Shown piece by piece: positions 1-64,000 of a stretch of DNA of 64,000 nucleotides. The notes beneath the pieces were generated by a model. The model saw only the letters and a list, made by a program, of their open reading frames with translations. It made no database searches and was not told where the DNA came from. Position 1 is the stretch's first letter. Each line of letters begins with the position of its first letter. The position numbers were made by a program, and so were the translations under genes. The stretch comes from Luteolibacter luteus (GTDB lineage: Bacteria; Verrucomicrobiota; Verrucomicrobiia; Verrucomicrobiales; Akkermansiaceae), in assembly GCF_012913485.1 (NCBI RefSeq), contig NZ_CP051774.1, positions 1,798,001 to 1,862,000 on the forward strand, read 5' to 3'.

Positions 1-623
1 TAGTTCGCATCCTCGAGGTGAAGCCGGCGAAAGACGGGAGCCGCTACGACTTCGAAGTCCAAGGTCTCGAGGCAGGCCGCCACAATCTTTCCGACTACCT
101 TGAACCCACCGATGGCAGCGCGGCAGCCGAGCTACCCGAGATCCCCTTGGAAATCACCAGTGCCCTGCCCGCCGGGCTGAGCTACCCGAACAAGATCGGG
201 CGCGGCGAACTCCCCAAGCTCGGCGGCTATCGCACCACCATGACCGTTCTCGGCGGCATCTGGCTGGCCGGTCTTGGCGCGATCCTCATCTGGAAAAAGA
301 AAAAGCCGGCTGATCAGGACCAAACAAACACGCCGCAAGCCTCTCTTGCCGAACGCCTCCGCCCCTTGGTCGATGAGGCTTCGAAAGGCAAGCTCACACC
401 CGATGATCGGGCGAGACTGGAGCGTCTGGTGATCGGCCATTGGCGCGAGCGTCTGCCGGAGGTCGCAGCGCTGAGCCCGGCGGAAGCCATGACAAAGCTC
501 CGAACCGATCCTCAAGCATCACCATTGATCCTTGCCTTGGAACGCTGGCTCCACGCCCCATCAAGCTCCACCTCCCAGGCTGAAATCGAGAAGCTTCTCT
601 CACCCTACGCCGCCTCCATCTGA
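1..623 (+). CDS. C-terminal part of Bat-operon membrane-anchored protein (partial)
   Basis: The frame is open to the left edge of the window, so this is the 3' part of a longer gene; 206 residues are visible. The visible part ends an extracytoplasmic region, then has one membrane segment (about residues 78-98, followed by a KKKKP stop-transfer cluster) and a charged cytoplasmic tail of about 105 residues. It stops 6 bases before a BatA-like gene. Position and topology (large outside region, single C-terminal helix, cytoplasmic tail) fit a BatD-like protein of an aerotolerance operon, but no diagnostic domain is visible in this fragment. The tail resembles in layout the tail of the 1250-residue protein at the end of the same operon. 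Confidence 0.7.
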   Translation, partial: VRILEVKPAKDGSRYDFEVQGLEAGRHNLSDYLEPTDGSAAAELPEIPLEITSALPAGLSYPNKIGRGELPKLGGYRTTMTVLGGIWLAGLGAILIWKKKKPADQDQTNTPQASLAERLRPLVDEASKGKLTPDDRARLERLVIGHWRERLPEVAALSPAEAMTKLRTDPQASPLILALERWLHAPSSSTSQAEIEKLLSPYAASI

Positions 624-629
624 TCCACG

Positions 630-1544
630 ATGACCTTCGCCCATCCATGGCTTCTCGCTCTGCTCGTCCTGCCGGTCGGGCTGGCGGTATTCCTATGGAA
701 GAGAAGCGGGCGACGTATCCCCCTGCCCTTCGATCATCAGCCGCTGCCTCGTGCACGCCTGCTTGGCTTCCTGCTCCGCAGCGCGGAACTCCTGCCGATC
801 CTTCTCGCCATGCTGGCGATCGCAATCCTCGCCGGACCACGCCGCTTCGAGCAACCGCGCAGCGAGCGTGAGATGACGAATATCCTCTTCTGCCTCGATG
901 TCTCAGGCTCGATGATGGCGCAGTTTGGCTCCTCGACGCGCTACGATGCCGCGATGGATGCGGTAAACGATTTCATCTCTTTCCGGAAAGGCGACGCATT
1001 CGGCCTCACGGTCTTTGGCAGCAGCGTATTGAATTGGGTGCCACTCACCAATGACGTCTCCGCCTTCAAGTGCGCGCCGCCTTTCCTGCGCCCTGAAAAG
1101 CTCCCGCCTTGGTTTGGAGGAACGATGATCGGCATGGCCCTGCGCGAGGCGGAAAAAACCATGCTCTCCAGCACTTCCGGTGACCGCATGATCGTGCTCT
1201 TTACCGATGGAGAAAGCTTCGACCTCGAAAACGGCGTCGATGTTGCAATCGCACAGAGCCTGAAGGCCAATGGCATCAAGGTCTACGACATCCATGTCGC
1301 TGAGGGAGGAGCACCGGATTCCGTCGCGGTGATCGCTTCGATGACCGGTGGCGAGGTCTTCACTGCGGGTGATCCGGGCGCTTTGAAAGCAGTCTTCGCG
1401 AAGATTGATGAGATGCAGAAGGCGCCTCTCAAGCGGGTCACGCCGGATCCCATCGACTTCTTCGAGCCCTTCGCCATCGCCGGTCTCTGCTTGGGCGGAC
1501 TCTATCTTTTCACCCTCTTCGGCCTGCGCCACACGCCATGGTGA
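630..1544 (+). CDS. BatA-like von Willebrand factor A membrane protein
   Basis: A 304-residue inner-membrane protein. Two N-terminal helices (about 5-22 and 52-69) precede a VWA domain with an intact metal-binding (MIDAS) start DVSGS at residues 90-94, a threonine in FGGTMIG and the FTDGES strand near 191; a final helix lies at about 282-300. This order (helix pair, VWA, C-terminal helix) is the BatA layout. Bat proteins are linked to envelope stress and aerotolerance, and usually to a MoxR ATPase and a DUF58 protein, which would lie upstream of this window. It follows the preceding gene by 6 bases and overlaps the next VWA gene by 7 bases, so co-translation is likely. Confidence 0.85.
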   Translation: MTFAHPWLLALLVLPVGLAVFLWKRSGRRIPLPFDHQPLPRARLLGFLLRSAELLPILLAMLAIAILAGPRRFEQPRSEREMTNILFCLDVSGSMMAQFGSSTRYDAAMDAVNDFISFRKGDAFGLTVFGSSVLNWVPLTNDVSAFKCAPPFLRPEKLPPWFGGTMIGMALREAEKTMLSSTSGDRMIVLFTDGESFDLENGVDVAIAQSLKANGIKVYDIHVAEGGAPDSVAVIASMTGGEVFTAGDPGALKAVFAKIDEMQKAPLKRVTPDPIDFFEPFAIAGLCLGGLYLFTLFGLRHTPW

Positions 1545-2560
1545 CCACCCCGCTATTGCTGGCTCTTGCCTCGCTCGTGCTCGCCACGGGAGCTGAGTGG
1601 ATTCATCTTGGGCGGATCCGGAATGTCGCCGCACTCGCATTTGGCCCGGGCAAAAAACCATCACTCGCAGGACGGGCCGCGCCCCTGATCCGCATCGCCG
1701 GACTCGCCGCGCTGATTTGGGGCCTCACGACCCTGCTGCTACTCCCTCCCGCCGCGCATCGCTCCGCGGTAAAGGAAGTGGAGCCCAAGGAGCGCCAGCA
1801 CTTGTTACTGGTGCTCGATGTCTCGCCAAGCATGCGGCTCCGCGATGCCGGAGCCACCGGGAAGGAAAGCCGTATGGCCCGGGCCCGGGCGATCCTTGAA
1901 TCGGTGATCGCGCGGACAGCCCATGACAAACTGCACACCACGGTGGTCGCAGTTTACAATGGCGCAAAGCCGGTCGTCGAAGAGACGCGGGATCTAGAGA
2001 TCATCCACAACCTGATGGACGATCTACCGATGCATCAGGCCTTTGAATCCGGGAAGACCAAGCTGCTCGAAGGTCTGGCCGAAGCCGCCACCATCGCCGC
2101 GAAGTGGCCGCGGGAATCCGCGACCCTGGTGTTGATCAGCGACGGCGATTCCGTGCCAGCCACGGGGATGCCCAAGATGCCACCCTCCATCGGCGGCGTG
2201 CTCGTGGCGGGCGTCGGCGATCCCTCCAAAGGCACCTTCATTGACGGCCATCACTCGCGCCAGGATGGTGCCACGCTCCGCCAGATCGCGACGCGCCTCG
2301 GCGGAGAATATCACGATGGCAATGCCAAGCTGGTTCCCACCGCAATGCTCGAGCGTCTGGGCACCATTGCCGTGGACGGCACCAAGCGCCTGCCGGGACA
2401 ACGGGAGCTTGCGATTTTCATGACCGCCCTCGGTTCGACGCTACTGGCCTGCCTGCCACTGCTGCTCCATTTCGCCGGATCCCGCTGGAACCCCGGTCCC
2501 CAGCGAATTCCTGCCCGCCGGATTTCCGAAGCCCCACAACTCACGGCTTCCCATCACTGA
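1538..2560 (+). CDS. BatB-like von Willebrand factor A membrane protein
   Basis: A 340-residue second VWA protein of the operon. There are N-terminal helices (about 5-20 and 52-70), a VWA domain starting at DVSPS (94-98), an ISDGDS strand, and a C-terminal helix near 290-311. The first MIDAS motif has proline in place of glycine (DxSPS), the common form in BatB-type proteins, so metal binding is still plausible. It overlaps the BatA-like gene by 7 bases. Pairing of two VWA membrane proteins in tandem is the hallmark of bat operons; a direct contact between them is inference. Confidence 0.83.
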   Translation: MVTTPLLLALASLVLATGAEWIHLGRIRNVAALAFGPGKKPSLAGRAAPLIRIAGLAALIWGLTTLLLLPPAAHRSAVKEVEPKERQHLLLVLDVSPSMRLRDAGATGKESRMARARAILESVIARTAHDKLHTTVVAVYNGAKPVVEETRDLEIIHNLMDDLPMHQAFESGKTKLLEGLAEAATIAAKWPRESATLVLISDGDSVPATGMPKMPPSIGGVLVAGVGDPSKGTFIDGHHSRQDGATLRQIATRLGGEYHDGNAKLVPTAMLERLGTIAVDGTKRLPGQRELAIFMTALGSTLLACLPLLLHFAGSRWNPGPQRIPARRISEAPQLTASHH

Positions 2561-2594
2561 CAAATTCGTACAACTTGCGACTTAACCAAATGCC

Positions 2595-3305
2595 ATGAAA
2601 ATTCTCGTGCTCACTTTGTGGTGCCTGGTCCCCCTCGGCCTGCTGGCCTATCACTACGGCCCCGGCCGCGAGCTAATGACCATCGATGCCGCCGCATCGA
2701 CCCTCGACCAAGCAAAGGCGAAAGCCGATGCAGGAGACTGGAATGCCGCGATCGCCGGCTACGAGGAGGGCCTCGCGCAACTGCCGAAAGACAAGCTTGA
2801 GGAAGCGCGCCGCATTCGCCTTGAGCTCGCGAAGGCGCGCATGGAAGCCGCCCAGCTTCCGAAGGCTCGCGAAGAGCTGGCCGCACTGGCCGACGAGCTC
2901 GCGCAAGACCCGAACGCCCACGCGAAGCTCCGCGACGAGACGATCGCCACCTTGGCCAACTCGCGCTTTTACATGACCTATCTCATGAAGCTGGAGGGAC
3001 TTCCCGACAGCGAATGGGAGCCGGAAATCGAAGCGGCCCGCCAAGAGCAAAAGCTGCTCGTGCAACGCGCGACCGAAGCGGGTGATACCGCCGCGGCAAA
3101 GAAGCATTCCGATGATCTGGAGTCCGCCATTAAGCTGGCCCGCATGGAGCCGGAGGAACTCTACGGGAAAGCAATCCCGAAGCAGTGCAATGGCTGCTGC
3201 TCCGGCAAGTGTGCCTCCAACAAACCCGGCAAAAAGCCGAGCCAAAAGCCCAAGGACGGCCGCGGTGCCGGATCCGGCGCGCCGATGGATGGCGAGGGTT
3301 CCTGA
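2595..3305 (+). CDS. TPR-like exported protein with cysteine cluster (BatC/E position)
   Basis: A 236-residue protein with an N-terminal hydrophobic segment (residues 1-20), then a helical, Ala/Glu/Lys-rich middle that contains TPR-like helices (the AGDWNAAIAGYEEGL segment is the clearest). It ends in a compact cysteine cluster, CNGCCSGKC, and a Lys/Pro/Gly-rich tail. Bat operons usually carry a TPR protein after the two VWA genes, which fits this position (34 bases downstream of the BatB-like gene). The cysteine cluster is not a usual feature of BatC/BatE and could bind a metal or form disulfides. Functional assignment rests on context. Confidence 0.65.
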   Translation: MKILVLTLWCLVPLGLLAYHYGPGRELMTIDAAASTLDQAKAKADAGDWNAAIAGYEEGLAQLPKDKLEEARRIRLELAKARMEAAQLPKAREELAALADELAQDPNAHAKLRDETIATLANSRFYMTYLMKLEGLPDSEWEPEIEAARQEQKLLVQRATEAGDTAAAKKHSDDLESAIKLARMEPEELYGKAIPKQCNGCCSGKCASNKPGKKPSQKPKDGRGAGSGAPMDGEGS

Positions 3306-3440
3306 TTGAAGTGCAGGACCCGCAGCGATGCAGAGTTCGCAGCGACGAGCGCGGCACCATGTCCGCGTGGCGATTTCCTGCACCGTGTCCTGAAGGGCCT
3401 TTTTGACCCTGATTTTGTCTGACCTAGCTCATACTTTCCG

Positions 3441-6400
3441 ATGAATACCCGCTCTGTCCTTCTTGCTCTTGCGGCCTTCACCCCTCCGCTGCTCACGGCC
3501 CAGATCATTGTTGCCGACCCTTTTGCCGCGGAACCCCAAGGACCGGTCGTACTTGATGGAGCCCCGCCGCAGCCCGGACCGGCCCAGACGGCGCCCGGCG
3601 GCGAAGGAGGGCCCGGAGGCGAGCTCGACTTCAACCGGCTCCGGCAATTGATCGAGGAAAGCAAGAAGCGCCCTGCCCAAACTCCGGAGCAACAGAAGGC
3701 GGCCATTCTTCAAGAACTGAAAATCGATCGCAGCCCGACGGGCATCCTCGCGACACGATTGGAGGAAGCCCGCTTGAAGGAGGAGCCGATCCCTGCCAAG
3801 CCGGAGAACGAGACCCCCGAGCAGGCCATGCAACGCTTCCAACAGGAAGCCGCAGTGTTCCGACGCGATGTGAACCTCGGACGCTGGGACAAAGTCCGCG
3901 ACTTCATGGCCGCCTTGCCGAAGGAGATCTCTGCAGAAGCCTACAACGTCCTCGTTCAAAAACTATCCACCCCTGCCCAGGTAGCTCCGCCACCGGAACT
4001 CATGCTTCAGGGAGCCAAGCCCTATGCCCAGCAGGCTTATCTGGCTCCAGCCGATCTTCTAGGCCTTGCTTCAGCGGTTCCGAATCCTCCGGACAAGAAG
4101 CAGATCCAAGGTCTGGCCAAACTGCTGACAAAGGACCCCCGGCCTCCAAAAGAGTTCTTCGACGCCCTCGCCGGCGGACTCAAGAACTTCGGCGGCCAGG
4201 ACAAGGAAGATCGTCGTCGGGCCGCGCAACTCCTGATCGAGGCAGGCTTCGTGAAGGAAGCAGGCGACTACTTGCCCGATCTCAATGAAGCCAAGGAGAA
4301 GAAGGATTACGCCGCACTGAATCTCATCGCCCGGCACAAGGCGGAGTTTGCGCTCGCCGACAAAAAGGCCGCGGGCAAGGAGCTGCTGCCGCAAGCGTGG
4401 GAGATCTCGGTTTCTTTCCTCAGTGACGCTTCCGCTCCTCCGCAGGAAAAGGCCGAGGCCTTGTCACGCGCGCTCACCTTGATCCCCGAGCTGGGCGACG
4501 ACACCGGCAAGCAATGGCTTGAAAAGACCTTCAAGGATCCTAAGGGCGAGGGCGTCGAGCTTCTCGCATCGCTCGGCACCTTGACCGCCCAGAGCCGGGA
4601 GAATCCGGACGCCATCGCGCGCCTGGAACAGCTGAAACTGCAACACGCCGCGGTGAAGACCCTGCTTTCCTCGGAAGGCTTTGATCGCACCGCTTGGTCC
4701 GGCATTTTCACGCTCTTCGCCCGCCAGTGGACCTACGAAGCCGAAGTTACGCGGCAGAAAGACCAGAGTAATTCGCGCCGCATGGTCCAACAGTTCGACG
4801 AATGGGGAAACCTCTTCTTCACGCGCCCCAATACGGGCTATCAAGGGCCGGGGCCCCAGCCGATCGGTGCCGGTGAAATGCTCGAATGCCAGCCCGACGA
4901 GACATGGCTCTCCAGCATCGAGCCGGCTACGCGAAATGAGTGCCAGCTCTCCTCCGCCCGCCTGCTCTTGAAGGTGAAGGAACAGACGAAAGCCTTGCCG
5001 GTGGTGAAATCCATCGCCGCCACCGATCGAGATCAGGCGAAGTCGCTAGTGCGGGAAATGATCCGCGTGTGGACGGAGAACCACAATCCGAACGAGGAGC
5101 AGGACTATCGGTCACGTTATTTCTACTTCTACGGCTTCAGCCAACAGGCTGGGTCGATTCCTCTCACGCGCTCGAAGCAGGAACGGAACCTCGTGGAGCT
5201 CGCCGCGCTCGTGAAAGGCATCCGCGATCTCGATCTTGGCGAGTCCTTCCATTCTGAACTCGCGGACGCCTTCATCTCATGCCACAGCCGCGCGGAGGTC
5301 TGGCGTGTCGAAGCCATCGAGTCAGTCTTCGGTGCCACCGATGTGCTGGACTCGCCGACGCTCGCCACTCTGGTGGGACGCATGCGCTTGAATCTCGCGG
5401 GGCTCTGGCCGAACCCGAAGCTCCAGCAGGCGTACCAAACCAAGCGCAAGGACAAGGAACTGCAGGAACAGATCCTCTATGGCTACCAAGCGGGCCAAGG
5501 CGTCTTGGAACGAGCCCTGGAGAAGAAGCCCGCCGAATCATGGAGACTGAAGGAGCAACTCGCCGCGTTGCGCTTCGAGGAAAGCAATTATCGCAGCTCG
5601 CTCCACCCGGATCACAACCATTCCACCATCAAGAAGACCTCGCTCGATGAGCTCGCCGCCGCGGCGAAGGAGTATGCTTCCACCTTGCCGCTTGAGGACA
5701 TTTCGAAGGAGACGAGCTCGGTGTTCGAGACCTGGTTTTACGCGGCTCTCGGCTCGCCTTCCCTGGAGGCGATGAAAAGCCATCACGTCGCCACTCCGGA
5801 CGAGTACCCCAAGATCAAGGCAGTCCTCGAGTCCCTGCCGGGCGACAGCAAGGAGCGTCACTTGAAGGCCTTCGCGACCACCTTGAACACCCGGCTGGCA
5901 AACGTCTCGCCGGATCTGAAGCTGCGCTTCCTTGAAGGCGCGAGTGCGATCGCAGGCGAGCGTGAGGAGCTTTCCGATGCGAAGGACGTGCTTACTTACT
6001 ATCGCGATCTGGTGAAGGAGATCGTTCTCGACGCCTCTATCGATGGTCCGGATCGCGTCGGCACCAGTTCTCCCTTCGGCCTGAAGGTGAACCTGCGCCA
6101 CACCAAGGAGATCGAGCGCGAGTCCGGCGGCTTTGCCAAGTATCTCCAGAATCAGAACAACTCGCCCTTCGCCTACAACTATGGCCGTCCGCCGGAAGAT
6201 TATCGCGACAAGTTCGAGAAAGCCGCGCGTGCCGCTCTGGAGGAGCACTTCGAGATCGTCTCCCTGACCTTCCATTCGGACAAGGTGGAGTCATTTACCG
6301 ACCCGCAGTTCGGGTGGCGCGTGACACCCTACGCCTACTTGATGCTCAAGCCGAAGGGCCCACAGATCGACAAGGTTCCACCTCTCAAGATCGACCTCGA

Positions 6401-7193
6401 TTTCAGCGATACCTCCGGTTATGTCGTACTGCCGATTACATCCGCGGAAGTACCGATCGACGCCGGGAAAGCCGAGCCGCGTCCCTACCGCGACCTAAAG
6501 GTGACCCAGACCCTCGACGAAAGGAGCCACAAGGAAAAGGGCTGTCTCTACCTCGAAGTGAAGGCCTCCGCCCATGGGCTCGTGCCACCGCTTGAAGACC
6601 TCTTCACCACGAAGATCGAAGGATTGGAAACCGGAGCCATCGAAGACCGCGGCCTGCGCATTGTGGAACTCGATGCTGCTGCTGAGGACCTCTCTCCCAT
6701 CTCGGAGCACGAATGGCGGATCGAGCTGAAGCCAAAAGGGGGGAGCCTTCCCGCATCATTCCAGTTCCCGGTCGTAAAGCCGGAGCTGGCGAAGGAAGAT
6801 GGCCTCGTCCGGCAGCGCTACGTCGATGTGGACCTCGTTCCCGTCGATGCTCAGGTCGCGCTAAATGGTGGACGTGAAAAGATCACGCCTTGGGTCGCAG
6901 GAAGCATCGCGATCCTTCTGGCCATTGGCGCAGCGATGGTCGCCATGTTCCGGAAAAAGCCCGATCAAGGCCCCACCGGACCTACACTGATCCCGCTCCC
7001 GGCCCACATCAACGCAGTAAGCGTGATCGGCTATCTGCGGAAACTCCAGGAGCGTGAGGGGATCACCCCTACGCTACGCGAGTCGATCGAGAAGGAAATC
7101 ACGGCATTGGAGACCCGCCACTTCGGCCGTCAGGATGCCCCGCAAGATCCGGTGGAACTGGAAGAGATCGCCAAGCGCTGGCAGGCGGCATAA
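3441..7193 (+). CDS. Very large exported single-pass membrane protein, unknown function
   Basis: 1250 residues. A cleavable-looking signal peptide (MNTRSVLLALAAFTPPLLTA) is followed by a Pro/Gly-rich stretch, a long, mostly helical charged region, a likely beta-rich region at about 950-1130, a single membrane helix near residues 1150-1172 (IAILLAIGAAMVAMF) and a short cytoplasmic tail. I do not recognise a named domain. It lies 135 bases downstream of the TPR-like gene on the same strand and has the same end layout (helix then 75-100 residue charged tail) as the partial gene at the left edge, so it probably belongs to the Bat system. It could be a large scaffold in the periplasm; that is inference. 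Confidence 0.75.
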   Translation: MNTRSVLLALAAFTPPLLTAQIIVADPFAAEPQGPVVLDGAPPQPGPAQTAPGGEGGPGGELDFNRLRQLIEESKKRPAQTPEQQKAAILQELKIDRSPTGILATRLEEARLKEEPIPAKPENETPEQAMQRFQQEAAVFRRDVNLGRWDKVRDFMAALPKEISAEAYNVLVQKLSTPAQVAPPPELMLQGAKPYAQQAYLAPADLLGLASAVPNPPDKKQIQGLAKLLTKDPRPPKEFFDALAGGLKNFGGQDKEDRRRAAQLLIEAGFVKEAGDYLPDLNEAKEKKDYAALNLIARHKAEFALADKKAAGKELLPQAWEISVSFLSDASAPPQEKAEALSRALTLIPELGDDTGKQWLEKTFKDPKGEGVELLASLGTLTAQSRENPDAIARLEQLKLQHAAVKTLLSSEGFDRTAWSGIFTLFARQWTYEAEVTRQKDQSNSRRMVQQFDEWGNLFFTRPNTGYQGPGPQPIGAGEMLECQPDETWLSSIEPATRNECQLSSARLLLKVKEQTKALPVVKSIAATDRDQAKSLVREMIRVWTENHNPNEEQDYRSRYFYFYGFSQQAGSIPLTRSKQERNLVELAALVKGIRDLDLGESFHSELADAFISCHSRAEVWRVEAIESVFGATDVLDSPTLATLVGRMRLNLAGLWPNPKLQQAYQTKRKDKELQEQILYGYQAGQGVLERALEKKPAESWRLKEQLAALRFEESNYRSSLHPDHNHSTIKKTSLDELAAAAKEYASTLPLEDISKETSSVFETWFYAALGSPSLEAMKSHHVATPDEYPKIKAVLESLPGDSKERHLKAFATTLNTRLANVSPDLKLRFLEGASAIAGEREELSDAKDVLTYYRDLVKEIVLDASIDGPDRVGTSSPFGLKVNLRHTKEIERESGGFAKYLQNQNNSPFAYNYGRPPEDYRDKFEKAARAALEEHFEIVSLTFHSDKVESFTDPQFGWRVTPYAYLMLKPKGPQIDKVPPLKIDLDFSDTSGYVVLPITSAEVPIDAGKAEPRPYRDLKVTQTLDERSHKEKGCLYLEVKASAHGLVPPLEDLFTTKIEGLETGAIEDRGLRIVELDAAAEDLSPISEHEWRIELKPKGGSLPASFQFPVVKPELAKEDGLVRQRYVDVDLVPVDAQVALNGGREKITPWVAGSIAILLAIGAAMVAMFRKKPDQGPTGPTLIPLPAHINAVSVIGYLRKLQEREGITPTLRESIEKEITALETRHFGRQDAPQDPVELEEIAKRWQAA

Positions 7194-7221
7194 CGCCTCT
7201 AACTACAGGCCGGTCGACCAT

Positions 7222-7242
7222 GGGCGCGAGGGCTCCGCGCCC
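7222..7242. terminator. GC-rich hairpin between convergent genes
   Basis: A 7-base perfect inverted repeat (GGGCGCG at 7222-7228, CGCGCCC at 7236-7242) with a 7-base loop lies in the 53-base gap between two converging genes. It has no T tract on either side, so it is only a weak candidate for a shared transcription stop. Confidence 0.3.
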
Positions 7243-7246
7243 CGAT

Positions 7247-8578
7247 TCATGCCTGCAATACCTTCTCCCCCTCGCTCCGCGCCACCAGCACCGCTACACA
7301 GGTATCCCCGAACACATTCACCGCCGTGCGGCTCATATCGAGGAAACGGTCGACCGCCAGGATCACCCCGACTCCCGCTTCCGCTCCTTGTATGCCGGAA
7401 TTTTTCAGGATCAGGATGATTGCCACCAAGCTTGCATGGGGCACTCCGGCGATGCCTACGCTGGTCAAAAGCGCCGCTACAACCACGAAGAACATTTCCC
7501 CGGCGTTGAAAGTGTACCCCATCACCTGCGCCACGAAGATCACCGCCACGCATTCATAGAGCGCGGTTCCGTCGGTATTGATCGAAGTCCCGATCGGCAG
7601 CGTGAAAGAAGTCACCCGGGCCGAGACTCCTGCACGGTCACGCACACACTCCATCGTCAGCGGCAGCGTCGCCGCGGACGACGCCGTGGAGAACGCCATG
7701 ATCAGCGCCTCTTTCACCGCCCTGAAATGCTTCAGCGGACTCACCCTCGCCACCAGCATCAGGATCAGCGGCATGGTCACCATGAAGTGAATCCCCAGCG
7801 CGAGCAGCACCGTCAGCGCGAACTTCCCGAGGTTTGCAAACAGGCCGAAGCCGGTCTGATAAACCACCGGCAGGATTAGTGCGTAAACCCCGATCGGAGC
7901 AAAGGCCATGATCCAATGGACAATCGTGGACACCGCCTCCGAGGCCGCGATGAAGAACTCCCGCAAGCTTCGCCCTTGCTGCTCCGGTAGCCGAGTCACC
8001 GCTGCCGCAAAGAGCAGGGAGAAGATCAGCACCCCGAGCACAGAGTCATTTGCGGATGCAGCGGCGAAGATGTTTTCCGGCAGCATCGAGCGGAAGATGC
8101 CCGTGACACTCTCCCAGAGGCCTTTGCCTTCCGGCACATTTCCAGAGGCAGCTTGCACCTTCGCCAGATCGCTCGCGCTCACGCCGGTGCTGTGATTGAA
8201 AGCCTCCCTGATCGCTTGGTTCGGCAGCCCGTCCGGACCGAGCCCCGGCTGGATGGTGCTCACCAGGAAAAGTCCCAGCAGGATGGCGAGCAGACCGGTG
8301 CTCATGTAAAAGCCCAGAGTCTTCAATCCCAGCCGACCAAACCCCTCCGCTTCTTTCAGGCCCGCGATTCCCCCGACCACCGAGGTCACGATCAGCGGCA
8401 CGATGATCATCTTCAGTGCCCTCAGGAAGAGATCCCCCACCAGCTTGCAGATTTCCAGTGCACCGGTGATGAAAGCCGGCGGCTCCGCTCCCGGAAATAT
8501 TCCGCGAAAAGCTGCCGCGGTAAGGGTCGCGAGCAGGAGCGCGGAAAGGATCTGCCAGTGGAGAGCGATGCGTTTCAT
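7247..8578 (-). CDS. Dicarboxylate/amino acid:cation symporter (DAACS family)
   Basis: About 443 residues, an inner-membrane secondary transporter of the GltP/DctA/GltT type that imports acidic amino acids or C4-dicarboxylates with H+ or Na+. Family signatures are clear: the serine-rich hairpin in AFSTASSAATLP and PIGTSINTDGTALYE, the counterpart of the family's NMDGT region. Substrate cannot be fixed from sequence. I place the start at the ATG at 8578 (MKRIALHW, typical for the family). An in-frame GTG at 8611 has a GGGAGG motif 8 bases upstream and would add 11 residues, so it is a serious alternative. The gene converges with the large protein gene at 3441-7193. Confidence 0.9.
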   Translation of the reverse strand: MKRIALHWQILSALLLATLTAAAFRGIFPGAEPPAFITGALEICKLVGDLFLRALKMIIVPLIVTSVVGGIAGLKEAEGFGRLGLKTLGFYMSTGLLAILLGLFLVSTIQPGLGPDGLPNQAIREAFNHSTGVSASDLAKVQAASGNVPEGKGLWESVTGIFRSMLPENIFAAASANDSVLGVLIFSLLFAAAVTRLPEQQGRSLREFFIAASEAVSTIVHWIMAFAPIGVYALILPVVYQTGFGLFANLGKFALTVLLALGIHFMVTMPLILMLVARVSPLKHFRAVKEALIMAFSTASSAATLPLTMECVRDRAGVSARVTSFTLPIGTSINTDGTALYECVAVIFVAQVMGYTFNAGEMFFVVVAALLTSVGIAGVPHASLVAIILILKNSGIQGAEAGVGVILAVDRFLDMSRTAVNVFGDTCVAVLVARSEGEKVLQA

Positions 8579-8746
8579 GGAAAAATAGCGGCGGGGAGCA
8601 GGCCGTAGCACACCCCATACCTCCCGTTAGAAAACGGGCACAGCTCCCGCAGGGCAAGCAGCAAGGATCCGTCACCCAAGCAGTTCCGGAATCCCGATTC
8701 CGACAAGTTACTTGGAACTTCCTCTCGCCCGCGGCATCTTCCGCGT

Positions 8747-9751
8747 GTGCTCCACTGGTTCCAAAACGGCGCGTTCCCTCTTTATCTGGCTCCCATGGCC
8801 GGGGTCACTGACGTGGTTTTCCGCCAGATTTGCAAGGAGTTGGGTGCCGACGTGATGGTCACCGAGTTCGTCTCCGCGGAGGGAATCATGCAAGCGGACG
8901 ACCGCACGCGGAAATACACCGAGTTCACCGACGAACAGCGCCCGGTGGGCGTCCAACTCTTCGGCGGCGATGGCGAGCGGATGGGCGAGGCCGCGAAAAA
9001 GATCATTGATTGGAAGCGCCCCGACTTCATCGACATCAATTTCGGTTGCCCCGTGAACAAGGTGGTCGCCAAGAACGGCGGATCCTCCCTTCTCAAGGAC
9101 TGCCCCACTCTCGCATCCGTCGCTTCCGGCGTGAAAAAGGGCGTGCAAGACGAAGTTCCGGTCACCGCAAAAATCCGGATCGGCTGGGACGATAAGACGG
9201 TGAACGCCGTCGAAGTCTGCAAGATCCTTGAGGACTGCGGAATGGAAGCCATCGCCGTGCACGGTCGCACCCGCTCGCAGGGTTACTCCGGTGAAGCGAA
9301 TTGGGATGTCATCGACGCCTGCGCCCGGGCTGTGAGCATCCCGGTGATCGGCAATGGCGACATCGCCAGCGGTGAGGATCTCGCCCGCCGGAAGCAGGAA
9401 ACTGCAGTCTCCGGAATCATGATCGGTCGGGCCGCCATGCAAAACCCCTGGATCTTCCGTGAGGCAAAATACTACTTGGCCACCGGGGAAACCCTGAAAT
9501 CGGTTCCTCTGGAAGAACGCTGGGAATTGGTCCTGCGCCACTGCCGCTTGGCTGTCACCAGCTCCCGCTACGGGGCGGAGCGTCATGCCATGATGTCCAT
9601 GCGAGCCCGCTTGATGGCTTACTGTAAAGGATTTCCGGGTGCCAAGGAACTCCGCCAGCGCCTCGCCCGCGTGGAATCTGTGACAGAAGTGGAAGAAATT
9701 GCCGCCGCCTCCCTCTTAGCAGCGGCGGAAGCTGGCGCAGTAACAGTGTAG
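8747..9751 (+). CDS. dusB: tRNA-dihydrouridine synthase (DusB-like)
   Basis: 334 residues; an FMN-dependent TIM-barrel enzyme that reduces uridine in the tRNA D-loop using NADPH. Seen in the sequence: the N-terminal PLYLAPMAGVTD strand, the catalytic cysteine in FGCPVNKV (C101), the AVHGRTR and GNGDI phosphate/flavin-binding strands and GIMIGRAAMQNPW near the C-terminal end of the barrel. The start is a GTG. Length and motif order fit the DusB branch; the exact tRNA position modified is inferred from this similarity. It is monocistronic, separated from the next gene by about 50 bases. Confidence 0.92.
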   Translation: MLHWFQNGAFPLYLAPMAGVTDVVFRQICKELGADVMVTEFVSAEGIMQADDRTRKYTEFTDEQRPVGVQLFGGDGERMGEAAKKIIDWKRPDFIDINFGCPVNKVVAKNGGSSLLKDCPTLASVASGVKKGVQDEVPVTAKIRIGWDDKTVNAVEVCKILEDCGMEAIAVHGRTRSQGYSGEANWDVIDACARAVSIPVIGNGDIASGEDLARRKQETAVSGIMIGRAAMQNPWIFREAKYYLATGETLKSVPLEERWELVLRHCRLAVTSSRYGAERHAMMSMRARLMAYCKGFPGAKELRQRLARVESVTEVEEIAAASLLAAAEAGAVTV

Positions 9752-9803
9752 GCGATTACAATTTCGGATTTGCTTGCCCCGAGTCCCTGCTAGGGTCCGG
9801 GCC

Positions 9804-10307
9804 ATGGAAAGCCACGAAGTGCTGCGCCGAGCGTTCTCAAAAACCAGCCCCAAGGCAGTCGCCGCGGATCTGGGGATTTCCCTCTCCCTCGTTTACAAGT
9901 GGGCGGAAAAGCAAAGCGAGGATGGCAGCGGCAGCCGCAACCCGCTGGATCGCCTGCTCAAGATCATCGAGCTGAGCGGGGATCTGGGCGTGATCGAGTG
10001 GCTCTGCCAGCAGACCGGCGGCTACTTCGTGCGGAATCCGAAGAGTTCCTGTGAAAAGGGCTATCAGGTCCTTCCCGCCACCAACGAGATCATCAGCCAG
10101 TTCTCGGCCCTTCTTCAGCAGATCTCCGCCGCAGCGCTCGATCACTCGATCAACGCCAAGGAAGCCAAGGAAATCCGCGAGTGCTGGGACAAGCTGAAGA
10201 GCTACGCCGAAGGCTTCGTCCGCTGCTGCGAGGAAGGCGACTACGACCAGATGCTGCACATTCCGAAGCCCTCGGAAGGTCCGGCCCGCTATCCGGTGAC
10301 GAAGTAA
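9804..10307 (+). CDS. Small helix-turn-helix protein (CII-like)
   Basis: A 167-residue protein starting at the ATG at 9804 (an upstream in-frame start at 9774 is less likely). Residues about 13-33 form a helix-turn-helix (SPKAVAADLGISLSLVYKWAE), and the rest is helical with four cysteines. It resembles the phage CII-like regulatory family that is also found as a chromosomal gene in Verrucomicrobiota and Planctomycetota. No phage genes are nearby, so it is probably a resident regulator. Target unknown. Confidence 0.7.
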   Translation: MESHEVLRRAFSKTSPKAVAADLGISLSLVYKWAEKQSEDGSGSRNPLDRLLKIIELSGDLGVIEWLCQQTGGYFVRNPKSSCEKGYQVLPATNEIISQFSALLQQISAAALDHSINAKEAKEIRECWDKLKSYAEGFVRCCEEGDYDQMLHIPKPSEGPARYPVTK

Positions 10308-10320
10308 GGCATCTACCGGC

Positions 10321-10578
10321 CTACGACTTCTTCCACCAATCTTCTTCCTTCTCCCAAGGGGCGCGTTCTTCGCCGCCGCTGGGAGACGCGGGATGCCGTT
10401 CGGCCTCCTCCTCTTCGCGCTTTAGCTCGTCGAGCAGCTTCTCCACCTCGCTCTCCCGCCTCTTCCCGCTGCGGTAGATACCACTGACCAAAAGGGCCAC
10501 CACCCCGAGGCTCAGCACGAGGATCACGACCATCGCCATCGCGAAGCCATCCACCGCACTGACCACTGCGTGGAACAT
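10321..10578 (-). CDS. Small single-pass membrane protein, unknown
   Basis: 85 residues: one N-terminal membrane helix (about 12-36) followed by a highly charged, coiled-coil-like tail (Glu/Lys/Arg-rich) that ends in tryptophans and lysines. It lies 10 bases downstream of the acetyltransferase gene on the same strand, so the two are probably co-transcribed. No family recognised. Confidence 0.6.
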   Translation of the reverse strand: MFHAVVSAVDGFAMAMVVILVLSLGVVALLVSGIYRSGKRRESEVEKLLDELKREEEEAERHPASPSGGEERAPWEKEEDWWKKS

Positions 10579-10588
10579 GAGCTCGGTC

Positions 10589-11086
10589 TCAGGTTTCCGA
10601 AATGAACCGGCGCATCGGAATCATGTTCGAATATTCGAAGCCGTTCTTTTTGAAGAAATGCTGCGATTCAGCGCTGATCTTGTCGGTCAGCAGCGTGATC
10701 CGCTTGAAGTCCTTCTGCTTCGCAAACTCGACGACATGGTCGAGCAGCATGGTCCCGTAGCCTTGGCCACGGTGAGACGGGTGAACGATCACGTCTTCCA
10801 TCAGGATCACGAAACCGCCCATGGCCGTGGAGATGGTGAAAAGCAGGTTCACCATCCCGATGATCCGGGTCTCGTTGCGCACGACGAAAATCCGCCCGCG
10901 GCTCGGCTGCTCCAAGATCAGGCCGATGCCCCGTTCCTGAGCGTCATGGTCCGGCGTAAAATCGTCGGAGAGGGCGAAAAGCTCCATCACCAGATCGGTC
11001 AAGGCCGGCAGATCCTCGATGGTCGCAGGCTCGACCTTCGGGCGGTTGGCAACGGCGAGGTCGCTCTCGACGGACGCTTTGTTCAC
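10589..11086 (-). CDS. GNAT-family N-acetyltransferase
   Basis: 165 residues. The GNAT core is complete: acetyl-CoA pyrophosphate loop [14 protein letters not shown] (the R/QxxGxG/A motif), preceding beta strand ILMEDVIV, and the C-terminal part [11 protein letters not shown] typical of motif B. Substrate is unknown. The frame stays open further upstream, but that part runs antisense through the rpmH promoter and has low-complexity composition, so I prefer the GTG at 11086 (VNKASVES). Divergent from rpmH. Confidence 0.82.
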
Positions 11087-11174
11087 AAGGGGAGGGTGGC
11101 ACGCCGGTCCCGCACCGGCACGATATTTCCCCGGCAACTTTGAAAAATTTCCGGACAAAGGGGAATTTGGCGCA

Positions 11175-11202
11175 TTGACAAGCGGGTCCGGATTCCTAGA
11201 GT
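11175..11202 (+). promoter_or_regulatory. Candidate sigma-70 promoter of rpmH operon
   Basis: A perfect -35 box TTGACA (11175-11180) is followed after 16 bases by TAGAGT (11197-11202), a 4 of 6 match to the -10 consensus. It lies about 70 bases before the rpmH start codon in the gap between divergent genes. A strong promoter is expected for a ribosomal protein gene. Confidence 0.65.
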
Positions 11203-11270
11203 GCGCGCCCGCCCGAGCCGGAACAAGGGTTCCGCCGCGGAGATTCAAACCGCTTTTTCCCGATACCGCC

Positions 11271-11453
11271 ATGAAACGCACCTTCCAGCCCTCCAAGCGC
11301 ACCCGCAAGCGTCAGCACGGCTTCCGCGCACGCATGGCGACCAAGTCCGGCCGCGACATCATCAAGCGCCGCCGTCAAAAGGGCCGCAAGCGCCTCATTC
11401 CGAAGGGTGCCGAGCTGCAATACGCCCGCCACACCACCCAGCACGGGGTGTAA
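11271..11453 (+). CDS. rpmH: 50S ribosomal protein L34
   Basis: 60 residues, starting with [20 protein letters not shown], the highly conserved L34 N-terminus, followed by the [20 protein letters not shown] core. It is somewhat longer than the usual 44-50 residues because of a C-terminal extension ([19 protein letters not shown]). It is first in the conserved rpmH-rnpA-yidD-yidC order, 26 bases before rnpA. Confidence 0.97.
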
Positions 11454-11479
11454 TTTTTCTTGCCCGCCGCGCCCGGCCC

Positions 11480-11836
11480 ATGCGCCTCCCGCGGAAGCAG
11501 AGCATGTCGAAACGCGCGGATTTTTCCCGCGTGCGAAAAGACGGCCAAGCGAAAGCTGGCCGTTTTGTCGTTGTCAGCACCCTCAGCGATCCCTCCCTCC
11601 CCCACCTTCTGGTGGGCTTCATCACCACCCGGAAGGTCGGCAAGGCTCACGACCGGAATCTCCTCCGCCGCCGCCTGCGCTCGATCCTCCAGCGTCACGG
11701 CCACCGGCTGGCCGATCCGAAGCGTCTGCTGGTCGCCATTCCCCGCGTCGGAGCCGCCCAAGCCAGTTTCGCGGAACTGGAGGAGGACTGGCTGCGTCAG
11801 GTGAAGCGCCTCGGGCTGTTCGCCAGTGGAAAATGA
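11480..11836 (+). CDS. rnpA: Ribonuclease P protein component
   Basis: 118 residues; the small basic protein that binds RNase P RNA and helps 5' maturation of tRNA precursors. The conserved RNR-type motif is visible as KVGKAHDRNLLRRRLRSI, with FVVVSTLSD and VGFITTRK strands before it. An ATG at 11480 gives the family length. Its end overlaps by 11 bases a possible early ATG of the next gene, but the next gene more likely starts later. Confidence 0.95.
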   Translation: MRLPRKQSMSKRADFSRVRKDGQAKAGRFVVVSTLSDPSLPHLLVGFITTRKVGKAHDRNLLRRRLRSILQRHGHRLADPKRLLVAIPRVGAAQASFAELEEDWLRQVKRLGLFASGK

Positions 11837-11936
11837 AAGCCACCGGGTGCGAAACGACGCGAAAATTCTCACTGCGGATCTCCCCGCTAGTGCTATCTCC
11901 GGCACCTGCCACTTCGCTTTTCCCGCCCGGCATCCC

Positions 11937-12218
11937 GTGAAATTGGTCATCCGGCTCCTGATCCGCTTCTATCAGAAGTTCCTCAATCCCGTGCTAAAGG
12001 CACTGGGAGGGCCGAACTCCGGCTGCCGTTTTCAGCCCACCTGCTCGAACTACTTTCTCCAAGCCGTGGAAGCTCACGGGTCCCTCCGCGGCTCCTGGCT
12101 CGGGATCTGCCGGATTTTCCGCTGTCATCCTTGGGGGGGCTATGGTTATGACCCCGTCCCGCCGAAACCGGGTGCGGAAAACAACTCTCCCGGACGTCCC
12201 GCCGGGCCGGAAACCTGA
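11937..12218 (+). CDS. yidD: Membrane protein insertion efficiency factor YidD
   Basis: 93 residues from the GTG at 11937. An amphipathic N-terminal helix (VKLVIRLLIRFYQKFLNPVL) precedes the signature cysteine core: GCRFQPTCSNYFLQA, then CRIFRCHPWGGYGYDPVP. YidD helps the YidC/Sec pathway and sits at the inner membrane surface. The same frame also has an ATG at 11826, overlapping rnpA, but the extra 37 residues have no family counterpart. The C-terminal tail is Pro/Gly-rich and variable. Confidence 0.93.
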   Translation: MKLVIRLLIRFYQKFLNPVLKALGGPNSGCRFQPTCSNYFLQAVEAHGSLRGSWLGICRIFRCHPWGGYGYDPVPPKPGAENNSPGRPAGPET

Positions 12219-12245
12219 CGGGACTTTTCATTTTCCCACATTCCC

Positions 12246-14126
12246 ATGTACGACCGAAAGACTTGGATCGTCGTTGTCCTCTGCAGCGTGCTGCTGGCCG
12301 TAAACCTGTACTTCAACTCGAAGAACCAGGCGGCCGTCCAGGCGCAGAAGCAGAAGGAGGCCGCCGAGCTGGCCGCTTCCCAGCCGCCTGCCCCCACCAC
12401 CACTCCCGAGGCCAAGGCCGAGGAAACCGGCTCGATGGTCGAGGTCGATCCGCCGGAACAGGTGGCTGAAGTGCTCGCCACTCTGGAAACTCCGGAAACC
12501 ATCTTCACCTTCACCTCCGTCGGCGGTGGCCTGAAAACCGCACAGGTGAAGAACCAGACCAACGGCCTGCTCGGCCCGGTCATGCTGAACCGCCACGGTT
12601 CCAGCCCGCTCGGGGCAATCGCCGAAGGTCCGGACCGCATGGAGGCGACCAACTACACGATGGTCGACGAGGAATCCGTGAGTGGAAAATCCGTCGTCTT
12701 CCGCGGCAAGCTGCCCTCCGGCCTCTGGGCAAAGAAGACCTGGTCCCTCGTCGAAGGCAGCAATGAAGGCACGCCCTACATGCTCGACTTCAAGCTGCAG
12801 ATCGAGAACGGCCGCCAGGAGCAGATGAACCTGGATTCCTTCAGCATCTTCATTGGCACCGCCACTCCGCTCGATACCGTCGAGCGCGGCGAGCAAACCG
12901 GCTTCGTCGTCAACGATGGCCGTGACTTCCGCTTCCACTCCGTCTCCGAGTTCGGCAAGGCATGGTTCGGCATGCGCAAAGAGCGCAGCCTGATCACCCA
13001 GCCGGTCGAAAAGGCGATCTACGCCGGTGTCGCGAATCAGTTCTTCGCCACCGTCGTCCGCCCGATGGAAGTCGGTGAATCGCTGCTCTGGGCCAAGGTC
13101 GAGACCACTACCCTGCAAGCAGACCACCATCCGGTGAAGACGATCCGAGCCGGCCTGCGCCTGCCGAACGCCACGCTCTCCCCGGGCGACCAGCGCACCC
13201 TCACCTATCAGATTTTCGCCGGTCCGAAGCAGAACCGCGTGCTCCGCAAGATGGAGGATCAGTTCGGCGGCGAATGGGGAACCCTGATGAACTATGGTTT
13301 CTTCAGCCCCTTCAGCCGCTTCATGAACTGGTCGCTGTGGTGGGTCCACGCCGGCATGACCAAGATCTCCAGCAAGTGGTCTTGGGGTCTCGCTGTGCTC
13401 GTGCTGACCCTCTGCCTCCGCACTGTCATCTGGCCGCTCTACAATCGCTCCAACCGCTCGATGAAGCGGATGTCCAAGCTCAAGCCGGAGATGGACAAGC
13501 TGCGCGAGAAGTATCCGGACGATCCGCAGAAGATGAATCAGGAGATGATGGGCATGTACCGCAAGTACGGCATCAATCCCCTCGGCGGCTGCTTGCCGAT
13601 GTTCGCCCAGCTCCCGATCTTCTTCGGCTTCTACTCGATGCTTCTCCACGCCGTGGAAATGCGCGGCCAGAGCTTCCTCTGGGTGACCGATCTCTCGCAG
13701 CCGGACACGGTGGCCCACATCCTGGGTCTCCCGATCAATCCGCTGCCGATCGTGATGGCGATCACCAGCTTCGGGCAAATGGCAATGATGCCGAATACCG
13801 GCGGGGACAAGACTCAGATGATGATGATCAAGTTCATGCCGTTCTTCTTCCTCTTCATCTGTTACAACTTCGCATCCGCACTCGCTCTCTACTGGACCAC
13901 CTCGAACATCTTCTCGATCGCCCAAACTTGGCTGAGCAACCGCATGCCGGAGCCCGAGCTGAAGGTGAAAGCCGGTGGCACCGGAAAGAGCTTCATGGAG
14001 CGCATGGTCGAAAAGCAGGCGGAAATGGAGCGCATGAAGCAGGCCCGCGGCCGCGTCGTCGATTCCGGCAATGGCGATGACAGCGGCTCCACGGGCAAGA
14101 AGCGTCCGCCACGCACGGGGGGCTGA
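12246..14126 (+). CDS. yidC: Membrane protein insertase YidC
   Basis: 626 residues. One N-terminal membrane helix (about 6-23), a linker rich in Ala/Glu/Pro, the large periplasmic beta domain found in Gram-negative YidC (roughly 75-355), and then the conserved C-terminal insertase core with five helices, including the cytoplasmic coiled loop RSMKRMSKLKPEMDKLREKY and GINPLGGCLPMFAQLPIFFGFY. The presence of the periplasmic domain supports a diderm organism. The C-terminal tail is basic (ending KKRPPRTGG) and may contact the ribosome. It starts 27 bases after yidD and is followed by a hairpin terminator. Confidence 0.96.
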   Translation: MYDRKTWIVVVLCSVLLAVNLYFNSKNQAAVQAQKQKEAAELAASQPPAPTTTPEAKAEETGSMVEVDPPEQVAEVLATLETPETIFTFTSVGGGLKTAQVKNQTNGLLGPVMLNRHGSSPLGAIAEGPDRMEATNYTMVDEESVSGKSVVFRGKLPSGLWAKKTWSLVEGSNEGTPYMLDFKLQIENGRQEQMNLDSFSIFIGTATPLDTVERGEQTGFVVNDGRDFRFHSVSEFGKAWFGMRKERSLITQPVEKAIYAGVANQFFATVVRPMEVGESLLWAKVETTTLQADHHPVKTIRAGLRLPNATLSPGDQRTLTYQIFAGPKQNRVLRKMEDQFGGEWGTLMNYGFFSPFSRFMNWSLWWVHAGMTKISSKWSWGLAVLVLTLCLRTVIWPLYNRSNRSMKRMSKLKPEMDKLREKYPDDPQKMNQEMMGMYRKYGINPLGGCLPMFAQLPIFFGFYSMLLHAVEMRGQSFLWVTDLSQPDTVAHILGLPINPLPIVMAITSFGQMAMMPNTGGDKTQMMMIKFMPFFFLFICYNFASALALYWTTSNIFSIAQTWLSNRMPEPELKVKAGGTGKSFMERMVEKQAEMERMKQARGRVVDSGNGDDSGSTGKKRPPRTGG

Positions 14127-14144
14127 TTCCACGCCTTTTTCTCC

Positions 14145-14178
14145 AAGCCGCGCCGGATGATCTCCCGCGCGGCTTTTT
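14145..14178 (+). terminator. Rho-independent terminator after yidC
   Basis: Inverted repeat AAGCCGCGC / GCGCGGCTT (arms 14145-14153 and 14167-14175, 13-base loop) runs directly into TTTTT. It lies 20 bases after the yidC stop and closes the rpmH-yidC block. Confidence 0.85.
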
Positions 14179-14256
14179 CGTGGACAGATGAATCCCGCAC
14201 GATTCGTCACGCAGCCATCATTGGACGAACGGCAGGAATCGGTTAGTCTATCCCTG

Positions 14257-14628
14257 ATGCCCGCGGAGAGACGCAATGTTTTGGGTGGCGTATTGCAGCC
14301 ATGCTCGAAGGATCCGATGACCGGGTTCTTCCGCGACGGCTGCTGCCGGACGGGCCGCGGCGATGTGGGCGTGCACGTGGTATGTGCGATGGTGACCGAG
14401 GATTTCCTCGCCTTCTCAAAGAGCCGCGGGAACGACCTCTCCACCCCGCGCCCCGAGTTCGATTTTCCGGGCCTGAAACCGGGCGACCGCTGGTGCCTCT
14501 GCGCCTCCCGCTGGCGGGATGCGCTCCTTGCCGGAATGGCCCCGCCCGTGGTGCTGGAAGCTACCCACGAGTCCGCGCTGGAGTTTCTGGATCTCGTGGA
14601 TCTCCGGGCTCACGCCTACCACGCGTAA
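14257..14628 (+). CDS. DUF2237 family protein
   Basis: About 123 residues from the ATG at 14257. It shows the near-invariant DUF2237 motifs NVLGG..LQPCS..PMTGFFRDGCC, then TEDFLAFSKSRGNDLSTP and FPGLKPGDRWCLCASRW, with the family's conserved cysteines. Function is unknown in all organisms; the cysteines suggest metal or redox chemistry. Its last 68 bases overlap, tail to tail, the end of the membrane protein gene on the other strand. Confidence 0.9.
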   Translation: MPAERRNVLGGVLQPCSKDPMTGFFRDGCCRTGRGDVGVHVVCAMVTEDFLAFSKSRGNDLSTPRPEFDFPGLKPGDRWCLCASRWRDALLAGMAPPVVLEATHESALEFLDLVDLRAHAYHA

Positions 14629-14998
14629 GCCATTCGTCAAAGGGCTGCGTGAAAAGCTGCCAGTGGAGGAAGCCGAGAAAGGCCAAATAGGTCAGCATCA
14701 GCACGGTGACGACCCAGAAACCATCAAGGCCCCAGATCTGTCCGGGAAATAGCGACCGGTGCGCTACCGCCACGAATCCGAAGATCAGAAGACAGAAGAG
14801 GTAGATCGACTTGAACAAGCCATCCGCGGCAGATCGGGCCCAAGGCAATCCCAAGGCCAAACCCACACTGGCAGGCACAAAAAGAACGCAGGGATTGAAG
14901 TAGAGCTTCCCCACCAAAAAGAAGCGGATCATCTCCCAGCCCGAATAGAGGCCCACCGCCAAAAGCGACAGGATCACGAAGACTACCCGGAGCGACAT
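14561..14998 (-). CDS. Four-helix membrane protein, unknown
   Basis: 145 residues with about four predicted membrane segments (around 3-20, 34-52, 62-82, 92-112) and an arginine/proline-rich C-terminal tail. No family recognised. The 3' end overlaps the DUF2237 gene on the opposite strand by 68 bases; the overlapping tail is low complexity (Arg/Pro/Glu), so the membrane part may be the only folded part. Confidence 0.65.
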   Translation of the reverse strand: MSLRVVFVILSLLAVGLYSGWEMIRFFLVGKLYFNPCVLFVPASVGLALGLPWARSAADGLFKSIYLFCLLIFGFVAVAHRSLFPGQIWGLDGFWVVTVLMLTYLAFLGFLHWQLFTQPFDEWLTRGRREPGDPRDPETPARTRG

Positions 14999-15092
14999 GG
15001 AGGCGTCTTACCACACCCCAGGCCCCATGCCAAGGAGGGGACGCCGCAGGTGAGGCTCGCCAGCAGCCACTGACACTTGGTAGCCGTATTCC

Positions 15093-16229
15093 ATGAAGAA
15101 GGCTTGGATCCTGATCTCAATCTTGGGTGCGGTCCACCCGGCTGCGGCGGAGCCCATGACCGTGGAGGGACTCCCCCAACCCATCGAACTCTCCCTGCCG
15201 GACAAGCACGATCCGGCGAAGTCCTGGCCTGCCGTCTTCTTCTACCACGGCACCGGCGGCCACCCGACCACCCACATGATCCGGCAGCACACCGGATCGA
15301 AAAATTGGATCGTCGTCGGCATGGGCTACACCAAGCCCGGCCCCTTCACCTACACACCGGAGAACCTCCAGCGGGAACTCGTCATCCTGCAGCGGGTCCG
15401 TGATGAGCTCGTGAAGACCAAGGGACTCGATCCGAGGCGGCTCTACGTGTCCGGCTTCAGCATGGGTGGCTGGATGAGCGGCATGCTCCTGCAAGCCGAG
15501 CCCTCGCTCGCAGGCGCGGCAATCCTCGGTGGCGGCCACATGCATGAAGTCACGCCGAAGCGGAAGGCTCTGCCGCCGCAGACCCCGGTTTTCCTCGGTG
15601 TCGGGAGAAACGATGGCGTGTATCCTTTCGCGCTGAAAGCGAAGCTGTTCTTCGGCGGCCTCGGTGCCGATGTCCGCATGGAGACATGGGACGGCCTCGG
15701 CCATGAATTCCCGAAGGAAGGGTCTCCGGGTCTAAAGGAATGGTTCACGCTGCGGGCGGGCGGTGCGCCGGACAATGACGCGGTCACCAAGGAGTATCAG
15801 CGGATCACCGGTTTGGCTTCCTTGGAGCAATGGCAAGCCCTGCTAGAGTTCCGCGAGCACCCCTTCGTCAACGCTCCCGGACAAACCTGGCCGGAGACCA
15901 TCAAAACGAAGCTCGAGGAACTGGAGAAAGATCCGGCCGTCGTCGAAGAAGCGAAGCTCTATCGCCGCCACCGCCAGCTGCTCGCGAACGAGGTGAAAGC
16001 GATCACCCTGCCCGATCTCGAAAAAGTGGGTGAAGCCTATTCCGTATTGGTCCTCGAAGCGGGCAACAGCAGCCAGACCGACCTCATCGCCGCAGATAAG
16101 AAGCGCGTGGACGGCTTGCTCAAAAGCTTCCGAGCCCAGAGCGCCGAACGAAAGCAGCAAGCAAAGCCCATCCAAGTCGATCCCCCCAAGGACGATCGCC
16201 GGATCCCGAGGAACCCAATGGTGAGGTAG
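15093..16229 (+). CDS. Exported alpha/beta-hydrolase (esterase/PHB depolymerase-like)
   Basis: 378 residues. A signal peptide (MKKAWILISILGAVHPAAA) precedes an alpha/beta-hydrolase domain with oxyanion region FFYHGTGGH, nucleophile elbow GFSMGGW (catalytic Ser), an acid candidate in GVGRNDGVYP and the catalytic His in WDGLGHEFP. The last 130 residues form a helical extension rich in Glu/Lys. The layout resembles secreted polyester/feruloyl esterases of the LpqC/PHB-depolymerase group; substrate is not determinable. Confidence 0.82.
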   Translation: MKKAWILISILGAVHPAAAEPMTVEGLPQPIELSLPDKHDPAKSWPAVFFYHGTGGHPTTHMIRQHTGSKNWIVVGMGYTKPGPFTYTPENLQRELVILQRVRDELVKTKGLDPRRLYVSGFSMGGWMSGMLLQAEPSLAGAAILGGGHMHEVTPKRKALPPQTPVFLGVGRNDGVYPFALKAKLFFGGLGADVRMETWDGLGHEFPKEGSPGLKEWFTLRAGGAPDNDAVTKEYQRITGLASLEQWQALLEFREHPFVNAPGQTWPETIKTKLEELEKDPAVVEEAKLYRRHRQLLANEVKAITLPDLEKVGEAYSVLVLEAGNSSQTDLIAADKKRVDGLLKSFRAQSAERKQQAKPIQVDPPKDDRRIPRNPMVR

Positions 16230-16241
16230 CCCTGTAGATTT

Positions 16242-16558
16242 ATGACCTTTGATTTCACATGCCCCGGATGTGGAGCAACGCTAGCGGCAGACGAAACTGA
16301 AATCGGAGAGATTGTCACCTGTCCTGGGTGCGATTCCCAGATTGTTGCAGAATCAGCCGCATTCAGCATGCGGGAGCCACCTTCTCCTCTGACGATCTTG
16401 AAATCGCCTTTCTGATCGCCACGGCCCAGCTTCAATTGCGCGCCAGCTATCTCAGAGCCAACGCAATCTATGGATTAAAGTGGGACATCGACTTCGATTC
16501 CAATGGTAACGTCTTAAACTTTGTAGGGACTGCCTACGGGACCGCAATGATCGTCTGA
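16242..16558 (+). pseudogene. Zinc-ribbon/YbjQ-like gene, probably frameshifted
   Basis: From the ATG at 16242 one frame encodes 57 residues and stops at 16415. It has a clear zinc ribbon: CPGC at residues 7-10 and CPGC at 27-30. A second frame, open from before 16328 to the stop at 16558, continues with EIAFLIATAQLQLRASYLRA, then NAIYGLKWDIDFD and a final GTAYGTAMIV. This resembles the C-terminal half of the YbjQ/heavy-metal-binding family (PF01906: a helix, GANAV-G-, ending in GTAV). Joining the two frames (a -1 shift near 16360-16410) would give a sensible zinc-ribbon plus YbjQ-like protein of about 105 residues. Base composition is more AT-rich than its neighbours. It may be a real decay, a sequencing error, or two small genes. 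Confidence 0.55.
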
Positions 16559-16616
16559 GCCAGTAGTTTCGCTGCGAAGTTCATTCACAGAGAAATCCTC
16601 AGAGTGAATCCGCACC

Positions 16617-18374
16617 TCAATCCAGCAGCTCCGGATAGTATCGCCGCGCCATATCCATGGTCGCATCCATGATCTCCGAGCTGATACCCGTCTTCAGCGC
16701 GAAATTCGCCATATCGGAGCACTCCACATGGCTCAGCGCCCGGATCGCACGGCGCACCCGCGGGACCTGATGCGGACCCACGGAAAGCTCTTCCACACCC
16801 AAGCCTAACAGCAGCGGCGTGAGGCGGATGTCACCGGCCATTTCGCCGCAGACTCCGGTCCAAATCCCGGCATCCTTCGCCGCATCCACAGTGCGCTTGA
16901 TCAGCCGCACCACCGCAGGATGGGTCGGCCGGTAAAGATCGGCCACGTGGTGATTCACCCGGTCCACCGCCACGGTGTACTGGATCAGATCATTCGTGCC
17001 GATGGAGAAGAAATCGACTTCCGGGGCAATCAGATCGGCGATCACCGCGGCGCTCGGCACCTCGATCATCACACCGGTTTCCAGCTTCTCGTCGAAGGGC
17101 ACGCCCTGCGCCGAAAGCTCGTCCATGCACTCCTTGAGGAAATCTTTCGCACGCCGGACTTCGCCGAGGCCGGAAACCAGCGGGAACATCACCGCCAGCT
17201 TCCCATGCGCACTGGCACGCAGGATCGCGCGCAGCTGCTCCTTGAACATGCCAGGGCGGTCCAGCGAAACGCGGATACCGCGCCAGCCGAGGAAAGGATT
17301 CGGCTCCGGCTCGGTAAGCGGCTCGATCGGCAGCTTGTCACCACCCGCGTCCAAGGTCCGGATGATCACCGGATGCGGGGCCAGCTCCGTGGCCAGCCGC
17401 GTATAAGCCTCGGACTGCTCCAGCTCGCCCGGCATTTCCTCACCGTCCAGCAGCAGGAATTCGGTGCGGTAGAGGCCCACGCCTTTGGCACCGCTATTTC
17501 GCACCAAGGCCAGCTCGTCGATGAACTCGATGTTCGAGGAAAGCGTGATGGTCCGTCCGTCCGTGGTCGCGGTGGCGGCATCCCGCTGCGCTTCCAGATC
17601 TTGGCGGACCTTCTCCTTCCGGTCCTTCAACTCCTGATAGCGGGCCAGGGTCTCCTCCGAAGGATGAAGGATCAGGCGGCCCGAATAGCCATCGAGAATC
17701 GCCGGGGTCAGCGTGCGGATGTCCAGCACCGCGTCCTCGATCCCCACGATCGCCGGGATCCCCAGCGAGCGGGCGAGGATGCCCGAATGAGAGTTCACGC
17801 TGCCCAACTCGGTCGCGAAACCGACCACGTGGCGCCGGTTCAGGCCGGCGGTGTCAGTCGGGGAAAGATCGTAGGCAACGAGGATGTGCGTCTCGTCCGG
17901 GGCAGTGTGCCGCGGCGCCTCGTCCGGGCGGAAATTCCTCAGGACCCGCTGGCAGACATCCTCCAGATCCGCGGTGCGCTCGCGCAGGTAGGGATCCGGC
18001 ACCCGCCGCATCGCCTCCAGGAAGTGCTGCATCACCGCATAAAAAGCGAATTCCGCGTTTTGCCGCCGGGTGGCGATCGCGTCCGCCACGCGGTCCAGCA
18101 TCGCCCGGTCTTCGAGCACCATCAGGTGCGCCTCGAAAATGCGGCTCTCCTCCTCACCGGACAGCGCCTTGATCTTCTGCTGGAGCTCATCCAACTGGAG
18201 CTTGGTCTCCTCCAACGCCGTGCGGAAGCGCTCCTGCTCATGCGGAATGTCATTCTCATCAATGTGATAGACTTCCGGCGCAGAAAAGCCGCGGGCGACC
18301 ACGTGAACCGGGCCGATGCCGATCCCCGGGGAGACGGGGGTGCCTTGGAGCACGGTTTCCAGTTTTTCGCCCAT
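16617..18374 (-). CDS. ptsI: PTS enzyme I (phosphoenolpyruvate-protein phosphotransferase)
   Basis: 585 residues; transfers phosphate from PEP to HPr in the cytoplasm. The phosphohistidine domain shows SHSGILARSLGIPAIVG with the active His at residue 196; the PEP-binding barrel shows RTEFLL, IRTLDAGGDK, NPFLGWRGIR and the C-terminal catalytic loop GVCGEMAGD. Upstream of His196 the usual GGRTSH reads GSVNSH, a modest deviation. It is divergent from the HPr gene across a 154-base gap. No EII permease component is present in the window. Confidence 0.95.
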   Translation of the reverse strand: MGEKLETVLQGTPVSPGIGIGPVHVVARGFSAPEVYHIDENDIPHEQERFRTALEETKLQLDELQQKIKALSGEEESRIFEAHLMVLEDRAMLDRVADAIATRRQNAEFAFYAVMQHFLEAMRRVPDPYLRERTADLEDVCQRVLRNFRPDEAPRHTAPDETHILVAYDLSPTDTAGLNRRHVVGFATELGSVNSHSGILARSLGIPAIVGIEDAVLDIRTLTPAILDGYSGRLILHPSEETLARYQELKDRKEKVRQDLEAQRDAATATTDGRTITLSSNIEFIDELALVRNSGAKGVGLYRTEFLLLDGEEMPGELEQSEAYTRLATELAPHPVIIRTLDAGGDKLPIEPLTEPEPNPFLGWRGIRVSLDRPGMFKEQLRAILRASAHGKLAVMFPLVSGLGEVRRAKDFLKECMDELSAQGVPFDEKLETGVMIEVPSAAVIADLIAPEVDFFSIGTNDLIQYTVAVDRVNHHVADLYRPTHPAVVRLIKRTVDAAKDAGIWTGVCGEMAGDIRLTPLLLGLGVEELSVGPHQVPRVRRAIRALSHVECSDMANFALKTGISSEIMDATMDMARRYYPELLD

Positions 18375-18528
18375 GGAGTTCCTAGCGGTATGCTGTGAGG
18401 GATGGACGGTCCTTCAAAGAACAAAAATTGGAGTCATAAGCATCTTCCCCCACCCCGGACGAAAAAAATCCCTTGGAAGACTGGCTTTGATGCTCCTACG
18501 CTCCGCGCGTCTCGAATCCACTAGGCCG

Positions 18529-18795
18529 ATGGCGCAACGCGAATTCACCATTCAGAACAAACTCGGCATTCATGCCCGTCCCGCGGCTCAATTCGTGAAG
18601 ACGGCCAGCCGTTTTTCCTCGGATGTCCGCGTCGAAAAAGACGGCGAGGAAGTGGACGGCAAGAGCATCATGGGCCTCATGATGCTGGCTGCCGGTCACG
18701 GCTCCGTGATCAGCGTGGCTGCCGATGGCTCCGACGCTGAAGCTGCACTCGACGCCCTCGCCGATCTGATCGGTCGGAAGTTCGAGGAAGAGTGA
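18529..18795 (+). CDS. ptsH: Phosphocarrier protein HPr
   Basis: 88 residues from the ATG at 18529. It has the EI phosphorylation site His15 in GIHARPAAQ and the regulatory serine at position 46 in GKSIMGLMML, the target of HPr kinase. Both phosphorylation modes are therefore possible. It lies between ptsI (divergent) and hprK (convergent), which together make a compact regulatory PTS. Confidence 0.96.
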   Translation: MAQREFTIQNKLGIHARPAAQFVKTASRFSSDVRVEKDGEEVDGKSIMGLMMLAAGHGSVISVAADGSDAEAALDALADLIGRKFEEE

Positions 18796-18967
18796 AGCTC
18801 CCGTCCCGGGAGAACGGCAATCCTCACCCGAAATACCCGCTATGCGCGGGTTACTTCAGGGTATTGCTGCGTCCTGTCGCCGATCTCGGGCGAACAGCAT
18901 TCGGATGCTCATTCCTCAGGCTTGGATCGTCACACGACCTTCCTCCCCGCTCAACCGCGCAGTCCGA

Positions 18968-19000
18968 TTGATGATTGGAGGATTGATGATTGGTGATTTC
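18968..19000. repeat. Interspersed repeat copy 1 (TTGATGATTGG doublet)
   Basis: A 33-base element made of two TTGATGATTGG units followed by TGATTTC, matched at 32 of 33 positions by a copy at 31066-31098. The sequence before both copies is also partly alike (CCC-CTCA...GCGCA), so the repeat is probably about 55 bases. It lies in the ptsH-hprK gap and ends at the hprK stop codon. Confidence 0.75.
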
Positions 19001-19952
19001 ACACCTCCCCCGCCATGTGCCGGAGCAGCCGCTGGTTGAACTCGTCCGCCATGTTGTAGCCCAGCCGGCGGAGCTGCTGGTCCAGCGCGGCGATCGCCAC
19101 CATGCGCGCGGTATCACGGCCCGGAGCCACGGGAACCTCCACGTGGGGCACCTGCTGGCCAAGAATTTCGTAGGACTTCGGCTGGAGCCCCAGACGGTCG
19201 ATCTCGTTCTGGTCCGAGTAGGGAATCAGCGTGACCACCAGATCGAGGCGCTTCTCAGGACGGATCGAAGCGAGCCCATAGAGGTTCGCCACGTTCACGA
19301 TGCCGATGCCGCGGATTTCCAGGTAGCCGCGGGAAAGCGCCGGCGCGGAGGCCGTGAGTTCCCCGCCCGCCAGCTTCACGCGCACCATGTCGTCTGCCAC
19401 CAGCGCGCCGCCCTTTTCGATCAGGCCGATTGCAGTCTCGCTCTTGCCGGCGCCGCTCTTGCCCATGATCAGGACCCCGATGCCCCGCAGGTCCACCATG
19501 CAGCCGTGGAGGGTCACGTTAGGCGCGAATTCATTTTCGAGCCGTAGCGTGGCCGCGTTGAGGAACTTCATCGTCACCAGCGTCGTGCCGAAAACCGGGA
19601 TCCGGTGCTCCGCCGCGATCTGCATGTGCTCTTCTGAAAGCCCCGCGCCGCGGGAAACCACGATGCCAGGGATATCCCGCTCGCACATCCGGCGGAAACG
19701 CTCCGCGCTCATCTGCGGGGTGAGCTTCTTCAGGTAGGAAATCTCGGAATTGCCGAGCACCTGGATGCGCTTCTTCGCGAAGTAGCTGAAGAACCCTGCC
19801 AGCGCCAGCCCCGGGCGGTTCGGTGCCGGCTCGCTGATCGGCCGTTCGAAGCCGTGCTTTTCCCCCAACAGGGTCAAGGATAGCGCCGCGGCGTGGCGCT
19901 CGAAAAACTCTCCGATGGTGATTGAGGCCGTTTGCTTGACGCGGGGTGTCAT
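18999..19952 (-). CDS. hprK: HPr kinase/phosphorylase
   Basis: 317 residues; bifunctional enzyme that phosphorylates and dephosphorylates HPr on Ser46. Seen: the N-terminal domain ending in the HPr-K region, then HGCMVDLRGIGVLIMG, the P-loop GKSGAGKS (164-171) and LVADDMV (185-190). The family signature near EIRGIGIVNVANLYG is intact. The gene converges with ptsH; its start overlaps by 7 bases an early in-frame start of the divergent MscS gene, so the true MscS start is probably later. Confidence 0.94.
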   Translation of the reverse strand: MTPRVKQTASITIGEFFERHAAALSLTLLGEKHGFERPISEPAPNRPGLALAGFFSYFAKKRIQVLGNSEISYLKKLTPQMSAERFRRMCERDIPGIVVSRGAGLSEEHMQIAAEHRIPVFGTTLVTMKFLNAATLRLENEFAPNVTLHGCMVDLRGIGVLIMGKSGAGKSETAIGLIEKGGALVADDMVRVKLAGGELTASAPALSRGYLEIRGIGIVNVANLYGLASIRPEKRLDLVVTLIPYSDQNEIDRLGLQPKSYEILGQQVPHVEVPVAPGRDTARMVAIAALDQQLRRLGYNMADEFNQRLLRHMAGEV

Positions 19953-20071
19953 CCGCCAAGGACCCTAATGGAAAGCCCCGCGGCATGGCGATGGGAAAAG
20001 AGGAGAGGGACTGGCACCGCGGCGTGATGGGCTCGCCAGCGGCGCAAGGGTCTGTCAGAATTCCGCTCTGC

Positions 20072-22366
20072 GTGACGACCTGTGTTTCCCATTTGATCCG
20101 CTTCCTACTTCTCGCCGTGCTGTTGTCCACTGCACCGGCGCAGATTCCCGGCTTCAAGCTGCCCGATACCAAGACCGCGGAGGTGAAGGAGGAAACGGCC
20201 GCGGAACGGAAGAAGCGCCTGAAGTCCTCACTCGAGGAATGGAGCGCGCAGGTGGAGGCGCTCGACAAGGAGGTCTCCCCGCCGCCGGGGATCACGCCCG
20301 AAGAAATCGCCGGCCGCCGCTCCGACCTGCTGCTCGGCATTTTCATGGCGGAAAACACGCTCCGCTCACTTGATACCGCCGAGACCCTGCAGCAATCGCT
20401 GGCCCAAGCCAAGCAAGGCAACGCGGAGTGGAAGGGCTTCGAAAAGCCGGGGCCTTATTCCTTTACCCTGCACGATGAGTTGCGGCGCCAGCAGGAAGGC
20501 ATCGATACCCGGTTGCGCGCTTACGAGTCGGCGGTAACCATGTTCGATCGCGAACTGGCAAAGCGGCAGGACGAAATCAAAAAGGCCGATGAGGCGGTAC
20601 GCCGCGCCCAGGAAACCGTCGACCGCGCGGCAGCGGATCAAATGGATGCCGCGGCGTGGCGCCTGGCCGCCGCAAAGCTGAAGCTGCGCGTGCTCGGCTC
20701 TGCGGCTGGAATGATCCAGCTCACCATCGACAACACCTACCTGCGCTCCACCACCGCCAATGCCGAAGCGGAGCTGCTGAAGCGCAAGGTGACGGCCCTG
20801 GGAACCCTGACAGCTTTCCCGGAGGAAGACATCGCCCAGCTCAAGAAGTCCACCGATGCCCGGCGCAAGGAGATCAACAAGGAGCTCGCGGAGATCGAAC
20901 GCATCCAGAACACCACCATCGCCGCGCGCCAGACGGCCATGGCCAAGCGGGATGCCTTGAAGGTCTCCATGCCCGCCGACGCGGACGAGAAAGCGAAGGC
21001 GGCTCTCGCTGAAGCCGAAGCACGCTTGCAGATTTTCGATAGCCAGCTCGAAAGCTTGGCGAACCGCATCGAAATCACTGGTGCACGAATGCGGTTTCTC
21101 AATGAGTACCTCGACGCCCAGCTTTCGCGGAAGACCCTGCTGACCGCCCACTCCGCGGTAGAAGGGGCCGAAGCGCTTGGCAATCTTCAGGCACAACTCG
21201 GTCGTGCCAGTGCCTTCGATTCATTGGTCAATGTCCGCCGCAGCGCCACGCTGTCCGCCATCCAGGAACAGGAGCAGAAGCTGACCGCACTCGACGCAGC
21301 CTCGCCCCTGCGCCAGCCGACCGGGCAACTAATGGCAGCCCTGCGTTCCGATCTCGATGCCGTGGAGCGTTTCGGTCAGGATATCTCCGGACTACACCAG
21401 GATATCGGCCGCTGGCTCGGCGATTCCGAGCAGGTCACCAGGTCGATGACCTGGGGTGAGCGGATGCAAGGTCTCGGCTCGCGGGTGAAGGGATGGGGGA
21501 AAAAAGTGAGGGACTTCGTGGTGTATCCCTACGACGTCCGGACGGAAGTCGACGGCCGGATCGAAATTACCAAGCGGGGACTCACCTTGGGCTGGCTGGT
21601 CACCGCTCTCTTCTTCTTCTGGATCGCTTACCGTGCCAGCTCGTGGCTGGTGAAGCGCGCTTTCGGCCGGCTCGTCACCAAGGGCCGCGTCCAACAGGGC
21701 CAGGCCGATACGCTGCGGCGCTGGACCCGCATCGCGCTCGGTGTGGTGCTCGCGCTGGTGACCCTCCATTTCCTGAAGATCCCGCTGACCGCCTTTGCCT
21801 TCCTTGGCGGCGCGCTGGCCATCGGCGTCGGCTTCGGGACCCAGACCTTGTTCAAGAACTTCATCAGCGGCCTGATCGTGCTGGCAGAACGGAACGTCCG
21901 GGTCGGAGACATCCTCGAGGTCGATGGCGTCGCAGGCACTGTCAAGGTGATCGATACCCGCTCGTCGATCGTCCGCTCCTTCGATGGCGTGGACATGATC
22001 GTGCCGAACTCGGTGCTGCTAGAAAACAAGGTGATCAACTGGACGCACGGCACCTCCGTGGTCCGTCGCGTGGTGCGCGTGCGGGTTCCCCACGGCTCAT
22101 CGCTGCGGATGGTTTCCACGATCCTTGGCGAGTGCGCGACAGAGCACGGCGTGATCCTCAAGTCGCCCGAGCCTCAGGTTCTGCTCGAAGACTTTGCCAC
22201 CGACGCGCTGGTATTCGCCGTGTTTTTCTGGATCGACCTGCGCGCCAAGACCGGCGGCTCGACCGTAGCGAGCGATTTACGCTTCATGATCGAGCGCAGG
22301 CTGGGTGAAGCGGGTATCTCGCTCGCCACCCCGCAGCAGCCATCCAACCCCACGCCGAAAGCCTGA
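20072..22366 (+). CDS. MscS-family mechanosensitive channel with long coiled-coil domain
   Basis: About 764 residues from a GTG at 20072 (VTTCVSHLIRFLLLAVLLSTAPAQ would be a signal peptide); an in-frame ATG at 20027 and an earlier start at 19946 also exist. Roughly 450 residues of Ala/Glu/Lys/Arg-rich helical coiled coil in the periplasm precede a membrane part. The conserved MscS pore helix and beta domain are clear: FLGGALAIGVGFGTQTLFKN, FISGLIVLAERNVRVGD, then VDGVAGTVKVIDTRSSIVRS and VPNSVLLENKVINWT. It resembles the large MscK/MscM (YjeP) type. Role: release of solutes on osmotic downshift; N-terminal function unknown. Confidence 0.9.
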   Translation: MTTCVSHLIRFLLLAVLLSTAPAQIPGFKLPDTKTAEVKEETAAERKKRLKSSLEEWSAQVEALDKEVSPPPGITPEEIAGRRSDLLLGIFMAENTLRSLDTAETLQQSLAQAKQGNAEWKGFEKPGPYSFTLHDELRRQQEGIDTRLRAYESAVTMFDRELAKRQDEIKKADEAVRRAQETVDRAAADQMDAAAWRLAAAKLKLRVLGSAAGMIQLTIDNTYLRSTTANAEAELLKRKVTALGTLTAFPEEDIAQLKKSTDARRKEINKELAEIERIQNTTIAARQTAMAKRDALKVSMPADADEKAKAALAEAEARLQIFDSQLESLANRIEITGARMRFLNEYLDAQLSRKTLLTAHSAVEGAEALGNLQAQLGRASAFDSLVNVRRSATLSAIQEQEQKLTALDAASPLRQPTGQLMAALRSDLDAVERFGQDISGLHQDIGRWLGDSEQVTRSMTWGERMQGLGSRVKGWGKKVRDFVVYPYDVRTEVDGRIEITKRGLTLGWLVTALFFFWIAYRASSWLVKRAFGRLVTKGRVQQGQADTLRRWTRIALGVVLALVTLHFLKIPLTAFAFLGGALAIGVGFGTQTLFKNFISGLIVLAERNVRVGDILEVDGVAGTVKVIDTRSSIVRSFDGVDMIVPNSVLLENKVINWTHGTSVVRRVVRVRVPHGSSLRMVSTILGECATEHGVILKSPEPQVLLEDFATDALVFAVFFWIDLRAKTGGSTVASDLRFMIERRLGEAGISLATPQQPSNPTPKA

Positions 22367-22424
22367 AGCAGGCGAGGTAGCCGGGGCCCGCCGGGCTGGC
22401 ACCTGCCACCGCTTGGAACCTGCC

Positions 22425-23654
22425 TCAGAACTCGGTCGACAATCCCACGGACACCACATCCGCAGAGCCCGTCGCCTGCCCGCGGAAGAAGCCCGTCGCT
22501 GCCGAACCCTCGCTGATATACACGTCATCCGCAAAGATGTGGGCATATCCGACATCGAGATTCCAACACGGCGAGAACTCCCAGGTAAACCCGAGCGTTA
22601 CCCACAGGCGGTCCGCATCCGGAATTCGCAGCGTGAGATCCGCCTCCGAAACCGGCGTGCGGTCATAGGCCACCCCCGCCCTGAAGGTCCATGACTCCGT
22701 CGCCTGCCATGTGGTCCCCAAGGCGAAGCGCCAGGAATCCTTCCAATTCTCCGGCTGCACCGGGGGTTGCGCGGGCGCGCCAGCGATGAAAGGCGCGAGC
22801 TGTTGGAACTTGCTCCAGTTTGTCCACATCACGTCACCGTGAAGCGACCAGCTCTCATTAAGGTCGTGCACCGCACTGAATTCCACGCTGTCCGGCAGCT
22901 CCACCGCAAGCGTCGTGGGCCCATTGAAGGCCGGGATGACCGATATCGTCCTACCCTCTAGATCGAGATCGACGGACGAACGGTAGTGCAACCCGAAGCG
23001 GGTATGATCCGCCGGCGCGAAAAGCACGCCGACATTGAACCCATAGCCCCAATCGTCTCCCGCGAGATCGAGCACCGGAAGCGTCGCCGCATTCGACGAA
23101 GTCAGCGTGCCATCCGCATAAAGCGCATTGAAGCCCGCACCGAGAGACCATTGCTCATTGATTTTCCACGCCACGGAGGGGTTCAGATTCAAGGTAAGCA
23201 GCTCGCTGAAATCCGCGATCGCCCTGCCCGTGAAACCCACCGGATAATTGGTCTTCAGGCCGAAGGTCGAAAAGGCACCGAAGCCCACGCTGAACTGCTC
23301 GTTAAGCCTCTTCGCCACGTAGGCATAAGGCAGATAGGCGTCATCCGCCACGTTTCCTCCCAGTGCCGGAACCGTGAATCCCGCTGGCGCACCGGGCGGC
23401 GCATAGACGCCTGACACTTCCACTTCGGGAAAAATGCCGCTGGCACCGATCGCAAACGACCACTCGTCCTCCAACAAGGTCATCCCCGCAGGATTCGAGG
23501 CGATCACCGTGGCATCATCCCCCATCGCCGCTTCCCCGGAAAACGCACGACCGAGCCCGGCAGCGGAACGCTCGAAAAGCTGGTAGCCGGCGGCGGACGA
23601 TCGATGGCTCACTGTTAGAAACAGCGCCAAAGGAAGCAGATGCTGGTATTTCAT
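22425..23654 (-). CDS. FadL/OmpP1-family outer-membrane transport protein
   Basis: 409 residues. A signal peptide ending SSAAG leads to the FadL N-terminal hatch signature: GYQLFERSAAGLGRAFSGEA and DATVIASNPAGMTLL (the NPA hatch motif). The rest alternates polar and hydrophobic residues like a 14-strand beta barrel and ends with phenylalanine (VSVGLSTEF), as outer-membrane proteins do. It is expected to import long-chain fatty acids or other hydrophobic compounds. Confidence 0.92.
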   Translation of the reverse strand: MKYQHLLPLALFLTVSHRSSAAGYQLFERSAAGLGRAFSGEAAMGDDATVIASNPAGMTLLEDEWSFAIGASGIFPEVEVSGVYAPPGAPAGFTVPALGGNVADDAYLPYAYVAKRLNEQFSVGFGAFSTFGLKTNYPVGFTGRAIADFSELLTLNLNPSVAWKINEQWSLGAGFNALYADGTLTSSNAATLPVLDLAGDDWGYGFNVGVLFAPADHTRFGLHYRSSVDLDLEGRTISVIPAFNGPTTLAVELPDSVEFSAVHDLNESWSLHGDVMWTNWSKFQQLAPFIAGAPAQPPVQPENWKDSWRFALGTTWQATESWTFRAGVAYDRTPVSEADLTLRIPDADRLWVTLGFTWEFSPCWNLDVGYAHIFADDVYISEGSAATGFFRGQATGSADVVSVGLSTEF

Positions 23655-23771
23655 GGGTCGCGGAAAGTTGTGCTCATCCGCATCAAGCGGATGATATGAG
23701 CATTCATTCGTTAGGATCTCCTAAGGATGGATGCGCTTCAAGCATTGAAAGGTACCGCCCGTGACATGTCG

Positions 23772-24134
23772 TTAAGCATCGCGATGCACGATGCTTGGCG
23801 AAAAGCCGGGCAAGCACACCGCGATGTATTCCGCGCCCTCCGCTCCCGGCGTGCTGTAGCGGACCCATTCCCCGGCCCGTGTGATGATCGCCTGGCCGGC
23901 ATTCACCTGCAGGATTCCCTCCTTTGATTCCACCTGCAGGCTGCCGCGGAGCACCACGGTATATTCGTCGAATTCCGGTGTCTGACCCGGCTCGACCCAG
24001 CCGCCCGGGCTGGTCATCCGGGCAATGCTCACCGCCTCGTCGCCGGAATTCACCCGGCCTATGAATTCCTCGATTTTTTTCGGCGGATGACCTGCGGCTT
24101 CGATGATGGATGGGCGGGGAATGATCCGTGGCAT
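23772..24134 (-). CDS. Cupin-domain protein
   Basis: About 120 residues from the ATG at 24134 (MPRIIPRPS). A single small cupin barrel is visible: TSPGGWVEPGQTPEFDEYTVVLRGSLQVE and GQAIITRAGEWVRYS. The usual metal ligands of motif 1 (HxH) are not present; a glutamate/aspartate pair (PEFDEY) takes their place, so it may bind a ligand without a classical metal site. Function unknown; isolated gene. Confidence 0.78.
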   Translation of the reverse strand: MPRIIPRPSIIEAAGHPPKKIEEFIGRVNSGDEAVSIARMTSPGGWVEPGQTPEFDEYTVVLRGSLQVESKEGILQVNAGQAIITRAGEWVRYSTPGAEGAEYIAVCLPGFSPSIVHRDA

Positions 24135-24217
24135 GAAGATAAGATTTCCTCCGCACGGATTCCGATCAATCCCCAAACGATTGACTTGTCCCTCCTCCGC
24201 GGCTCCCCTTCCGGCCC

Positions 24218-24613
24218 ATGAGCACCCCGGAAATGGAAACGGATCTCAGGCCGCAGGACACTGCGAATCCCTATCAAACGCCCTCTCAGGGAGCAGCCGC
24301 GACCCCACACGACCGGGCCCGCAAGCTGGTCGACCGGGTTCGTCACGTGGCAATGGCCGAGGGCGTCTCCTGGCTCCTGCTGCTGGCCGCCCTGCCCCTG
24401 AAATACCAGTTCGGCATCCCCGCCGGCGTCAAAATCATGGGCCCGATCCATGGCGCCCTCTTCGTCCTCCTCCTGATCGTCCTTTTCCAAGCTTGGGGCG
24501 ACAAGGCACTGTCGTTCGGAAAGTCCGTTCTGGTCTTTTTCGCCTCCTTGATCCCTTTCGGGCCCTTTTTGATCGATCGGCAGCTTGTAGAAAGGGACCC
24601 GGGTGAATCCTGA
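24218..24613 (+). CDS. DUF3817 family membrane protein
   Basis: 131 residues. After a polar N-terminus it shows the DUF3817 pattern: VRHVAMAEGVSWLLLLAALPLKY, IMGPIHGALFVLLL and a third helix near the end. These are small integral membrane proteins of unknown role, often found as single genes. The stop codon lies inside a strong hairpin. Confidence 0.85.
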   Translation: MSTPEMETDLRPQDTANPYQTPSQGAAATPHDRARKLVDRVRHVAMAEGVSWLLLLAALPLKYQFGIPAGVKIMGPIHGALFVLLLIVLFQAWGDKALSFGKSVLVFFASLIPFGPFLIDRQLVERDPGES

Positions 24614-24625
24614 GATTCACCGGGT
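24597..24625 (+). terminator. Strong hairpin at the end of the DUF3817 gene
   Basis: Arms 24597-24609 and 24614-24625 pair over 12 bases with one bulged G and a 4-base loop that contains part of the stop codon. No T run follows, so it may be a factor-dependent terminator or an mRNA 3' stabiliser. Confidence 0.45.
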
Positions 24626-24683
24626 TGACAGTTAGGCGGCACCGGGCCAAGGCTCCCCCCGCCAATTCTCGCTCCAAACCGCC

Positions 24684-25436
24684 ATGCCCGCCGCTCCCGA
24701 CGACGTCAAAGCCCCGCCAGCCGATGCCATCACGAGCCCTACGGGCCTTGCATCGAAAGTCCTCCAAGCCGGCTCCGGCACCGAAAAGCCCGGCCCCTCC
24801 GACACCGTGACCGTCCACTACAGTGGCTGGACCACGGACGGAAAGCAGTTCGATAGCTCGGTGGACCGCGGCAAGACGATCTCCTTCGGCCTCGATCAAG
24901 TGATCAAAGGCTGGACCGAGGGCCTGCAGCTCATGGTCACCGGCGAAAAGCGCCGCTTCTGGATCCCTGGAAACCTGGCCTATGGCGAGAATCCTCGCCC
25001 CGGCGCGCCGAAGGGCATGCTCGTTTTCGACGTCGAACTCTTTGATATCAAGAAAGCTCCCGAGCCACCACCGGTCCCGGAAGACGTGGCCGCACCTCCA
25101 GCCGATGCCGTGAAGACCTCCAGCGGACTCGCTTCCAAGGTCCTCTCCCCGGGCAATGGCAGCCGCCACCCGAAGGCAACCGATCAAGTGGAAGTCCACT
25201 ACTCCGGCTGGACCACCGATGGCGAACTCTTCGACAGCTCCGTCGTCCGGGGTGAATCCATCGTTTTCCCCCTGAACCGCGTGATCTCCGGCTGGACCGA
25301 AGGCGTGCAGCTCATGGTCGGCGGTGAAAAGCGCCGCTTCTGGATCCCAGCCGAGCTCGCCTATGGCAAGAATCCGCCTCCGGGTGCCCCCGCTGGCATG
25401 CTGGTCTTCGACGTGGAACTCCTCGACATCCTCTGA
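24684..25436 (+). CDS. FKBP-type peptidyl-prolyl isomerase with two tandem FKBP domains
   Basis: 250 residues. Two FKBP domains (about 20-125 and 140-250) repeat each other closely: each has VHYSGWTTDG, FDSSV-RG, ISGWTEG/IKGWTEG-QLMV-GEKRRFWIP, LAYG-NP and MLVFDVELFDI/LLDI. Both begin with the same lead-in (PPADA..(S)SGLASKVL). Active-site Tyr, Asp and Trp are kept in both, so both may be active. There is no signal peptide, so it is cytoplasmic. It is 1 base upstream of ppnP and probably co-transcribed. Confidence 0.93.
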   Translation: MPAAPDDVKAPPADAITSPTGLASKVLQAGSGTEKPGPSDTVTVHYSGWTTDGKQFDSSVDRGKTISFGLDQVIKGWTEGLQLMVTGEKRRFWIPGNLAYGENPRPGAPKGMLVFDVELFDIKKAPEPPPVPEDVAAPPADAVKTSSGLASKVLSPGNGSRHPKATDQVEVHYSGWTTDGELFDSSVVRGESIVFPLNRVISGWTEGVQLMVGGEKRRFWIPAELAYGKNPPPGAPAGMLVFDVELLDIL

Positions 25437-25437
25437 T

Positions 25438-25761
25438 ATGCCAGAATCCTTCGAAAACGCGACCGTAACGACCAAGGCCAACGTCTACTTCGACGGCAAG
25501 GTCATCTCTCACAGCCTTCTCCTGGCCGATGGCCGGAAGAAGTCTCTCGGCATCATTTTCCCGGGTGAGTATCACTTCGGCACCGGTGAGCCGGAAGTCA
25601 TGGAAATCACCTCCGGCTCCTGCGAAGTCGTGCTGGATGGCAGCTCTGAAACGCAGGCTGTGGCCGCTGGCTCCGCCTTCGATGTTCCGGGCAACAGTGG
25701 CTTCACCATCCGCGTGACAGATTCGCCCTGCGAATACATCTGCTCCTTCGGCACGCCCTGA
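25438..25761 (+). CDS. ppnP: Pyrimidine/purine nucleoside phosphorylase
   Basis: 107 residues, the small cupin-fold family formerly called DUF1255/YaiE, shown in E. coli to split many nucleosides by phosphorolysis. Characteristic segments: ANVYFDGKVISHSLLLADG, KSLGIIFPGEYHFGTGEPE and FDVPGNSGFTIRV, ending CEYICSF. Normal length. It begins 1 base after the FKBP gene stop, which suggests translational coupling. Confidence 0.93.
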   Translation: MPESFENATVTTKANVYFDGKVISHSLLLADGRKKSLGIIFPGEYHFGTGEPEVMEITSGSCEVVLDGSSETQAVAAGSAFDVPGNSGFTIRVTDSPCEYICSFGTP

Positions 25762-25794
25762 TTCAGGCTGCCGGCGAGCTTTCCCGCTCCCGCC

Positions 25795-26502
25795 ATGTCC
25801 TTGCTCCGCTTCCTGCTGCTGCTTCCGGTCATCCTGCTGGCGTCATGCACCATGCATCTGCCAGCACCCGAGGCCTCGCGCCGCATCGAAAAAACGATGT
25901 CGGTGCCGGTAGCATCTGAAGAGGGCGTGGACATCTATCTGCTCTCCGACAACCTCCACACCGCGCTGGTCTTCGATCTGGCGTGGTTGGAGGAGAGCGG
26001 CTACGTGAAGCCGAAGGAAATCGGCACGCACAAGCACGTGACGATGAGCTGGGGCGAAAAGACCGCCTACATCCAGAAGCGCTGGCTTTCGCCGGTGCAG
26101 GTCTTCCGCGCGCTCTGCACTCCCTCCGCTTCCGTGATGGAGATCATCCCCATCGATTGGAAGGTCGAGGAAGTCTGCCTGCACCAGAAGATCTACCTCG
26201 CCAAGGTCCCGCGCTCCTACGGCCCTCAGCTCGCCGCATTCCTGAATGGCTGCGCGGACAAGGGCCCCGATGGCACCCCGATCACGATCGCGCCCTCCAG
26301 TTGGGGCGAAGGCCGCCTGATCAAGTGCCCGGAAAACTACTCCTACTACTTTCCTCGTATCTGCAACGTCTGGACCAGCCAGGCCCTTGGCAGCTGCGGT
26401 TTCGACATCCGCACCGGCACCGCCCTCTCCGCCAGTGGCTTGGTACGCCAGGCAACCTCCGAGAAGAACGGCTTCCGGAAGATCTGGGACGGAAAAAACT
26501 GA
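25795..26502 (+). CDS. DUF2459 lipoprotein (TIGR02117-like)
   Basis: 235 residues. A lipoprotein signal ends in LLASC (Cys near residue 18). The mature protein has DUF2459 hallmarks: YLLSDNLHTALVF near the start, VTMSWGEKTAYI, and the late YYFPRICNVWTSQALGSCG block with its conserved Cys-Asn-W. The family is distantly related to NlpC/P60-type enzymes and of unknown function. It is 33 bases after ppnP. Confidence 0.82.
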   Translation: MSLLRFLLLLPVILLASCTMHLPAPEASRRIEKTMSVPVASEEGVDIYLLSDNLHTALVFDLAWLEESGYVKPKEIGTHKHVTMSWGEKTAYIQKRWLSPVQVFRALCTPSASVMEIIPIDWKVEEVCLHQKIYLAKVPRSYGPQLAAFLNGCADKGPDGTPITIAPSSWGEGRLIKCPENYSYYFPRICNVWTSQALGSCGFDIRTGTALSASGLVRQATSEKNGFRKIWDGKN

Positions 26503-26577
26503 AGCGCGTGTGAATTTCCGGTGACGGACGTTCTTGCCCGTTGCGGATCACCCCGTCCCTGCCTGGAATCGCCGGGA

Positions 26578-27303
26578 ATGAAGCGACGATCCTGGGGAAT
26601 CCGTCTGATGGTCTGGGCAGGAGCCGCCGCCGCCTTTCTCATCTGGCGTCCAATCCACGATGGACTGATGCGCTATGGCCTCACCGCCGCTCTCGGCCTG
26701 GTCTGGCTCGGTTTGCTGATCGTCCTCTGGCCGAAAAAGAAAGCACGCCTCGCAGCGCTGGCTCTGCCGCTCTTTCTCGCCCTTCCCTTTCTCCTTCCCG
26801 GCAGGGACTTGGATCAGGCGCACCTGAAACACGACTACCTCTCCGGCATGCGCCGCTTCACGGGCTCCACCTATGTCTGGGGTGGCGAAAGCTCCCGCGG
26901 CATCGATTGCTCCGGCCTCCCGCGACGCGCCCTGCGCGATGCCTTGGCGCAGCAAGCCCTCACGGGAAATGGCAAGGCCGCCCGCCTCTGGCTCGAACAG
27001 TGGTGGTTCGACACCAGTGCCCGCGCGATGCAGGAGAGCTACCGTGGCTTCACAAAAGCGATCGGTGTCGCCGGCCGCATGACCGATCTCGATCTCGCTA
27101 AGATCCAACCCGGCGACCTCGCCGTGACCGGAGATGGCCGCCACGTCATGATCTACCTGGACAAGGGCGAGTGGATCCAAGCCGACCCGGGACCCGGCCA
27201 GGTCATCGTCGCGACACCCGGTCGCGACGACAACGCTTGGTTCAATTCATACGTCAGTCTGCACCGCTGGACCTCCTTGGAAGCCCCCGGCGGCAGCAAT
27301 TGA
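26578..27303 (+). CDS. Membrane-bound NlpC/P60-family hydrolase
   Basis: 241 residues from the ATG at 26578. Three N-terminal membrane helices (about 9-24, 33-52 and 58-75) precede an NlpC/P60 domain: STYVWGGESSRGIDCSG with catalytic Cys111, PGDLAVTGDGRHVMIYL with the His, and a third polar residue near QADPGPG. Such enzymes cleave peptidoglycan peptides; a membrane-tied form with N-terminal helices is uncommon. Its stop codon touches the stop of the converging Rnk-like gene. Confidence 0.84.
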   Translation: MKRRSWGIRLMVWAGAAAAFLIWRPIHDGLMRYGLTAALGLVWLGLLIVLWPKKKARLAALALPLFLALPFLLPGRDLDQAHLKHDYLSGMRRFTGSTYVWGGESSRGIDCSGLPRRALRDALAQQALTGNGKAARLWLEQWWFDTSARAMQESYRGFTKAIGVAGRMTDLDLAKIQPGDLAVTGDGRHVMIYLDKGEWIQADPGPGQVIVATPGRDDNAWFNSYVSLHRWTSLEAPGGSN

Positions 27304-27702
27304 TCATGCCGGCAGTGCATGCTTCTGCACGGCGGTGATCGTCATGAGCCGCTCCCCCGTGGGAGTCTCCCACGAAACGCGGTCGCCCGTCCGGCGACCG
27401 AGCACGGCCAGCCCCACCGGGGTTAGCACGGAAATACGGTCGGCATCGAGGTCCGCATCATGCGGCAAGACGATCTCGGGTTTATACCAATCGCGGGAGT
27501 CCACCGGCGAGACCAGCGTGATGCGGTCGCCAATGCCGATACGACATTCCAACTCGGAAACATCGGAGGAGACCGAGGCTTCGGCGAGCGCCGCCACCAA
27601 GGCAGCACGATGTTCGCCGGTAAGGCGGGGCAAGGATTCCGGGTCTAACAAACTTGCGAGGCACAGTTCATCGGCCTCGTCCAACATACGGAGAGATTTC
27701 AT
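27304..27702 (-). CDS. GreA/GreB-type factor, Rnk-like
   Basis: 132 residues from the ATG at 27702 (MKSLRMLDEADEL). An N-terminal coil of about 45 residues leads to a GreA/GreB C-terminal FKBP-like domain: VELGCR-like SELECRIGIGDRITLV, ISVLTPVGLAVLGRRTGDRVSWETPTGE. The short coiled coil, without the full acidic-tip coiled coil of GreA, matches the Rnk (regulator of nucleoside diphosphate kinase) subfamily, which binds RNA polymerase. A longer upstream frame exists but has no family-like sequence. Confidence 0.83.
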   Translation of the reverse strand: MKSLRMLDEADELCLASLLDPESLPRLTGEHRAALVAALAEASVSSDVSELECRIGIGDRITLVSPVDSRDWYKPEIVLPHDADLDADRISVLTPVGLAVLGRRTGDRVSWETPTGERLMTITAVQKHALPA

Positions 27703-27990
27703 GATAAAAGCGATGCGTGCGGCGCCTCGCAAACAAGCGGGAGCCGCGGATGAATTCCAAAAACCGGGCGGAACTCTGGACAGCTTCGGGAAAAGATCCC
27801 GGATCAAGGAAGCTGCCCTCTCAGGCCCGGAAGGCGGCCATTCGATGGGCACACCAGCCCGCAGTGCAGCTCGCCGGAAGGCGGCCGCTGGCAAAGGTCA
27901 TGGTGGTGGCTCGAACGGACATGGAAAACACGATCCTACACGTGAATCGCTGCTCTTCAACTTCAAATGAGCGGAGGCCTCCTCCCGCCC

Positions 27991-28602
27991 TTAATCCTTC
28001 GAATAAACCAGCTTCAATTGCGGTGCCTTCGCAAGATCGCGCGGAGTGATCATCTCACGGTCCAGCGGATGATTGCCCTGGCCTTCGATCGCCTCGATCA
28101 CCGGCTTGTAGCGCTCCCACTTCAAGCTGCCCAAGGTCACCGTCTTGCCCAAGCCTTCTCCGGTCGCCGCCTTCCACCCGCGATAGATCAGTTCGGAGCA
28201 GTAAATCGCTTCCGAATCAAAACGGTAGCGCGCGTCGTAGGGCTTCTCCAGATCTTCCTTCATCGCTGCCAGCGCCACCGGGATGTGTTTCCGGTTCTCC
28301 TCGGTGAAGCGATAGGCCCACACCTTGTGTTCCCGCCCGCGGTCCATGTAGTCCTGCATGTGCGTGATTTTCACCGGCCCGATCGCCTCGATCACCCACC
28401 AATCGTTATTCTCGCGGAAAACCATGCCGCAGTGGGAATATGGGGATTCCGTCGCGCCCTCGATCGCATCCACCAGATCCATCCCCGGCTCATTCGGAAG
28501 GGATTGGAACAGGATATCCCCTTCCATCGGCTCATAGACGGTCGATTTTTTCTCCGCGCAGGAAGCAAGGGCGAGGCAAAGCAGGGCAAGGCAACGATAC
28601 AT
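27991..28602 (-). CDS. YiiX-like permuted papain-fold lipoprotein
   Basis: 203 residues from the ATG at 28602. Lipobox LALASC gives a lipidated Cys15. The mature part matches the YiiX/YebB (DUF830) group of circularly permuted NlpC/P60 enzymes: EGDILFQSL, catalytic His57 in SPYSHCGMV, and catalytic Cys135 in AIYCSELIYRGW. These act as amidases on peptides or lipids in the envelope. It is divergent from priA with 101 bases between starts. Confidence 0.85.
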   Translation of the reverse strand: MYRCLALLCLALASCAEKKSTVYEPMEGDILFQSLPNEPGMDLVDAIEGATESPYSHCGMVFRENNDWWVIEAIGPVKITHMQDYMDRGREHKVWAYRFTEENRKHIPVALAAMKEDLEKPYDARYRFDSEAIYCSELIYRGWKAATGEGLGKTVTLGSLKWERYKPVIEAIEGQGNHPLDREMITPRDLAKAPQLKLVYSKD

Positions 28603-28703
28603 TCCACGATCCTCTACACGCTTGGGCTGCGGGAAGGCAAGTTCCCGCTTTCCCGCGTGATCATGGGTGGACGTCCGCCCCTCCATGCACAACCCTTGCG
28701 CCG

Positions 28704-30935
28704 ATGCCCGCCGCCCGCGTGCTCATCGACGGCCCTTCCGAGCTCGTCTTCGACTATGCCATCCCCGAGGGTCTGCCCGTCGTGGCGGGCTGCCGCGTTC
28801 GCATCCCCCTGCGGAACAAGACCTCGCAAGGCACCGTCCTCGACATCGTCGAAACTCCCGGCGACCTCGGCTTCTCCCTCCGCCCCCTCCATTCCCTCAC
28901 CGAACCGGAGCCGCTCATCACGCCGAAGCTCCTCGAAGCTGGCCGCTGGATCGCCAGCTACTACGGATGCAGTATCGAAAGCGTGATCCGCGCCCTCCTG
29001 CCCGAGGCCGTCCGCACGGAGGACAATTCCGCAAAGATCCGGAAGACCGTCCTCCTCGAAAAGGACCCTGACCCCGAGCTTCTCGCCAAGATCACCAAGC
29101 GCGCCCCGAAGCAGGCCGCCATCCTCGCCCTTCTCTCCCACTCCGCCGAACGGAAGATCGCCCTCGCCGATCTGGGTGAAGGAGCCTCCGCCTCCGTCAA
29201 GTCCCTCGCCAAGCAGGGCCTCGTGCTCGTCCACGATGAAGAAGTCCGACGCGATCCCGAAGCCGATGGCATCGAGGAAATCGTGGCCGATTCCCCTCTC
29301 CCGCTCAATGACGAGCAGCACGGCGCGCTGGAGGTCATCCTCTCCTCGCTCCACCTCCCCGACTCGGAGCCCCGCCCTCCCATTCTCCTTCACGGCGTCA
29401 CCGGCTCCGGAAAAACCGAGGTCTACCTCCAAGCCGCACGCCGCACGCTGGACCTCGGCAAGACCGTCCTGGTGCTCGTTCCGGAAATCTCCCTGACACC
29501 GCAGACGGTGCGCCGCTTCCGCGCCCGCTTCGCCGACATGCAGGACCAGGTGGCCGTACTGCACTCAAACCTTTCCCAAGGCGAGCGCTTCGACGAATGG
29601 CACCGCATCCGCAAGGGCAAGGCCCGCATCGTCATCGGCGCCCGCTCCGCCGTCTTCGCACCCCTGCCCGATCTCGGCCTCATCCTCGTCGATGAAGAGC
29701 ACGAGAACTCCTACAAGCAGGACCAGGTGCCACGCTACCACGGTCGCGATGTCGCCGTGCTCCGCGCTTCGTTGGAAGGCTGCACCATCGTGCTCGGCTC
29801 CGCCACCCCCTCGCTCGAGTCCTTCCAAAACACGCTGGAGGGCAAGTATCAGATCGTCCGCCTCTTGAAGCGTGCCGATGGCCAATCGCTCCCGCTCATC
29901 CGCGTGCTCGACATGCGTCTGGAGTCAAAGAAGCACAAGGGCGGCATGGCCATCCTGTCCGATCGCCTCCGCGTCGCGCTGGAACAACGCATCGCGAAGA
30001 ACGAGCAATCCATCCTCTTCCTCAATCGCCGCGGCTTCGCCCGCTCCCTGCAGTGCCCCGCCTGCGGCTACGTCTGCATGTGCGCGCACTGCTCGGTACC
30101 GCTTACCTATCACAAGGAAGACGAGCGCCTCATGTGCCACATCTGCGGCCACCAGGCCGTTGTTCCGAGGAAGTGCCCGGATTGCCGCGACCCCGCCATC
30201 CACTTGCAAGGCTTCGGCACCCAGAAGGTCGAAGAGGTCCTCGCAAAGGTCCTGCCCTCCGCAAAGATCGCACGCATCGATGCCGATGCGATGCGTAAGA
30301 AAAACGCCCTCCGCGATCTGCTGAATGCCTTCCAAGCCCGCAAGATCGACGTACTCGTTGGCACGCAGATGATCGCGAAAGGCCTGCATTTCCCGAACGT
30401 AACGCTGGTCGGCATCCTCAATGCCGACATCGGCCTCCATGTGCCGGACTTCCGCGCGGGCGAACGCACCTTCCAGCTTCTAACACAAGTCGCCGGTCGC
30501 GCCGGCCGCGGCGAACTCGAGGGCGAAGTGATCGTGCAAACCTTCACGCCCCATTCGCCTTCCGTCCAGTTTGCACGCCATCATGACTTCGATGGCTTCG
30601 CCGAGCAGGAACTCGAATTCCGCAGGCAGTTCGAGTATCCGCCCTTCGCCCACTGCGCGATGCTGACCAGCCGCTCAACCCATGAGCGCCGGGCGGAGTT
30701 CACCTTGCAGACGCTTCACCGCCGCCTCACCGAAGACTGCCCGCCCGGCATCATCATCGGCGATCCACTGCCGAGCCCGCTCGTGAAAACCCACGGCCAA
30801 TTCCGCTTCCAGCTCATGCTCCGCAGCATGAAGGCCCGCCCCCTCACCCGCCATGTGCAGGGCGTCCTCCAAAAGACCACCCTTCCCGAAGACGTCACCG
30901 TCGTCTTCGACATGGACGCCTGGAATTTTACCTAA
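28704..30935 (+). CDS. priA: Primosomal protein N' (replication restart helicase PriA)
   Basis: 743 residues from the ATG at 28704. An N-terminal DNA-binding domain (VLIDGPSELVFDYAIPEG) precedes the helicase: Walker A GVTGSGKTEVY near residue 230, DEEHENSYKQ, GSATPSLES; the zinc-binding insert CPACGYVCMCAHC and CHICGH...CPDC at roughly 450-495; then GTQMIAKGLHFPNVTLVGIL and QVAGRAGRG. All eight zinc ligands are present. PriA restarts stalled replication forks. Confidence 0.95.
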   Translation: MPAARVLIDGPSELVFDYAIPEGLPVVAGCRVRIPLRNKTSQGTVLDIVETPGDLGFSLRPLHSLTEPEPLITPKLLEAGRWIASYYGCSIESVIRALLPEAVRTEDNSAKIRKTVLLEKDPDPELLAKITKRAPKQAAILALLSHSAERKIALADLGEGASASVKSLAKQGLVLVHDEEVRRDPEADGIEEIVADSPLPLNDEQHGALEVILSSLHLPDSEPRPPILLHGVTGSGKTEVYLQAARRTLDLGKTVLVLVPEISLTPQTVRRFRARFADMQDQVAVLHSNLSQGERFDEWHRIRKGKARIVIGARSAVFAPLPDLGLILVDEEHENSYKQDQVPRYHGRDVAVLRASLEGCTIVLGSATPSLESFQNTLEGKYQIVRLLKRADGQSLPLIRVLDMRLESKKHKGGMAILSDRLRVALEQRIAKNEQSILFLNRRGFARSLQCPACGYVCMCAHCSVPLTYHKEDERLMCHICGHQAVVPRKCPDCRDPAIHLQGFGTQKVEEVLAKVLPSAKIARIDADAMRKKNALRDLLNAFQARKIDVLVGTQMIAKGLHFPNVTLVGILNADIGLHVPDFRAGERTFQLLTQVAGRAGRGELEGEVIVQTFTPHSPSVQFARHHDFDGFAEQELEFRRQFEYPPFAHCAMLTSRSTHERRAEFTLQTLHRRLTEDCPPGIIIGDPLPSPLVKTHGQFRFQLMLRSMKARPLTRHVQGVLQKTTLPEDVTVVFDMDAWNFT

Positions 30936-31065
30936 AGGTAGAATTCACAGGCTCCGCAGGAGCGTTCCGCAAAGAAATGTAGCGGCGGTCTATGACCGTC
31001 GGACTTTAGCGGCAACGAGCCGCATCCTCCGATCTCTTCTCCCACTCACAACGAGCGCACTTCGC

Positions 31066-31098
31066 TTGATGATTGGAAGATTGATGATTGGTGATTTC
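31066..31098. repeat. Interspersed repeat copy 2 (TTGATGATTGG doublet)
   Basis: Same 33-base element as at 18968-19000 with a single G/A difference. It lies in the 209-base gap between priA and eutB. The same gap has, at about 30982-31002, a hairpin-like CGGCGGTC...GACCGTCG sequence of the kind dispersed in related genomes. Confidence 0.75.
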
Positions 31099-31144
31099 GC
31101 CTTTTCCCCCTCCCCCCGCGGCCCGTTCTCTGCTTCATTGTCCC

Positions 31145-32542
31145 ATGCCATGGAGCATCACCCTTGCCGGAAAGACGCATCAATTCGCGGATCTCCGCAC
31201 CCTCATGGCAAAGGCCACCCCTCTCCGTTCCGGTGATGTCCTCGCAGGCCTTGCCGCCGGATCCTCCGAAGAACGCGTCGCCGCCCAATACCTCTTGGCC
31301 GAGCTCCCCCTCTCCCACTTCCTTGAAAATCTTCTCATTCCTTACGAAGCCGACGAAGTCACCCGCCTGATCACGGACCGCCACGATGCCGCCGCCTTCG
31401 AGCCGGTCGCCCATCTCAGCGTCGGCCAATTCCGCGACTGGCTCCTTGCCTACGAAACCGACGCCGCCGCGCTCACCGCCCTCGCTCCGGGACTCACTCC
31501 GGAAATGGTCGCCGCCGTGAGCAAGATCATGGCGAACCAGGACCTCATCCTCGTCGCGTCGAAATGCGAGGTCGTCACCCGCTTCCGGAACACCATCGGC
31601 CTACCCGGCCGTCTCTCGGTCCGCCTCCAACCCAATCACCCCACCGATGACCTCCGCGGCATCGCGGCCTCCATGCTCGATGGCCTCCTGCTCGGCTGCG
31701 GCGATGCCGTGATCGGCATCAATCCCGCCACCGATCAGGTATCCACCACCTGCTCGCTCCTGCACCTCATGGACGAGCTGATCACCCGCTACGAGATCCC
31801 CACGCAGTCCTGCGTGCTCGCCCACGTCACCACCCAGATCCACGCGATCGAGGAAGGAGCACCCGTCGACCTTGTCTTCCAATCGGTCGCCGGATCTCAA
31901 GCGGCAAACAAAAGCTTCGGCATTGACCTCGCCCTCCTTCGCGAAGCCCGAGAGGCCGCGCTCTCCCTGAGGCGCGGCACGCTCGGCAGCAACGTGATGT
32001 ATTTCGAAACCGGTCAAGGCAGCGCACTTTCTGCCGGTGCCCATCACGGCATCGATCAACAGACCATGGAAGCCCGCTCCTACGCCGTCGCGCGCGAGTT
32101 CAGCCCTCTGCTCGTGAATACCGTCGTCGGCTTCATCGGCCCCGAGTATCTCTACGATGGCAAGCAGATCACTCGTGCCGGACTCGAGGACCATTTTTGT
32201 GGAAAGCTGTTAGGCCTCCCGATGGGCTGCGATGTCTGCTACACGAACCATGCGGAAGCAGATCAGGATGACATGGACAACCTGCTCACGCTCCTCGGCG
32301 TCGCCGGTTGCAACTACATCATGGGCGTTCCTGGCGCGGATGACATCATGCTCGGCTATCAGTCGACCTCCTTTCACGACGCTCACTACCTGCGCCAGGT
32401 CTTGAAGAAGCGTCCCGCCCCGGAGTTCGAGGCATGGCTCGCGAAAACCGGCATCGTCAATGGTCGCGGCCAGCTCGTCGAAAATGCCCGCGCCCTCGCG
32501 GACGCACCCCGCTTGTTGAAACTCGAATCCACCGGCTCATGA
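31145..32542 (+). CDS. eutB: Ethanolamine ammonia-lyase large subunit
   Basis: 465 residues from the ATG at 31145. EutB uses adenosylcobalamin to turn ethanolamine into acetaldehyde and ammonia. Typical segments: PVAHLSVGQFRDWLLAYETD, LVASKCEVVTRFRNTIGLPG, GDAVIGINPATDQVST, YFETGQGSALSAGAHHG and CDVCYTNHAEADQDDMDNLL. Full length. Its stop overlaps the eutC start (ATGA), so the subunits are coupled. No reactivase EutA, permease or microcompartment shell genes are in the window, so a minimal, cytosolic use of ethanolamine is likely. Confidence 0.95.
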   Translation: MPWSITLAGKTHQFADLRTLMAKATPLRSGDVLAGLAAGSSEERVAAQYLLAELPLSHFLENLLIPYEADEVTRLITDRHDAAAFEPVAHLSVGQFRDWLLAYETDAAALTALAPGLTPEMVAAVSKIMANQDLILVASKCEVVTRFRNTIGLPGRLSVRLQPNHPTDDLRGIAASMLDGLLLGCGDAVIGINPATDQVSTTCSLLHLMDELITRYEIPTQSCVLAHVTTQIHAIEEGAPVDLVFQSVAGSQAANKSFGIDLALLREAREAALSLRRGTLGSNVMYFETGQGSALSAGAHHGIDQQTMEARSYAVAREFSPLLVNTVVGFIGPEYLYDGKQITRAGLEDHFCGKLLGLPMGCDVCYTNHAEADQDDMDNLLTLLGVAGCNYIMGVPGADDIMLGYQSTSFHDAHYLRQVLKKRPAPEFEAWLAKTGIVNGRGQLVENARALADAPRLLKLESTGS

Positions 32543-33288
32543 GCGAGGATATCCGCCCATCCCTGCAGCGGTGGACCAGCGCCCGCGTCGTCCTTGGCCG
32601 GACCGGTGGCTCCGTCCCTCATGGGGCTCTGCTCGATTTCCGCCTCTCCCACGCCCGCGCTCGCGATGCCGTCCATCAGGACTTCCACCCGGAGGTATTG
32701 GCTGCCGAACTGGAGCCACTGGGCCTCCCTATCCTCCTCACGCAGTCGCAAGCGCACGACCGCGCCACCTACCTCCAGCGCCCCGATCTTGGTCGCCGCC
32801 TCGATCCCTCATCCCAATCCCTGCTGGAAGGTGCGCGGACGCCCGAGGGCTTCGACCTTGTCATCATCGTGGCCGATGGCCTCTCCGCCACCGCCGCCCA
32901 CCTTAATGGTGCTCCTTTGCTCCAAGCGCTAATCCCTCTGTTAGATTCGTTCCGCTTGGCTCCTCTCGTCATCGCGCCCTTCGCCCGGGTCGCCCTTCAG
33001 GATGAAATCGGCCACGCCATCGCCGCTCGTGCCGCCCTGATCGTCTTGGGCGAGCGTCCCGGACTCGGCTCGCCCGATAGCTTGGGAGCTTACCTCGTCC
33101 ACAGCCCTCAGCCGGGCAATACCGACGCCCTGCGGAATTGCGTTTCGAACATCCGCTCCGCGGGACTTCCCCCGCAAACGGCCGCCCGACGCATCGCATG
33201 GCTCCTCAATGAGTCACGTCGGCTCGGCTTCAGCGGCGTCGATCTGAAGGATCGCAGTGCCGCCGTTTTACCGCGCCCCTCCCCTTGA
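32539..33288 (+). CDS. eutC: Ethanolamine ammonia-lyase small subunit
   Basis: 249 residues from the ATG at 32539, which overlaps the eutB stop by 4 bases. EutC signatures: TSARVVLGRTGGSVP, LDFRLSHARARDAVH, RPDLGRRLD, VIIVADGLSATAA and VLGERPGLGSPDSLGAYL. It forms the cobalamin-binding complex with EutB. The N-terminal leader is shorter than in enterobacteria, where it targets the enzyme to microcompartments; this agrees with the absence of shell genes. Confidence 0.94.
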   Translation: MSEDIRPSLQRWTSARVVLGRTGGSVPHGALLDFRLSHARARDAVHQDFHPEVLAAELEPLGLPILLTQSQAHDRATYLQRPDLGRRLDPSSQSLLEGARTPEGFDLVIIVADGLSATAAHLNGAPLLQALIPLLDSFRLAPLVIAPFARVALQDEIGHAIAARAALIVLGERPGLGSPDSLGAYLVHSPQPGNTDALRNCVSNIRSAGLPPQTAARRIAWLLNESRRLGFSGVDLKDRSAAVLPRPSP

Positions 33289-33331
33289 CTCACAATTAGT
33301 TTCGCCAAAAATGCTTCGCGCTGGTATCGTT

Positions 33332-33347
33332 TTCACTTATTCTTCAC
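33332..33347 (+). promoter_or_regulatory. cre-tag-like CreB operator upstream of creB
   Basis: TTCAC (33332-33336), 6 bases, TTCAC (33343-33347): an exact match to TTCACnnnnnnTTCAC, the direct repeat bound by E. coli CreB. It lies 46 bases before the creB start codon in a 104-base intergenic gap, a position that suits autoregulation. Confidence 0.6.
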
Positions 33348-33392
33348 TGTAGCGCCACTCTCTCCGCTCTTCGGTCCCTGCTTCTATTTCCC

Positions 33393-34097
33393 ATGAACGT
33401 CCTGCTCGTCGAAGACGAACCCGCGATTGCCGATACCCTCGTTTACGCCCTGAAGACCGAGTGTTTCGAAGTGAAGCACGCGCTCACCGGGCAAGAGGCG
33501 CTCGATGCATTCTCGGAGAAGCCTTTCGAATTCGTCATCCTCGATATCGGCCTGCCGGACATGACGGGCTTGGACGTCTGCAAGAAGCTCCGCGAGGAAT
33601 CCACCGTGCCGGTCCTTTTCCTCACTGCACGGGATGGCGAAGTGGACCGCATCCTCGGCCTTGAATTGGGAGGGGATGACTACGTGACGAAGCCTTTCAG
33701 CCCGCGTGAGATCGTCGCCCGCATCCGGGCCATTCTCCGCCGCTCGGGAGCCCCCTCGGCCACCGCGAACGCTGCGCACGCCGCCCAGCAACCTCAAGCG
33801 GCTCCCGCCGGCCCGCTCTACCATGATGCTTCGGCCATGCGGATTCACTGCCACGGCACGGAGCTCGATCTCACGGCACACGAGTACAAGCTGCTGCTCG
33901 TCTTCATCAAGAATCCGCGCCGCGTGCTCACCCGTGACCAACTCCTCGATCACGCATGGGCGGATCCCGGCGCCGTTACCGACCGAACCATCGATGCCCA
34001 CATCAAGTCGATCCGTGCGAAACTGAGGATCGCGAAGCCGGGTGCGGAGGATTTCATCCAGACCCGTCGCGGACTCGGGTACCTCTTCGTTCCCTGA
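33393..34097 (+). CDS. creB: Response regulator, OmpR family, CreB-like
   Basis: 234 residues. The receiver domain has acidic pair E7/D8, phospho-acceptor D51 in LDIGLPDMTG, LTARDGEVDR and K100 in TKPFSPRE. The winged-helix output domain shows ELDLTAHEYKLLL, NPRRVLTRDQLLDHAW and RTIDAHIKSIRAKL. It is closest by eye to E. coli CreB: shared IADTLVY, PDMTG/PDISG, EVDRILGLE and KPFSPREI. The partner kinase follows 107 bases later, and the cre-tag-like repeat upstream supports the CreB identity. Confidence 0.88.
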   Translation: MNVLLVEDEPAIADTLVYALKTECFEVKHALTGQEALDAFSEKPFEFVILDIGLPDMTGLDVCKKLREESTVPVLFLTARDGEVDRILGLELGGDDYVTKPFSPREIVARIRAILRRSGAPSATANAAHAAQQPQAAPAGPLYHDASAMRIHCHGTELDLTAHEYKLLLVFIKNPRRVLTRDQLLDHAWADPGAVTDRTIDAHIKSIRAKLRIAKPGAEDFIQTRRGLGYLFVP

Positions 34098-34204
34098 AGC
34101 GCGCCCTCGCACCGGGAGATGCAAGGCAGGAGGATTGACCGCGGAACGTGTTCCCGCCACACAGGTCGTGCATCTCCTCTCATGCCGTCTCCCGCCTTCC
34201 TCTC

Positions 34205-35650
34205 ATGCGCCTCACCCGCGTCACGCTGCTCGTCATCGCACTGATCATCGGCGCAGGCCTGTATCTGCTGCTCCGCCAGCAGCTTTCGGTGGTCGAGCCC
34301 CAGACCTATCAGGCGACGGAAGAATCGATGGTCGATGCCGCCCAGTTGCTCGCTTCGATGGTGGCCGCGGATTTCAAGAGCGGCTCCTTTGACAAGCAGC
34401 GCTTCCAGACCGCCTTCGAAGGGGTCTCGCGAAAGCGCTTCAAGGCCGTCATCCACGGCCATATCAAGTCCCATGTGGGCCTCGGCGCTTATCTCACCGA
34501 CGCCAAGGGCATCGTCATTTTCGACTCCGCAGGAAAGCTGGAGGGTACCGACCTCTCGAAATCCCGCGATGTCTTCCTGACCCTGCAAGGAAAGTACGGC
34601 GCCCGTAGCAGCCGCGTGGATGAAAAGAATCCCCAGTCCTCCGTGCTCCACGTCGGCGCGTTGGTCGGTCCGCTTCAAGCTCCCATCGGCGTGCTCACCG
34701 TCTACAAGCCTCAGGCGGACGTGCTTCCGATTGTCGACGCCCGCCGCCGCGGCATCTATTGGGGCACCGGCCTGATCGGTGCGGGCATTCTCTTCCTCGT
34801 GACCGCCGTCTTCATCTGGCAATACCTGCCGGTTGGCCGCCTCACCGAGTACGCCCGCGACATCGAGTCCGGCAAACGCCCGCCCCTGCCGAAGCTCGGT
34901 GCCGGCAAGGAAGTGAACACCTTGGCCCGCGCCCTCGAATCCATGAGGGAAGCCCTCGAAGGCCGTCGCTACGCGGAGCGCTATGTCCAGACGCTCACTC
35001 ACGAGATGAAGAGCCCCCTGGCCGCGATCCGCGGGGCGGCGGAGCTCCTTGATGAGGACATGCCGGAGGCCGATCGCCGTCGCTTCCTCGGAAACATCCG
35101 CGCCGAGTCCGGCCGGGCCGACCGCCTGCTCAATCGCCTGCTCGAGCTCTCCGCCCTGGAAGGCCGCAGCAGCCTGGACGTCGCGGAAAACGTGGACCTC
35201 GAGTTGATTCTCACTCGTGCTGTCGATCAAGGCCGCCCGCCTGCCGATCTCGCCGGCGTGGGTCTCGCCGTCACCCTGCCGCCTGCCATGCTGCTGGTCC
35301 GGGGGGATGCCTTCATCATCCGGGCCGCCATCACCAACCTGCTTGAAAACGCCATCGATTTCTCGCCCGTGGGATCTACGATTGATATCGTACTTTGGGG
35401 CAAGGACGGGAAAGCCATGATCGAGATCTGCGACCGCGGCCCCGGCGTCCCGGAGTATGCCACGGACAAGGTCTTCGAGCGCTTCTACTCCCTGCGCCAC
35501 CACTCATCCGGTCGGAAGGGCACCGGTCTTGGCCTGACATTGGTGAAGGAAGCTGCCGAACTTCACGGCGGGTCCGTGGCCTTGGAGCCTCGCGAGGGTG
35601 GCGGAACCGTGGCCCGCTTGGTCTTCCCGGTCATCTCCTCGCTTCGCTGA
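34205..35650 (+). CDS. creC: Sensor histidine kinase, CreC-like
   Basis: 481 residues from the ATG at 34205. Two membrane helices (about 5-23 and 186-206) flank a periplasmic sensor domain with LGAYLTDAKGIVIFDSAGK and DVFLTLQGKYGARSSR; the latter is nearly identical to the E. coli CreC segment (WLTLRGQYGARS). HAMP-like linker PVGRLTEYARDIESG precedes the kinase, with phospho-acceptor His266 in TLTHEMKSPLAAIRGAAELL and the ATP-lid GTGLGLTLVKEAAELHGG. Predicted to phosphorylate the CreB-like regulator. The input signal is unknown. Confidence 0.88.
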   Translation: MRLTRVTLLVIALIIGAGLYLLLRQQLSVVEPQTYQATEESMVDAAQLLASMVAADFKSGSFDKQRFQTAFEGVSRKRFKAVIHGHIKSHVGLGAYLTDAKGIVIFDSAGKLEGTDLSKSRDVFLTLQGKYGARSSRVDEKNPQSSVLHVGALVGPLQAPIGVLTVYKPQADVLPIVDARRRGIYWGTGLIGAGILFLVTAVFIWQYLPVGRLTEYARDIESGKRPPLPKLGAGKEVNTLARALESMREALEGRRYAERYVQTLTHEMKSPLAAIRGAAELLDEDMPEADRRRFLGNIRAESGRADRLLNRLLELSALEGRSSLDVAENVDLELILTRAVDQGRPPADLAGVGLAVTLPPAMLLVRGDAFIIRAAITNLLENAIDFSPVGSTIDIVLWGKDGKAMIEICDRGPGVPEYATDKVFERFYSLRHHSSGRKGTGLGLTLVKEAAELHGGSVALEPREGGGTVARLVFPVISSLR

Positions 35651-35670
35651 TCCGGCGGCTGCACGTGACC

Positions 35671-35719
35671 TTCACGAAAGCGGAATCACCTTTTCACCGC
35701 ACGTTCAGCACGGTTTCAC
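35671..35719 (+). promoter_or_regulatory. Multi-copy cre-tag-like array upstream of membrane-protein genes
   Basis: TTCAC (35693-35697), 6 bases, TTCAG (35704-35708), 6 bases, TTCAC (35715-35719), each 11 bases apart; a further TTCAC begins at 35671, exactly 22 bases before the first. This is an extended form of the TTCAC-N6-TTCAC repeat found before creB. It occupies the 93-base gap after creC and ends 25 bases before the next start codon, so it could be a CreB-controlled promoter for the following genes. Confidence 0.55.
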
Positions 35720-35743
35720 CATCGGTGGTTTTGATGCGGCCAA

Positions 35744-36508
35744 GTGATCCGTCACCTGCTGCAACCAAGCTCCGAGCTGCTCGATGACCCCTCGCCGGGG
35801 CGAATCGCCAAGATCGCCACACTGACCGCGCTCTGCCTGGCGGCCTATGGTTTCACCACCGGCTTCTGGCGTTCGCCCCTGCTCGGCGTCTACGTCTCGA
35901 TCAAGATGCCGCTGCTCGTGGCCTTCACCCTGGGCTGCAATGGGCTCCTCAATGGCCTGCTCGGGATCCTCCTCGGAGGGCTTGGCTTCCGGGAGTCCTT
36001 GCTGGCCCTTCTCAGTGCCTTCGCCTCCGTCGCCCTGATCCTCGCATCATTGGCACCCGTGACCTTCATGCTCGCGCTCAATGCGCCGCCGCCGGAATCC
36101 GGATACGCTACCTCGGCTCATGCCGCTTACCTTCTCTCGCATGTGTTCCTGATCGCCATCGCGGGCATCGCGGGAACCCTCTCGCTCTTCCGCATCCTCA
36201 AGCAGCGCTGTAGCGATCCCCGGATCGCCGCAATCACCATGCTTGCCTGGCTCGCGGGCAATGGGTTCCTCGGAGCGCAATTCTCCTGGATCCTCCGTCC
36301 CTTCTTCGGCTCGCCCTCCATCGAGGTGGCCTTCCTCCGTAAACAACCTTGGAAGGGCAGCTTCTATGAAGCCGTCTGGCGATCCCTCGATCGCATCACC
36401 GATGGCAATGCCTTCCTCGCCGTTCTCCTCCTGATCTGCGGCGCCGCCCTGCTCGCTCTCCAGATCTTCCGCTCGCTCTCATTCCGACCTGTATCCACAA
36501 CGACATGA
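35744..36508 (+). CDS. Multi-spanning membrane protein in creD position
   Basis: 254 residues, GTG start. About six hydrophobic segments alternate with short loops (first near residues 25-42; last near 230-246). No recognised domain. In enterobacteria CreBC is followed by creD, a membrane protein of about 450 residues; this protein is shorter and shows no evident similarity, yet it sits in the same place behind an apparent CreB operator. It overlaps the next gene by ATGA (4 bases). It could be a functional substitute for CreD or a separate output. Confidence 0.75.
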   Translation: MIRHLLQPSSELLDDPSPGRIAKIATLTALCLAAYGFTTGFWRSPLLGVYVSIKMPLLVAFTLGCNGLLNGLLGILLGGLGFRESLLALLSAFASVALILASLAPVTFMLALNAPPPESGYATSAHAAYLLSHVFLIAIAGIAGTLSLFRILKQRCSDPRIAAITMLAWLAGNGFLGAQFSWILRPFFGSPSIEVAFLRKQPWKGSFYEAVWRSLDRITDGNAFLAVLLLICGAALLALQIFRSLSFRPVSTTT

Positions 36509-37257
36509 ATACCGACATCCCGCAACCACCCCCATACTACAGCCCGCAGCCGCATGCGGAACCACCGCTGCCTGACAAGCTGGGCATGCGCTCGCTCTTC
36601 GAAGCGCTGCTCAGAAGCCCGAAGGCCCTTATCCAACGCCTCGCCAGTCCCGGACATGGCGCACTCCTTCCCTTCCTCCTGCTGGCGATTGTCTCCATGA
36701 TCATCTTCGGGCTCGTGCTTGGCACCTTCGCCATGCACGAGCAAATCTGGGCCGCCCCGCTCAAAATCACCGCAGGCCTCTTGATCTCGGGGCTCATCTG
36801 CTTCCCCAGCCTCTACATCTTCTCCTGCCTCGCCGGATCGCGCGCCGGTGCCTCGCAACTCGCCGCCACCTTGGCCGGCATGCTCGCCCTCTCGGGCCTG
36901 CTGCTCTTGGGCTTTGCCCCGGCCGTGTGGATCTTCACCCAGGCCACCGATGGCTATGGCTTCATGGGTTTCATCGCCCTCGCCACCTGGTTCATCGCCG
37001 TCGCCTTCGGCTTCCGCTTCCTCGGCAGCGCGATCGCTTCAACCGGTGCCAACAGCAAGATACCTCTCGTCGTCTGGAGCTGCATCTTCCTCGTGGTCAC
37101 CTTGCAGATGACCACCTCGCTGCGCCCCATCATCGGTCGCTCGAATCGCTTTCTGACAAATGAGAAACTCTTCTTCGTCCAACACTGGATCACCTCGTCA
37201 AGCGAATCGCTACCCGCGCCCACCGCCTCCGAAACCTCCAGCCAGCCAGGAGAATGA
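36505..37257 (+). CDS. Multi-spanning membrane protein, Yip1-like, coupled to preceding gene
   Basis: 250 residues. A proline-rich cytoplasmic N-terminus (PQPPPYYSPQPHAEPPLP) is followed by about five membrane helices, the first starting near residue 50. The layout resembles bacterial Yip1-domain proteins, but no conserved motif confirms this. Translation is probably coupled to the preceding gene (4-base ATGA overlap) and its stop overlaps the ATG of a 45-residue frame in the same manner. Confidence 0.72.
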   Translation: MNTDIPQPPPYYSPQPHAEPPLPDKLGMRSLFEALLRSPKALIQRLASPGHGALLPFLLLAIVSMIIFGLVLGTFAMHEQIWAAPLKITAGLLISGLICFPSLYIFSCLAGSRAGASQLAATLAGMLALSGLLLLGFAPAVWIFTQATDGYGFMGFIALATWFIAVAFGFRFLGSAIASTGANSKIPLVVWSCIFLVVTLQMTTSLRPIIGRSNRFLTNEKLFFVQHWITSSSESLPAPTASETSSQPGE

Positions 37258-37391
37258 AAGCTCCCCGCCCGAAGCCCGTCCGGGTGACAAAACCGGCACG
37301 TTCCTCCATCAAGCCCCGGAAACGAAAGCCCACCATCCCCGCACCCCGCGACGAACTCTTCGAATCCATGCGCGGCGAACTCGGCCTCTAG
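37254..37391 (+). CDS. Small basic reading frame coupled to creBC-linked genes
   Basis: A 45-residue frame, MKAPRPKPVRVTKPARSSIK at the start and ELFESMRGELGL at the end; ATG overlaps the upstream stop (ATGA). The first 30 residues are rich in Lys/Arg/Pro. No family recognised. The overlap is the best argument for translation; composition alone is weak. Confidence 0.4.
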   Translation: MKAPRPKPVRVTKPARSSIKPRKRKPTIPAPRDELFESMRGELGL

Positions 37392-37740
37392 CGCATCCTC
37401 CTTCGTCCCCGTTCCGGCCGGCCTTGGCAGTAGAAACCCACCACCGCATCTGCGAACCTCGCCTTCAAACCTCCCTCTCATGCGAACCGCCCGCTTCCCC
37501 CGGCCATGCTCCCCGCTCCGACATTCGCTGTTGGACCTTCGGTGTTGGTGGTTCGCCTTCCCACGCCTGTTATTTTCCCTGTTATAACAGGCGGAACAGG
37601 CGGCATCCCGCTCCTCCCCTCGCCTAAGATTTCGTACGATCCAGCTCTAGTTCCCCCACCCTGATCGGGGGATAGGCAGGGGATGCGCTTTACTTGCCAC
37701 ACCCTTCCCCGCTACCTTCCCGGCGGATTTTACCCCCGGA
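37392..37740. other. 349-base intergenic region before the TonB receptor gene
   Basis: No convincing gene. It holds a low-complexity ACATTCGCTGTTGGACC..GGTGTTGG stretch (about 37524-37552) and the palindromic repeat at 37564-37603 (listed separately). The last 100 bases are rich in C and show no clear sigma-70 promoter and no recognisable cobalamin riboswitch, which one might expect ahead of a TonB-dependent receptor. Confidence 0.5.
37564..37603. repeat. Nested palindromic repeat with CAGGCGG units
   Basis: A 14-base perfect palindrome CCTGTTATAACAGG (37578-37591) lies inside a larger inverted repeat: CGCCTGTT at 37564-37571 and AACAGGCG at 37586-37593, the latter repeated at 37595-37602. 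The right half (37585-37603) matches 48011-48029 at 16 of 19 positions, which marks it as one of a dispersed repeat family. Confidence 0.65.
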
Positions 37741-39801
37741 ATGCGAATCAGAACCTCCCTTCTTCTCCTTACCGCCACCTTCACGACCGGCATCGGAATC
37801 AGCTCCGGGGAGCCCCCCGCCGCGCTGGACGAAACGATCGTGAATGCCCCGAGGGAAGCGACCGATGGTCAGCGCGAAGCGGACTTCGCGATCCCCCTTC
37901 CGGGCGGACGCGGCTATCAGGAGATCCTTCCTTCCATCCCGAATGCCCAGCAAGGAACCCCGAGTTCCACGGCCTTCACCCTGCGCGGCTTGGGGCAGGA
38001 CAATGTCATTTTCTACATCGGCACCCAGTCGAATACCCTCGTGAACTTCTCGAATGGGGGCGTGCCTGCCACCGCGAGCTCGCTCACCTCGGTCATGCCC
38101 CTGATGTGGGATATCGATCAAGTGATCGTGGAACGCGGACCCATCCTCTTCGGCCGTGGCGTGAACGCGATGGGCGGTGAGATCCGCTTGGAACCGCGCG
38201 CCCCGCAGTTCTTCCACGAAGGTCGTATCACCGGTGAAGTCGCCGACTACGGCTCATGGCGTGCCGGTATCACCGAGAACATGGTGCTCGTTGAGGACAA
38301 GCTCGCCTTGCGCCTGAATGCCGTCGGCGAAGGAACCGACGGCGCCGTGACCAATGTCTACGACGGCAACGAACGCTTCGCCGAAACCCAGCGCAGTTCC
38401 TTCCGCAGCCAGCTCCGCTGGCGTCCGGGCGGCGATGACAGCTCGGTCTTCGACTGGCGCGTGGATGTCGATCGCGGTCGCGGCAACTCTTTCGGCCAGG
38501 CCTTCCAGCCCGCGAATGGCGATATCTTCGCGCGGATCGTGGACGTGAACACCACGCCCACCACCCCTGCCGACCAATGGGCCACCATGTTGCGAGGGCG
38601 CCTCGAATTGGAGCGCGATTGGTGGGTCGAAAGCGAAGCCTCGTTCTCAATCATCGATGCCGCGCACCACACCGACTTCGATGGCTCCTCGATGCTCGAT
38701 TGGTTCTACACCTACACCATCGATGAGCGGCGCCTCACCGGCAGCACCCGCTTCGGCCAGGACAAGGAAGGCTTCAATTGGTTCGGCGGTGTCTATGCGG
38801 AAGCCTCCGAATACGGGATCGTCTTCGAAGGCCGCGGCCTGGGACCCATCCCGCAGGGTCGTCCTTTCCGCACGAAAACCGGCGAGGACGTCGGCATCGC
38901 CGCGGCCTTCGCACATGCCGAACTGGAGCTCGCCCATCGTTTCTGGCTCACCGGCGGCCTGCGCCTCGACTACCAATCGCGCGAACAAAGCATCGCCACC
39001 AAACTCAACGGCGTCTCCCGGGGAGCCGACCGGCTCGATGCAGACTACACTGAGTGGCTCCCTGAACTGGGCACCGAGTGGCGCGGCGATGACATCACGG
39101 CCGGGGCGAAAATCTCCCGGGCCTACCGCCCCGGAGGCATCGCGGTCGCCCCCTCGCTCGGCCTTGCCAATCCCTATGGCCCGGAACGGGGCTGGGAGAC
39201 GAATCTCTTCGTGGAGAAGAATTGGGAATGCATCCGCGCAAACGCCCGCGTCTTCTACGCTTGGCTCGATGACCAGCAGGTCCCCTATGTTCCCCGCGGC
39301 GGCTTCCCGGTCGTCGACAACTTCGTCACCAACAGTGCCGAGTCACAACGCGCAGGCGCCGAAGTCGAGATGGTCTGGAAAAACGGCGACTTCTCTGCAG
39401 GTGTCATGGCCGGCTACCTCTACGCGGAATACGATCAACTCGTGCTGAATGGCGTCAACCGCGCCGGACAAGCCTTCCCCCTTTCCCCGGAATGGAATGC
39501 GGCCATCGGCTTCTCTTGGAAGCCGGAGACCGGTTGGTTCGGAGAAACCTCCTTCAATTGGGCGGACACCACCTACTCGCAGGCCGATTCTCCCATCGGC
39601 ACCAAGCTGGAAGCACGCCTCCTCTGGTCCGCACGCACCGGCTACCGCTGGAACAATGTCGAGGCCTACATCTTCGGCAGCAACCTCTTGGACGAGGAAT
39701 ACGCGCTCTCCCGGAGCGACTACCGCGCCGTGGGCCTGCCAATTTCCGGGAAACTTGGAATGCCCCGCGTCATCGGGACCGGCGTGACCATCACATGGTA
39801 A
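37741..39801 (+). CDS. TonB-dependent outer-membrane receptor
   Basis: 686 residues. Signal peptide at 1-23; a plug domain with AFTLRGLGQDNVIFYIG, VERGPILFGRGVNAMGGEIRL; then a beta barrel rich in aromatic strands ending in ITW, with the usual receptor tail RVIGTGVTITW. No clear TonB box is visible in DETIVNAP, though this segment could serve. The ligand is unknown. The gene stands alone, with no metal-uptake genes next to it. Confidence 0.9.
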   Translation: MRIRTSLLLLTATFTTGIGISSGEPPAALDETIVNAPREATDGQREADFAIPLPGGRGYQEILPSIPNAQQGTPSSTAFTLRGLGQDNVIFYIGTQSNTLVNFSNGGVPATASSLTSVMPLMWDIDQVIVERGPILFGRGVNAMGGEIRLEPRAPQFFHEGRITGEVADYGSWRAGITENMVLVEDKLALRLNAVGEGTDGAVTNVYDGNERFAETQRSSFRSQLRWRPGGDDSSVFDWRVDVDRGRGNSFGQAFQPANGDIFARIVDVNTTPTTPADQWATMLRGRLELERDWWVESEASFSIIDAAHHTDFDGSSMLDWFYTYTIDERRLTGSTRFGQDKEGFNWFGGVYAEASEYGIVFEGRGLGPIPQGRPFRTKTGEDVGIAAAFAHAELELAHRFWLTGGLRLDYQSREQSIATKLNGVSRGADRLDADYTEWLPELGTEWRGDDITAGAKISRAYRPGGIAVAPSLGLANPYGPERGWETNLFVEKNWECIRANARVFYAWLDDQQVPYVPRGGFPVVDNFVTNSAESQRAGAEVEMVWKNGDFSAGVMAGYLYAEYDQLVLNGVNRAGQAFPLSPEWNAAIGFSWKPETGWFGETSFNWADTTYSQADSPIGTKLEARLLWSARTGYRWNNVEAYIFGSNLLDEEYALSRSDYRAVGLPISGKLGMPRVIGTGVTITW

Positions 39802-39978
39802 CAAATTTCTCGTGTAGGATTTCACGCGATCTCCTCTGGCGATCGAGAAGCAGCGGAAGCCATGACAGCAGGCATGAAACGGGTTTACCCCCGCTTGCTT
39901 GTCCCCGTTTTTGGATGTTCCCGTCATCCTTCATGCCATGTTTCCTTCTCGCAACGGGCGCAGCCCCTTTGATTTCTG

Positions 39979-41520
39979 ATGAGCATGTACCTTGGCCTCG
40001 ATTCCTCGACCCAGTCCCTTTCCGCCATTGTGATCGATCCCGCCAGCGGCACCATCGTTCGGGAGGTGTCGGTGAATTTCGGTTCGGCACTCCCCGTCTA
40101 CGCCTCTCCCAGCGGCTTCATCCCCGGCGGCAAGAATGGCGAGGTCCATGCGGACCCACGGATGTGGATCGAGGCTCTGGACCTCGTGTTCAGCAAACTG
40201 GCCGATGGCTTCGATCTGGGAAAAATCGAAGCAGTCGCCAGCTCCGGCCAGCAGCATGGCTCGGTCTACCTCGATGAAACCTTCGAACAAAGGATCGACT
40301 CCCTAGCCACAGGCGAATCCTTGCTGAACCAGCTCGCCGGCTCCTTTACCCGCGCCACCGCGCCGATCTGGATGGATACCTCCACCGGTGCCGAGTGCGC
40401 CGAGATCGCCGCCGCAGTCGGCGGAAATGCTGAAGTCTGCAAGCGCTCCGGCTCCATCGCGATCGAACGCTTCACGGGGCCGCAGATCCGTCGCTTCTTC
40501 AAGAACGACCCCGCCGCCTACGAAAAGACTTCGCTCATCCACCTCGTCAGCTCCTTCGTCGGATCCATTCTCGCGGGCAAGTCCATCGCCATCGATCATG
40601 GTGACGGCGCCGGCATGAATCTGCTCAATCTCCAGACACTGGATTGGGACAACGAATTGCTGGACGCCACTGCTCCCGGCCTGCGGGCCAAGCTGCCGCC
40701 CGCTGCGGCCTCCGCCACCGTCGCAGGTTCCATCTCGTCCTACTTCGTCGAGAAATACGGCATGTCCCGTACTTGCAAGGTCGTCCTCTCGACCGGGGAC
40801 AACCCGTCCTCGCTCGTCGGCATGGGCGCCACCTCGCCGGGAACCGTCGTGATCTCTCTCGGCACCTCGGACACCTTCTTCGCCGCCATGGAAAAGCCCG
40901 TTACCGATCCTCAAGGCTTCGGTCACGTCTTCGGCAATCCCGCCGGTGGCTTCATGTCCCTCATCTGCTTCCGCAATGGTTCTCTGGCACGCGAGGCATT
41001 GCGCGATGAACTCGGCACCGACTGGAGCGCCTTTGATCGCGACGGCTTGGCAAAGACCAGCGCAGGCAATGAAGGCAAGGTGATGCTTCCCTTCTTCGGT
41101 CCCGAAATCACCCCGCGCCGCGACTTCGAGGCCCCCCTGCGGAACTTCTCCGCCGATGACGCAGCCCCCGTCCAAGTCCGGGCCCTGCTTGAAGGCCAGT
41201 TCCTCAACATGCGCCTGCACAGCCAGTGGATCGGCGAGAAGGTCGAGCTGATCCGCCTCACCGGCGGTGCCTCGCAGAACGATGGCATCGCCCAGCTCGT
41301 CGCGGACATCTTCCAAGCTCCCGTGGAGCGTTTTGCCATCGCGAATGGCGCCGGCCTCGGTGCCGCCCTGCGTGCCGCCCATGCCTGCGATCAGGACCTC
41401 GCCACCCTGCAGGAAGCCTTCTGCAAGCCCGCCGCCGGATCCCGGCTGGAGCCCGCCAGCGACACCGCTCCCGTCTACGCCCGCTCGCTGGAAGCTTACA
41501 AAGCCTTGCTTTCCGCGTAG
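39979..41520 (+). CDS. xylB: Xylulokinase-like FGGY carbohydrate kinase
   Basis: 513 residues. FGGY kinase features: N-terminal phosphate-binding GLDSSTQSLSA, SSGQQHGSVYLD (the QQHG xylulose-site motif), IWMDTST, GDNPSSLVGMG, ISLGTSDTFFA and the C-terminal LTGGASQNDGIAQLVADIF with AIANGAGLGAALRAA. QQHG and the catalytic Asp region support xylulose as substrate: ATP + D-xylulose to D-xylulose 5-phosphate. No xylose isomerase gene is next to it. Confidence 0.87.
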   Translation: MSMYLGLDSSTQSLSAIVIDPASGTIVREVSVNFGSALPVYASPSGFIPGGKNGEVHADPRMWIEALDLVFSKLADGFDLGKIEAVASSGQQHGSVYLDETFEQRIDSLATGESLLNQLAGSFTRATAPIWMDTSTGAECAEIAAAVGGNAEVCKRSGSIAIERFTGPQIRRFFKNDPAAYEKTSLIHLVSSFVGSILAGKSIAIDHGDGAGMNLLNLQTLDWDNELLDATAPGLRAKLPPAAASATVAGSISSYFVEKYGMSRTCKVVLSTGDNPSSLVGMGATSPGTVVISLGTSDTFFAAMEKPVTDPQGFGHVFGNPAGGFMSLICFRNGSLAREALRDELGTDWSAFDRDGLAKTSAGNEGKVMLPFFGPEITPRRDFEAPLRNFSADDAAPVQVRALLEGQFLNMRLHSQWIGEKVELIRLTGGASQNDGIAQLVADIFQAPVERFAIANGAGLGAALRAAHACDQDLATLQEAFCKPAAGSRLEPASDTAPVYARSLEAYKALLSA

Positions 41521-41552
41521 ACGCCAGGCCGATCCGCGCTGAGGATCGGGCC

Positions 41553-42272
41553 ATGAAATCATCCGTTGCGATCGCGATCTCACTGGCATGTGCTGCCGCT
41601 GGCTTTTTCGGAGGACGCCTTTCGCAGTCCCCGGGGCCCTCGGGGAGCCGCGGCGACGCGACCGCACAGGAGACGAAGTCAAAGGACGGCGGCGCCCGGG
41701 AACGCGCGGAGAAATCTTCCAACAAATCCTCGGCACGCCGCTCCTCAAGCCGTTCTAACAAACCTGTCAGCAGCCCGCTTGCCGCCTCGCTTCAGGAAGT
41801 GGTGAATTCCTTCAACAATCAGGATCTCACCATGCCGGATGGCAGCCAATCCGAGCTCCTCCTTTTCGACCTCTCGAAACTCGAGCGGGTGATGAGCTCG
41901 ATCGACAAGGCCTCCGAAGCCGAGCTCGCCGAACTCAAGGAACTCGTCCGCACCAATGAGGAATCCAGCGAGGATGCACTCATCCTCCAGACCCTGATCT
42001 CGCTCCCCTTGCTAGCACGGGAGATCCAGCTCCACGGTGCCCGCGCCTTGGACGACGAGGTCACCAAGGCGCTTGAGGATCCGGTGGAGACCAATATCGA
42101 GGAGACCTTGCCCACGATGATCTACACCCTCGCGCTCCAGAATCCCACCGAAGCGGAGGAATGGCTGGAAACCTACGCCAAACGCACCGACACCGACGAG
42201 TTGATCATCGACAACGACGAACTCCGCGCTGCCATCGACAAGGCGAAGCAGGATTCTAGCGGCTCAAAATAG
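41553..42272 (+). CDS. Exported helical protein, unknown
   Basis: 239 residues from the ATG at 41553. An N-terminal membrane anchor or signal (MKSSVAIAISLACAAAGFFGG) is followed by a Ser/Lys/Arg-rich linker and a Glu/Leu-rich helical domain. No family recognised. The last 17 bases overlap, tail to tail, the dihydropteroate synthase-like gene. It follows xylB by 32 bases; co-transcription is possible. Confidence 0.65.
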   Translation: MKSSVAIAISLACAAAGFFGGRLSQSPGPSGSRGDATAQETKSKDGGARERAEKSSNKSSARRSSSRSNKPVSSPLAASLQEVVNSFNNQDLTMPDGSQSELLLFDLSKLERVMSSIDKASEAELAELKELVRTNEESSEDALILQTLISLPLLAREIQLHGARALDDEVTKALEDPVETNIEETLPTMIYTLALQNPTEAEEWLETYAKRTDTDELIIDNDELRAAIDKAKQDSSGSK

Positions 42273-43182
42273 CATCGAGCATCTTCACGCTCTGCCACGC
42301 CGCGCGCACATCGTGCACGCGCAGCATCTGCGCTCCCCGTTGCATTGCCGCGGCGATGCAGGCCACGGTCCCGGCATCGCGATCCTTCGGCACCGGCAGC
42401 TCGAGCACTTCGCCAATCACCGTCTTGCGACTCACCGGCACCAGGATCGGCCGGCCAAATCGCTGCAAACGCTCGAGATCCCGGAGCACGGCCAGGTTGT
42501 CATCGCGCTGCTTCGCGAAATCGAGACCCGGATCAAGCACCAGCGACTCCAGCGGCAAACCCGCGTTCACGGCTACCGCCACCTTCTCTTCAAAGAACGC
42601 CTCCATCGAGCCCATCACATCCTCCCACTGCTGGTGAAAGTGCGGCACCTTCGGCTCACCTATCGAATGCATCACCAGCAGCGAAGCCCCGGCAGCAGCA
42701 CAGAGCCGCGCATTCCGGTCATCAGGCAGAGCTCCCATGTCATTGATCAGCTCCACCCCGTGCGGGAGCACAGCCTCGACCGTTTCCGGTCGCCAGGTAT
42801 TCGCGGAAAGCACCGGCGGCCACAGCTGAACCTCGTCTCGCGGCTTCGCTGTCGCAACCAACTCCGGCCAGCGATCAAGAAAGCCACGGAAACGCCGGAC
42901 CTCCTCCTCCACCGGGATTGCGGCACGATTCGTCCGCGCGCTCTCCGCGCCCACATCGATGATATCCGCGCCCTCTTCCACCTGACGCTTCGCAAGTTCG
43001 AAGGCGGCACCGATCTCCAAGGTTCCATCCCCCGAAAAGGAATCGTCGTTCACGTTCACAATCCCCATCACCAGGGGACGGCGGGGAAAGACGACTTCGC
43101 GCGCGGGCAGCTTCCAGATCACCTCACGATTCCAACCCCGGAACACGGGTGCGGGAAACGCAAATCTCCGCAAGCTTTTCAC
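42256..43182 (-). CDS. Divergent dihydropteroate synthase paralogue
   Basis: 308 residues with the pterin-binding TIM-barrel of dihydropteroate synthase: MGIVNVNDDSFSGDG, ADIIDVGAESARTNRA, INDMGAL, VMHSIGEPK, LDPGLDFAKQ, VPVSRKTVIGEVL and MLRVHDVRA. Several canonical sites are altered: NVTPDSFSDGG reads NVNDDSFSGDG, the GGESTRPG loop reads GAESARTNRA, and DPGIGFGK reads DPGLDFAK. A canonical copy lies at 55515-56357. It may have another pterin-type role, or serve as a second synthase. Confidence 0.82.
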   Translation of the reverse strand: MKSLRRFAFPAPVFRGWNREVIWKLPAREVVFPRRPLVMGIVNVNDDSFSGDGTLEIGAAFELAKRQVEEGADIIDVGAESARTNRAAIPVEEEVRRFRGFLDRWPELVATAKPRDEVQLWPPVLSANTWRPETVEAVLPHGVELINDMGALPDDRNARLCAAAGASLLVMHSIGEPKVPHFHQQWEDVMGSMEAFFEEKVAVAVNAGLPLESLVLDPGLDFAKQRDDNLAVLRDLERLQRFGRPILVPVSRKTVIGEVLELPVPKDRDAGTVACIAAAMQRGAQMLRVHDVRAAWQSVKMLDAILSR

Positions 43183-43228
43183 CGGATCTGCGGCTAGCCT
43201 TCATCGCCCGCTAACCAAGCACGACGAT

Positions 43229-44686
43229 GTGATGCCCATGCGAGTGAAGATGATCCTTCCGGCCTTGACCGAAGCGAAGAGCCCGCTCTTCCGGCCGATC
43301 AAGTATTCCCTCTTTCCTCCACTCGGTCTCGCCACCCTCGCGGCCTATCTGGCTCCGGACGACGAGATCGACCTGCAGGACGAGCACGTCGAAACGCTGA
43401 GCTTGGACGACGACCCGGAACTCGTGGTCATCCAAGTCTACATCACCAATGCCTCGCGCGCCTATCGCCACGCCGATCACTACCGGAAGCGCGGCGCACA
43501 CGTCTGCCTCGGCGGATTGCACGTCACATCGTTGCCGGAGGAAGCAGCCGCCCATGCTGACACCATATTCCTGGGACCCGGCGAGGACACCTGGCCGGAA
43601 TTCCTCGCCGACTTCCGCGCAGGCCGTGCGCGGGATCGCTACGTCGCCCCGGCGAAACGCAGCATCCACGGCATCCCGCCGATCCGCCGCGATCTCATCA
43701 AGCGGAAGCTCTATCTGGTCCCGAACTCGATCGTGGTTTCCCGGGGCTGTCCCCATCGCTGCGATTTTTGCTACAAGGAAGCCTTCTTCGAGGGCGGAAA
43801 TTCCTACTACGTCCAGAAGGTCGATGAAGCTTTGGCCGAGATCGAGCGCCTGCCCGGACGGCATCTCTATTTCCTGGACGATCACCTCTTCGGCGACCGG
43901 CGCTTCGCCACCATGCTCTTCGACGGCATGAAGGGCATGGGCCGACTTTGGCAAAGTGCCGCAACCGTGAACTCCGTGTTGAAACCCGGACTGCTGGAAA
44001 AGGCAGCAGACGCCGGACTGCGCTCGCTCTTCGTAGGATTCGAAAATCTGGACGAGCGAAACCTGCGCGAGCATCGCAAGGTGCAAAACCTCGGCCGTGA
44101 CTATGCCGCCTGCATCCAACGTCTCCACTCCCAAGGAGTGATGGTAAATGGCTCCTTTGTCTTCGGCATGGACGGGGACGGCCCGGATGTCTTCAGCCGC
44201 ACCGTGGAATGGGCCGTCTCGCAAGGCATTGAAACCGCGACCTTTCATGTGATGACCCCCTACCCCTCCACAGGACTTTTCCAGAGAATCGAACAGGAAG
44301 GTCGTCTGCTCCACCGGGATTGGGATCTCTACGACACCCGCCATACCGTCTTCCGTCCGGCACGGCTCACGCCAGACCAATTGGAAGAAGGATACTGGAG
44401 GGCGTATCGCGAATTCTACACTTGGCGGAACATTTTCAGCGGCGCTACCGCGCACGAAGAACTGAGCGGAAGCCTGCGCCATTTTGCCTACGCTGCGGGA
44501 TGGAAAAAGTGTGAACCCCTTTGGCATCTGTTGATTAGGGCAAAACGGGTCGCTCGCGGATTGCCATTCCTGGAGGCCGTTCTGGATGGTTTGGGCCGGG
44601 TGGGAAGGCAAAGCCGGACCAGGGACGCGGTTTCTGAAGTTCCGTCTCCTTATGTCACACTTGATGGGGAAACATACACGCCTTAA
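43229..44686 (+). CDS. Radical SAM protein with B12-binding-like N-terminal domain
   Basis: 485 residues (start GTG 43229, or ATG 43232/43238). The N-terminal 140 residues have the Rossmann layout of B12-binding domains (PPLGLATLAAYLAPDDEIDL, GGLHVTSLPEEAAAHADTIFLGPGE), but the DxHxxG cobalamin-ligand motif reads DEHVET. The radical SAM cluster site is CPHRCDFC (C174, C178, C181), followed by LYFLDDHLFGD, FVGFENL and NGSFVFGMDGDG. It resembles B12-binding radical SAM enzymes of hopanoid or methyl/oxidation chemistry. Substrate unknown; single gene between folP-like and an epimerase. Confidence 0.85.
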   Translation: MMPMRVKMILPALTEAKSPLFRPIKYSLFPPLGLATLAAYLAPDDEIDLQDEHVETLSLDDDPELVVIQVYITNASRAYRHADHYRKRGAHVCLGGLHVTSLPEEAAAHADTIFLGPGEDTWPEFLADFRAGRARDRYVAPAKRSIHGIPPIRRDLIKRKLYLVPNSIVVSRGCPHRCDFCYKEAFFEGGNSYYVQKVDEALAEIERLPGRHLYFLDDHLFGDRRFATMLFDGMKGMGRLWQSAATVNSVLKPGLLEKAADAGLRSLFVGFENLDERNLREHRKVQNLGRDYAACIQRLHSQGVMVNGSFVFGMDGDGPDVFSRTVEWAVSQGIETATFHVMTPYPSTGLFQRIEQEGRLLHRDWDLYDTRHTVFRPARLTPDQLEEGYWRAYREFYTWRNIFSGATAHEELSGSLRHFAYAAGWKKCEPLWHLLIRAKRVARGLPFLEAVLDGLGRVGRQSRTRDAVSEVPSPYVTLDGETYTP

Positions 44687-44737
44687 CCCGATTCATCATA
44701 GCCTCTCCGCCATGCTGGACTAGGGTTGAGGCAAATC

Positions 44738-45631
44738 ATGAGCGTGACCTTTGGAGCCAGCACCTGGCTGTGGACCTCCCCCTTTTCTTCGGACCAGGGT
44801 GAGTTGCTGCGCAGCATTTCCCGTCTCGGATTCGACGCCGTCGAACTGCCGATCGAAGATCCCGATCTTGTCGACCCCGCCAAGATCCGTCCAATCCTGG
44901 AGGAGACGGGACTCACCCCCTACCTCTGCGGTGCCTTCGGCCCCGGCCGGGATCTTACCAATCCGGACGCCTCGGTGCGCGCGAATACCCGCGCCTACCT
45001 TTCCAGGCTGATGGACCTCGCTGAAGGACTCGGCGTGCCCTTCATTGCCGGCCCGATGTACGCTCAGGTCGGCAAGGCCCGCCAACTCTCCCCGGAAGAT
45101 CGGAAGCGCGAATGGGACCTCGCCGCCACCGAACTCCGCACCGTAGCCGAAGAAGCCGGAAACCGCGGCCTGAAGCTGGCCCTCGAGGCGATCAACCGCT
45201 TCGAGAGCGATCTGGTCAACACCACCGCCGACACCATCCGCCTCGTCCGCTCCATCGACCATCCGTCTGCCAAGGCCATGATCGACACTTTCCACATGAC
45301 GATCGAGGAGGCCGACATCGGTGCTGCCATCCGCCACGCCGGAGATGATCTCATCCACGTGCAGGTGAGTGAAAACCACCGCGGCGTGACCGGCACCGGC
45401 CTGACCCCGTGGCAGGACTTCCGCGATGCCCTGAGCCACATCGGCTACAAGGGTGCCGTGGTCATCGAATCCTTTACCCCGGACAACCGCGATCTCGCCG
45501 GCGCCGTCTGCATCTGGAAGCGCTTCACTGCCACCCAGGACGAATTCGCCGCCCGCGGCCTCGCTTTCCTCCGCGATCTCTTCGACCAACCCGCTCCCGC
45601 GAAAATCCAAGCGCTGGCCGGTGCCCATTGA
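44738..45631 (+). CDS. Sugar phosphate isomerase/epimerase (D-tagatose 3-epimerase-like)
   Basis: 297 residues from the ATG at 44738, with a GAGG 7 bases upstream (TTGAGGCAAATC-ATG). A TIM-barrel of the AP endonuclease 2/epimerase family: FGASTWLWTSPF at the start, FDAVELPIEDP, LALEAINRFES (metal-site Glu), AMIDTFHMTIEE (Asp and His), HVQVSENHRG and VVIESFTPD (final Glu). This set of metal ligands is typical of ketose 3-epimerases (psicose/tagatose). It is followed 58 bases later by a Gfo/Idh/MocA oxidoreductase on the same strand. Confidence 0.87.
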   Translation: MSVTFGASTWLWTSPFSSDQGELLRSISRLGFDAVELPIEDPDLVDPAKIRPILEETGLTPYLCGAFGPGRDLTNPDASVRANTRAYLSRLMDLAEGLGVPFIAGPMYAQVGKARQLSPEDRKREWDLAATELRTVAEEAGNRGLKLALEAINRFESDLVNTTADTIRLVRSIDHPSAKAMIDTFHMTIEEADIGAAIRHAGDDLIHVQVSENHRGVTGTGLTPWQDFRDALSHIGYKGAVVIESFTPDNRDLAGAVCIWKRFTATQDEFAARGLAFLRDLFDQPAPAKIQALAGAH

Positions 45632-45689
45632 TCGGTCTTTCCATCCGCGATCCCTCTGCCCTATATTTTAGATCCGCTTTCTCGAACCC

Positions 45690-46814
45690 ATGAGTGACAT
45701 CAACATCGCCATCGTAGGCCTCGGCTTCGGAGCCGAATTCATTCCCATTTACCAGCGCCTGAAGGGTGTAAACATGTACGCCATTTGCCAACGCACCCAG
45801 TCCAAGCTGGACGAGGTCGGTGACAAATACGGCATCGCCAAGCGCTACACCTCCTACGACGACCTCCTCGCGGATCCCGAAGTTCACGCCGTCCACATCA
45901 ACTCCCCGATCCCGGACCACGGCCAGCAGTCGATCAAGGCCCTGAAAGCCGGCAAGCACGTGGCCTGCACCGTGCCGATGGCCACCAGCCTCGATGAATG
46001 CAAGCAGATCATCGATCTCTGCAAGGAGACCGGCCTGAAGTACATGATGATGGAGACCGTGGTATATGCCCGCGAGTTCCTCTTCATGAAGGAACTCTAT
46101 GAGAAGGGCGAACTCGGCAAGGTCCAGTTCCTCCGTGCCACTCACCAGCAGGACATGGAAGGATGGCCCGGCTACTGGCCCGGCCTGCCGCCGATGTATT
46201 ACGCCACCCACTGCGTGGGCCCGATCCTCGGCCTGATGGGCAGCCAGGCGGAATACGTCTCCTGCTTCGGCTCCGGCACCATCGCGGAAGAGATGCACGC
46301 CTGCTACGGATCACCCTTCGCAATTGAGACCTGCCACATCAAGTTCAAGGACAGCGATCTGTCCGCGCAGGTTGTCCGCTCGCTCTTCGACGTCGCCCGC
46401 CAGTACCGCGAGTCCTTCGAAGTCTACGGCTCCAAGAAGTCCGTCGAGTGGCCGCTCATCGAGCACGACCCACTTGTTATCCACACCGCCAAGAAGCCCG
46501 AACCGGAAATCCCCGAGGAAGTCGAGTGCCCTGACTTCGCCCATTACCTGCCGGAAGAAATCCAGCTCTTCACGAAGGGCGGCGTCTACGGCGGCGAGAC
46601 TGGTGAGGAGCACCTCTCCTTCACCCAGGGCGCAGGCCACGGCGGCAGCCACCCGCATCTCGTCCACCAGTTCGTGAAGATGCTCCAGACCGGCCAGGAT
46701 TCTTATCCGAATGCCGTGCAGAGCGCGAACATCACCTGCACCGGCATCCTCGCCCACGAGTCCGCCCTCAAGGGTGGCGAGATCGTCCGCCTGCCGGAAT
46801 GGACGCTCAGCTAA
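45690..46814 (+). CDS. Gfo/Idh/MocA-family oxidoreductase
   Basis: 374 residues. A Rossmann NAD(P) domain ([34 protein letters not shown] with the EKP-like CTVPMA site) is followed by the GFO/IDH alpha/beta domain ([24 protein letters not shown]). The catalytic Lys of the EKP motif is replaced here by Val-Pro-Met, so chemistry may differ from typical members. It forms a likely two-gene sugar module with the epimerase just upstream and is followed by a strong terminator. Confidence 0.87.
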
Positions 46815-46847
46815 CGCACTTTCCAGGCTAGATTCGCATCAAGGAAG

Positions 46848-46879
46848 GGCACTCCGGAAACGGGGTGCCTTTTCCTTTT
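46848..46879 (+). terminator. Rho-independent terminator after the oxidoreductase gene
   Basis: Arms GGCACTCCG (46848-46856) and CGGGGTGCC (46861-46869) pair over 9 bases (one G-T) around a GAAA tetraloop and run into TTTTCCTTTT. Confidence 0.88.
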
Positions 46880-47010
46880 CGCTACAGTTTCCTAGGCGCC
46901 CAACAGAACAAAAGGGACATTTCCATCTATTTTTCGGGAATAACAAGACACCTGCCTCCAACAGCTTTCCATTTGTGCCTTCGGCGGACCTGTCTATCGT
47001 CCCGCTTACC

Positions 47011-47745
<735 letters not shown>

Positions 47746-47770
47746 AACACCGGTCATTCCTTCTTTCGGA

Positions 47771-47807
47771 AAAGCCCTGCCGGCATCTGCCTGGCAGGGC
47801 TTTTTCT
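47771..47807 (+). terminator. Rho-independent terminator after sodA
   Basis: Arms AAGCCCTGCC (47772-47781) and GGCAGGGCTT (47793-47802) pair over 10 bases with an 11-base loop and continue into TTTTTCTTTT, 26 bases after the sodA stop. Confidence 0.9.
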
Positions 47808-48140
47808 TTTCCCGAAACCCCGCTTCCGCGGCAGTAGAAGGCCTTGATCCTCTTGTGCGAAGTTTGCCGCCAAGATGACCGATACCAAGATGACCGATAA
47901 TACGCCAGTCACACATTTTTCGCGTCTTCGTCTCCACTGCCGCGTCGCCGAAGACGGTTTCAACTGCCAGGTCCTCTCGATTGGTCGTGGCCTGCAGAAT
48001 TTCCATTTTTTAACAGGGAGATCAGGCGGGAAAAACAGAGGTCCCCACCACCCGACCACCGCCCCGGGTGACAGGACCTCAGAAAATGACCGAAATTTTT
48101 TGTCCGTTTCCGTCCCCGCACGGACAGATGATCCCAGAAC
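47808..48140. other. 333-base intergenic region before the sigma-factor gene
   Basis: No convincing gene; a possible short frame here lacks any recognisable protein sequence. It holds a short direct repeat (AAGATGACCGATA twice near 47873-47902), the dispersed repeat at 48011-48029, and an inverted repeat GTCCGT...ACGGAC near 48103-48124 just ahead of the sigma-factor start, which could be a regulatory site. Confidence 0.5.
48011..48029. repeat. Dispersed repeat fragment matching 37585-37603
   Basis: TAACAGGGAGATCAGGCGG; 16 of 19 bases agree with the right half of the palindromic repeat at 37564-37603. The palindromic left half is missing here. Confidence 0.55.
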
Positions 48141-49826
48141 ATGCCGGAAAACGGTCCATCCGACGCTGAGCTCCTCGCCGATTGGCTGCGGAACCGCCAC
48201 GAGGCGGCCTTCCACGCCTTGGTGGCGCGCTATGCAGGCCTGGTGCATCAGGCAGGACTACGAACCACGGGCGACGACTCGCTCGCGGCCGAGGCCTCCC
48301 AACTGACTTTCATCACCCTCGCCCGGAAGGCGCGATCTCTCGCTTCCCGCAGCTCCCTCGCGGGGTGGCTGCACCTCACCGCCGTCATGCAGGCGAAGAA
48401 CCTCCTCCGCCAGCGGCTCCGCGAACACCGCAAACGCGAACTTCTGCGCACGCATATGGAAACCGATTCCCACGGCCCGACCGCCGATGCCTGGCGACGC
48501 ATGCAACCCGTGCTCGATGAAGCACTCGCCGCGCTTTCCTCCAAGGACCGCGAGGCCTTGCTGCTGCGCTTCTATCGCTCCCTCAGTGTCCGCGAGATCG
48601 CCGCGGCACTAGGGATCGCCACTGACGCCGCGCAGAAACGGCTTGATCGCGCGACCGAGCGCCTGCGCCACCAGCTTGCTCGCCGCGGCTGCCAGGTCGG
48701 CAGCTCCTTGGGAGCGATCATGATCGCCGGTTTCGGCGCGGATTCGCAGGCGGCCATCCCCTCCAGTTCGGTTCTCGCCTCGAAGGCCATCGCCGCTGCC
48801 ACCGGCAGCACAGCCAGCACACTCACTACCATTGGAATCATCATCATGACCAAGAAAGCCACCATTGCCGCCGGAGTCGCCGTGCTACTCGCAGGCGCCG
48901 CTGCCGTCACCTTCATCAGCCGCCAGGATGATCCGGCCAAGGCTGGAACCGATTCCGCCGCCGCCCAGAAGCCCTCGGCTCCCGCCCCGCCTGCGGGACA
49001 CTCAGCGGCAGATCCTGCAGCGGAGCGCGCAGCACGCAGCAAGCCTCGCGATCCAGCGGAGAATCCGGAATTCATCGCGAAGTACGGCGACGCTCGTACC
49101 AACCTCTCCAAGCACGTCGCGAACAACCTGATCAGCCTTCTGGAAGATGCCGTCGCCATGGGCGAAATGGTCACCTCCGGTGAGGCGGGCAATGCCTTTG
49201 GCGGTCCCCGCAACGGGTTGCGGATGAGCCTCGGCGGAGACCTCGTGGATAACCTCAAGCTCAGCGACGAACAGCAGGAGAAGGCCGGCGCGATCTACCG
49301 TGAGTATCAGAAACGCGAGATCGTGAAATCGAAGGAGACCATCGAGAAGCTCAAGAAAGACCCTACCGCCATCATGCAACTGATGCTGGCCAGCGATGCC
49401 CATTCCCGGGGTGCCATGACCCAGGAGGAATACGACGAGCTTCAGAAATCCAACGCGGAGAACTTGAAAGGGACCATCAATCCCCTCGATCGCGAGAACT
49501 TCCGCGGCGGCCAGCCGATGAAGGATGAAACCTTCCGCAGCGAGTTGTCGGCGATCCTTGAGCCCGAACAGGCCGAGACCTTTGGCAACGCGGCCACCGA
49601 ACAAGCGGCTAAAGCGGAAGATGACCGCACCATGAATGCCCTGCCCTCGATGGAACTCGAGAAGATGGACCAGACCGTCACCTCCGCCAAGAAGCTGACC
49701 GCCGGCATGAAGAGCATGATGGAAGGCATGGGCGGCCTGCAGGATCTGGGCCCCATCATGGAGCAACAGCGCAAGGCCCGCGAAGCCCAGCGCGCTGCTG
49801 AGACACAACAGCCACAGGGCGAATAA
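48141..49826 (+). CDS. ECF sigma factor fused to membrane-anchored C-terminal extension
   Basis: 561 residues. Residues 1-180 are a sigma-70 ECF core: region 2 (EAAFHALVARYAGLVHQAGL, AAEASQLTFITLARKA) and region 4 (LSSKDREALLLRFYRSLSVR, ALGIATDAAQKRLDRATERL). An Ala/Ser-rich linker leads to a membrane helix at about 239-258 (KKATIAAGVAVLLAGAAAVTFI). About 300 residues follow outside, with segments such as LKLSDEQQEKAGAIYREYQK and LSAILEPEQAETF that recall the LTxxQ motifs of Spy/CpxP-type sensors. The whole is in one frame with no internal stop. It may sense the periplasm directly, without a separate anti-sigma factor. Confidence 0.8.
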   Translation: MPENGPSDAELLADWLRNRHEAAFHALVARYAGLVHQAGLRTTGDDSLAAEASQLTFITLARKARSLASRSSLAGWLHLTAVMQAKNLLRQRLREHRKRELLRTHMETDSHGPTADAWRRMQPVLDEALAALSSKDREALLLRFYRSLSVREIAAALGIATDAAQKRLDRATERLRHQLARRGCQVGSSLGAIMIAGFGADSQAAIPSSSVLASKAIAAATGSTASTLTTIGIIIMTKKATIAAGVAVLLAGAAAVTFISRQDDPAKAGTDSAAAQKPSAPAPPAGHSAADPAAERAARSKPRDPAENPEFIAKYGDARTNLSKHVANNLISLLEDAVAMGEMVTSGEAGNAFGGPRNGLRMSLGGDLVDNLKLSDEQQEKAGAIYREYQKREIVKSKETIEKLKKDPTAIMQLMLASDAHSRGAMTQEEYDELQKSNAENLKGTINPLDRENFRGGQPMKDETFRSELSAILEPEQAETFGNAATEQAAKAEDDRTMNALPSMELEKMDQTVTSAKKLTAGMKSMMEGMGGLQDLGPIMEQQRKAREAQRAAETQQPQGE

Positions 49827-49895
49827 TAGCTAGCGGCACCAAGACCCGAGGGCGGCACGGCTGCCACCCTCGGGAAAAGGGTCCGGGAACCGAGG

Positions 49896-50435
49896 TTAGA
49901 CCAGTCCCAAGGACCTCAATCTTTCCTCCAAGCTCTCGACCGAACTCCAAGGCAGGATCGGCGAGTTCTTTCGCTCGTCCGGGGGATTCTTCTCCAACTG
50001 GTCCGACCACCCCCCGCAGCCTTCCAAGGGTAGCAGGGGCCGATGATGAAGCCATGCCAGGCACACTTCGGAGATGGTCCCGGCACGGCCGCCGATCACC
50101 AGGCAGGCATCTCCCGCCAAGGCCATCAGGAGATTGCGCGCATCGCCCATGCCACAAGGAATCAGCACCGTGCAGGGCCAGTTCTCCGTGTTGATATCGT
50201 CCGAGGGAATGATGCTCACCACGGTACCGCCTGCCGCGAGGGCTCGCTCCGCAGCCACCCGCGTCGCCGGACTCCCACAACCGCTCACCAAGGTAATCCC
50301 GAGCTTCGCGAACAATTCACCCGCAGCCGCAGCCAAATCATAAGCCTTCGACCCCGGCTCGGCACTACCAAGGACACAAACCTGAGGACGGCGCGGTTTC
50401 GCTTCGTTGGAAATAGTCATAGTTCGAGAACTCAT
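49896..50435 (-). CDS. LOG/TIGR00725-family protein
   Basis: 179 residues from the ATG at 50435, with AGGTGAGG directly before it. Rossmann-like fold with CVLGSAEPGSKAYDLAAAAG, LVSGCGSP, IPCGMGDARNLLMALAGDACLVIGGRAGTISEVCLAW; the GGxGTxxE motif of the LOG (cytokinin riboside monophosphate phosphoribohydrolase) group appears as GGRAGTISE. Likely a nucleotide-binding/phosphoribohydrolase-type protein; exact substrate unknown. Confidence 0.8.
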   Translation of the reverse strand: MSSRTMTISNEAKPRRPQVCVLGSAEPGSKAYDLAAAAGELFAKLGITLVSGCGSPATRVAAERALAAGGTVVSIIPSDDINTENWPCTVLIPCGMGDARNLLMALAGDACLVIGGRAGTISEVCLAWLHHRPLLPLEGCGGWSDQLEKNPPDERKNSPILPWSSVESLEERLRSLGLV

Positions 50436-50484
50436 CCTCACCTGATGAGGAGGCTCCCGTATATGCTACGAATGGAGCATTGTC

Positions 50485-50760
50485 TCAACGCTCGATCGTG
50501 AACCCCTTCACCCCTTCAAGCGGCGGGATGTTCTTCACGTGCATGCTCTTGATGTTGTGGGAAAGCGGAGACTCCTCGGCGATCTCCTTGAGAAAGGCCT
50601 CCACCTCTTCGCGTTCGCCCATCACTTCAAGCTCCACGGTGCCATCCGGCAGATTCTTCACCGTTCCGCAAACCTCGAAACCTTTTGAAAGGTCTTTCGT
50701 GGTATAGCGGAATCCAACGCCTTGGACTCGGCCTTCGAAGATAACACGGCGGGCAATCAC
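50485..50760 (-). CDS. acyP: Acylphosphatase
   Basis: 91 residues, GTG start. Small ferredoxin-like fold enzyme hydrolysing acyl phosphates. Catalytic loop GRVQGVGFRY (Arg) and CGTVKNLPDGTVEL (Asn) are both intact. Its start codon overlaps the stop of marC by 4 bases, so the two are coupled. Confidence 0.94.
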   Translation of the reverse strand: MIARRVIFEGRVQGVGFRYTTKDLSKGFEVCGTVKNLPDGTVELEVMGEREEVEAFLKEIAEESPLSHNIKSMHVKNIPPLEGVKGFTIER

Positions 50761-51350
50761 GGGGTTGATGATGCGCTGTAGTTCGATACCCCATCAAGGA
50801 ACATTTGAACCGCTACCAGGATCAGCAACAGGCCCATCAGCCGCTCGAGAGCCCGCGTCCCTTTCGATCCCACGAGCCGCAGGAGCGCCGGAGATAGCAA
50901 AAGGATCACCGCCGAGGCCAGCCAGGCACCGGTCACCGCAAGCGCAATCGCCCCGATCTCCCCGGGGTACTTCGAGGCAGTCAACAAAATCAGCGCGATG
51001 CTCGAGGGCCCTGCCATCATCGGCACCGCCAGCGGCACGATGAAGGGCTCCTCATCCCCCGTCTCGCCCAGCACCGAACGAGCGGGAAACACCATGCCCA
51101 GCGCGATCAGGAAAAGCAGGATCCCACCCGAAATACTGAGAGCCTCCGGCCTCACCCCAAGAAAGCCCAACAGATGCTTCCCCGCCAACAGGAAGCCCAG
51201 CAGGATCAGCAAGGCAAAGAGCAACTCCCGGATCAGCACCGGCCGTCGCCGGTGCTCCGGAACCTTGGAAAGTACCGCATGGAAAATCGCCGCGTTCCCG
51301 AAAGGATCGAGAACCAGAAAAAGGGTTACGGCCAGCGGCAGGAGATTCAT
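50757..51350 (-). CDS. MarC-family integral membrane protein
   Basis: 197 residues from the ATG at 51350. Six membrane helices; family segments TLFLVLDPFGNAAIFHAVL, ISGGILLFLIALGMVF, PLAVPMMAGPSSIALILL and TRALERLMGLLLILVAVQMFLDG. Function of MarC proteins is unknown (not the multidrug regulator role first suggested). It is upstream of, and coupled to, the acylphosphatase gene. Confidence 0.92.
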   Translation of the reverse strand: MNLLPLAVTLFLVLDPFGNAAIFHAVLSKVPEHRRRPVLIRELLFALLILLGFLLAGKHLLGFLGVRPEALSISGGILLFLIALGMVFPARSVLGETGDEEPFIVPLAVPMMAGPSSIALILLTASKYPGEIGAIALAVTGAWLASAVILLLSPALLRLVGSKGTRALERLMGLLLILVAVQMFLDGVSNYSASSTP

Positions 51351-51503
51351 GGGACGCCACCCGCATTTCAGCTGTGCCGGGATCCTTTGGCTAGCCCGGA
51401 CCTTTACCACGGTCGAAGCATTGGGAAATCGGCTTCAAGATTGCCGGTATCTTCTTGCGGATGATGATATGCCTTCCTCACCTGAACCTCCGTCAGTTAG
51501 CAA

Positions 51504-53015
51504 ATGACGTCCTCTATTCGCCTCATCGTCCTTGCCGCCACGGTGCTTCTCGGCGCCTGCACCGGCTTGCCGAAAACCGAAGGCCGGGCGAGGTCCCACG
51601 CGATCCCCGCAAGGGCGGGAACGGAACTCGATCGGGTGGCAGTGTCCTTCGCGGCTGCCCACCCTCGCAGCTCCGGGTTTCACCCGCTCGGGAAAGGGAG
51701 CGACGCCCTCGACGCGCGACTTGGTCTTGCCGGAGTGGCGGAACAGACGCTGGATGTGCAGTATTACATCTGGCGCAATGACGACTCCGGCCGAAAGGTC
51801 CTCGCCAGCCTCAAGGCTGCCGCGGCGCGTGGCGTGCGCGTTCGTATCCTCATCGATGATCTCGGCACCTCCGCCGATGACAACATTCTGCTGGCGATCG
51901 ATAGCCATCCAGGCGTCGAAGTGCGCCTTTTCAATCCCATCGCAAGCCGTTCCGCGCGTTTGCTAGGCACCGTCTTCGACTTCGGACGGGTGAACCGGCG
52001 GATGCACAACAAAGCATTCGTCGCTGACAACCGGATCGCGATCATCGGCGGCCGCAATATCGGAGACGAATACTTCGACGCACACGGTCAGACGAACTTC
52101 GCCGATTTCGACGTGGCCGCCATAGGTCCCGTCGTCCGTGAGGTTTCCGCATCCTTCGACGAATACTGGAATTCCTCCTCTTCCATCGACATCGCCACCC
52201 TCACTCGGAGAGTCGCCAAGCCAGAGCATCAAGCGGCGCTCCTTGCTGCTCTTCCCAAGGCGGATTCCGGCAAGAACTTCACCCGCAAGCTCCGACGTGG
52301 TGAAGTGCGCTTCTTCCCTGGCCGGGCAACCGTCGTGGCAGATGATCCCGCCAAAGTCCGAGCCAGCGCGCATGCCACTGAAACCCACCTGGCCCCGAAA
52401 CTGCGCGAGCTCACGGGTGTGACCCGGAGGGAGATGCTGATCGTTTCTCCTTATTTCGTTCCGGGAAAGGCAGGCGTCGCGGAACTCGTCCGCCTCCGCA
52501 GTCGTGGTGTGAGGGTGGTGATCCTCACCAACTCCCTCGCCTCCACCGACGTGGCGGCCGTGCATTCGGCCTATAAGAAATACCGCAAACCGATGCTGCG
52601 CGCTGGAGTGGAACTTTACGAAAACAAGCCATCCGGCACTTGGGAACGGAATGCACCGCATCATTTCGGCGGCAGTAGTCCCAGCAGCGATGCCAGCCTG
52701 CACGCGAAGACTTTCACCTTCGACCGAAGCAGGATGTTCGTGGGATCGATGAATCTCGACCCGCGGTCTATCCGTTTGAATACCGAGATCGGGATCCTTC
52801 TCGAGTCCCCCGAACTGGCTGCCAGCTTCACCAATATCGTGCTCAAGGAACTGGATCAAAACGCCTACCGTCTGGCCTTGGAAGGCGAGAGGATCATCTG
52901 GATCTCAAACGAGAACGGGAAAGAAGTGCGTTTCTTCCACGATCCACGGACCACGGCATGGCAGCGCTTGACCGTGCGTTTTCTGGGCTTGCTCCCCATC
53001 GAGGGGCAGCTCTAA
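51504..53015 (+). CDS. Phospholipase D-family lipoprotein (cardiolipin synthase-like)
   Basis: 503 residues. Lipobox LLGAC gives a lipidated Cys near residue 19. Two HKD motifs are complete: HNKAFVADNRIAIIGGRNIGDEYFD and HAKTFTFDRSRMFVGSMNLDPRS. This pairing is found in ClsC/YmdC-type cardiolipin synthases and PLD-like phosphodiesterases. As a lipoprotein it faces the periplasm, where it could exchange phosphatidyl groups. Confidence 0.88.
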   Translation: MTSSIRLIVLAATVLLGACTGLPKTEGRARSHAIPARAGTELDRVAVSFAAAHPRSSGFHPLGKGSDALDARLGLAGVAEQTLDVQYYIWRNDDSGRKVLASLKAAAARGVRVRILIDDLGTSADDNILLAIDSHPGVEVRLFNPIASRSARLLGTVFDFGRVNRRMHNKAFVADNRIAIIGGRNIGDEYFDAHGQTNFADFDVAAIGPVVREVSASFDEYWNSSSSIDIATLTRRVAKPEHQAALLAALPKADSGKNFTRKLRRGEVRFFPGRATVVADDPAKVRASAHATETHLAPKLRELTGVTRREMLIVSPYFVPGKAGVAELVRLRSRGVRVVILTNSLASTDVAAVHSAYKKYRKPMLRAGVELYENKPSGTWERNAPHHFGGSSPSSDASLHAKTFTFDRSRMFVGSMNLDPRSIRLNTEIGILLESPELAASFTNIVLKELDQNAYRLALEGERIIWISNENGKEVRFFHDPRTTAWQRLTVRFLGLLPIEGQL

Positions 53016-53022
53016 CCAAGTA

Positions 53023-53568
53023 TTACCGCCGTTCGCCCTTGGGATCGGGATCTCCCCTTTGCGGAACGGAGGGCAATCCGGAAGCGGCATCCTTGAGCCT
53101 CCGGATGGAGTTCCGCTCGATGGTCACGTTCATCTCCCGGCCTCGCAGCGGATGAATCGAGCGGAGATAATTGAGATCGCTCACATCCAGCTCCTGCCAG
53201 CGGTAGCGGAACAAATTCAGGTGTCCTTCCGAAACGATCACCTTCTGCTCCGACCCGCCCGAGCGCAATGTCACCTCAAAGTCCGGCGGCAAGCGGCCGA
53301 GATCATCGACAAAGTTCACTTCCGTCCTCAGAGGGCCGCCATAAAGGAGGACCAGGGCCAGCAGAAGGAACAACCAGATCGAGCGGGCCGGTCCGCGCTT
53401 GCGACCGGGCACCGGGGGAGGCAACGGCTGCCGTTGTTGCGGCAGAGGCGGCGGTTCAATGAAGGGCGGCTCGGGATTCACTCGCACCAAGGGTAATGGG
53501 TCTAGCGGCGGGCTCTCTCGGAACAATGACGGCTTTTGTCTCCTGAATCCCGCCGTGCTTCCACCCAT
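53023..53568 (-). CDS. Proline-rich single-pass membrane protein, unknown
   Basis: 181 residues. A proline-rich N-terminus (PEPPFIEPPPLPQQRQPLPP) lies in the cytoplasm, one membrane helix at about 65-79 (SIWLFLLLALVLLYG), and a roughly 100-residue outside domain. No family recognised. It lies 2 bases after the stop of the next upstream gene on this strand, so it is part of a three-gene set (55458 to 53023). Confidence 0.65.
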   Translation of the reverse strand: MGGSTAGFRRQKPSLFRESPPLDPLPLVRVNPEPPFIEPPPLPQQRQPLPPPVPGRKRGPARSIWLFLLLALVLLYGGPLRTEVNFVDDLGRLPPDFEVTLRSGGSEQKVIVSEGHLNLFRYRWQELDVSDLNYLRSIHPLRGREMNVTIERNSIRRLKDAASGLPSVPQRGDPDPKGERR

Positions 53569-53570
53569 GG

Positions 53571-54857
53571 CTACTTCGTTAAAAGTGTCGCGTGATCCCT
53601 TGATGAAGCATTGATGAATCGTACCACATCCGGCGCGACTTTCACGACTCCCACGAAGCGGTTCTCCGGCGTAGCCACGATCTCACCTGGCGCAGGATCC
53701 TTCTCGCTGCCAGCCAAGGCCGAGGTCATGGAGCAGGCTGCCTTGATGAACTCATCCGCACCCGCCTCGGACTCGAAGCGGATATCCCAAAGCAAATGGA
53801 CATCTGCATCGCTAGTGGCGTGGAGACGGTAGCGGTCACCCACCCAGTTTCCTGCCAGCTTCGGGAACTCCTCCCCCAGCGGTTCCATCCAGAGACTCAG
53901 GCCGAGCATGCCGGCGGATTCTTCCAAGAGTACATTGCCGGGGGTCGCGGGAGGCTCCGGCGCCTTGGCAACCATACCCTCGTGCTCCGGAAAGAGATCG
54001 GCGCTGATCGTCGGAGGCTTGTGGAGGAAGGACAGGAGCTCCTCCTGATCCATCAGTCGCTCCGCCCGGGGCAGGCCGAGCACGGCGGGAAAGGTCGCGA
54101 TCCCCCGTACATAAGCAGGCAGGTTCGCCATCAATTCGCGGGCGTCGGCATTCTCCTGCGCCCCGGTGAAGCCGTTGGCCAAGGCCTGGCGGGCAAGAAA
54201 GCGATTCTCGACCGCCATCGCGGCACCATGGTTCAGAGCTTCCCGCGCGATCGCAGCCTCATCTCCCGGCCATCCGGGCGGCGGCGGATTGTTCTGATGA
54301 ATCAGGATGCGGCCCAAGGCGCGGATCAGGGCTGCTTGATCGGGCACCGACTTCTCATCGAAGCGATCCGTTACCCAGCCCTCTCCGGTCAGTTCATCGA
54401 ACCAGGAGCGAGCACCGACCGACTTCGTGGCAGCGAGCTGCGCGGCGAAACGGTCGTCGGAATTCAGCAATCCCATCATCACCCAAGCTTGCTGCCGGGA
54501 ATCAAGGCCGTGAGGCCCATATCGCGCCTCAATCGAGGCGATGATCCGGTCGCGAAGCTCTTCACCCGCGATCTTATGGACCTTCGGGTTGCTCTGGAAA
54601 TTCATCTGGAGCGCTTCCTCAACAAAGCTGATCGTCGCCGGGTCCACGTGAAGTTCTCCGCCGCCTTGAGCGAGCGAGCGGAGGCTCTCGTTTTCCCGGC
54701 GCAGCATCTCGATCTCGTTTTCGAGAGCAACGATCTTGCCTTCGGCATCCTCGCCACCTGCCCGGGGAGCCGACGCGCGCCAATGCATGCCTTGGATCAA
54801 GCCGGCTGCGCCAATGGCACCACCGAGCAGCCAAGGGAGAACCTTCTCCGGACGCAT
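53571..54857 (-). CDS. Membrane-anchored helical protein, unknown
   Basis: 428 residues from the ATG at 54857. An N-terminal anchor (VLPWLLGGAIGAAGLIQGMHW) is followed by a coiled coil (EGKIVALENEIEMLRRENES) and a mostly helical domain of about 340 residues. No family recognised. It follows the upstream gene by 4 bases. Confidence 0.7.
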   Translation of the reverse strand: MRPEKVLPWLLGGAIGAAGLIQGMHWRASAPRAGGEDAEGKIVALENEIEMLRRENESLRSLAQGGGELHVDPATISFVEEALQMNFQSNPKVHKIAGEELRDRIIASIEARYGPHGLDSRQQAWVMMGLLNSDDRFAAQLAATKSVGARSWFDELTGEGWVTDRFDEKSVPDQAALIRALGRILIHQNNPPPPGWPGDEAAIAREALNHGAAMAVENRFLARQALANGFTGAQENADARELMANLPAYVRGIATFPAVLGLPRAERLMDQEELLSFLHKPPTISADLFPEHEGMVAKAPEPPATPGNVLLEESAGMLGLSLWMEPLGEEFPKLAGNWVGDRYRLHATSDADVHLLWDIRFESEAGADEFIKAACSMTSALAGSEKDPAPGEIVATPENRFVGVVKVAPDVVRFINASSRDHATLLTK

Positions 54858-54861
54858 GGGC

Positions 54862-55458
54862 TCACTTGGGGGTACCCACCCGCTTCGCACTCGGATTCAC
54901 GGCACGTTCGCCCTTCGGCAACGTGGCACCCTCGAAAGGGTCGAACTCCAAGGCAGAAGGACCGAAGACTTCCTTGGCATATTTGCCCGGGATCAGGGTA
55001 AAGGCCACCGGCGCGTTCCGGTTCCCCTGGGCATCGTAGCTGTAGATGAACTTCCGCACCGGCATTTCCTGACCGGTTCGCGGATCCTTGCGCTTCACGC
55101 GGGCATCGAACATCTCCTCCTCCAGCAAAAGGCTGAAAGTGGGGCTGCCAGGACGCTTGTCGTAGCCGTAGCGGGTCTTGAAAAGGCGATTTCCCTTCCC
55201 ATCGAAAATGTCGCAAGTCAGCGGATTTCCCTGCGGGCTGAGGCGGTAAACGGTCTTGGTGCGCACCACACCGCTGGCGTCCTTGAGCTCCTTTTGAATC
55301 GTCGGCACACCCGGAGTCCGGGTGAATTCCTCATAGGAGCCGTCCTTATTGCGCTTCAAGCTCGAGTAGGGACCTTTGACCTCAAGTCCCGGGACTTGGC
55401 CATAAGCGGCCGCTCCGCAGACCAGTGCGGCGACAAAAAGGTAGGACTTCAAATTCAT
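54862..55458 (-). CDS. Exported protein, unknown
   Basis: 198 residues from the ATG at 55458. A signal peptide (MNLKSYLFVAALVCGAAAYG) precedes a beta-rich, charged domain with repeated KGxRxFKTR-type strands. No family recognised. First gene of the set on this strand; divergent from folP, with the starts about 56 bases apart. Confidence 0.68.
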   Translation of the reverse strand: MNLKSYLFVAALVCGAAAYGQVPGLEVKGPYSSLKRNKDGSYEEFTRTPGVPTIQKELKDASGVVRTKTVYRLSPQGNPLTCDIFDGKGNRLFKTRYGYDKRPGSPTFSLLLEEEMFDARVKRKDPRTGQEMPVRKFIYSYDAQGNRNAPVAFTLIPGKYAKEVFGPSALEFDPFEGATLPKGERAVNPSAKRVGTPK

Positions 55459-55514
55459 GGCGCGGAGATTAGGGCTTGGCTCCAAAGGCGGCAAGAGGCC
55501 ATTTCCCACCCGCG

Positions 55515-56357
55515 ATGTGGTGGAAAACGACGCTTGGCCGGACCGACCTCAGCCGGAACGGACGCATTATGGGAATCCTTAATGTGACTCCAGACTCTTT
55601 TTCGGACGGGGGAAAACACGAAGGTTGCGCCGCGCTGGAGCACGCCCGCAGGATGATTGCCGAGGGGGCGCAGATCATCGACATCGGCGGCGAATCCACC
55701 CGCCCCGGAGCACCCGAAGTCACTGCGAAAGAAGAAATTGCCCGCACCCGACCGGTGATCGAGGCGCTTCGGAAGGAGTGGCAGGGCAGCATTTCCATCG
55801 ATACTTCGAAGGCTGCGGTGGCCGCTGCGGCCTTGGAGGCCGGGGCAGATATCGTCAACGACGTCAGCGGGCTTACCGCAGACCCGGAAATGTCCCCCCT
55901 CTGTGCCCGAACCGGTTGCGGAGTGGTGGTGATGCACATGCAGGGCGATCCCCGGACCATGCAACTCGCCCCAAGCTATGGCGACGTGGTGGCCGAGGTT
56001 ATCACGTTTTTCGAGGAGCGGATCTCGACCCTCGCCAGCGCGGGAATTGATCCGGAATGCATCTGTCTCGACCCGGGGATCGGGTTCGGAAAAACGGTGG
56101 AGCACAATCTGGCGCTACTACGTGCCCTGCCGCTATTGTCGGTCGGAGGACGCCCGGTGCTGCTGGGAGTCTCGAGAAAATCCTTCATCGGAAAAACACT
56201 CGGGAGCATGGATCTGGCAGACCGGGCTTGGCCAACGGTCGCCATCACCGCTTGGGCCCGTGACGCGGGAGCCCGTATCCACCGGGTTCACGAGGTGAAG
56301 CCGAATGTGGAGGCCCTGCGGATGACGGAGGCGATCATGCACGGTGTATGCTCGTAA
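55515..56357 (+). CDS. folP: Dihydropteroate synthase
   Basis: 280 residues from the ATG at 55515 (an in-frame TTG at 55476 would add 13 residues). Canonical folate-pathway enzyme joining p-aminobenzoate to the pterin diphosphate. All signatures are standard: MGILNVTPDSFSDGG, IDIGGESTRPGA, VNDVSG, HMQGDP, DPGIGFGKT, GVSRKSFIG and IHRVHEV. It probably supplies the folate need, in contrast to the divergent copy at 42256-43182. It is upstream of cdaA, an arrangement seen in several bacterial phyla. Confidence 0.95.
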   Translation: MWWKTTLGRTDLSRNGRIMGILNVTPDSFSDGGKHEGCAALEHARRMIAEGAQIIDIGGESTRPGAPEVTAKEEIARTRPVIEALRKEWQGSISIDTSKAAVAAAALEAGADIVNDVSGLTADPEMSPLCARTGCGVVVMHMQGDPRTMQLAPSYGDVVAEVITFFEERISTLASAGIDPECICLDPGIGFGKTVEHNLALLRALPLLSVGGRPVLLGVSRKSFIGKTLGSMDLADRAWPTVAITAWARDAGARIHRVHEVKPNVEALRMTEAIMHGVCS

Positions 56358-56417
56358 TCCGCCTTTCTTTCTGAATAATCCCTCGTTCCGACCGTCAAAT
56401 CTAGTGCCTCAAAGACC

Positions 56418-56636
56418 ATGAAATCGCTTTTACTCAAAGTGACCGCCCTACTGGTCGCCTTTGCCGGGACCTCCTGCATGACCACTTACGACGCCTACGG
56501 ACGCCCTGTGCAAACCGTGGATCCGGGTGCCGCGGCCCTCGGAATCGCCGCCGCGGGCATCGCTGGCTACGCGATCGGCCACCACAATAGCCATCATCAC
56601 TACTACGCCCCTTACTACGGGCCCTACTGCTATTGA
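56418..56636 (+). CDS. Small His/Tyr-rich lipoprotein
   Basis: 72 residues. Lipoprotein signal ending in AGTSC (Cys20). The mature part has a Gly/Ala-rich helix (AAALGIAAAGIAGYAIGHH) and ends in a His/Tyr stretch: HHNSHHHYYAPYYGPYCY. No family assigned; the histidines could bind metal. It lies between folP and cdaA. Confidence 0.7.
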   Translation: MKSLLLKVTALLVAFAGTSCMTTYDAYGRPVQTVDPGAAALGIAAAGIAGYAIGHHNSHHHYYAPYYGPYCY

Positions 56637-56714
56637 TCCGGCCGAAAGGAAATCCTCGGAAAAGTCAAAAGGGAATGACAGCCCAGCTCACGCAAGCGTA
56701 ATATCGGGCGCGGC

Positions 56715-57557
56715 ATGGCGTGGGATTTTGTCAGGGAGAATTGGAAGAACGGGATCGAGATCCTGATCCTATCGATCGCGATTTACCAGATCTACCGCGC
56801 CTTCCGGGCGACCCGGGGTGCCCGGATTCTGGTCGGTCTGGTCGTGATCCTGGTGGCAGTCACCCTGATCCTCTTCCAGTTCAAGTTCCAGGTCATCACC
56901 TGGCTGGTGACGCGGGCGGCGATCCTGCTCGTTTTCGCCCTACCGGTCATCTTCCAGCCTGAGCTCCGGAATGCCTTGGCCAAGCTCGGCAGCAGCCGGC
57001 TCTTCTCCTTCTCGAACAAGAGCCAATTGGACTTCCTCGAAATCTTCGAGGATTCGGTGGTCGCGCTGTCCAAAAAGCGGATCGGGGCTCTCTTCGCCAT
57101 CGAGAGGGACATCTCGATGAAGCCCTACGAGGAAACCGGTGTCACGCTAAGTGCCGACTTTTCCCCGGAACTGGCCATGACGATCTTTTTCCCGAAGACC
57201 CCCCTCCATGACGGTGGCGTGGTGATCTCCAATAAAAAGATGTCCACGGCGGCCTGTGTTTTCCCGGTCAGCCAGAAGGAACTGAGCGACCGCTCGATCG
57301 GCCTGCGCCACCGGGCGGCAATCGGGGTCACAGAGGAAACCGATTGTGTGGCCGTGATCGTCAGCGAGGAAACGGGTGCCATTTCGATTTGCATGGAGGG
57401 GATCCTGGAGAGAAATCTGGGCGAGGAGAAATTCCGCAAGCGGATGGCCCAGATCTTCCTCTCGAACGACGACAAGAATGAAACGAGCGCTCCGAAAGAA
57501 CTGGGTCCCGAAGATCGTGTCACTGCTTCTGGCGACCGCGATCTGGTTTCTGATTAG
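56715..57557 (+). CDS. cdaA: Diadenylate cyclase CdaA
   Basis: 280 residues. Three membrane helices (about 15-30, 38-55 and 60-80) precede a DAC domain: DISMKPYEETGV, LHDGGVVI (catalytic DGA-like site) and RHRAAIGVTEETD. It makes cyclic di-AMP from two ATP. Cyclic di-AMP controls potassium balance and cell-wall integrity. Its last 80 bases overlap a small YbbR-like frame. Confidence 0.93.
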   Translation: MAWDFVRENWKNGIEILILSIAIYQIYRAFRATRGARILVGLVVILVAVTLILFQFKFQVITWLVTRAAILLVFALPVIFQPELRNALAKLGSSRLFSFSNKSQLDFLEIFEDSVVALSKKRIGALFAIERDISMKPYEETGVTLSADFSPELAMTIFFPKTPLHDGGVVISNKKMSTAACVFPVSQKELSDRSIGLRHRAAIGVTEETDCVAVIVSEETGAISICMEGILERNLGEEKFRKRMAQIFLSNDDKNETSAPKELGPEDRVTASGDRDLVSD

Positions 57558-57645
57558 GCAGCACCTGCGGGACAGCGGGGAGCTGATCGAATCGGGCGAC
57601 ACGGCTCCGCCCCGGGCAATTCCCGTGCGCGAGCTGCCGGAGTAG
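57478..57645 (+). CDS. Minimal YbbR/CdaR-like membrane anchor
   Basis: 55 residues. It begins inside cdaA (80-base overlap, different frame). MKRALRKNWVPKIVSLLLAT AIWFLIRQ resembles the N-terminal anchor of CdaR/YbbR proteins (basic start, N-W-K-SL-LA-A-WF). The tail is short and charged, with no YbbR domains. CdaR is the usual partner and regulator of CdaA, so a shortened, anchor-only version is plausible. The overlap with cdaA could couple their production. Confidence 0.6.
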   Translation: MKRALRKNWVPKIVSLLLATAIWFLIRQHLRDSGELIESGDTAPPRAIPVRELPE

Positions 57646-57691
57646 CGGTAATCTCCTTGACCGGGGAAGAGCAGAGAGCCACGGCTGCGGC

Positions 57692-58324
57692 GTGAGCTAT
57701 TTCGTCACTGGAACCGATACAGGTGTAGGCAAGACCCGTTTCTCTTGCCTCCTGATCGAGGCGCTTCGCGCGGAACGCCGGGACGTCGTGGGCTACAAGC
57801 CCGTCTGTTCCGGTGATCGGGATGATGCGGTGCTCCTGGCGAATGCGTCCGGCGGTCTCGAGCTGGATTCCGTGAACCCGGTGTGGCTGAAAGCTTCCGT
57901 GGCACCGCTCGTCGCGGGAATGCTCGAGAACCGGCCGGTCGATCCGGGGGTTTTGCTCGAAGGCTACCGCAGGCTCGCGGCGGAGCACGAAATGGTGATC
58001 GTGGAAGGTGCGGGCGGTTGGCGAGTACCCATCGCGGAAGGATACGACATCGCGGACTTGGCAGCGGATCTGAAATTACCGGTGATCCTGGTGGTGGGAA
58101 ACCGCTTGGGAGCACTCAACCATACGGTGCTCACCGTGGATGCCATCCGCGCGCGCGGACTGGAGATCGCGGGACTGATCATCAATCAACTCGTGGATGA
58201 GCTCGATACCGCGGCCATCACCAACAAGGGTATCATCGAGCAATTGACCGGAGTGCCGATCCTCGCGGAGATCATTCACGGCCAGGATTTCCTAGACTTG
58301 GATCCTTTCCTGCCGGAGCGCTGA
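57692..58324 (+). CDS. bioD: Dethiobiotin synthase
   Basis: 210 residues, GTG start. P-loop GTDTGVGKT, VVGYKPVCSGDRDDA (substrate loop), VEGAGGWRVPI and the GNRLGALNHTVLT strand. It makes dethiobiotin from 7,8-diaminopelargonate, CO2 and ATP. No other biotin genes are in the window. Confidence 0.93.
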   Translation: MSYFVTGTDTGVGKTRFSCLLIEALRAERRDVVGYKPVCSGDRDDAVLLANASGGLELDSVNPVWLKASVAPLVAGMLENRPVDPGVLLEGYRRLAAEHEMVIVEGAGGWRVPIAEGYDIADLAADLKLPVILVVGNRLGALNHTVLTVDAIRARGLEIAGLIINQLVDELDTAAITNKGIIEQLTGVPILAEIIHGQDFLDLDPFLPER

Positions 58325-58348
58325 TTCAGCGAGCTGGTCCGCATTACT

Positions 58349-60514
58349 CTACGGCACTCGGGAAAGGGCCGCTCCGCCTTGCGCAGCGCATTCGAGAAGG
58401 ATCTCTTCCAAGCGTCCCACATCCACCGGCTTCACCAGGTGGTAGCTGAACCCGTAGCCTCGGGTTCTTTCGATGTCCTTATCCATGCCAAAGCCGGTAA
58501 GGGCGACGCCAGGAGTCTCATTCCGCAGCGCTACTGCTTTCATCACGGGTTCGGGCGTGCCATCGGGAAGTCCTAGGTCGCTGAGCAGGAGGTCGAAGTC
58601 TCTCGCCTGCGCGAAGGACAGGGCCGTGGCGACATCGAAAGCCTGGGTCACCGTGTGACCCTGCATCTCGAGCAAGAGGGTCAGGGACTCGTTGGTATCC
58701 ACATGATCCTCCAGCAGGAGAATCCGTAGCTTGCGGGCTTCTTCAGGCCCGGAGTTCTTCTCGGTCTCTCCCCCTTCCGGACGTTCGGCAACCGTCGGCA
58801 GCGTGATCGTGACCGCAGTGCCATGTCCTTTGCCATCACTGGTGATGGAGATCTTTCCCCCGTGGAGATCCACCAGGGATCTGGAAATCGCCAGACCGAG
58901 GCCAAGGCCGCCTTTCTTGCCTCGCTCCGCCTGCTCGAAGGGTTGAAAGACGCGTGACAGGACCCGCGGTTCGATGCCGATACCGGTATCGCGCACGATG
59001 ATCTCGACCTGATCGCCCTCGTCGTCGCGGGTCGCAATCTGCAGTCCGCCGGACTCGGTGAACTTCACCGCATTCTTTACGACATTCCAAAAGACCTGCT
59101 GCAAGCGCGCGGGATCGCCCTTTACGTAGGGCTCCTTGGCATCAAAGTCGATCTTGAGATCCAGGCCTTTCGCTTCCACATCGTCGCGGCAGATATCGAG
59201 CGCGTTCTGCAGGAGATCTTCGACATTCACCACGCGGGTTTCGAGATGGATCCTGCCCTTGCTGACCCGGGTGAGATCGAGCAGGTCATCGATCAAGCGT
59301 GCTTCAAGCTCCACATTGCGACGGATCACATCGAGGGGATGCCGCATGCTTTCGGGCAAGGCCTCGTCCCTTTGAAGCTTCACAAGATGGGTGATGACCG
59401 GGGTCAATGGAGTCCGCAGCTCATGGCTGAGCATGGCGAGGAAATGGTCCTTCGCGAGGCTCGCGGATTCGGCTTCCTCGCGCGCACGGTTGGCACGGTG
59501 ATAGAGCTCGACGTTATCGAGCGAGATCGCCGCCTTGTGCGCCAGTTCGTCTGCCAACCAGAGGTCATCTTGCTCGTAGACAGCACCCTCCTTGGTATGG
59601 ACCATGGTGATCGCTCCGATCACCCGGCCACGTGCGGAGAGAGGAACCGCAGCAAAGCTCGTGGCGCCAAGTGAGCGCATGAATTCGCGGTCGCGTTCGG
59701 GCACGAGGTCGGAAATCACGGCCTCATCCATCTTGTTGCACACGAAGGGACTGCCTGTCTGGAAGACCCGGAAGGCCCCGTGAAAGGTCTCTTCCGCCTT
59801 TGGATAGGGGATCTTTCTGAGCAGAGCTTCCTTCGATGGATCGAAGTGCGCCACCGCCACCTGAATGAGCCCTCCGTCGTCATCGATGCGATCGACGATG
59901 CAAAACTCTCCGAGGCGGGGGACGATGAGCCGCGCAAGATTTTCAAAGGTTTGCTGGTACTCCAGTGATCCCGCCAGGACATTGCTGGCTTGAGCCAGGA
60001 AGGCCATGCGTTCCTTCTCCGCTTCCGCAGCCTCCCGTGCCGCTTGGGCCTGCAAGAGCAAAGCATGCTCCTCAGCCTGGCGCTTCACCATTTCGGTCTT
60101 CTGGAAAAGATCCACGAAGGCGGACACCTTCGCGCGCAGGATCTCCGGCATGACCGGCGTGAGGATGTAATCGATCGCCCCCAAGGAATAGCCGCGGGTC
60201 ACGTGGTTATCCGTGTCATTGACCGCGCTGATGAAGATGATGGGGGTGGTCTCGGAGCGTGGCCGCTGCCGGATCATGGCCGCGGTCTCAAAGCCATCCA
60301 TCCCCGGCATGTTCACATCCAGGAGGATAACGGCGAAGTCTTGCTGCAAGAGCTTGCGCAAGGCCTCATCCCCGGACCGCGCGGTCACGAGGTTCTGGTG
60401 CAAGCCCTCCAGCATCGAATGAAGAGCCAGCAACTTGTCCGGCCGGTCATCGACCAGAAGAACATTCGCAGGCCGGGGGATCTCCTGCCGTGCTATGAGC
60501 GGAAACCCCATCAT
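58349..60514 (-). CDS. Hybrid histidine kinase: receiver-GAF-kinase-receiver
   Basis: 721 residues, no membrane segment. A receiver domain ([25 protein letters not shown]) leads to a coiled-coil linker and a GAF domain (about 190-350). A HisKA domain ([16 protein letters not shown]) and an HATPase ([30 protein letters not shown]) follow, then a second receiver ([26 protein letters not shown]). The start ATG overlaps by 4 bases the stop of the larger hybrid kinase upstream, so it is coupled to it and likely works in the same relay. Confidence 0.9.
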
Positions 60515-63500
60515 CGGTAGAGCCAGGTGCGGAGCAAGGTGAGCAGACGATCGGTATCGACCGGCTTCGAAATATAGTCCGAAGCACCGGCATCAATACA
60601 CTTTTCGCGATCTCCCTTCATCGCCTTCGCAGTGAGGGCGATGATCGGGAGATCCTGGAAACCATACATTGCGCGGATGGCGCGCATGACCTCATAGCCG
60701 TCCATCTCCGGCATCATGATGTCCATCAGCACCACATCGAACTCCGAGCCATTGCGGAGGAACTCCAAGGCCGACTCGCCCTGCTCCGCGGAAACCACGT
60801 CCATGTAGTGACGTTCGAGGAGGCTCGTCATCGCGAAGATATTCCGCACGTCGTCGTCCACGATCAGCACGCGGCGACCGGCGAGGATCGAGTTCGGATC
60901 GTTCAGCCGCTGGATCACATCCCGTCCGTGCTGAGGCAGCTCCGCGACCTTGCGATGCAGCCAGAGTGCCACCTGATCGTAGAGACGCTCGGGACTGCGG
61001 ACATCCTTGACGATGATGGTCTGCGTGAGCCGGTTCAGCTGGATTTCCTCGTCCTGAGACAGGCTCTTGCCCGTATACACGATGATCGGGATCTGCGGAT
61101 GCCGCGTGCGGATCTGCTCGATCAATTCGAAGCCGGAAACCCCCGGCAGGAGGAGATCCACCACCACGCAATCGAACTCCATGGAGTCGAGCACCTTGAT
61201 AGCCTCGGCCGCATCTCCCACCGCGGTCAGGTCGGGTGTGTCCGAGAGGAGTTCCTTGATGCTGTTACGCTGCGTCTCATCATCCTCCACCACGAGCAAG
61301 CGTCCCGACGGTATGTCGCGAAGCTGCCGGACGCGCTCGAAGACATCATCAATCGCCGCATCTTCCAGCGGCTTTCCGAGATAGCGAACGGCTCCTTGCT
61401 TGAGGGCATTCTCGGGTTCGGCATCCGCCGAGATCACGAATACGGGAATGTGCCGGGTCATGAGGTCCGACTTCAGGCGGCTGAGGACCTTCCAGCCATC
61501 CAGATCAGGAAGGCTGACATCCAAGGTGATCGCGGAAGGCTGTAGCTCCCGCACGATGGAAAGGGCCGCGTAGCCTCGCGAAACCACCACTCCCTTGAAT
61601 CCCCCCGCCCGGGCCCGGGACAAGAGATGCTCGGCGAAGTCCTTGCTGTCTTCCACGATCAAAACGACCGTGTCCGTGGGCTGGATATCGGAGCGATCGT
61701 CCTGCACCCAACCGCGGTCTGCCAGCACCGGGGGAACGTGATCCCTAGTGAGTTCGCGCGGTCGCGGGGCCTCAAGAAGTGGCAAATCGGCTGGCTGCGG
61801 AAGATAAAGGGTGAAGGAGCTGCCTCTTCCCTCGCTGCTGTCCACGACAATCTCACCTCCGAGCAAGCGGGCGAGTTCGCGGCTGATCGCCAAACCCAGG
61901 CCCGTGCCGCCGTAACGGCGGCTGGTGCTTCCGTCTGCTTGCTGGAAAGCCTCGAAAATGACCATCTGCTTGTCTTCCGGGATGCCGATGCCTGTATCGG
62001 AGACCGTGACAGCGAGGACGTTTGCGGCCCCACCGAGGGAGGGATACTCCTTCAATTTCTCGGTTCTGGCGCGGGAGACATCCACCGAGACACTGCCGCG
62101 CTCCGTGAACTTCAGCGCATTCGACACCAGATTCTTCAAAATCTGATCCAGCCGGTGCTCGTCGGTGAAAACCAGCTCCGGGAGATCCGGATCGATGGAA
62201 AGGCTGAAATCGAGCCCCTTCTCCAAGGCGACATGGCGGAAGGTGCGATCCATGTTGTCCAACAAGTCATCGAGCCGGACTTCGGCGACCGAAATGGTGA
62301 AGTTGCCGGATTCGATCTTCGACAAGTCGAGGATGTCGTTGATCAAACGCAGCAGATCACGCCCGGATCCGACGATGGTCTTGGCGAACTCGACCTGCTT
62401 GGAGGTGAGGTTGCCCTCGTAGTTCGAACCGAGTTGGTCGGCGAGAATCAGAAGGCTGTTCAGCGGCGTCCGCAGTTCGTGCGACATGTTCGCGAGGAAC
62501 TCGGACTTGTACTTTGAAGTCAGGGCAAGCTGCTGCGCCTTTCCTTCCAGCGCCATCCGCGCCTGTTCCACTTCGGAATTCTTCCGTTCCACCTCCTCGT
62601 TCTGCTCGGCGAGCTGGGCCGCTTTGTCCTGAAGTTCCTTGTTGGTCTTCTCCAGCTCATCCTGGCGATTCTGGAGCTCGCCCGCAAGGGACTGGGACTG
62701 CTTGAGGAGGTCCTCGGTAAGGGTATTCGCCTTGATGGTATTCAAGACGATACCGATACTTTCAGCGAGCTGGACGAGGAAGGTCTCGTGGGTCGAGTTG
62801 AAGCCTTGGAAACTGGCCAACTCGATAACCGCCTTGACCCTGCCTTCGAAGACGATGGGCAAAACGATGATATTGACCGGCGCCGCCTCTCCAAGGCCCG
62901 AGCTGATCTGAATGTAGTCGTGAGGGACATTGGTCAGCAGGATCGGCTGCTTCTCCAAGGCCGCTTGGCCCACCAGGCCTTCGCCGAGTCGATAACGATT
63001 GCTGAGGTTCTTGCGCTCGGTGAAGGCGTAGCTGGCCAGCAAGCGAAGCTCCGGATCCGGAGTATCGCTATCCATGATGTAGAAGATCCCTGTCTGAGCG
63101 GAAACCACGGGTGCCAACTCGGAAAGGATCAGCTTGCCGACGGTAAGGAGATCCTTCTGGCCCTGCAGCATGCGGGTGAACTTCGCAAGGTTCGTCTTGA
63201 GCCAGTCCTGCTCCTCGTTGCGCGAGGTCGTGTCGCGCAGGTTGCGGATCATCTCGTTGATGTTGTCCTTCACGAAGGCCACCTCGCCACGGGCGGAGAC
63301 CTGGATGCTTCGAGTCAGGTCTCCCTTCGTCACCGCCGTCGCCACCTCGGCAATCGCCCGGAGCTGGGTGGTGAGATTCGCGGCAAGCTGGTTCACGTTG
63401 TCGGTGAGGTTCAGCCATGTTCCCGAGGCGCCGGGCACGTGGGCCTGGCCACCGAGCTTCCCTTCGACACCCACCTCGCGCGCCACGCTAGTGACCTGCT

Positions 63501-64000
63501 CGGCAAAGGTGGCGAGCGTGCCGGTCATGCTGTTGATCGTGTCAGCGAGTTCGGCGATTTCGCCTTTCGCCTCCACCATCAGCTTCTGGTTGAGGTCGCC
63601 TCGCGCAACCGCGGTCACCACCTTCGCAATGCCGCGCACCTGGTTGGTGAGGTTACCGGCCATCGAGTTCACCGAATCGGTCAGGTCCTTCCAAGTGCCC
63701 GCCACACCTTTCACTTCGGCCTGGCCACCGAGTTTTCCTTCCGTGCCCACCTCGCGCGCCACACGGGTTACTTCCGAGGCGAAGGAACTGAGCTGGTCCA
63801 CCATCGTATTGATCGTGTTCTTCAGCTCCAGGATCTCGCCTTTGACATCGACGGTAATCTTCCGGGAAAGGTCGCCATTCGCCACCGCGGTCGTCACCGC
63901 CGCGATGTTTCGCACCTGGTTCGTCAGGTTGGAGGCCATGAAGTTCACCGAGTCGGTAAGGTCCTTCCACGTTCCCGAAACACCTTCCACCTGCGCCTGG
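60511..64000 (-). CDS. Hybrid histidine kinase with HAMP repeats and three receivers (partial)
   Basis: At least 1160 residues; the N-terminus is outside the window. The visible part has three HAMP-type repeats of about 92 residues each ([34 protein letters not shown].(E/Q)VT.VAREVG), a GAF domain, a coiled coil, HisKA ([16 protein letters not shown]), HATPase ([32 protein letters not shown]) and three receivers in tandem ([27 protein letters not shown] with [14 protein letters not shown]). The layout matches the Nik1-like HAMP-repeat hybrid kinases. It overlaps the next kinase gene by 4 bases. Confidence 0.93.

Follow-up and report, generated by a model that had tools for sequence, protein, structure and literature searches.

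The closest described relatives of the locus presented here are the CreBC (BlrAB) systems of E. coli, Aeromonas and Pseudomonas. Two reports (PMC4689548, PMC3660660) place a CreB/BlrA site, TTCACN6TTCAC, upstream of creD and describe it as critical for binding; the tag string TTCACnnnnnnTTCAC appears in PMC3660660. For S. maltophilia, PMC4689548 and PMC5402928 describe CreD as maintaining the envelope and CreBC as controlling creD negatively. Proteobacteria are already known to have CreBC, its tag and a CreBC-controlled membrane gene beside creC. When an 8.5-kb stretch of E. coli K-12 was searched on both strands, the sole TTCAY-N6-TTCAY was TTCACCGTCACTTCAC, which lies ahead of creD, within the 3' end of creC.

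PhoB provides a further point of comparison. Many regulators of the OmpR/PhoB fold bind repeats spaced 11 bp apart. At PhoB class II promoters, direct repeats of this period (the pho box, with units of the TGTCA type) replace the -35 element and stand about 10 bp from the -10.

CreB, CreC and the layout of the locus

The window (the whole stretch of DNA that was analysed, 64 kb of the Luteolibacter luteus genome) holds creB and then creC, followed by an array of short repeats and a run of overlapping genes:

33332..33347, plus strand: TTCAC-N6-TTCAC upstream of creB, a putative autoregulatory site
33393..34097, plus strand: creB, OmpR/PhoB-type response regulator (NF008296, 287.9 bits, cut-off 273)
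34205..35650, plus strand: creC, sensor histidine kinase (NF008312, 500.3 bits, cut-off 356)
35660..35675, plus strand: further in-phase units read from the sequence, TGCAC at 35660-35664 (one mismatch) and TTCAC at 35671-35675
35693..35719, plus strand: core array TTCAC-N6-TTCAG-N6-TTCAC, three 11-bp-phased units, a candidate CreB site
35730..35735, plus strand: putative -10 hexamer TTTGAT, 10 bp after the array, placed by an aligned T position
35744..36508, plus strand: m1, 254-aa multi-helix membrane protein with a GTG start, no Pfam or NCBIfam family
36505..37257, plus strand: m2, multi-helix membrane protein of 250 aa, 4-nt overlap with m1, without a match in Pfam or NCBIfam
37254..37391, plus strand: 45-aa basic protein overlapping m2, with a C-terminal motif in common with relatives

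Both regulatory proteins pass curated equivalog cut-offs in a profile search. CreB is 46% and CreC 38% identical to the E. coli K-12 protein, and gene order, phospho-acceptor region, DNA-binding helix and histidine box all agree with those of K-12, the motifs LDxGLPD, DRTxDxHIKxxRAKLR and LTHExKSPLAAIRGAAE being common to both.

That the same unit and spacing recur at creB, as the initial annotation proposed, is borne out by an exact TTCAC-N6-TTCAC that ends 45 nt from the creB ATG. Among 12 creB upstream regions of the window's genus, the exact pair is found in four (this genome, L067, L070 and L074), and TTCAT variants are found in others; in genus g3, creB is preceded by a strict TTCAC triple scoring at least 13 in 9/16 loci.

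Upstream of creB, eutB-eutC (ethanolamine ammonia-lyase, 31145-33288) directly precede the gene; in L067 and L075 the DNA in front of creB looks, by eye, like the end of eutC, and this neighborhood may be conserved. One database record, CAMCYK010000001.1 (L112), is titled Akkermansia muciniphila and holds a creC 80% identical to the window's creC; the title looks wrong.

A phased array behind creC

On re-reading of the sequence, the three core units proved to be exactly where they had been reported (TTCAC 35693-35697, TTCAG 35704-35708 and TTCAC 35715-35719), with a further TTCAC at 35671; distances from the latter onward are 22, 11 and 11 bases. The in-phase slot at 35682 reads GGAAT and is no unit, and five of six 11-bp slots fit. 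The TTCACN6TTCAC tag, exact at creB, is present at m1 with one mismatch per pair.

The likeness to the proteobacterial systems extends over the half-site, the 11-bp period, a membrane protein gene as output, CreB and CreC recognized by curated cut-offs, and a site at the end of creC: the K-12 tag lies within the creC 3' end, close to the corresponding place here, just behind the creC stop codon. There are differences too. The known tag has two units, whereas three or more are present here; the known output is creD, whereas here m1, m2 and the 45-residue protein follow; neither CreD nor the secreted-protein partner described below was found in this genome; and the array lies 24 nt before the start codon.

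Sites of this kind are more frequent than expected by chance. Allowing at most one mismatch, the window has 11 copies of TTCAC-N6-TTCAC, whereas 100 shuffles averaged 2.61 and never exceeded 7; triples scoring at least 14/15 number two, with none for the reversed control. Over the whole 6.41-Mb genome, 72 triples have at most two mismatches, compared with 18 for the reversed pattern; 11 of these have a single mismatch and none is perfect. Nor does this genome hold an exact TTCAY triple, the middle unit of the m1 array being TTCAG.

The bare pair is a poorer guide. The initial annotation looked to a genome search for further TTCAC-N6-TTCAC to define the regulon; exact pairs in this genome do exceed the reversed control (27 vs 5). 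Of 26 non-creB sites viewed in context, 8 lie inside a predicted gene, and the neighbors of the remaining sites have, by eye, no common theme, so that no regulon was built on pairs. In a scan of N3 to N9 spacings (180 matches in all), 13 with N6 were counted by hand among the matches listed, where codon-phase spacings look commoner than N6. Because the bare pair is found in 287/288 genomes of the order, it is weak evidence; the argument rests on the triple in phase and on its conservation.

Triples follow creC across the order

The sample comprised 288 genomes of the order, 143 with creC over the cut-off (lowest score 425 bits) and 145 without; the best matches below were two fragments of 315 and 193 bits, and genomes with creC fragments below the cut-off (G014, G101) were counted as lacking creC. 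Exact TTCAY-N6-TTCAY-N6-TTCAY was counted together with its reversed pattern. The creC-bearing genomes contain 464 such triples (reversed control 4), and those lacking creC contain 62 (reversed control 24); at least one is present in 128/143 of the former vs 32/145 of the latter. The same association appears within each of the three mixed genera tested: 25/25 vs 5/23 in g21 (p 4.6e-9), 15/16 vs 3/11 in g3 (p 0.0006) and 15/17 vs 6/16 in g15 (p 0.004). The matches listed for genomes without creC include a site that is conserved in genus g2 and a tandem repeat. In the 18 genomes of the window's own genus there are 41 exact triples and none for the reversed control. The extended array noted at m1 is real, but it is no peculiarity of this locus, arrays of at least three units being common in the order.

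Conservation in front of m1 homologues was examined at 115 loci (96/114 family genomes with a match, and 19 picked from 56 matches in other families). A triple of at least 13/15 precedes m1 in 35/56 genomes with creC and in 0/13 without (best score 12; Fisher p 2.4e-5), as well as in 28/46 genomes whose creC status was not scored; reversed sequence gave 0/115. Shuffling yielded p <= 0.01 at 34 loci with creC, 30 of unscored status and none without. Among the 21/56 creC-bearing genomes that fall under 13, 8 score 12 and 13 score 8-10, which amounts to no array. The usual form in the window's genus is TTCAY-N6-TTCAT-N6-TTCAY.

Where m1 stands within 400 bp downstream of creC (13 relatives with the same gene order), the array is largely conserved, as the initial annotation would have it: 8/13 reach 13/15, 2/13 score 12, and 3/13 (G106, G274 and G275, scoring 8-10) have no array. 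It also stays with m1 far from creC, as exact triples in G064, G114, G143, G265 and G123. Homology searches between triple-site neighborhoods returned chiefly the m1 group; choosing the longest frame downstream of each exact triple proved noisy and was left unused. One genome, G325 (L277), has an exact triple near creC and no m1 match; its output genes may have been lost, or the assembly may lack them.

The m1-m2 operon and its distribution

Both membrane proteins are modeled confidently by AlphaFold2 (mean pLDDT 90.4 for m1 and 87.4 for m2), and neither model matches a PDB entry at E <= 0.001. Neither sequence matches a Pfam family at E <= 0.1, and hence neither matches CreD (PF06123). Relatives of m1 and m2 likewise gave no family apart from Yip1 (PF04893), with weak matches to 4/60 m2 relatives at E <= 1 (best E 0.0023), all short of the gathering score, and none to the window's m2; m1 had no match in plasmid records. 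The two had been taken for unrelated proteins, a description that profile comparison speaks against: hhalign aligned 175 columns with LRPxxG in both (probability 69.6, E 4.2e-5), which makes a distant relationship between m1 and m2 probable. The 45-residue protein is conserved: its C-terminal motif, [LV]FxxxRxELGL, recurs in 10 further genomes of the window's genus (G325, G106, G064, G114, G120, G143, G327, G314, G322 and G123); a match in G183 appears to belong to another protein, and the motif was not seen at the loci of other genomes.

In the window's family (f1), m1 is present in 51/62 genomes with creC vs 4/67 without, a contrast on which one large genus lacking both weighs. Other families of the order have m1 independently of creC (25/81 vs 27/78), and genus g21 has the inverse relation (2/25 vs 9/23); weak m1 matches in G192, G237, G019, G101, G130 and G149 were left out of these counts. 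A strict partnership of m1 with CreBC was rejected on account of this independence and inversion. Since m1 goes with creC in f1 but not in other families, we read it as an older family that came under the control of CreB in the window's family.

CreD, a CreD-like operon and other candidate targets

A search of this genome for CreD (PF06123) returned nothing at E <= 0.001. Many genomes of families f2 and f4 have, just upstream of creB-creC, a CreD-like protein corresponding to the C-terminal third of PF06123. The possibility of an array immediately before the CreD-like gene itself was considered and rejected, as 0/20 loci reach 13/15; the operon is headed by a gene for a secreted protein, and the array lies further up, before that head gene. 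In G100, of the window's family, an array precedes a homologue of the secreted-protein gene (L322), from which an array was expected at the heads of CreD-like operons elsewhere. Of 20 chosen loci in all, a full triple was found in 19/19 creC-bearing genomes of families f2, f4 and f6, often with four units and sometimes five; full-length CreD in G027, which lacks creC, has no array. Within the window's genus the secreted-protein gene occurs in 5/18 genomes, this one not among them, and in 5/5 it follows an array of 13-15/15 that ends 22-23 nt before the ATG. Three of the secreted proteins were compared with Pfam and matched no family above the cut-off.

CreD and m1 resemble each other in being membrane proteins behind arrays of like kind; they differ in that m1 and m2 have no PF06123 match and in that the CreD-like operon is headed by a secreted-protein gene. 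Although m1-m2 does occupy the creD position here, as first suggested, it is often elsewhere in relatives. A CreD match (E <= 0.001) coexists with m1 in 12/51 family genomes that have both creC and m1, and m1 also occurs in genomes without creC. CreD matches are commoner in creC-bearing family genomes without m1 (7/11 vs 12/51, p 0.026), a hint of exchangeable outputs.

A second candidate target is present in the window, its array ending 23 nt before the ATG of the gene behind it:

53592..53618, minus strand: second array TTCAT-N6-TTCAT-N6-ATCAC, 14/15
53023..53568, minus strand: protein of 181 aa that follows the second array and has a single apparent membrane segment

Some exact triples elsewhere invite attention in their own right. 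Those at L272, L280, L288 and L291 lie in matching neighborhoods of G114, G143, G265 and G064, four genomes of the window's genus, in an apparent gap between convergent genes, and may mark a small gene or RNA. Those at L274 (G120) and L275 (G183) stand 22-25 nt before the start codons of two proteins, related (49%) and roughly 330 aa long, that seem to be anchored in the membrane at their N-terminus. A filter on start distance served for side observations of this kind alone.

Spacing and a putative promoter

Geometry was compared at 21 m1 and 11 creB loci, chosen among those with arrays or near-arrays, and at the 19 operon heads. From array end to start codon, operon heads have 22-23 nt in 17/19, the others having 25 and 35 (the latter shrinks to 24 when the array is read in the next, weaker register); creB has 22 nt in 10/11 and 21 in 1/11; and m1 has 22-24 nt in 11/21, with the other 10 ranging from 15 to 38, a spread that comes partly from uncertain starts. 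The m1 array of this genome ends 24 nt before the start codon. A T stands at +16 after the array in 19/21 m1 and 11/11 creB loci. At operon heads it is found at +15 in 13/19, one base earlier, and the assignment of the -10 is therefore uncertain.

With a -10 at +11 to +16, transcription would begin at the start codon, here at about 35742-35744, at or just before the GTG at 35744. That the array mostly sits 22-24 nt before the start on three unrelated targets suggests PhoB-like class II activation and a near-leaderless mRNA, which is the least certain step of the proposal. Likeness to the pho-box promoters lies in 11-bp direct repeats that would replace the -35 about 10 bp before the -10; the unit (TTCAY), the regulator (CreB) and the putative near-leaderless start are different.

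Alternative readings

Coincidence is extremely improbable as an account of the array. Single pairs occur in nearly every genome of the order, as they might if TTCAC were common at codon boundaries, and yet shuffles, reversed controls, conservation upstream of m1 and the unbroken series of operon heads all contradict it. PhoB or another OmpR/PhoB-type protein might be the one that reads the array, given that 11-bp-spaced repeats are bound by many members of the fold and that the window's CreB itself matches PhoB models, below their cut-offs. We consider this quite improbable, as within single genera the presence of triples goes with that of creC, creB and the CreD-like operon both have arrays, and the unit matches the published CreB site.

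A shade less probable again is that m1 and m2 are read through from the creBC transcript and that the array is a functionless remnant of a creD promoter. The position does match the creC-creD junction of E. coli, and in three relatives (G106, G274 and G275) m1 follows creC without an array; against this, the array moves with m1, as the exact triples at m1 genes distant from creC attest.

A proposed Cre output

We think it very likely, from the sequence comparisons above, that the array is a tandem site for phosphorylated CreB that switches the operon of m1, m2 and the 45-residue protein, a new membrane output. We infer CreB binding, activation, the transcription start, the signal and m1-m2 function, and the following steps are proposed in that sense. 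CreC would sense an envelope or metabolic signal. Phosphorylated CreB would bind 35693-35719 and the weaker phased units upstream, with a CreB DNA-binding domain for each TTCAY unit, at 11-bp intervals along the same face of the helix. Standing in place of a -35 and ending 10 bp before the weak -10 TTTGAT, the array would let bound CreB recruit RNA polymerase, as PhoB does, and a near-leaderless mRNA would carry m1, m2 and the 45-residue protein. CreB would drive its own gene via 33332-33347. In this genome, where CreD was not found, the m1-m2 pair would then act as membrane effector of the response. The sign of control could be repression, since CreBC acts negatively on S. maltophilia creD.

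With no CreD found in this genome, the earlier suggestion that the Cre regulon has been rewired to a novel membrane output fits. A further possibility, against which we lean slightly, is that m1-m2 represents a new paired membrane family that was captured by CreB in the window's family and took over the envelope role that belongs to CreD elsewhere.

What appears to be new is the extended arrays, the near-fixed start distance and the candidate Cre targets in Verrucomicrobia, namely the secreted-protein/CreD-like and m1-m2-45aa operons. A literature search, with subscription journals mostly outside its coverage, returned no such Cre arrays in Verrucomicrobia, and the accessible CreBC literature that mentions Verrucomicrobia contained nothing on sites.

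The tandem CreB site proposed here would place a Cre regulon that uses the same half-site outside Proteobacteria; this regulon can be followed through more than 100 genomes, and conservation names its core members: creBC, the CreD-like operon and the m1-m2 operon. It would supply a computable signature of targets in the order (a run of at least three TTCAY units in phase, some 22-24 nt ahead of a start codon) and link a widespread membrane family, one that corresponds to no annotated family, to a regulator that can be put to the test. Were the capture of m1-m2 by CreB also true, the Cre switch and its timing would be conserved and the effector exchangeable.
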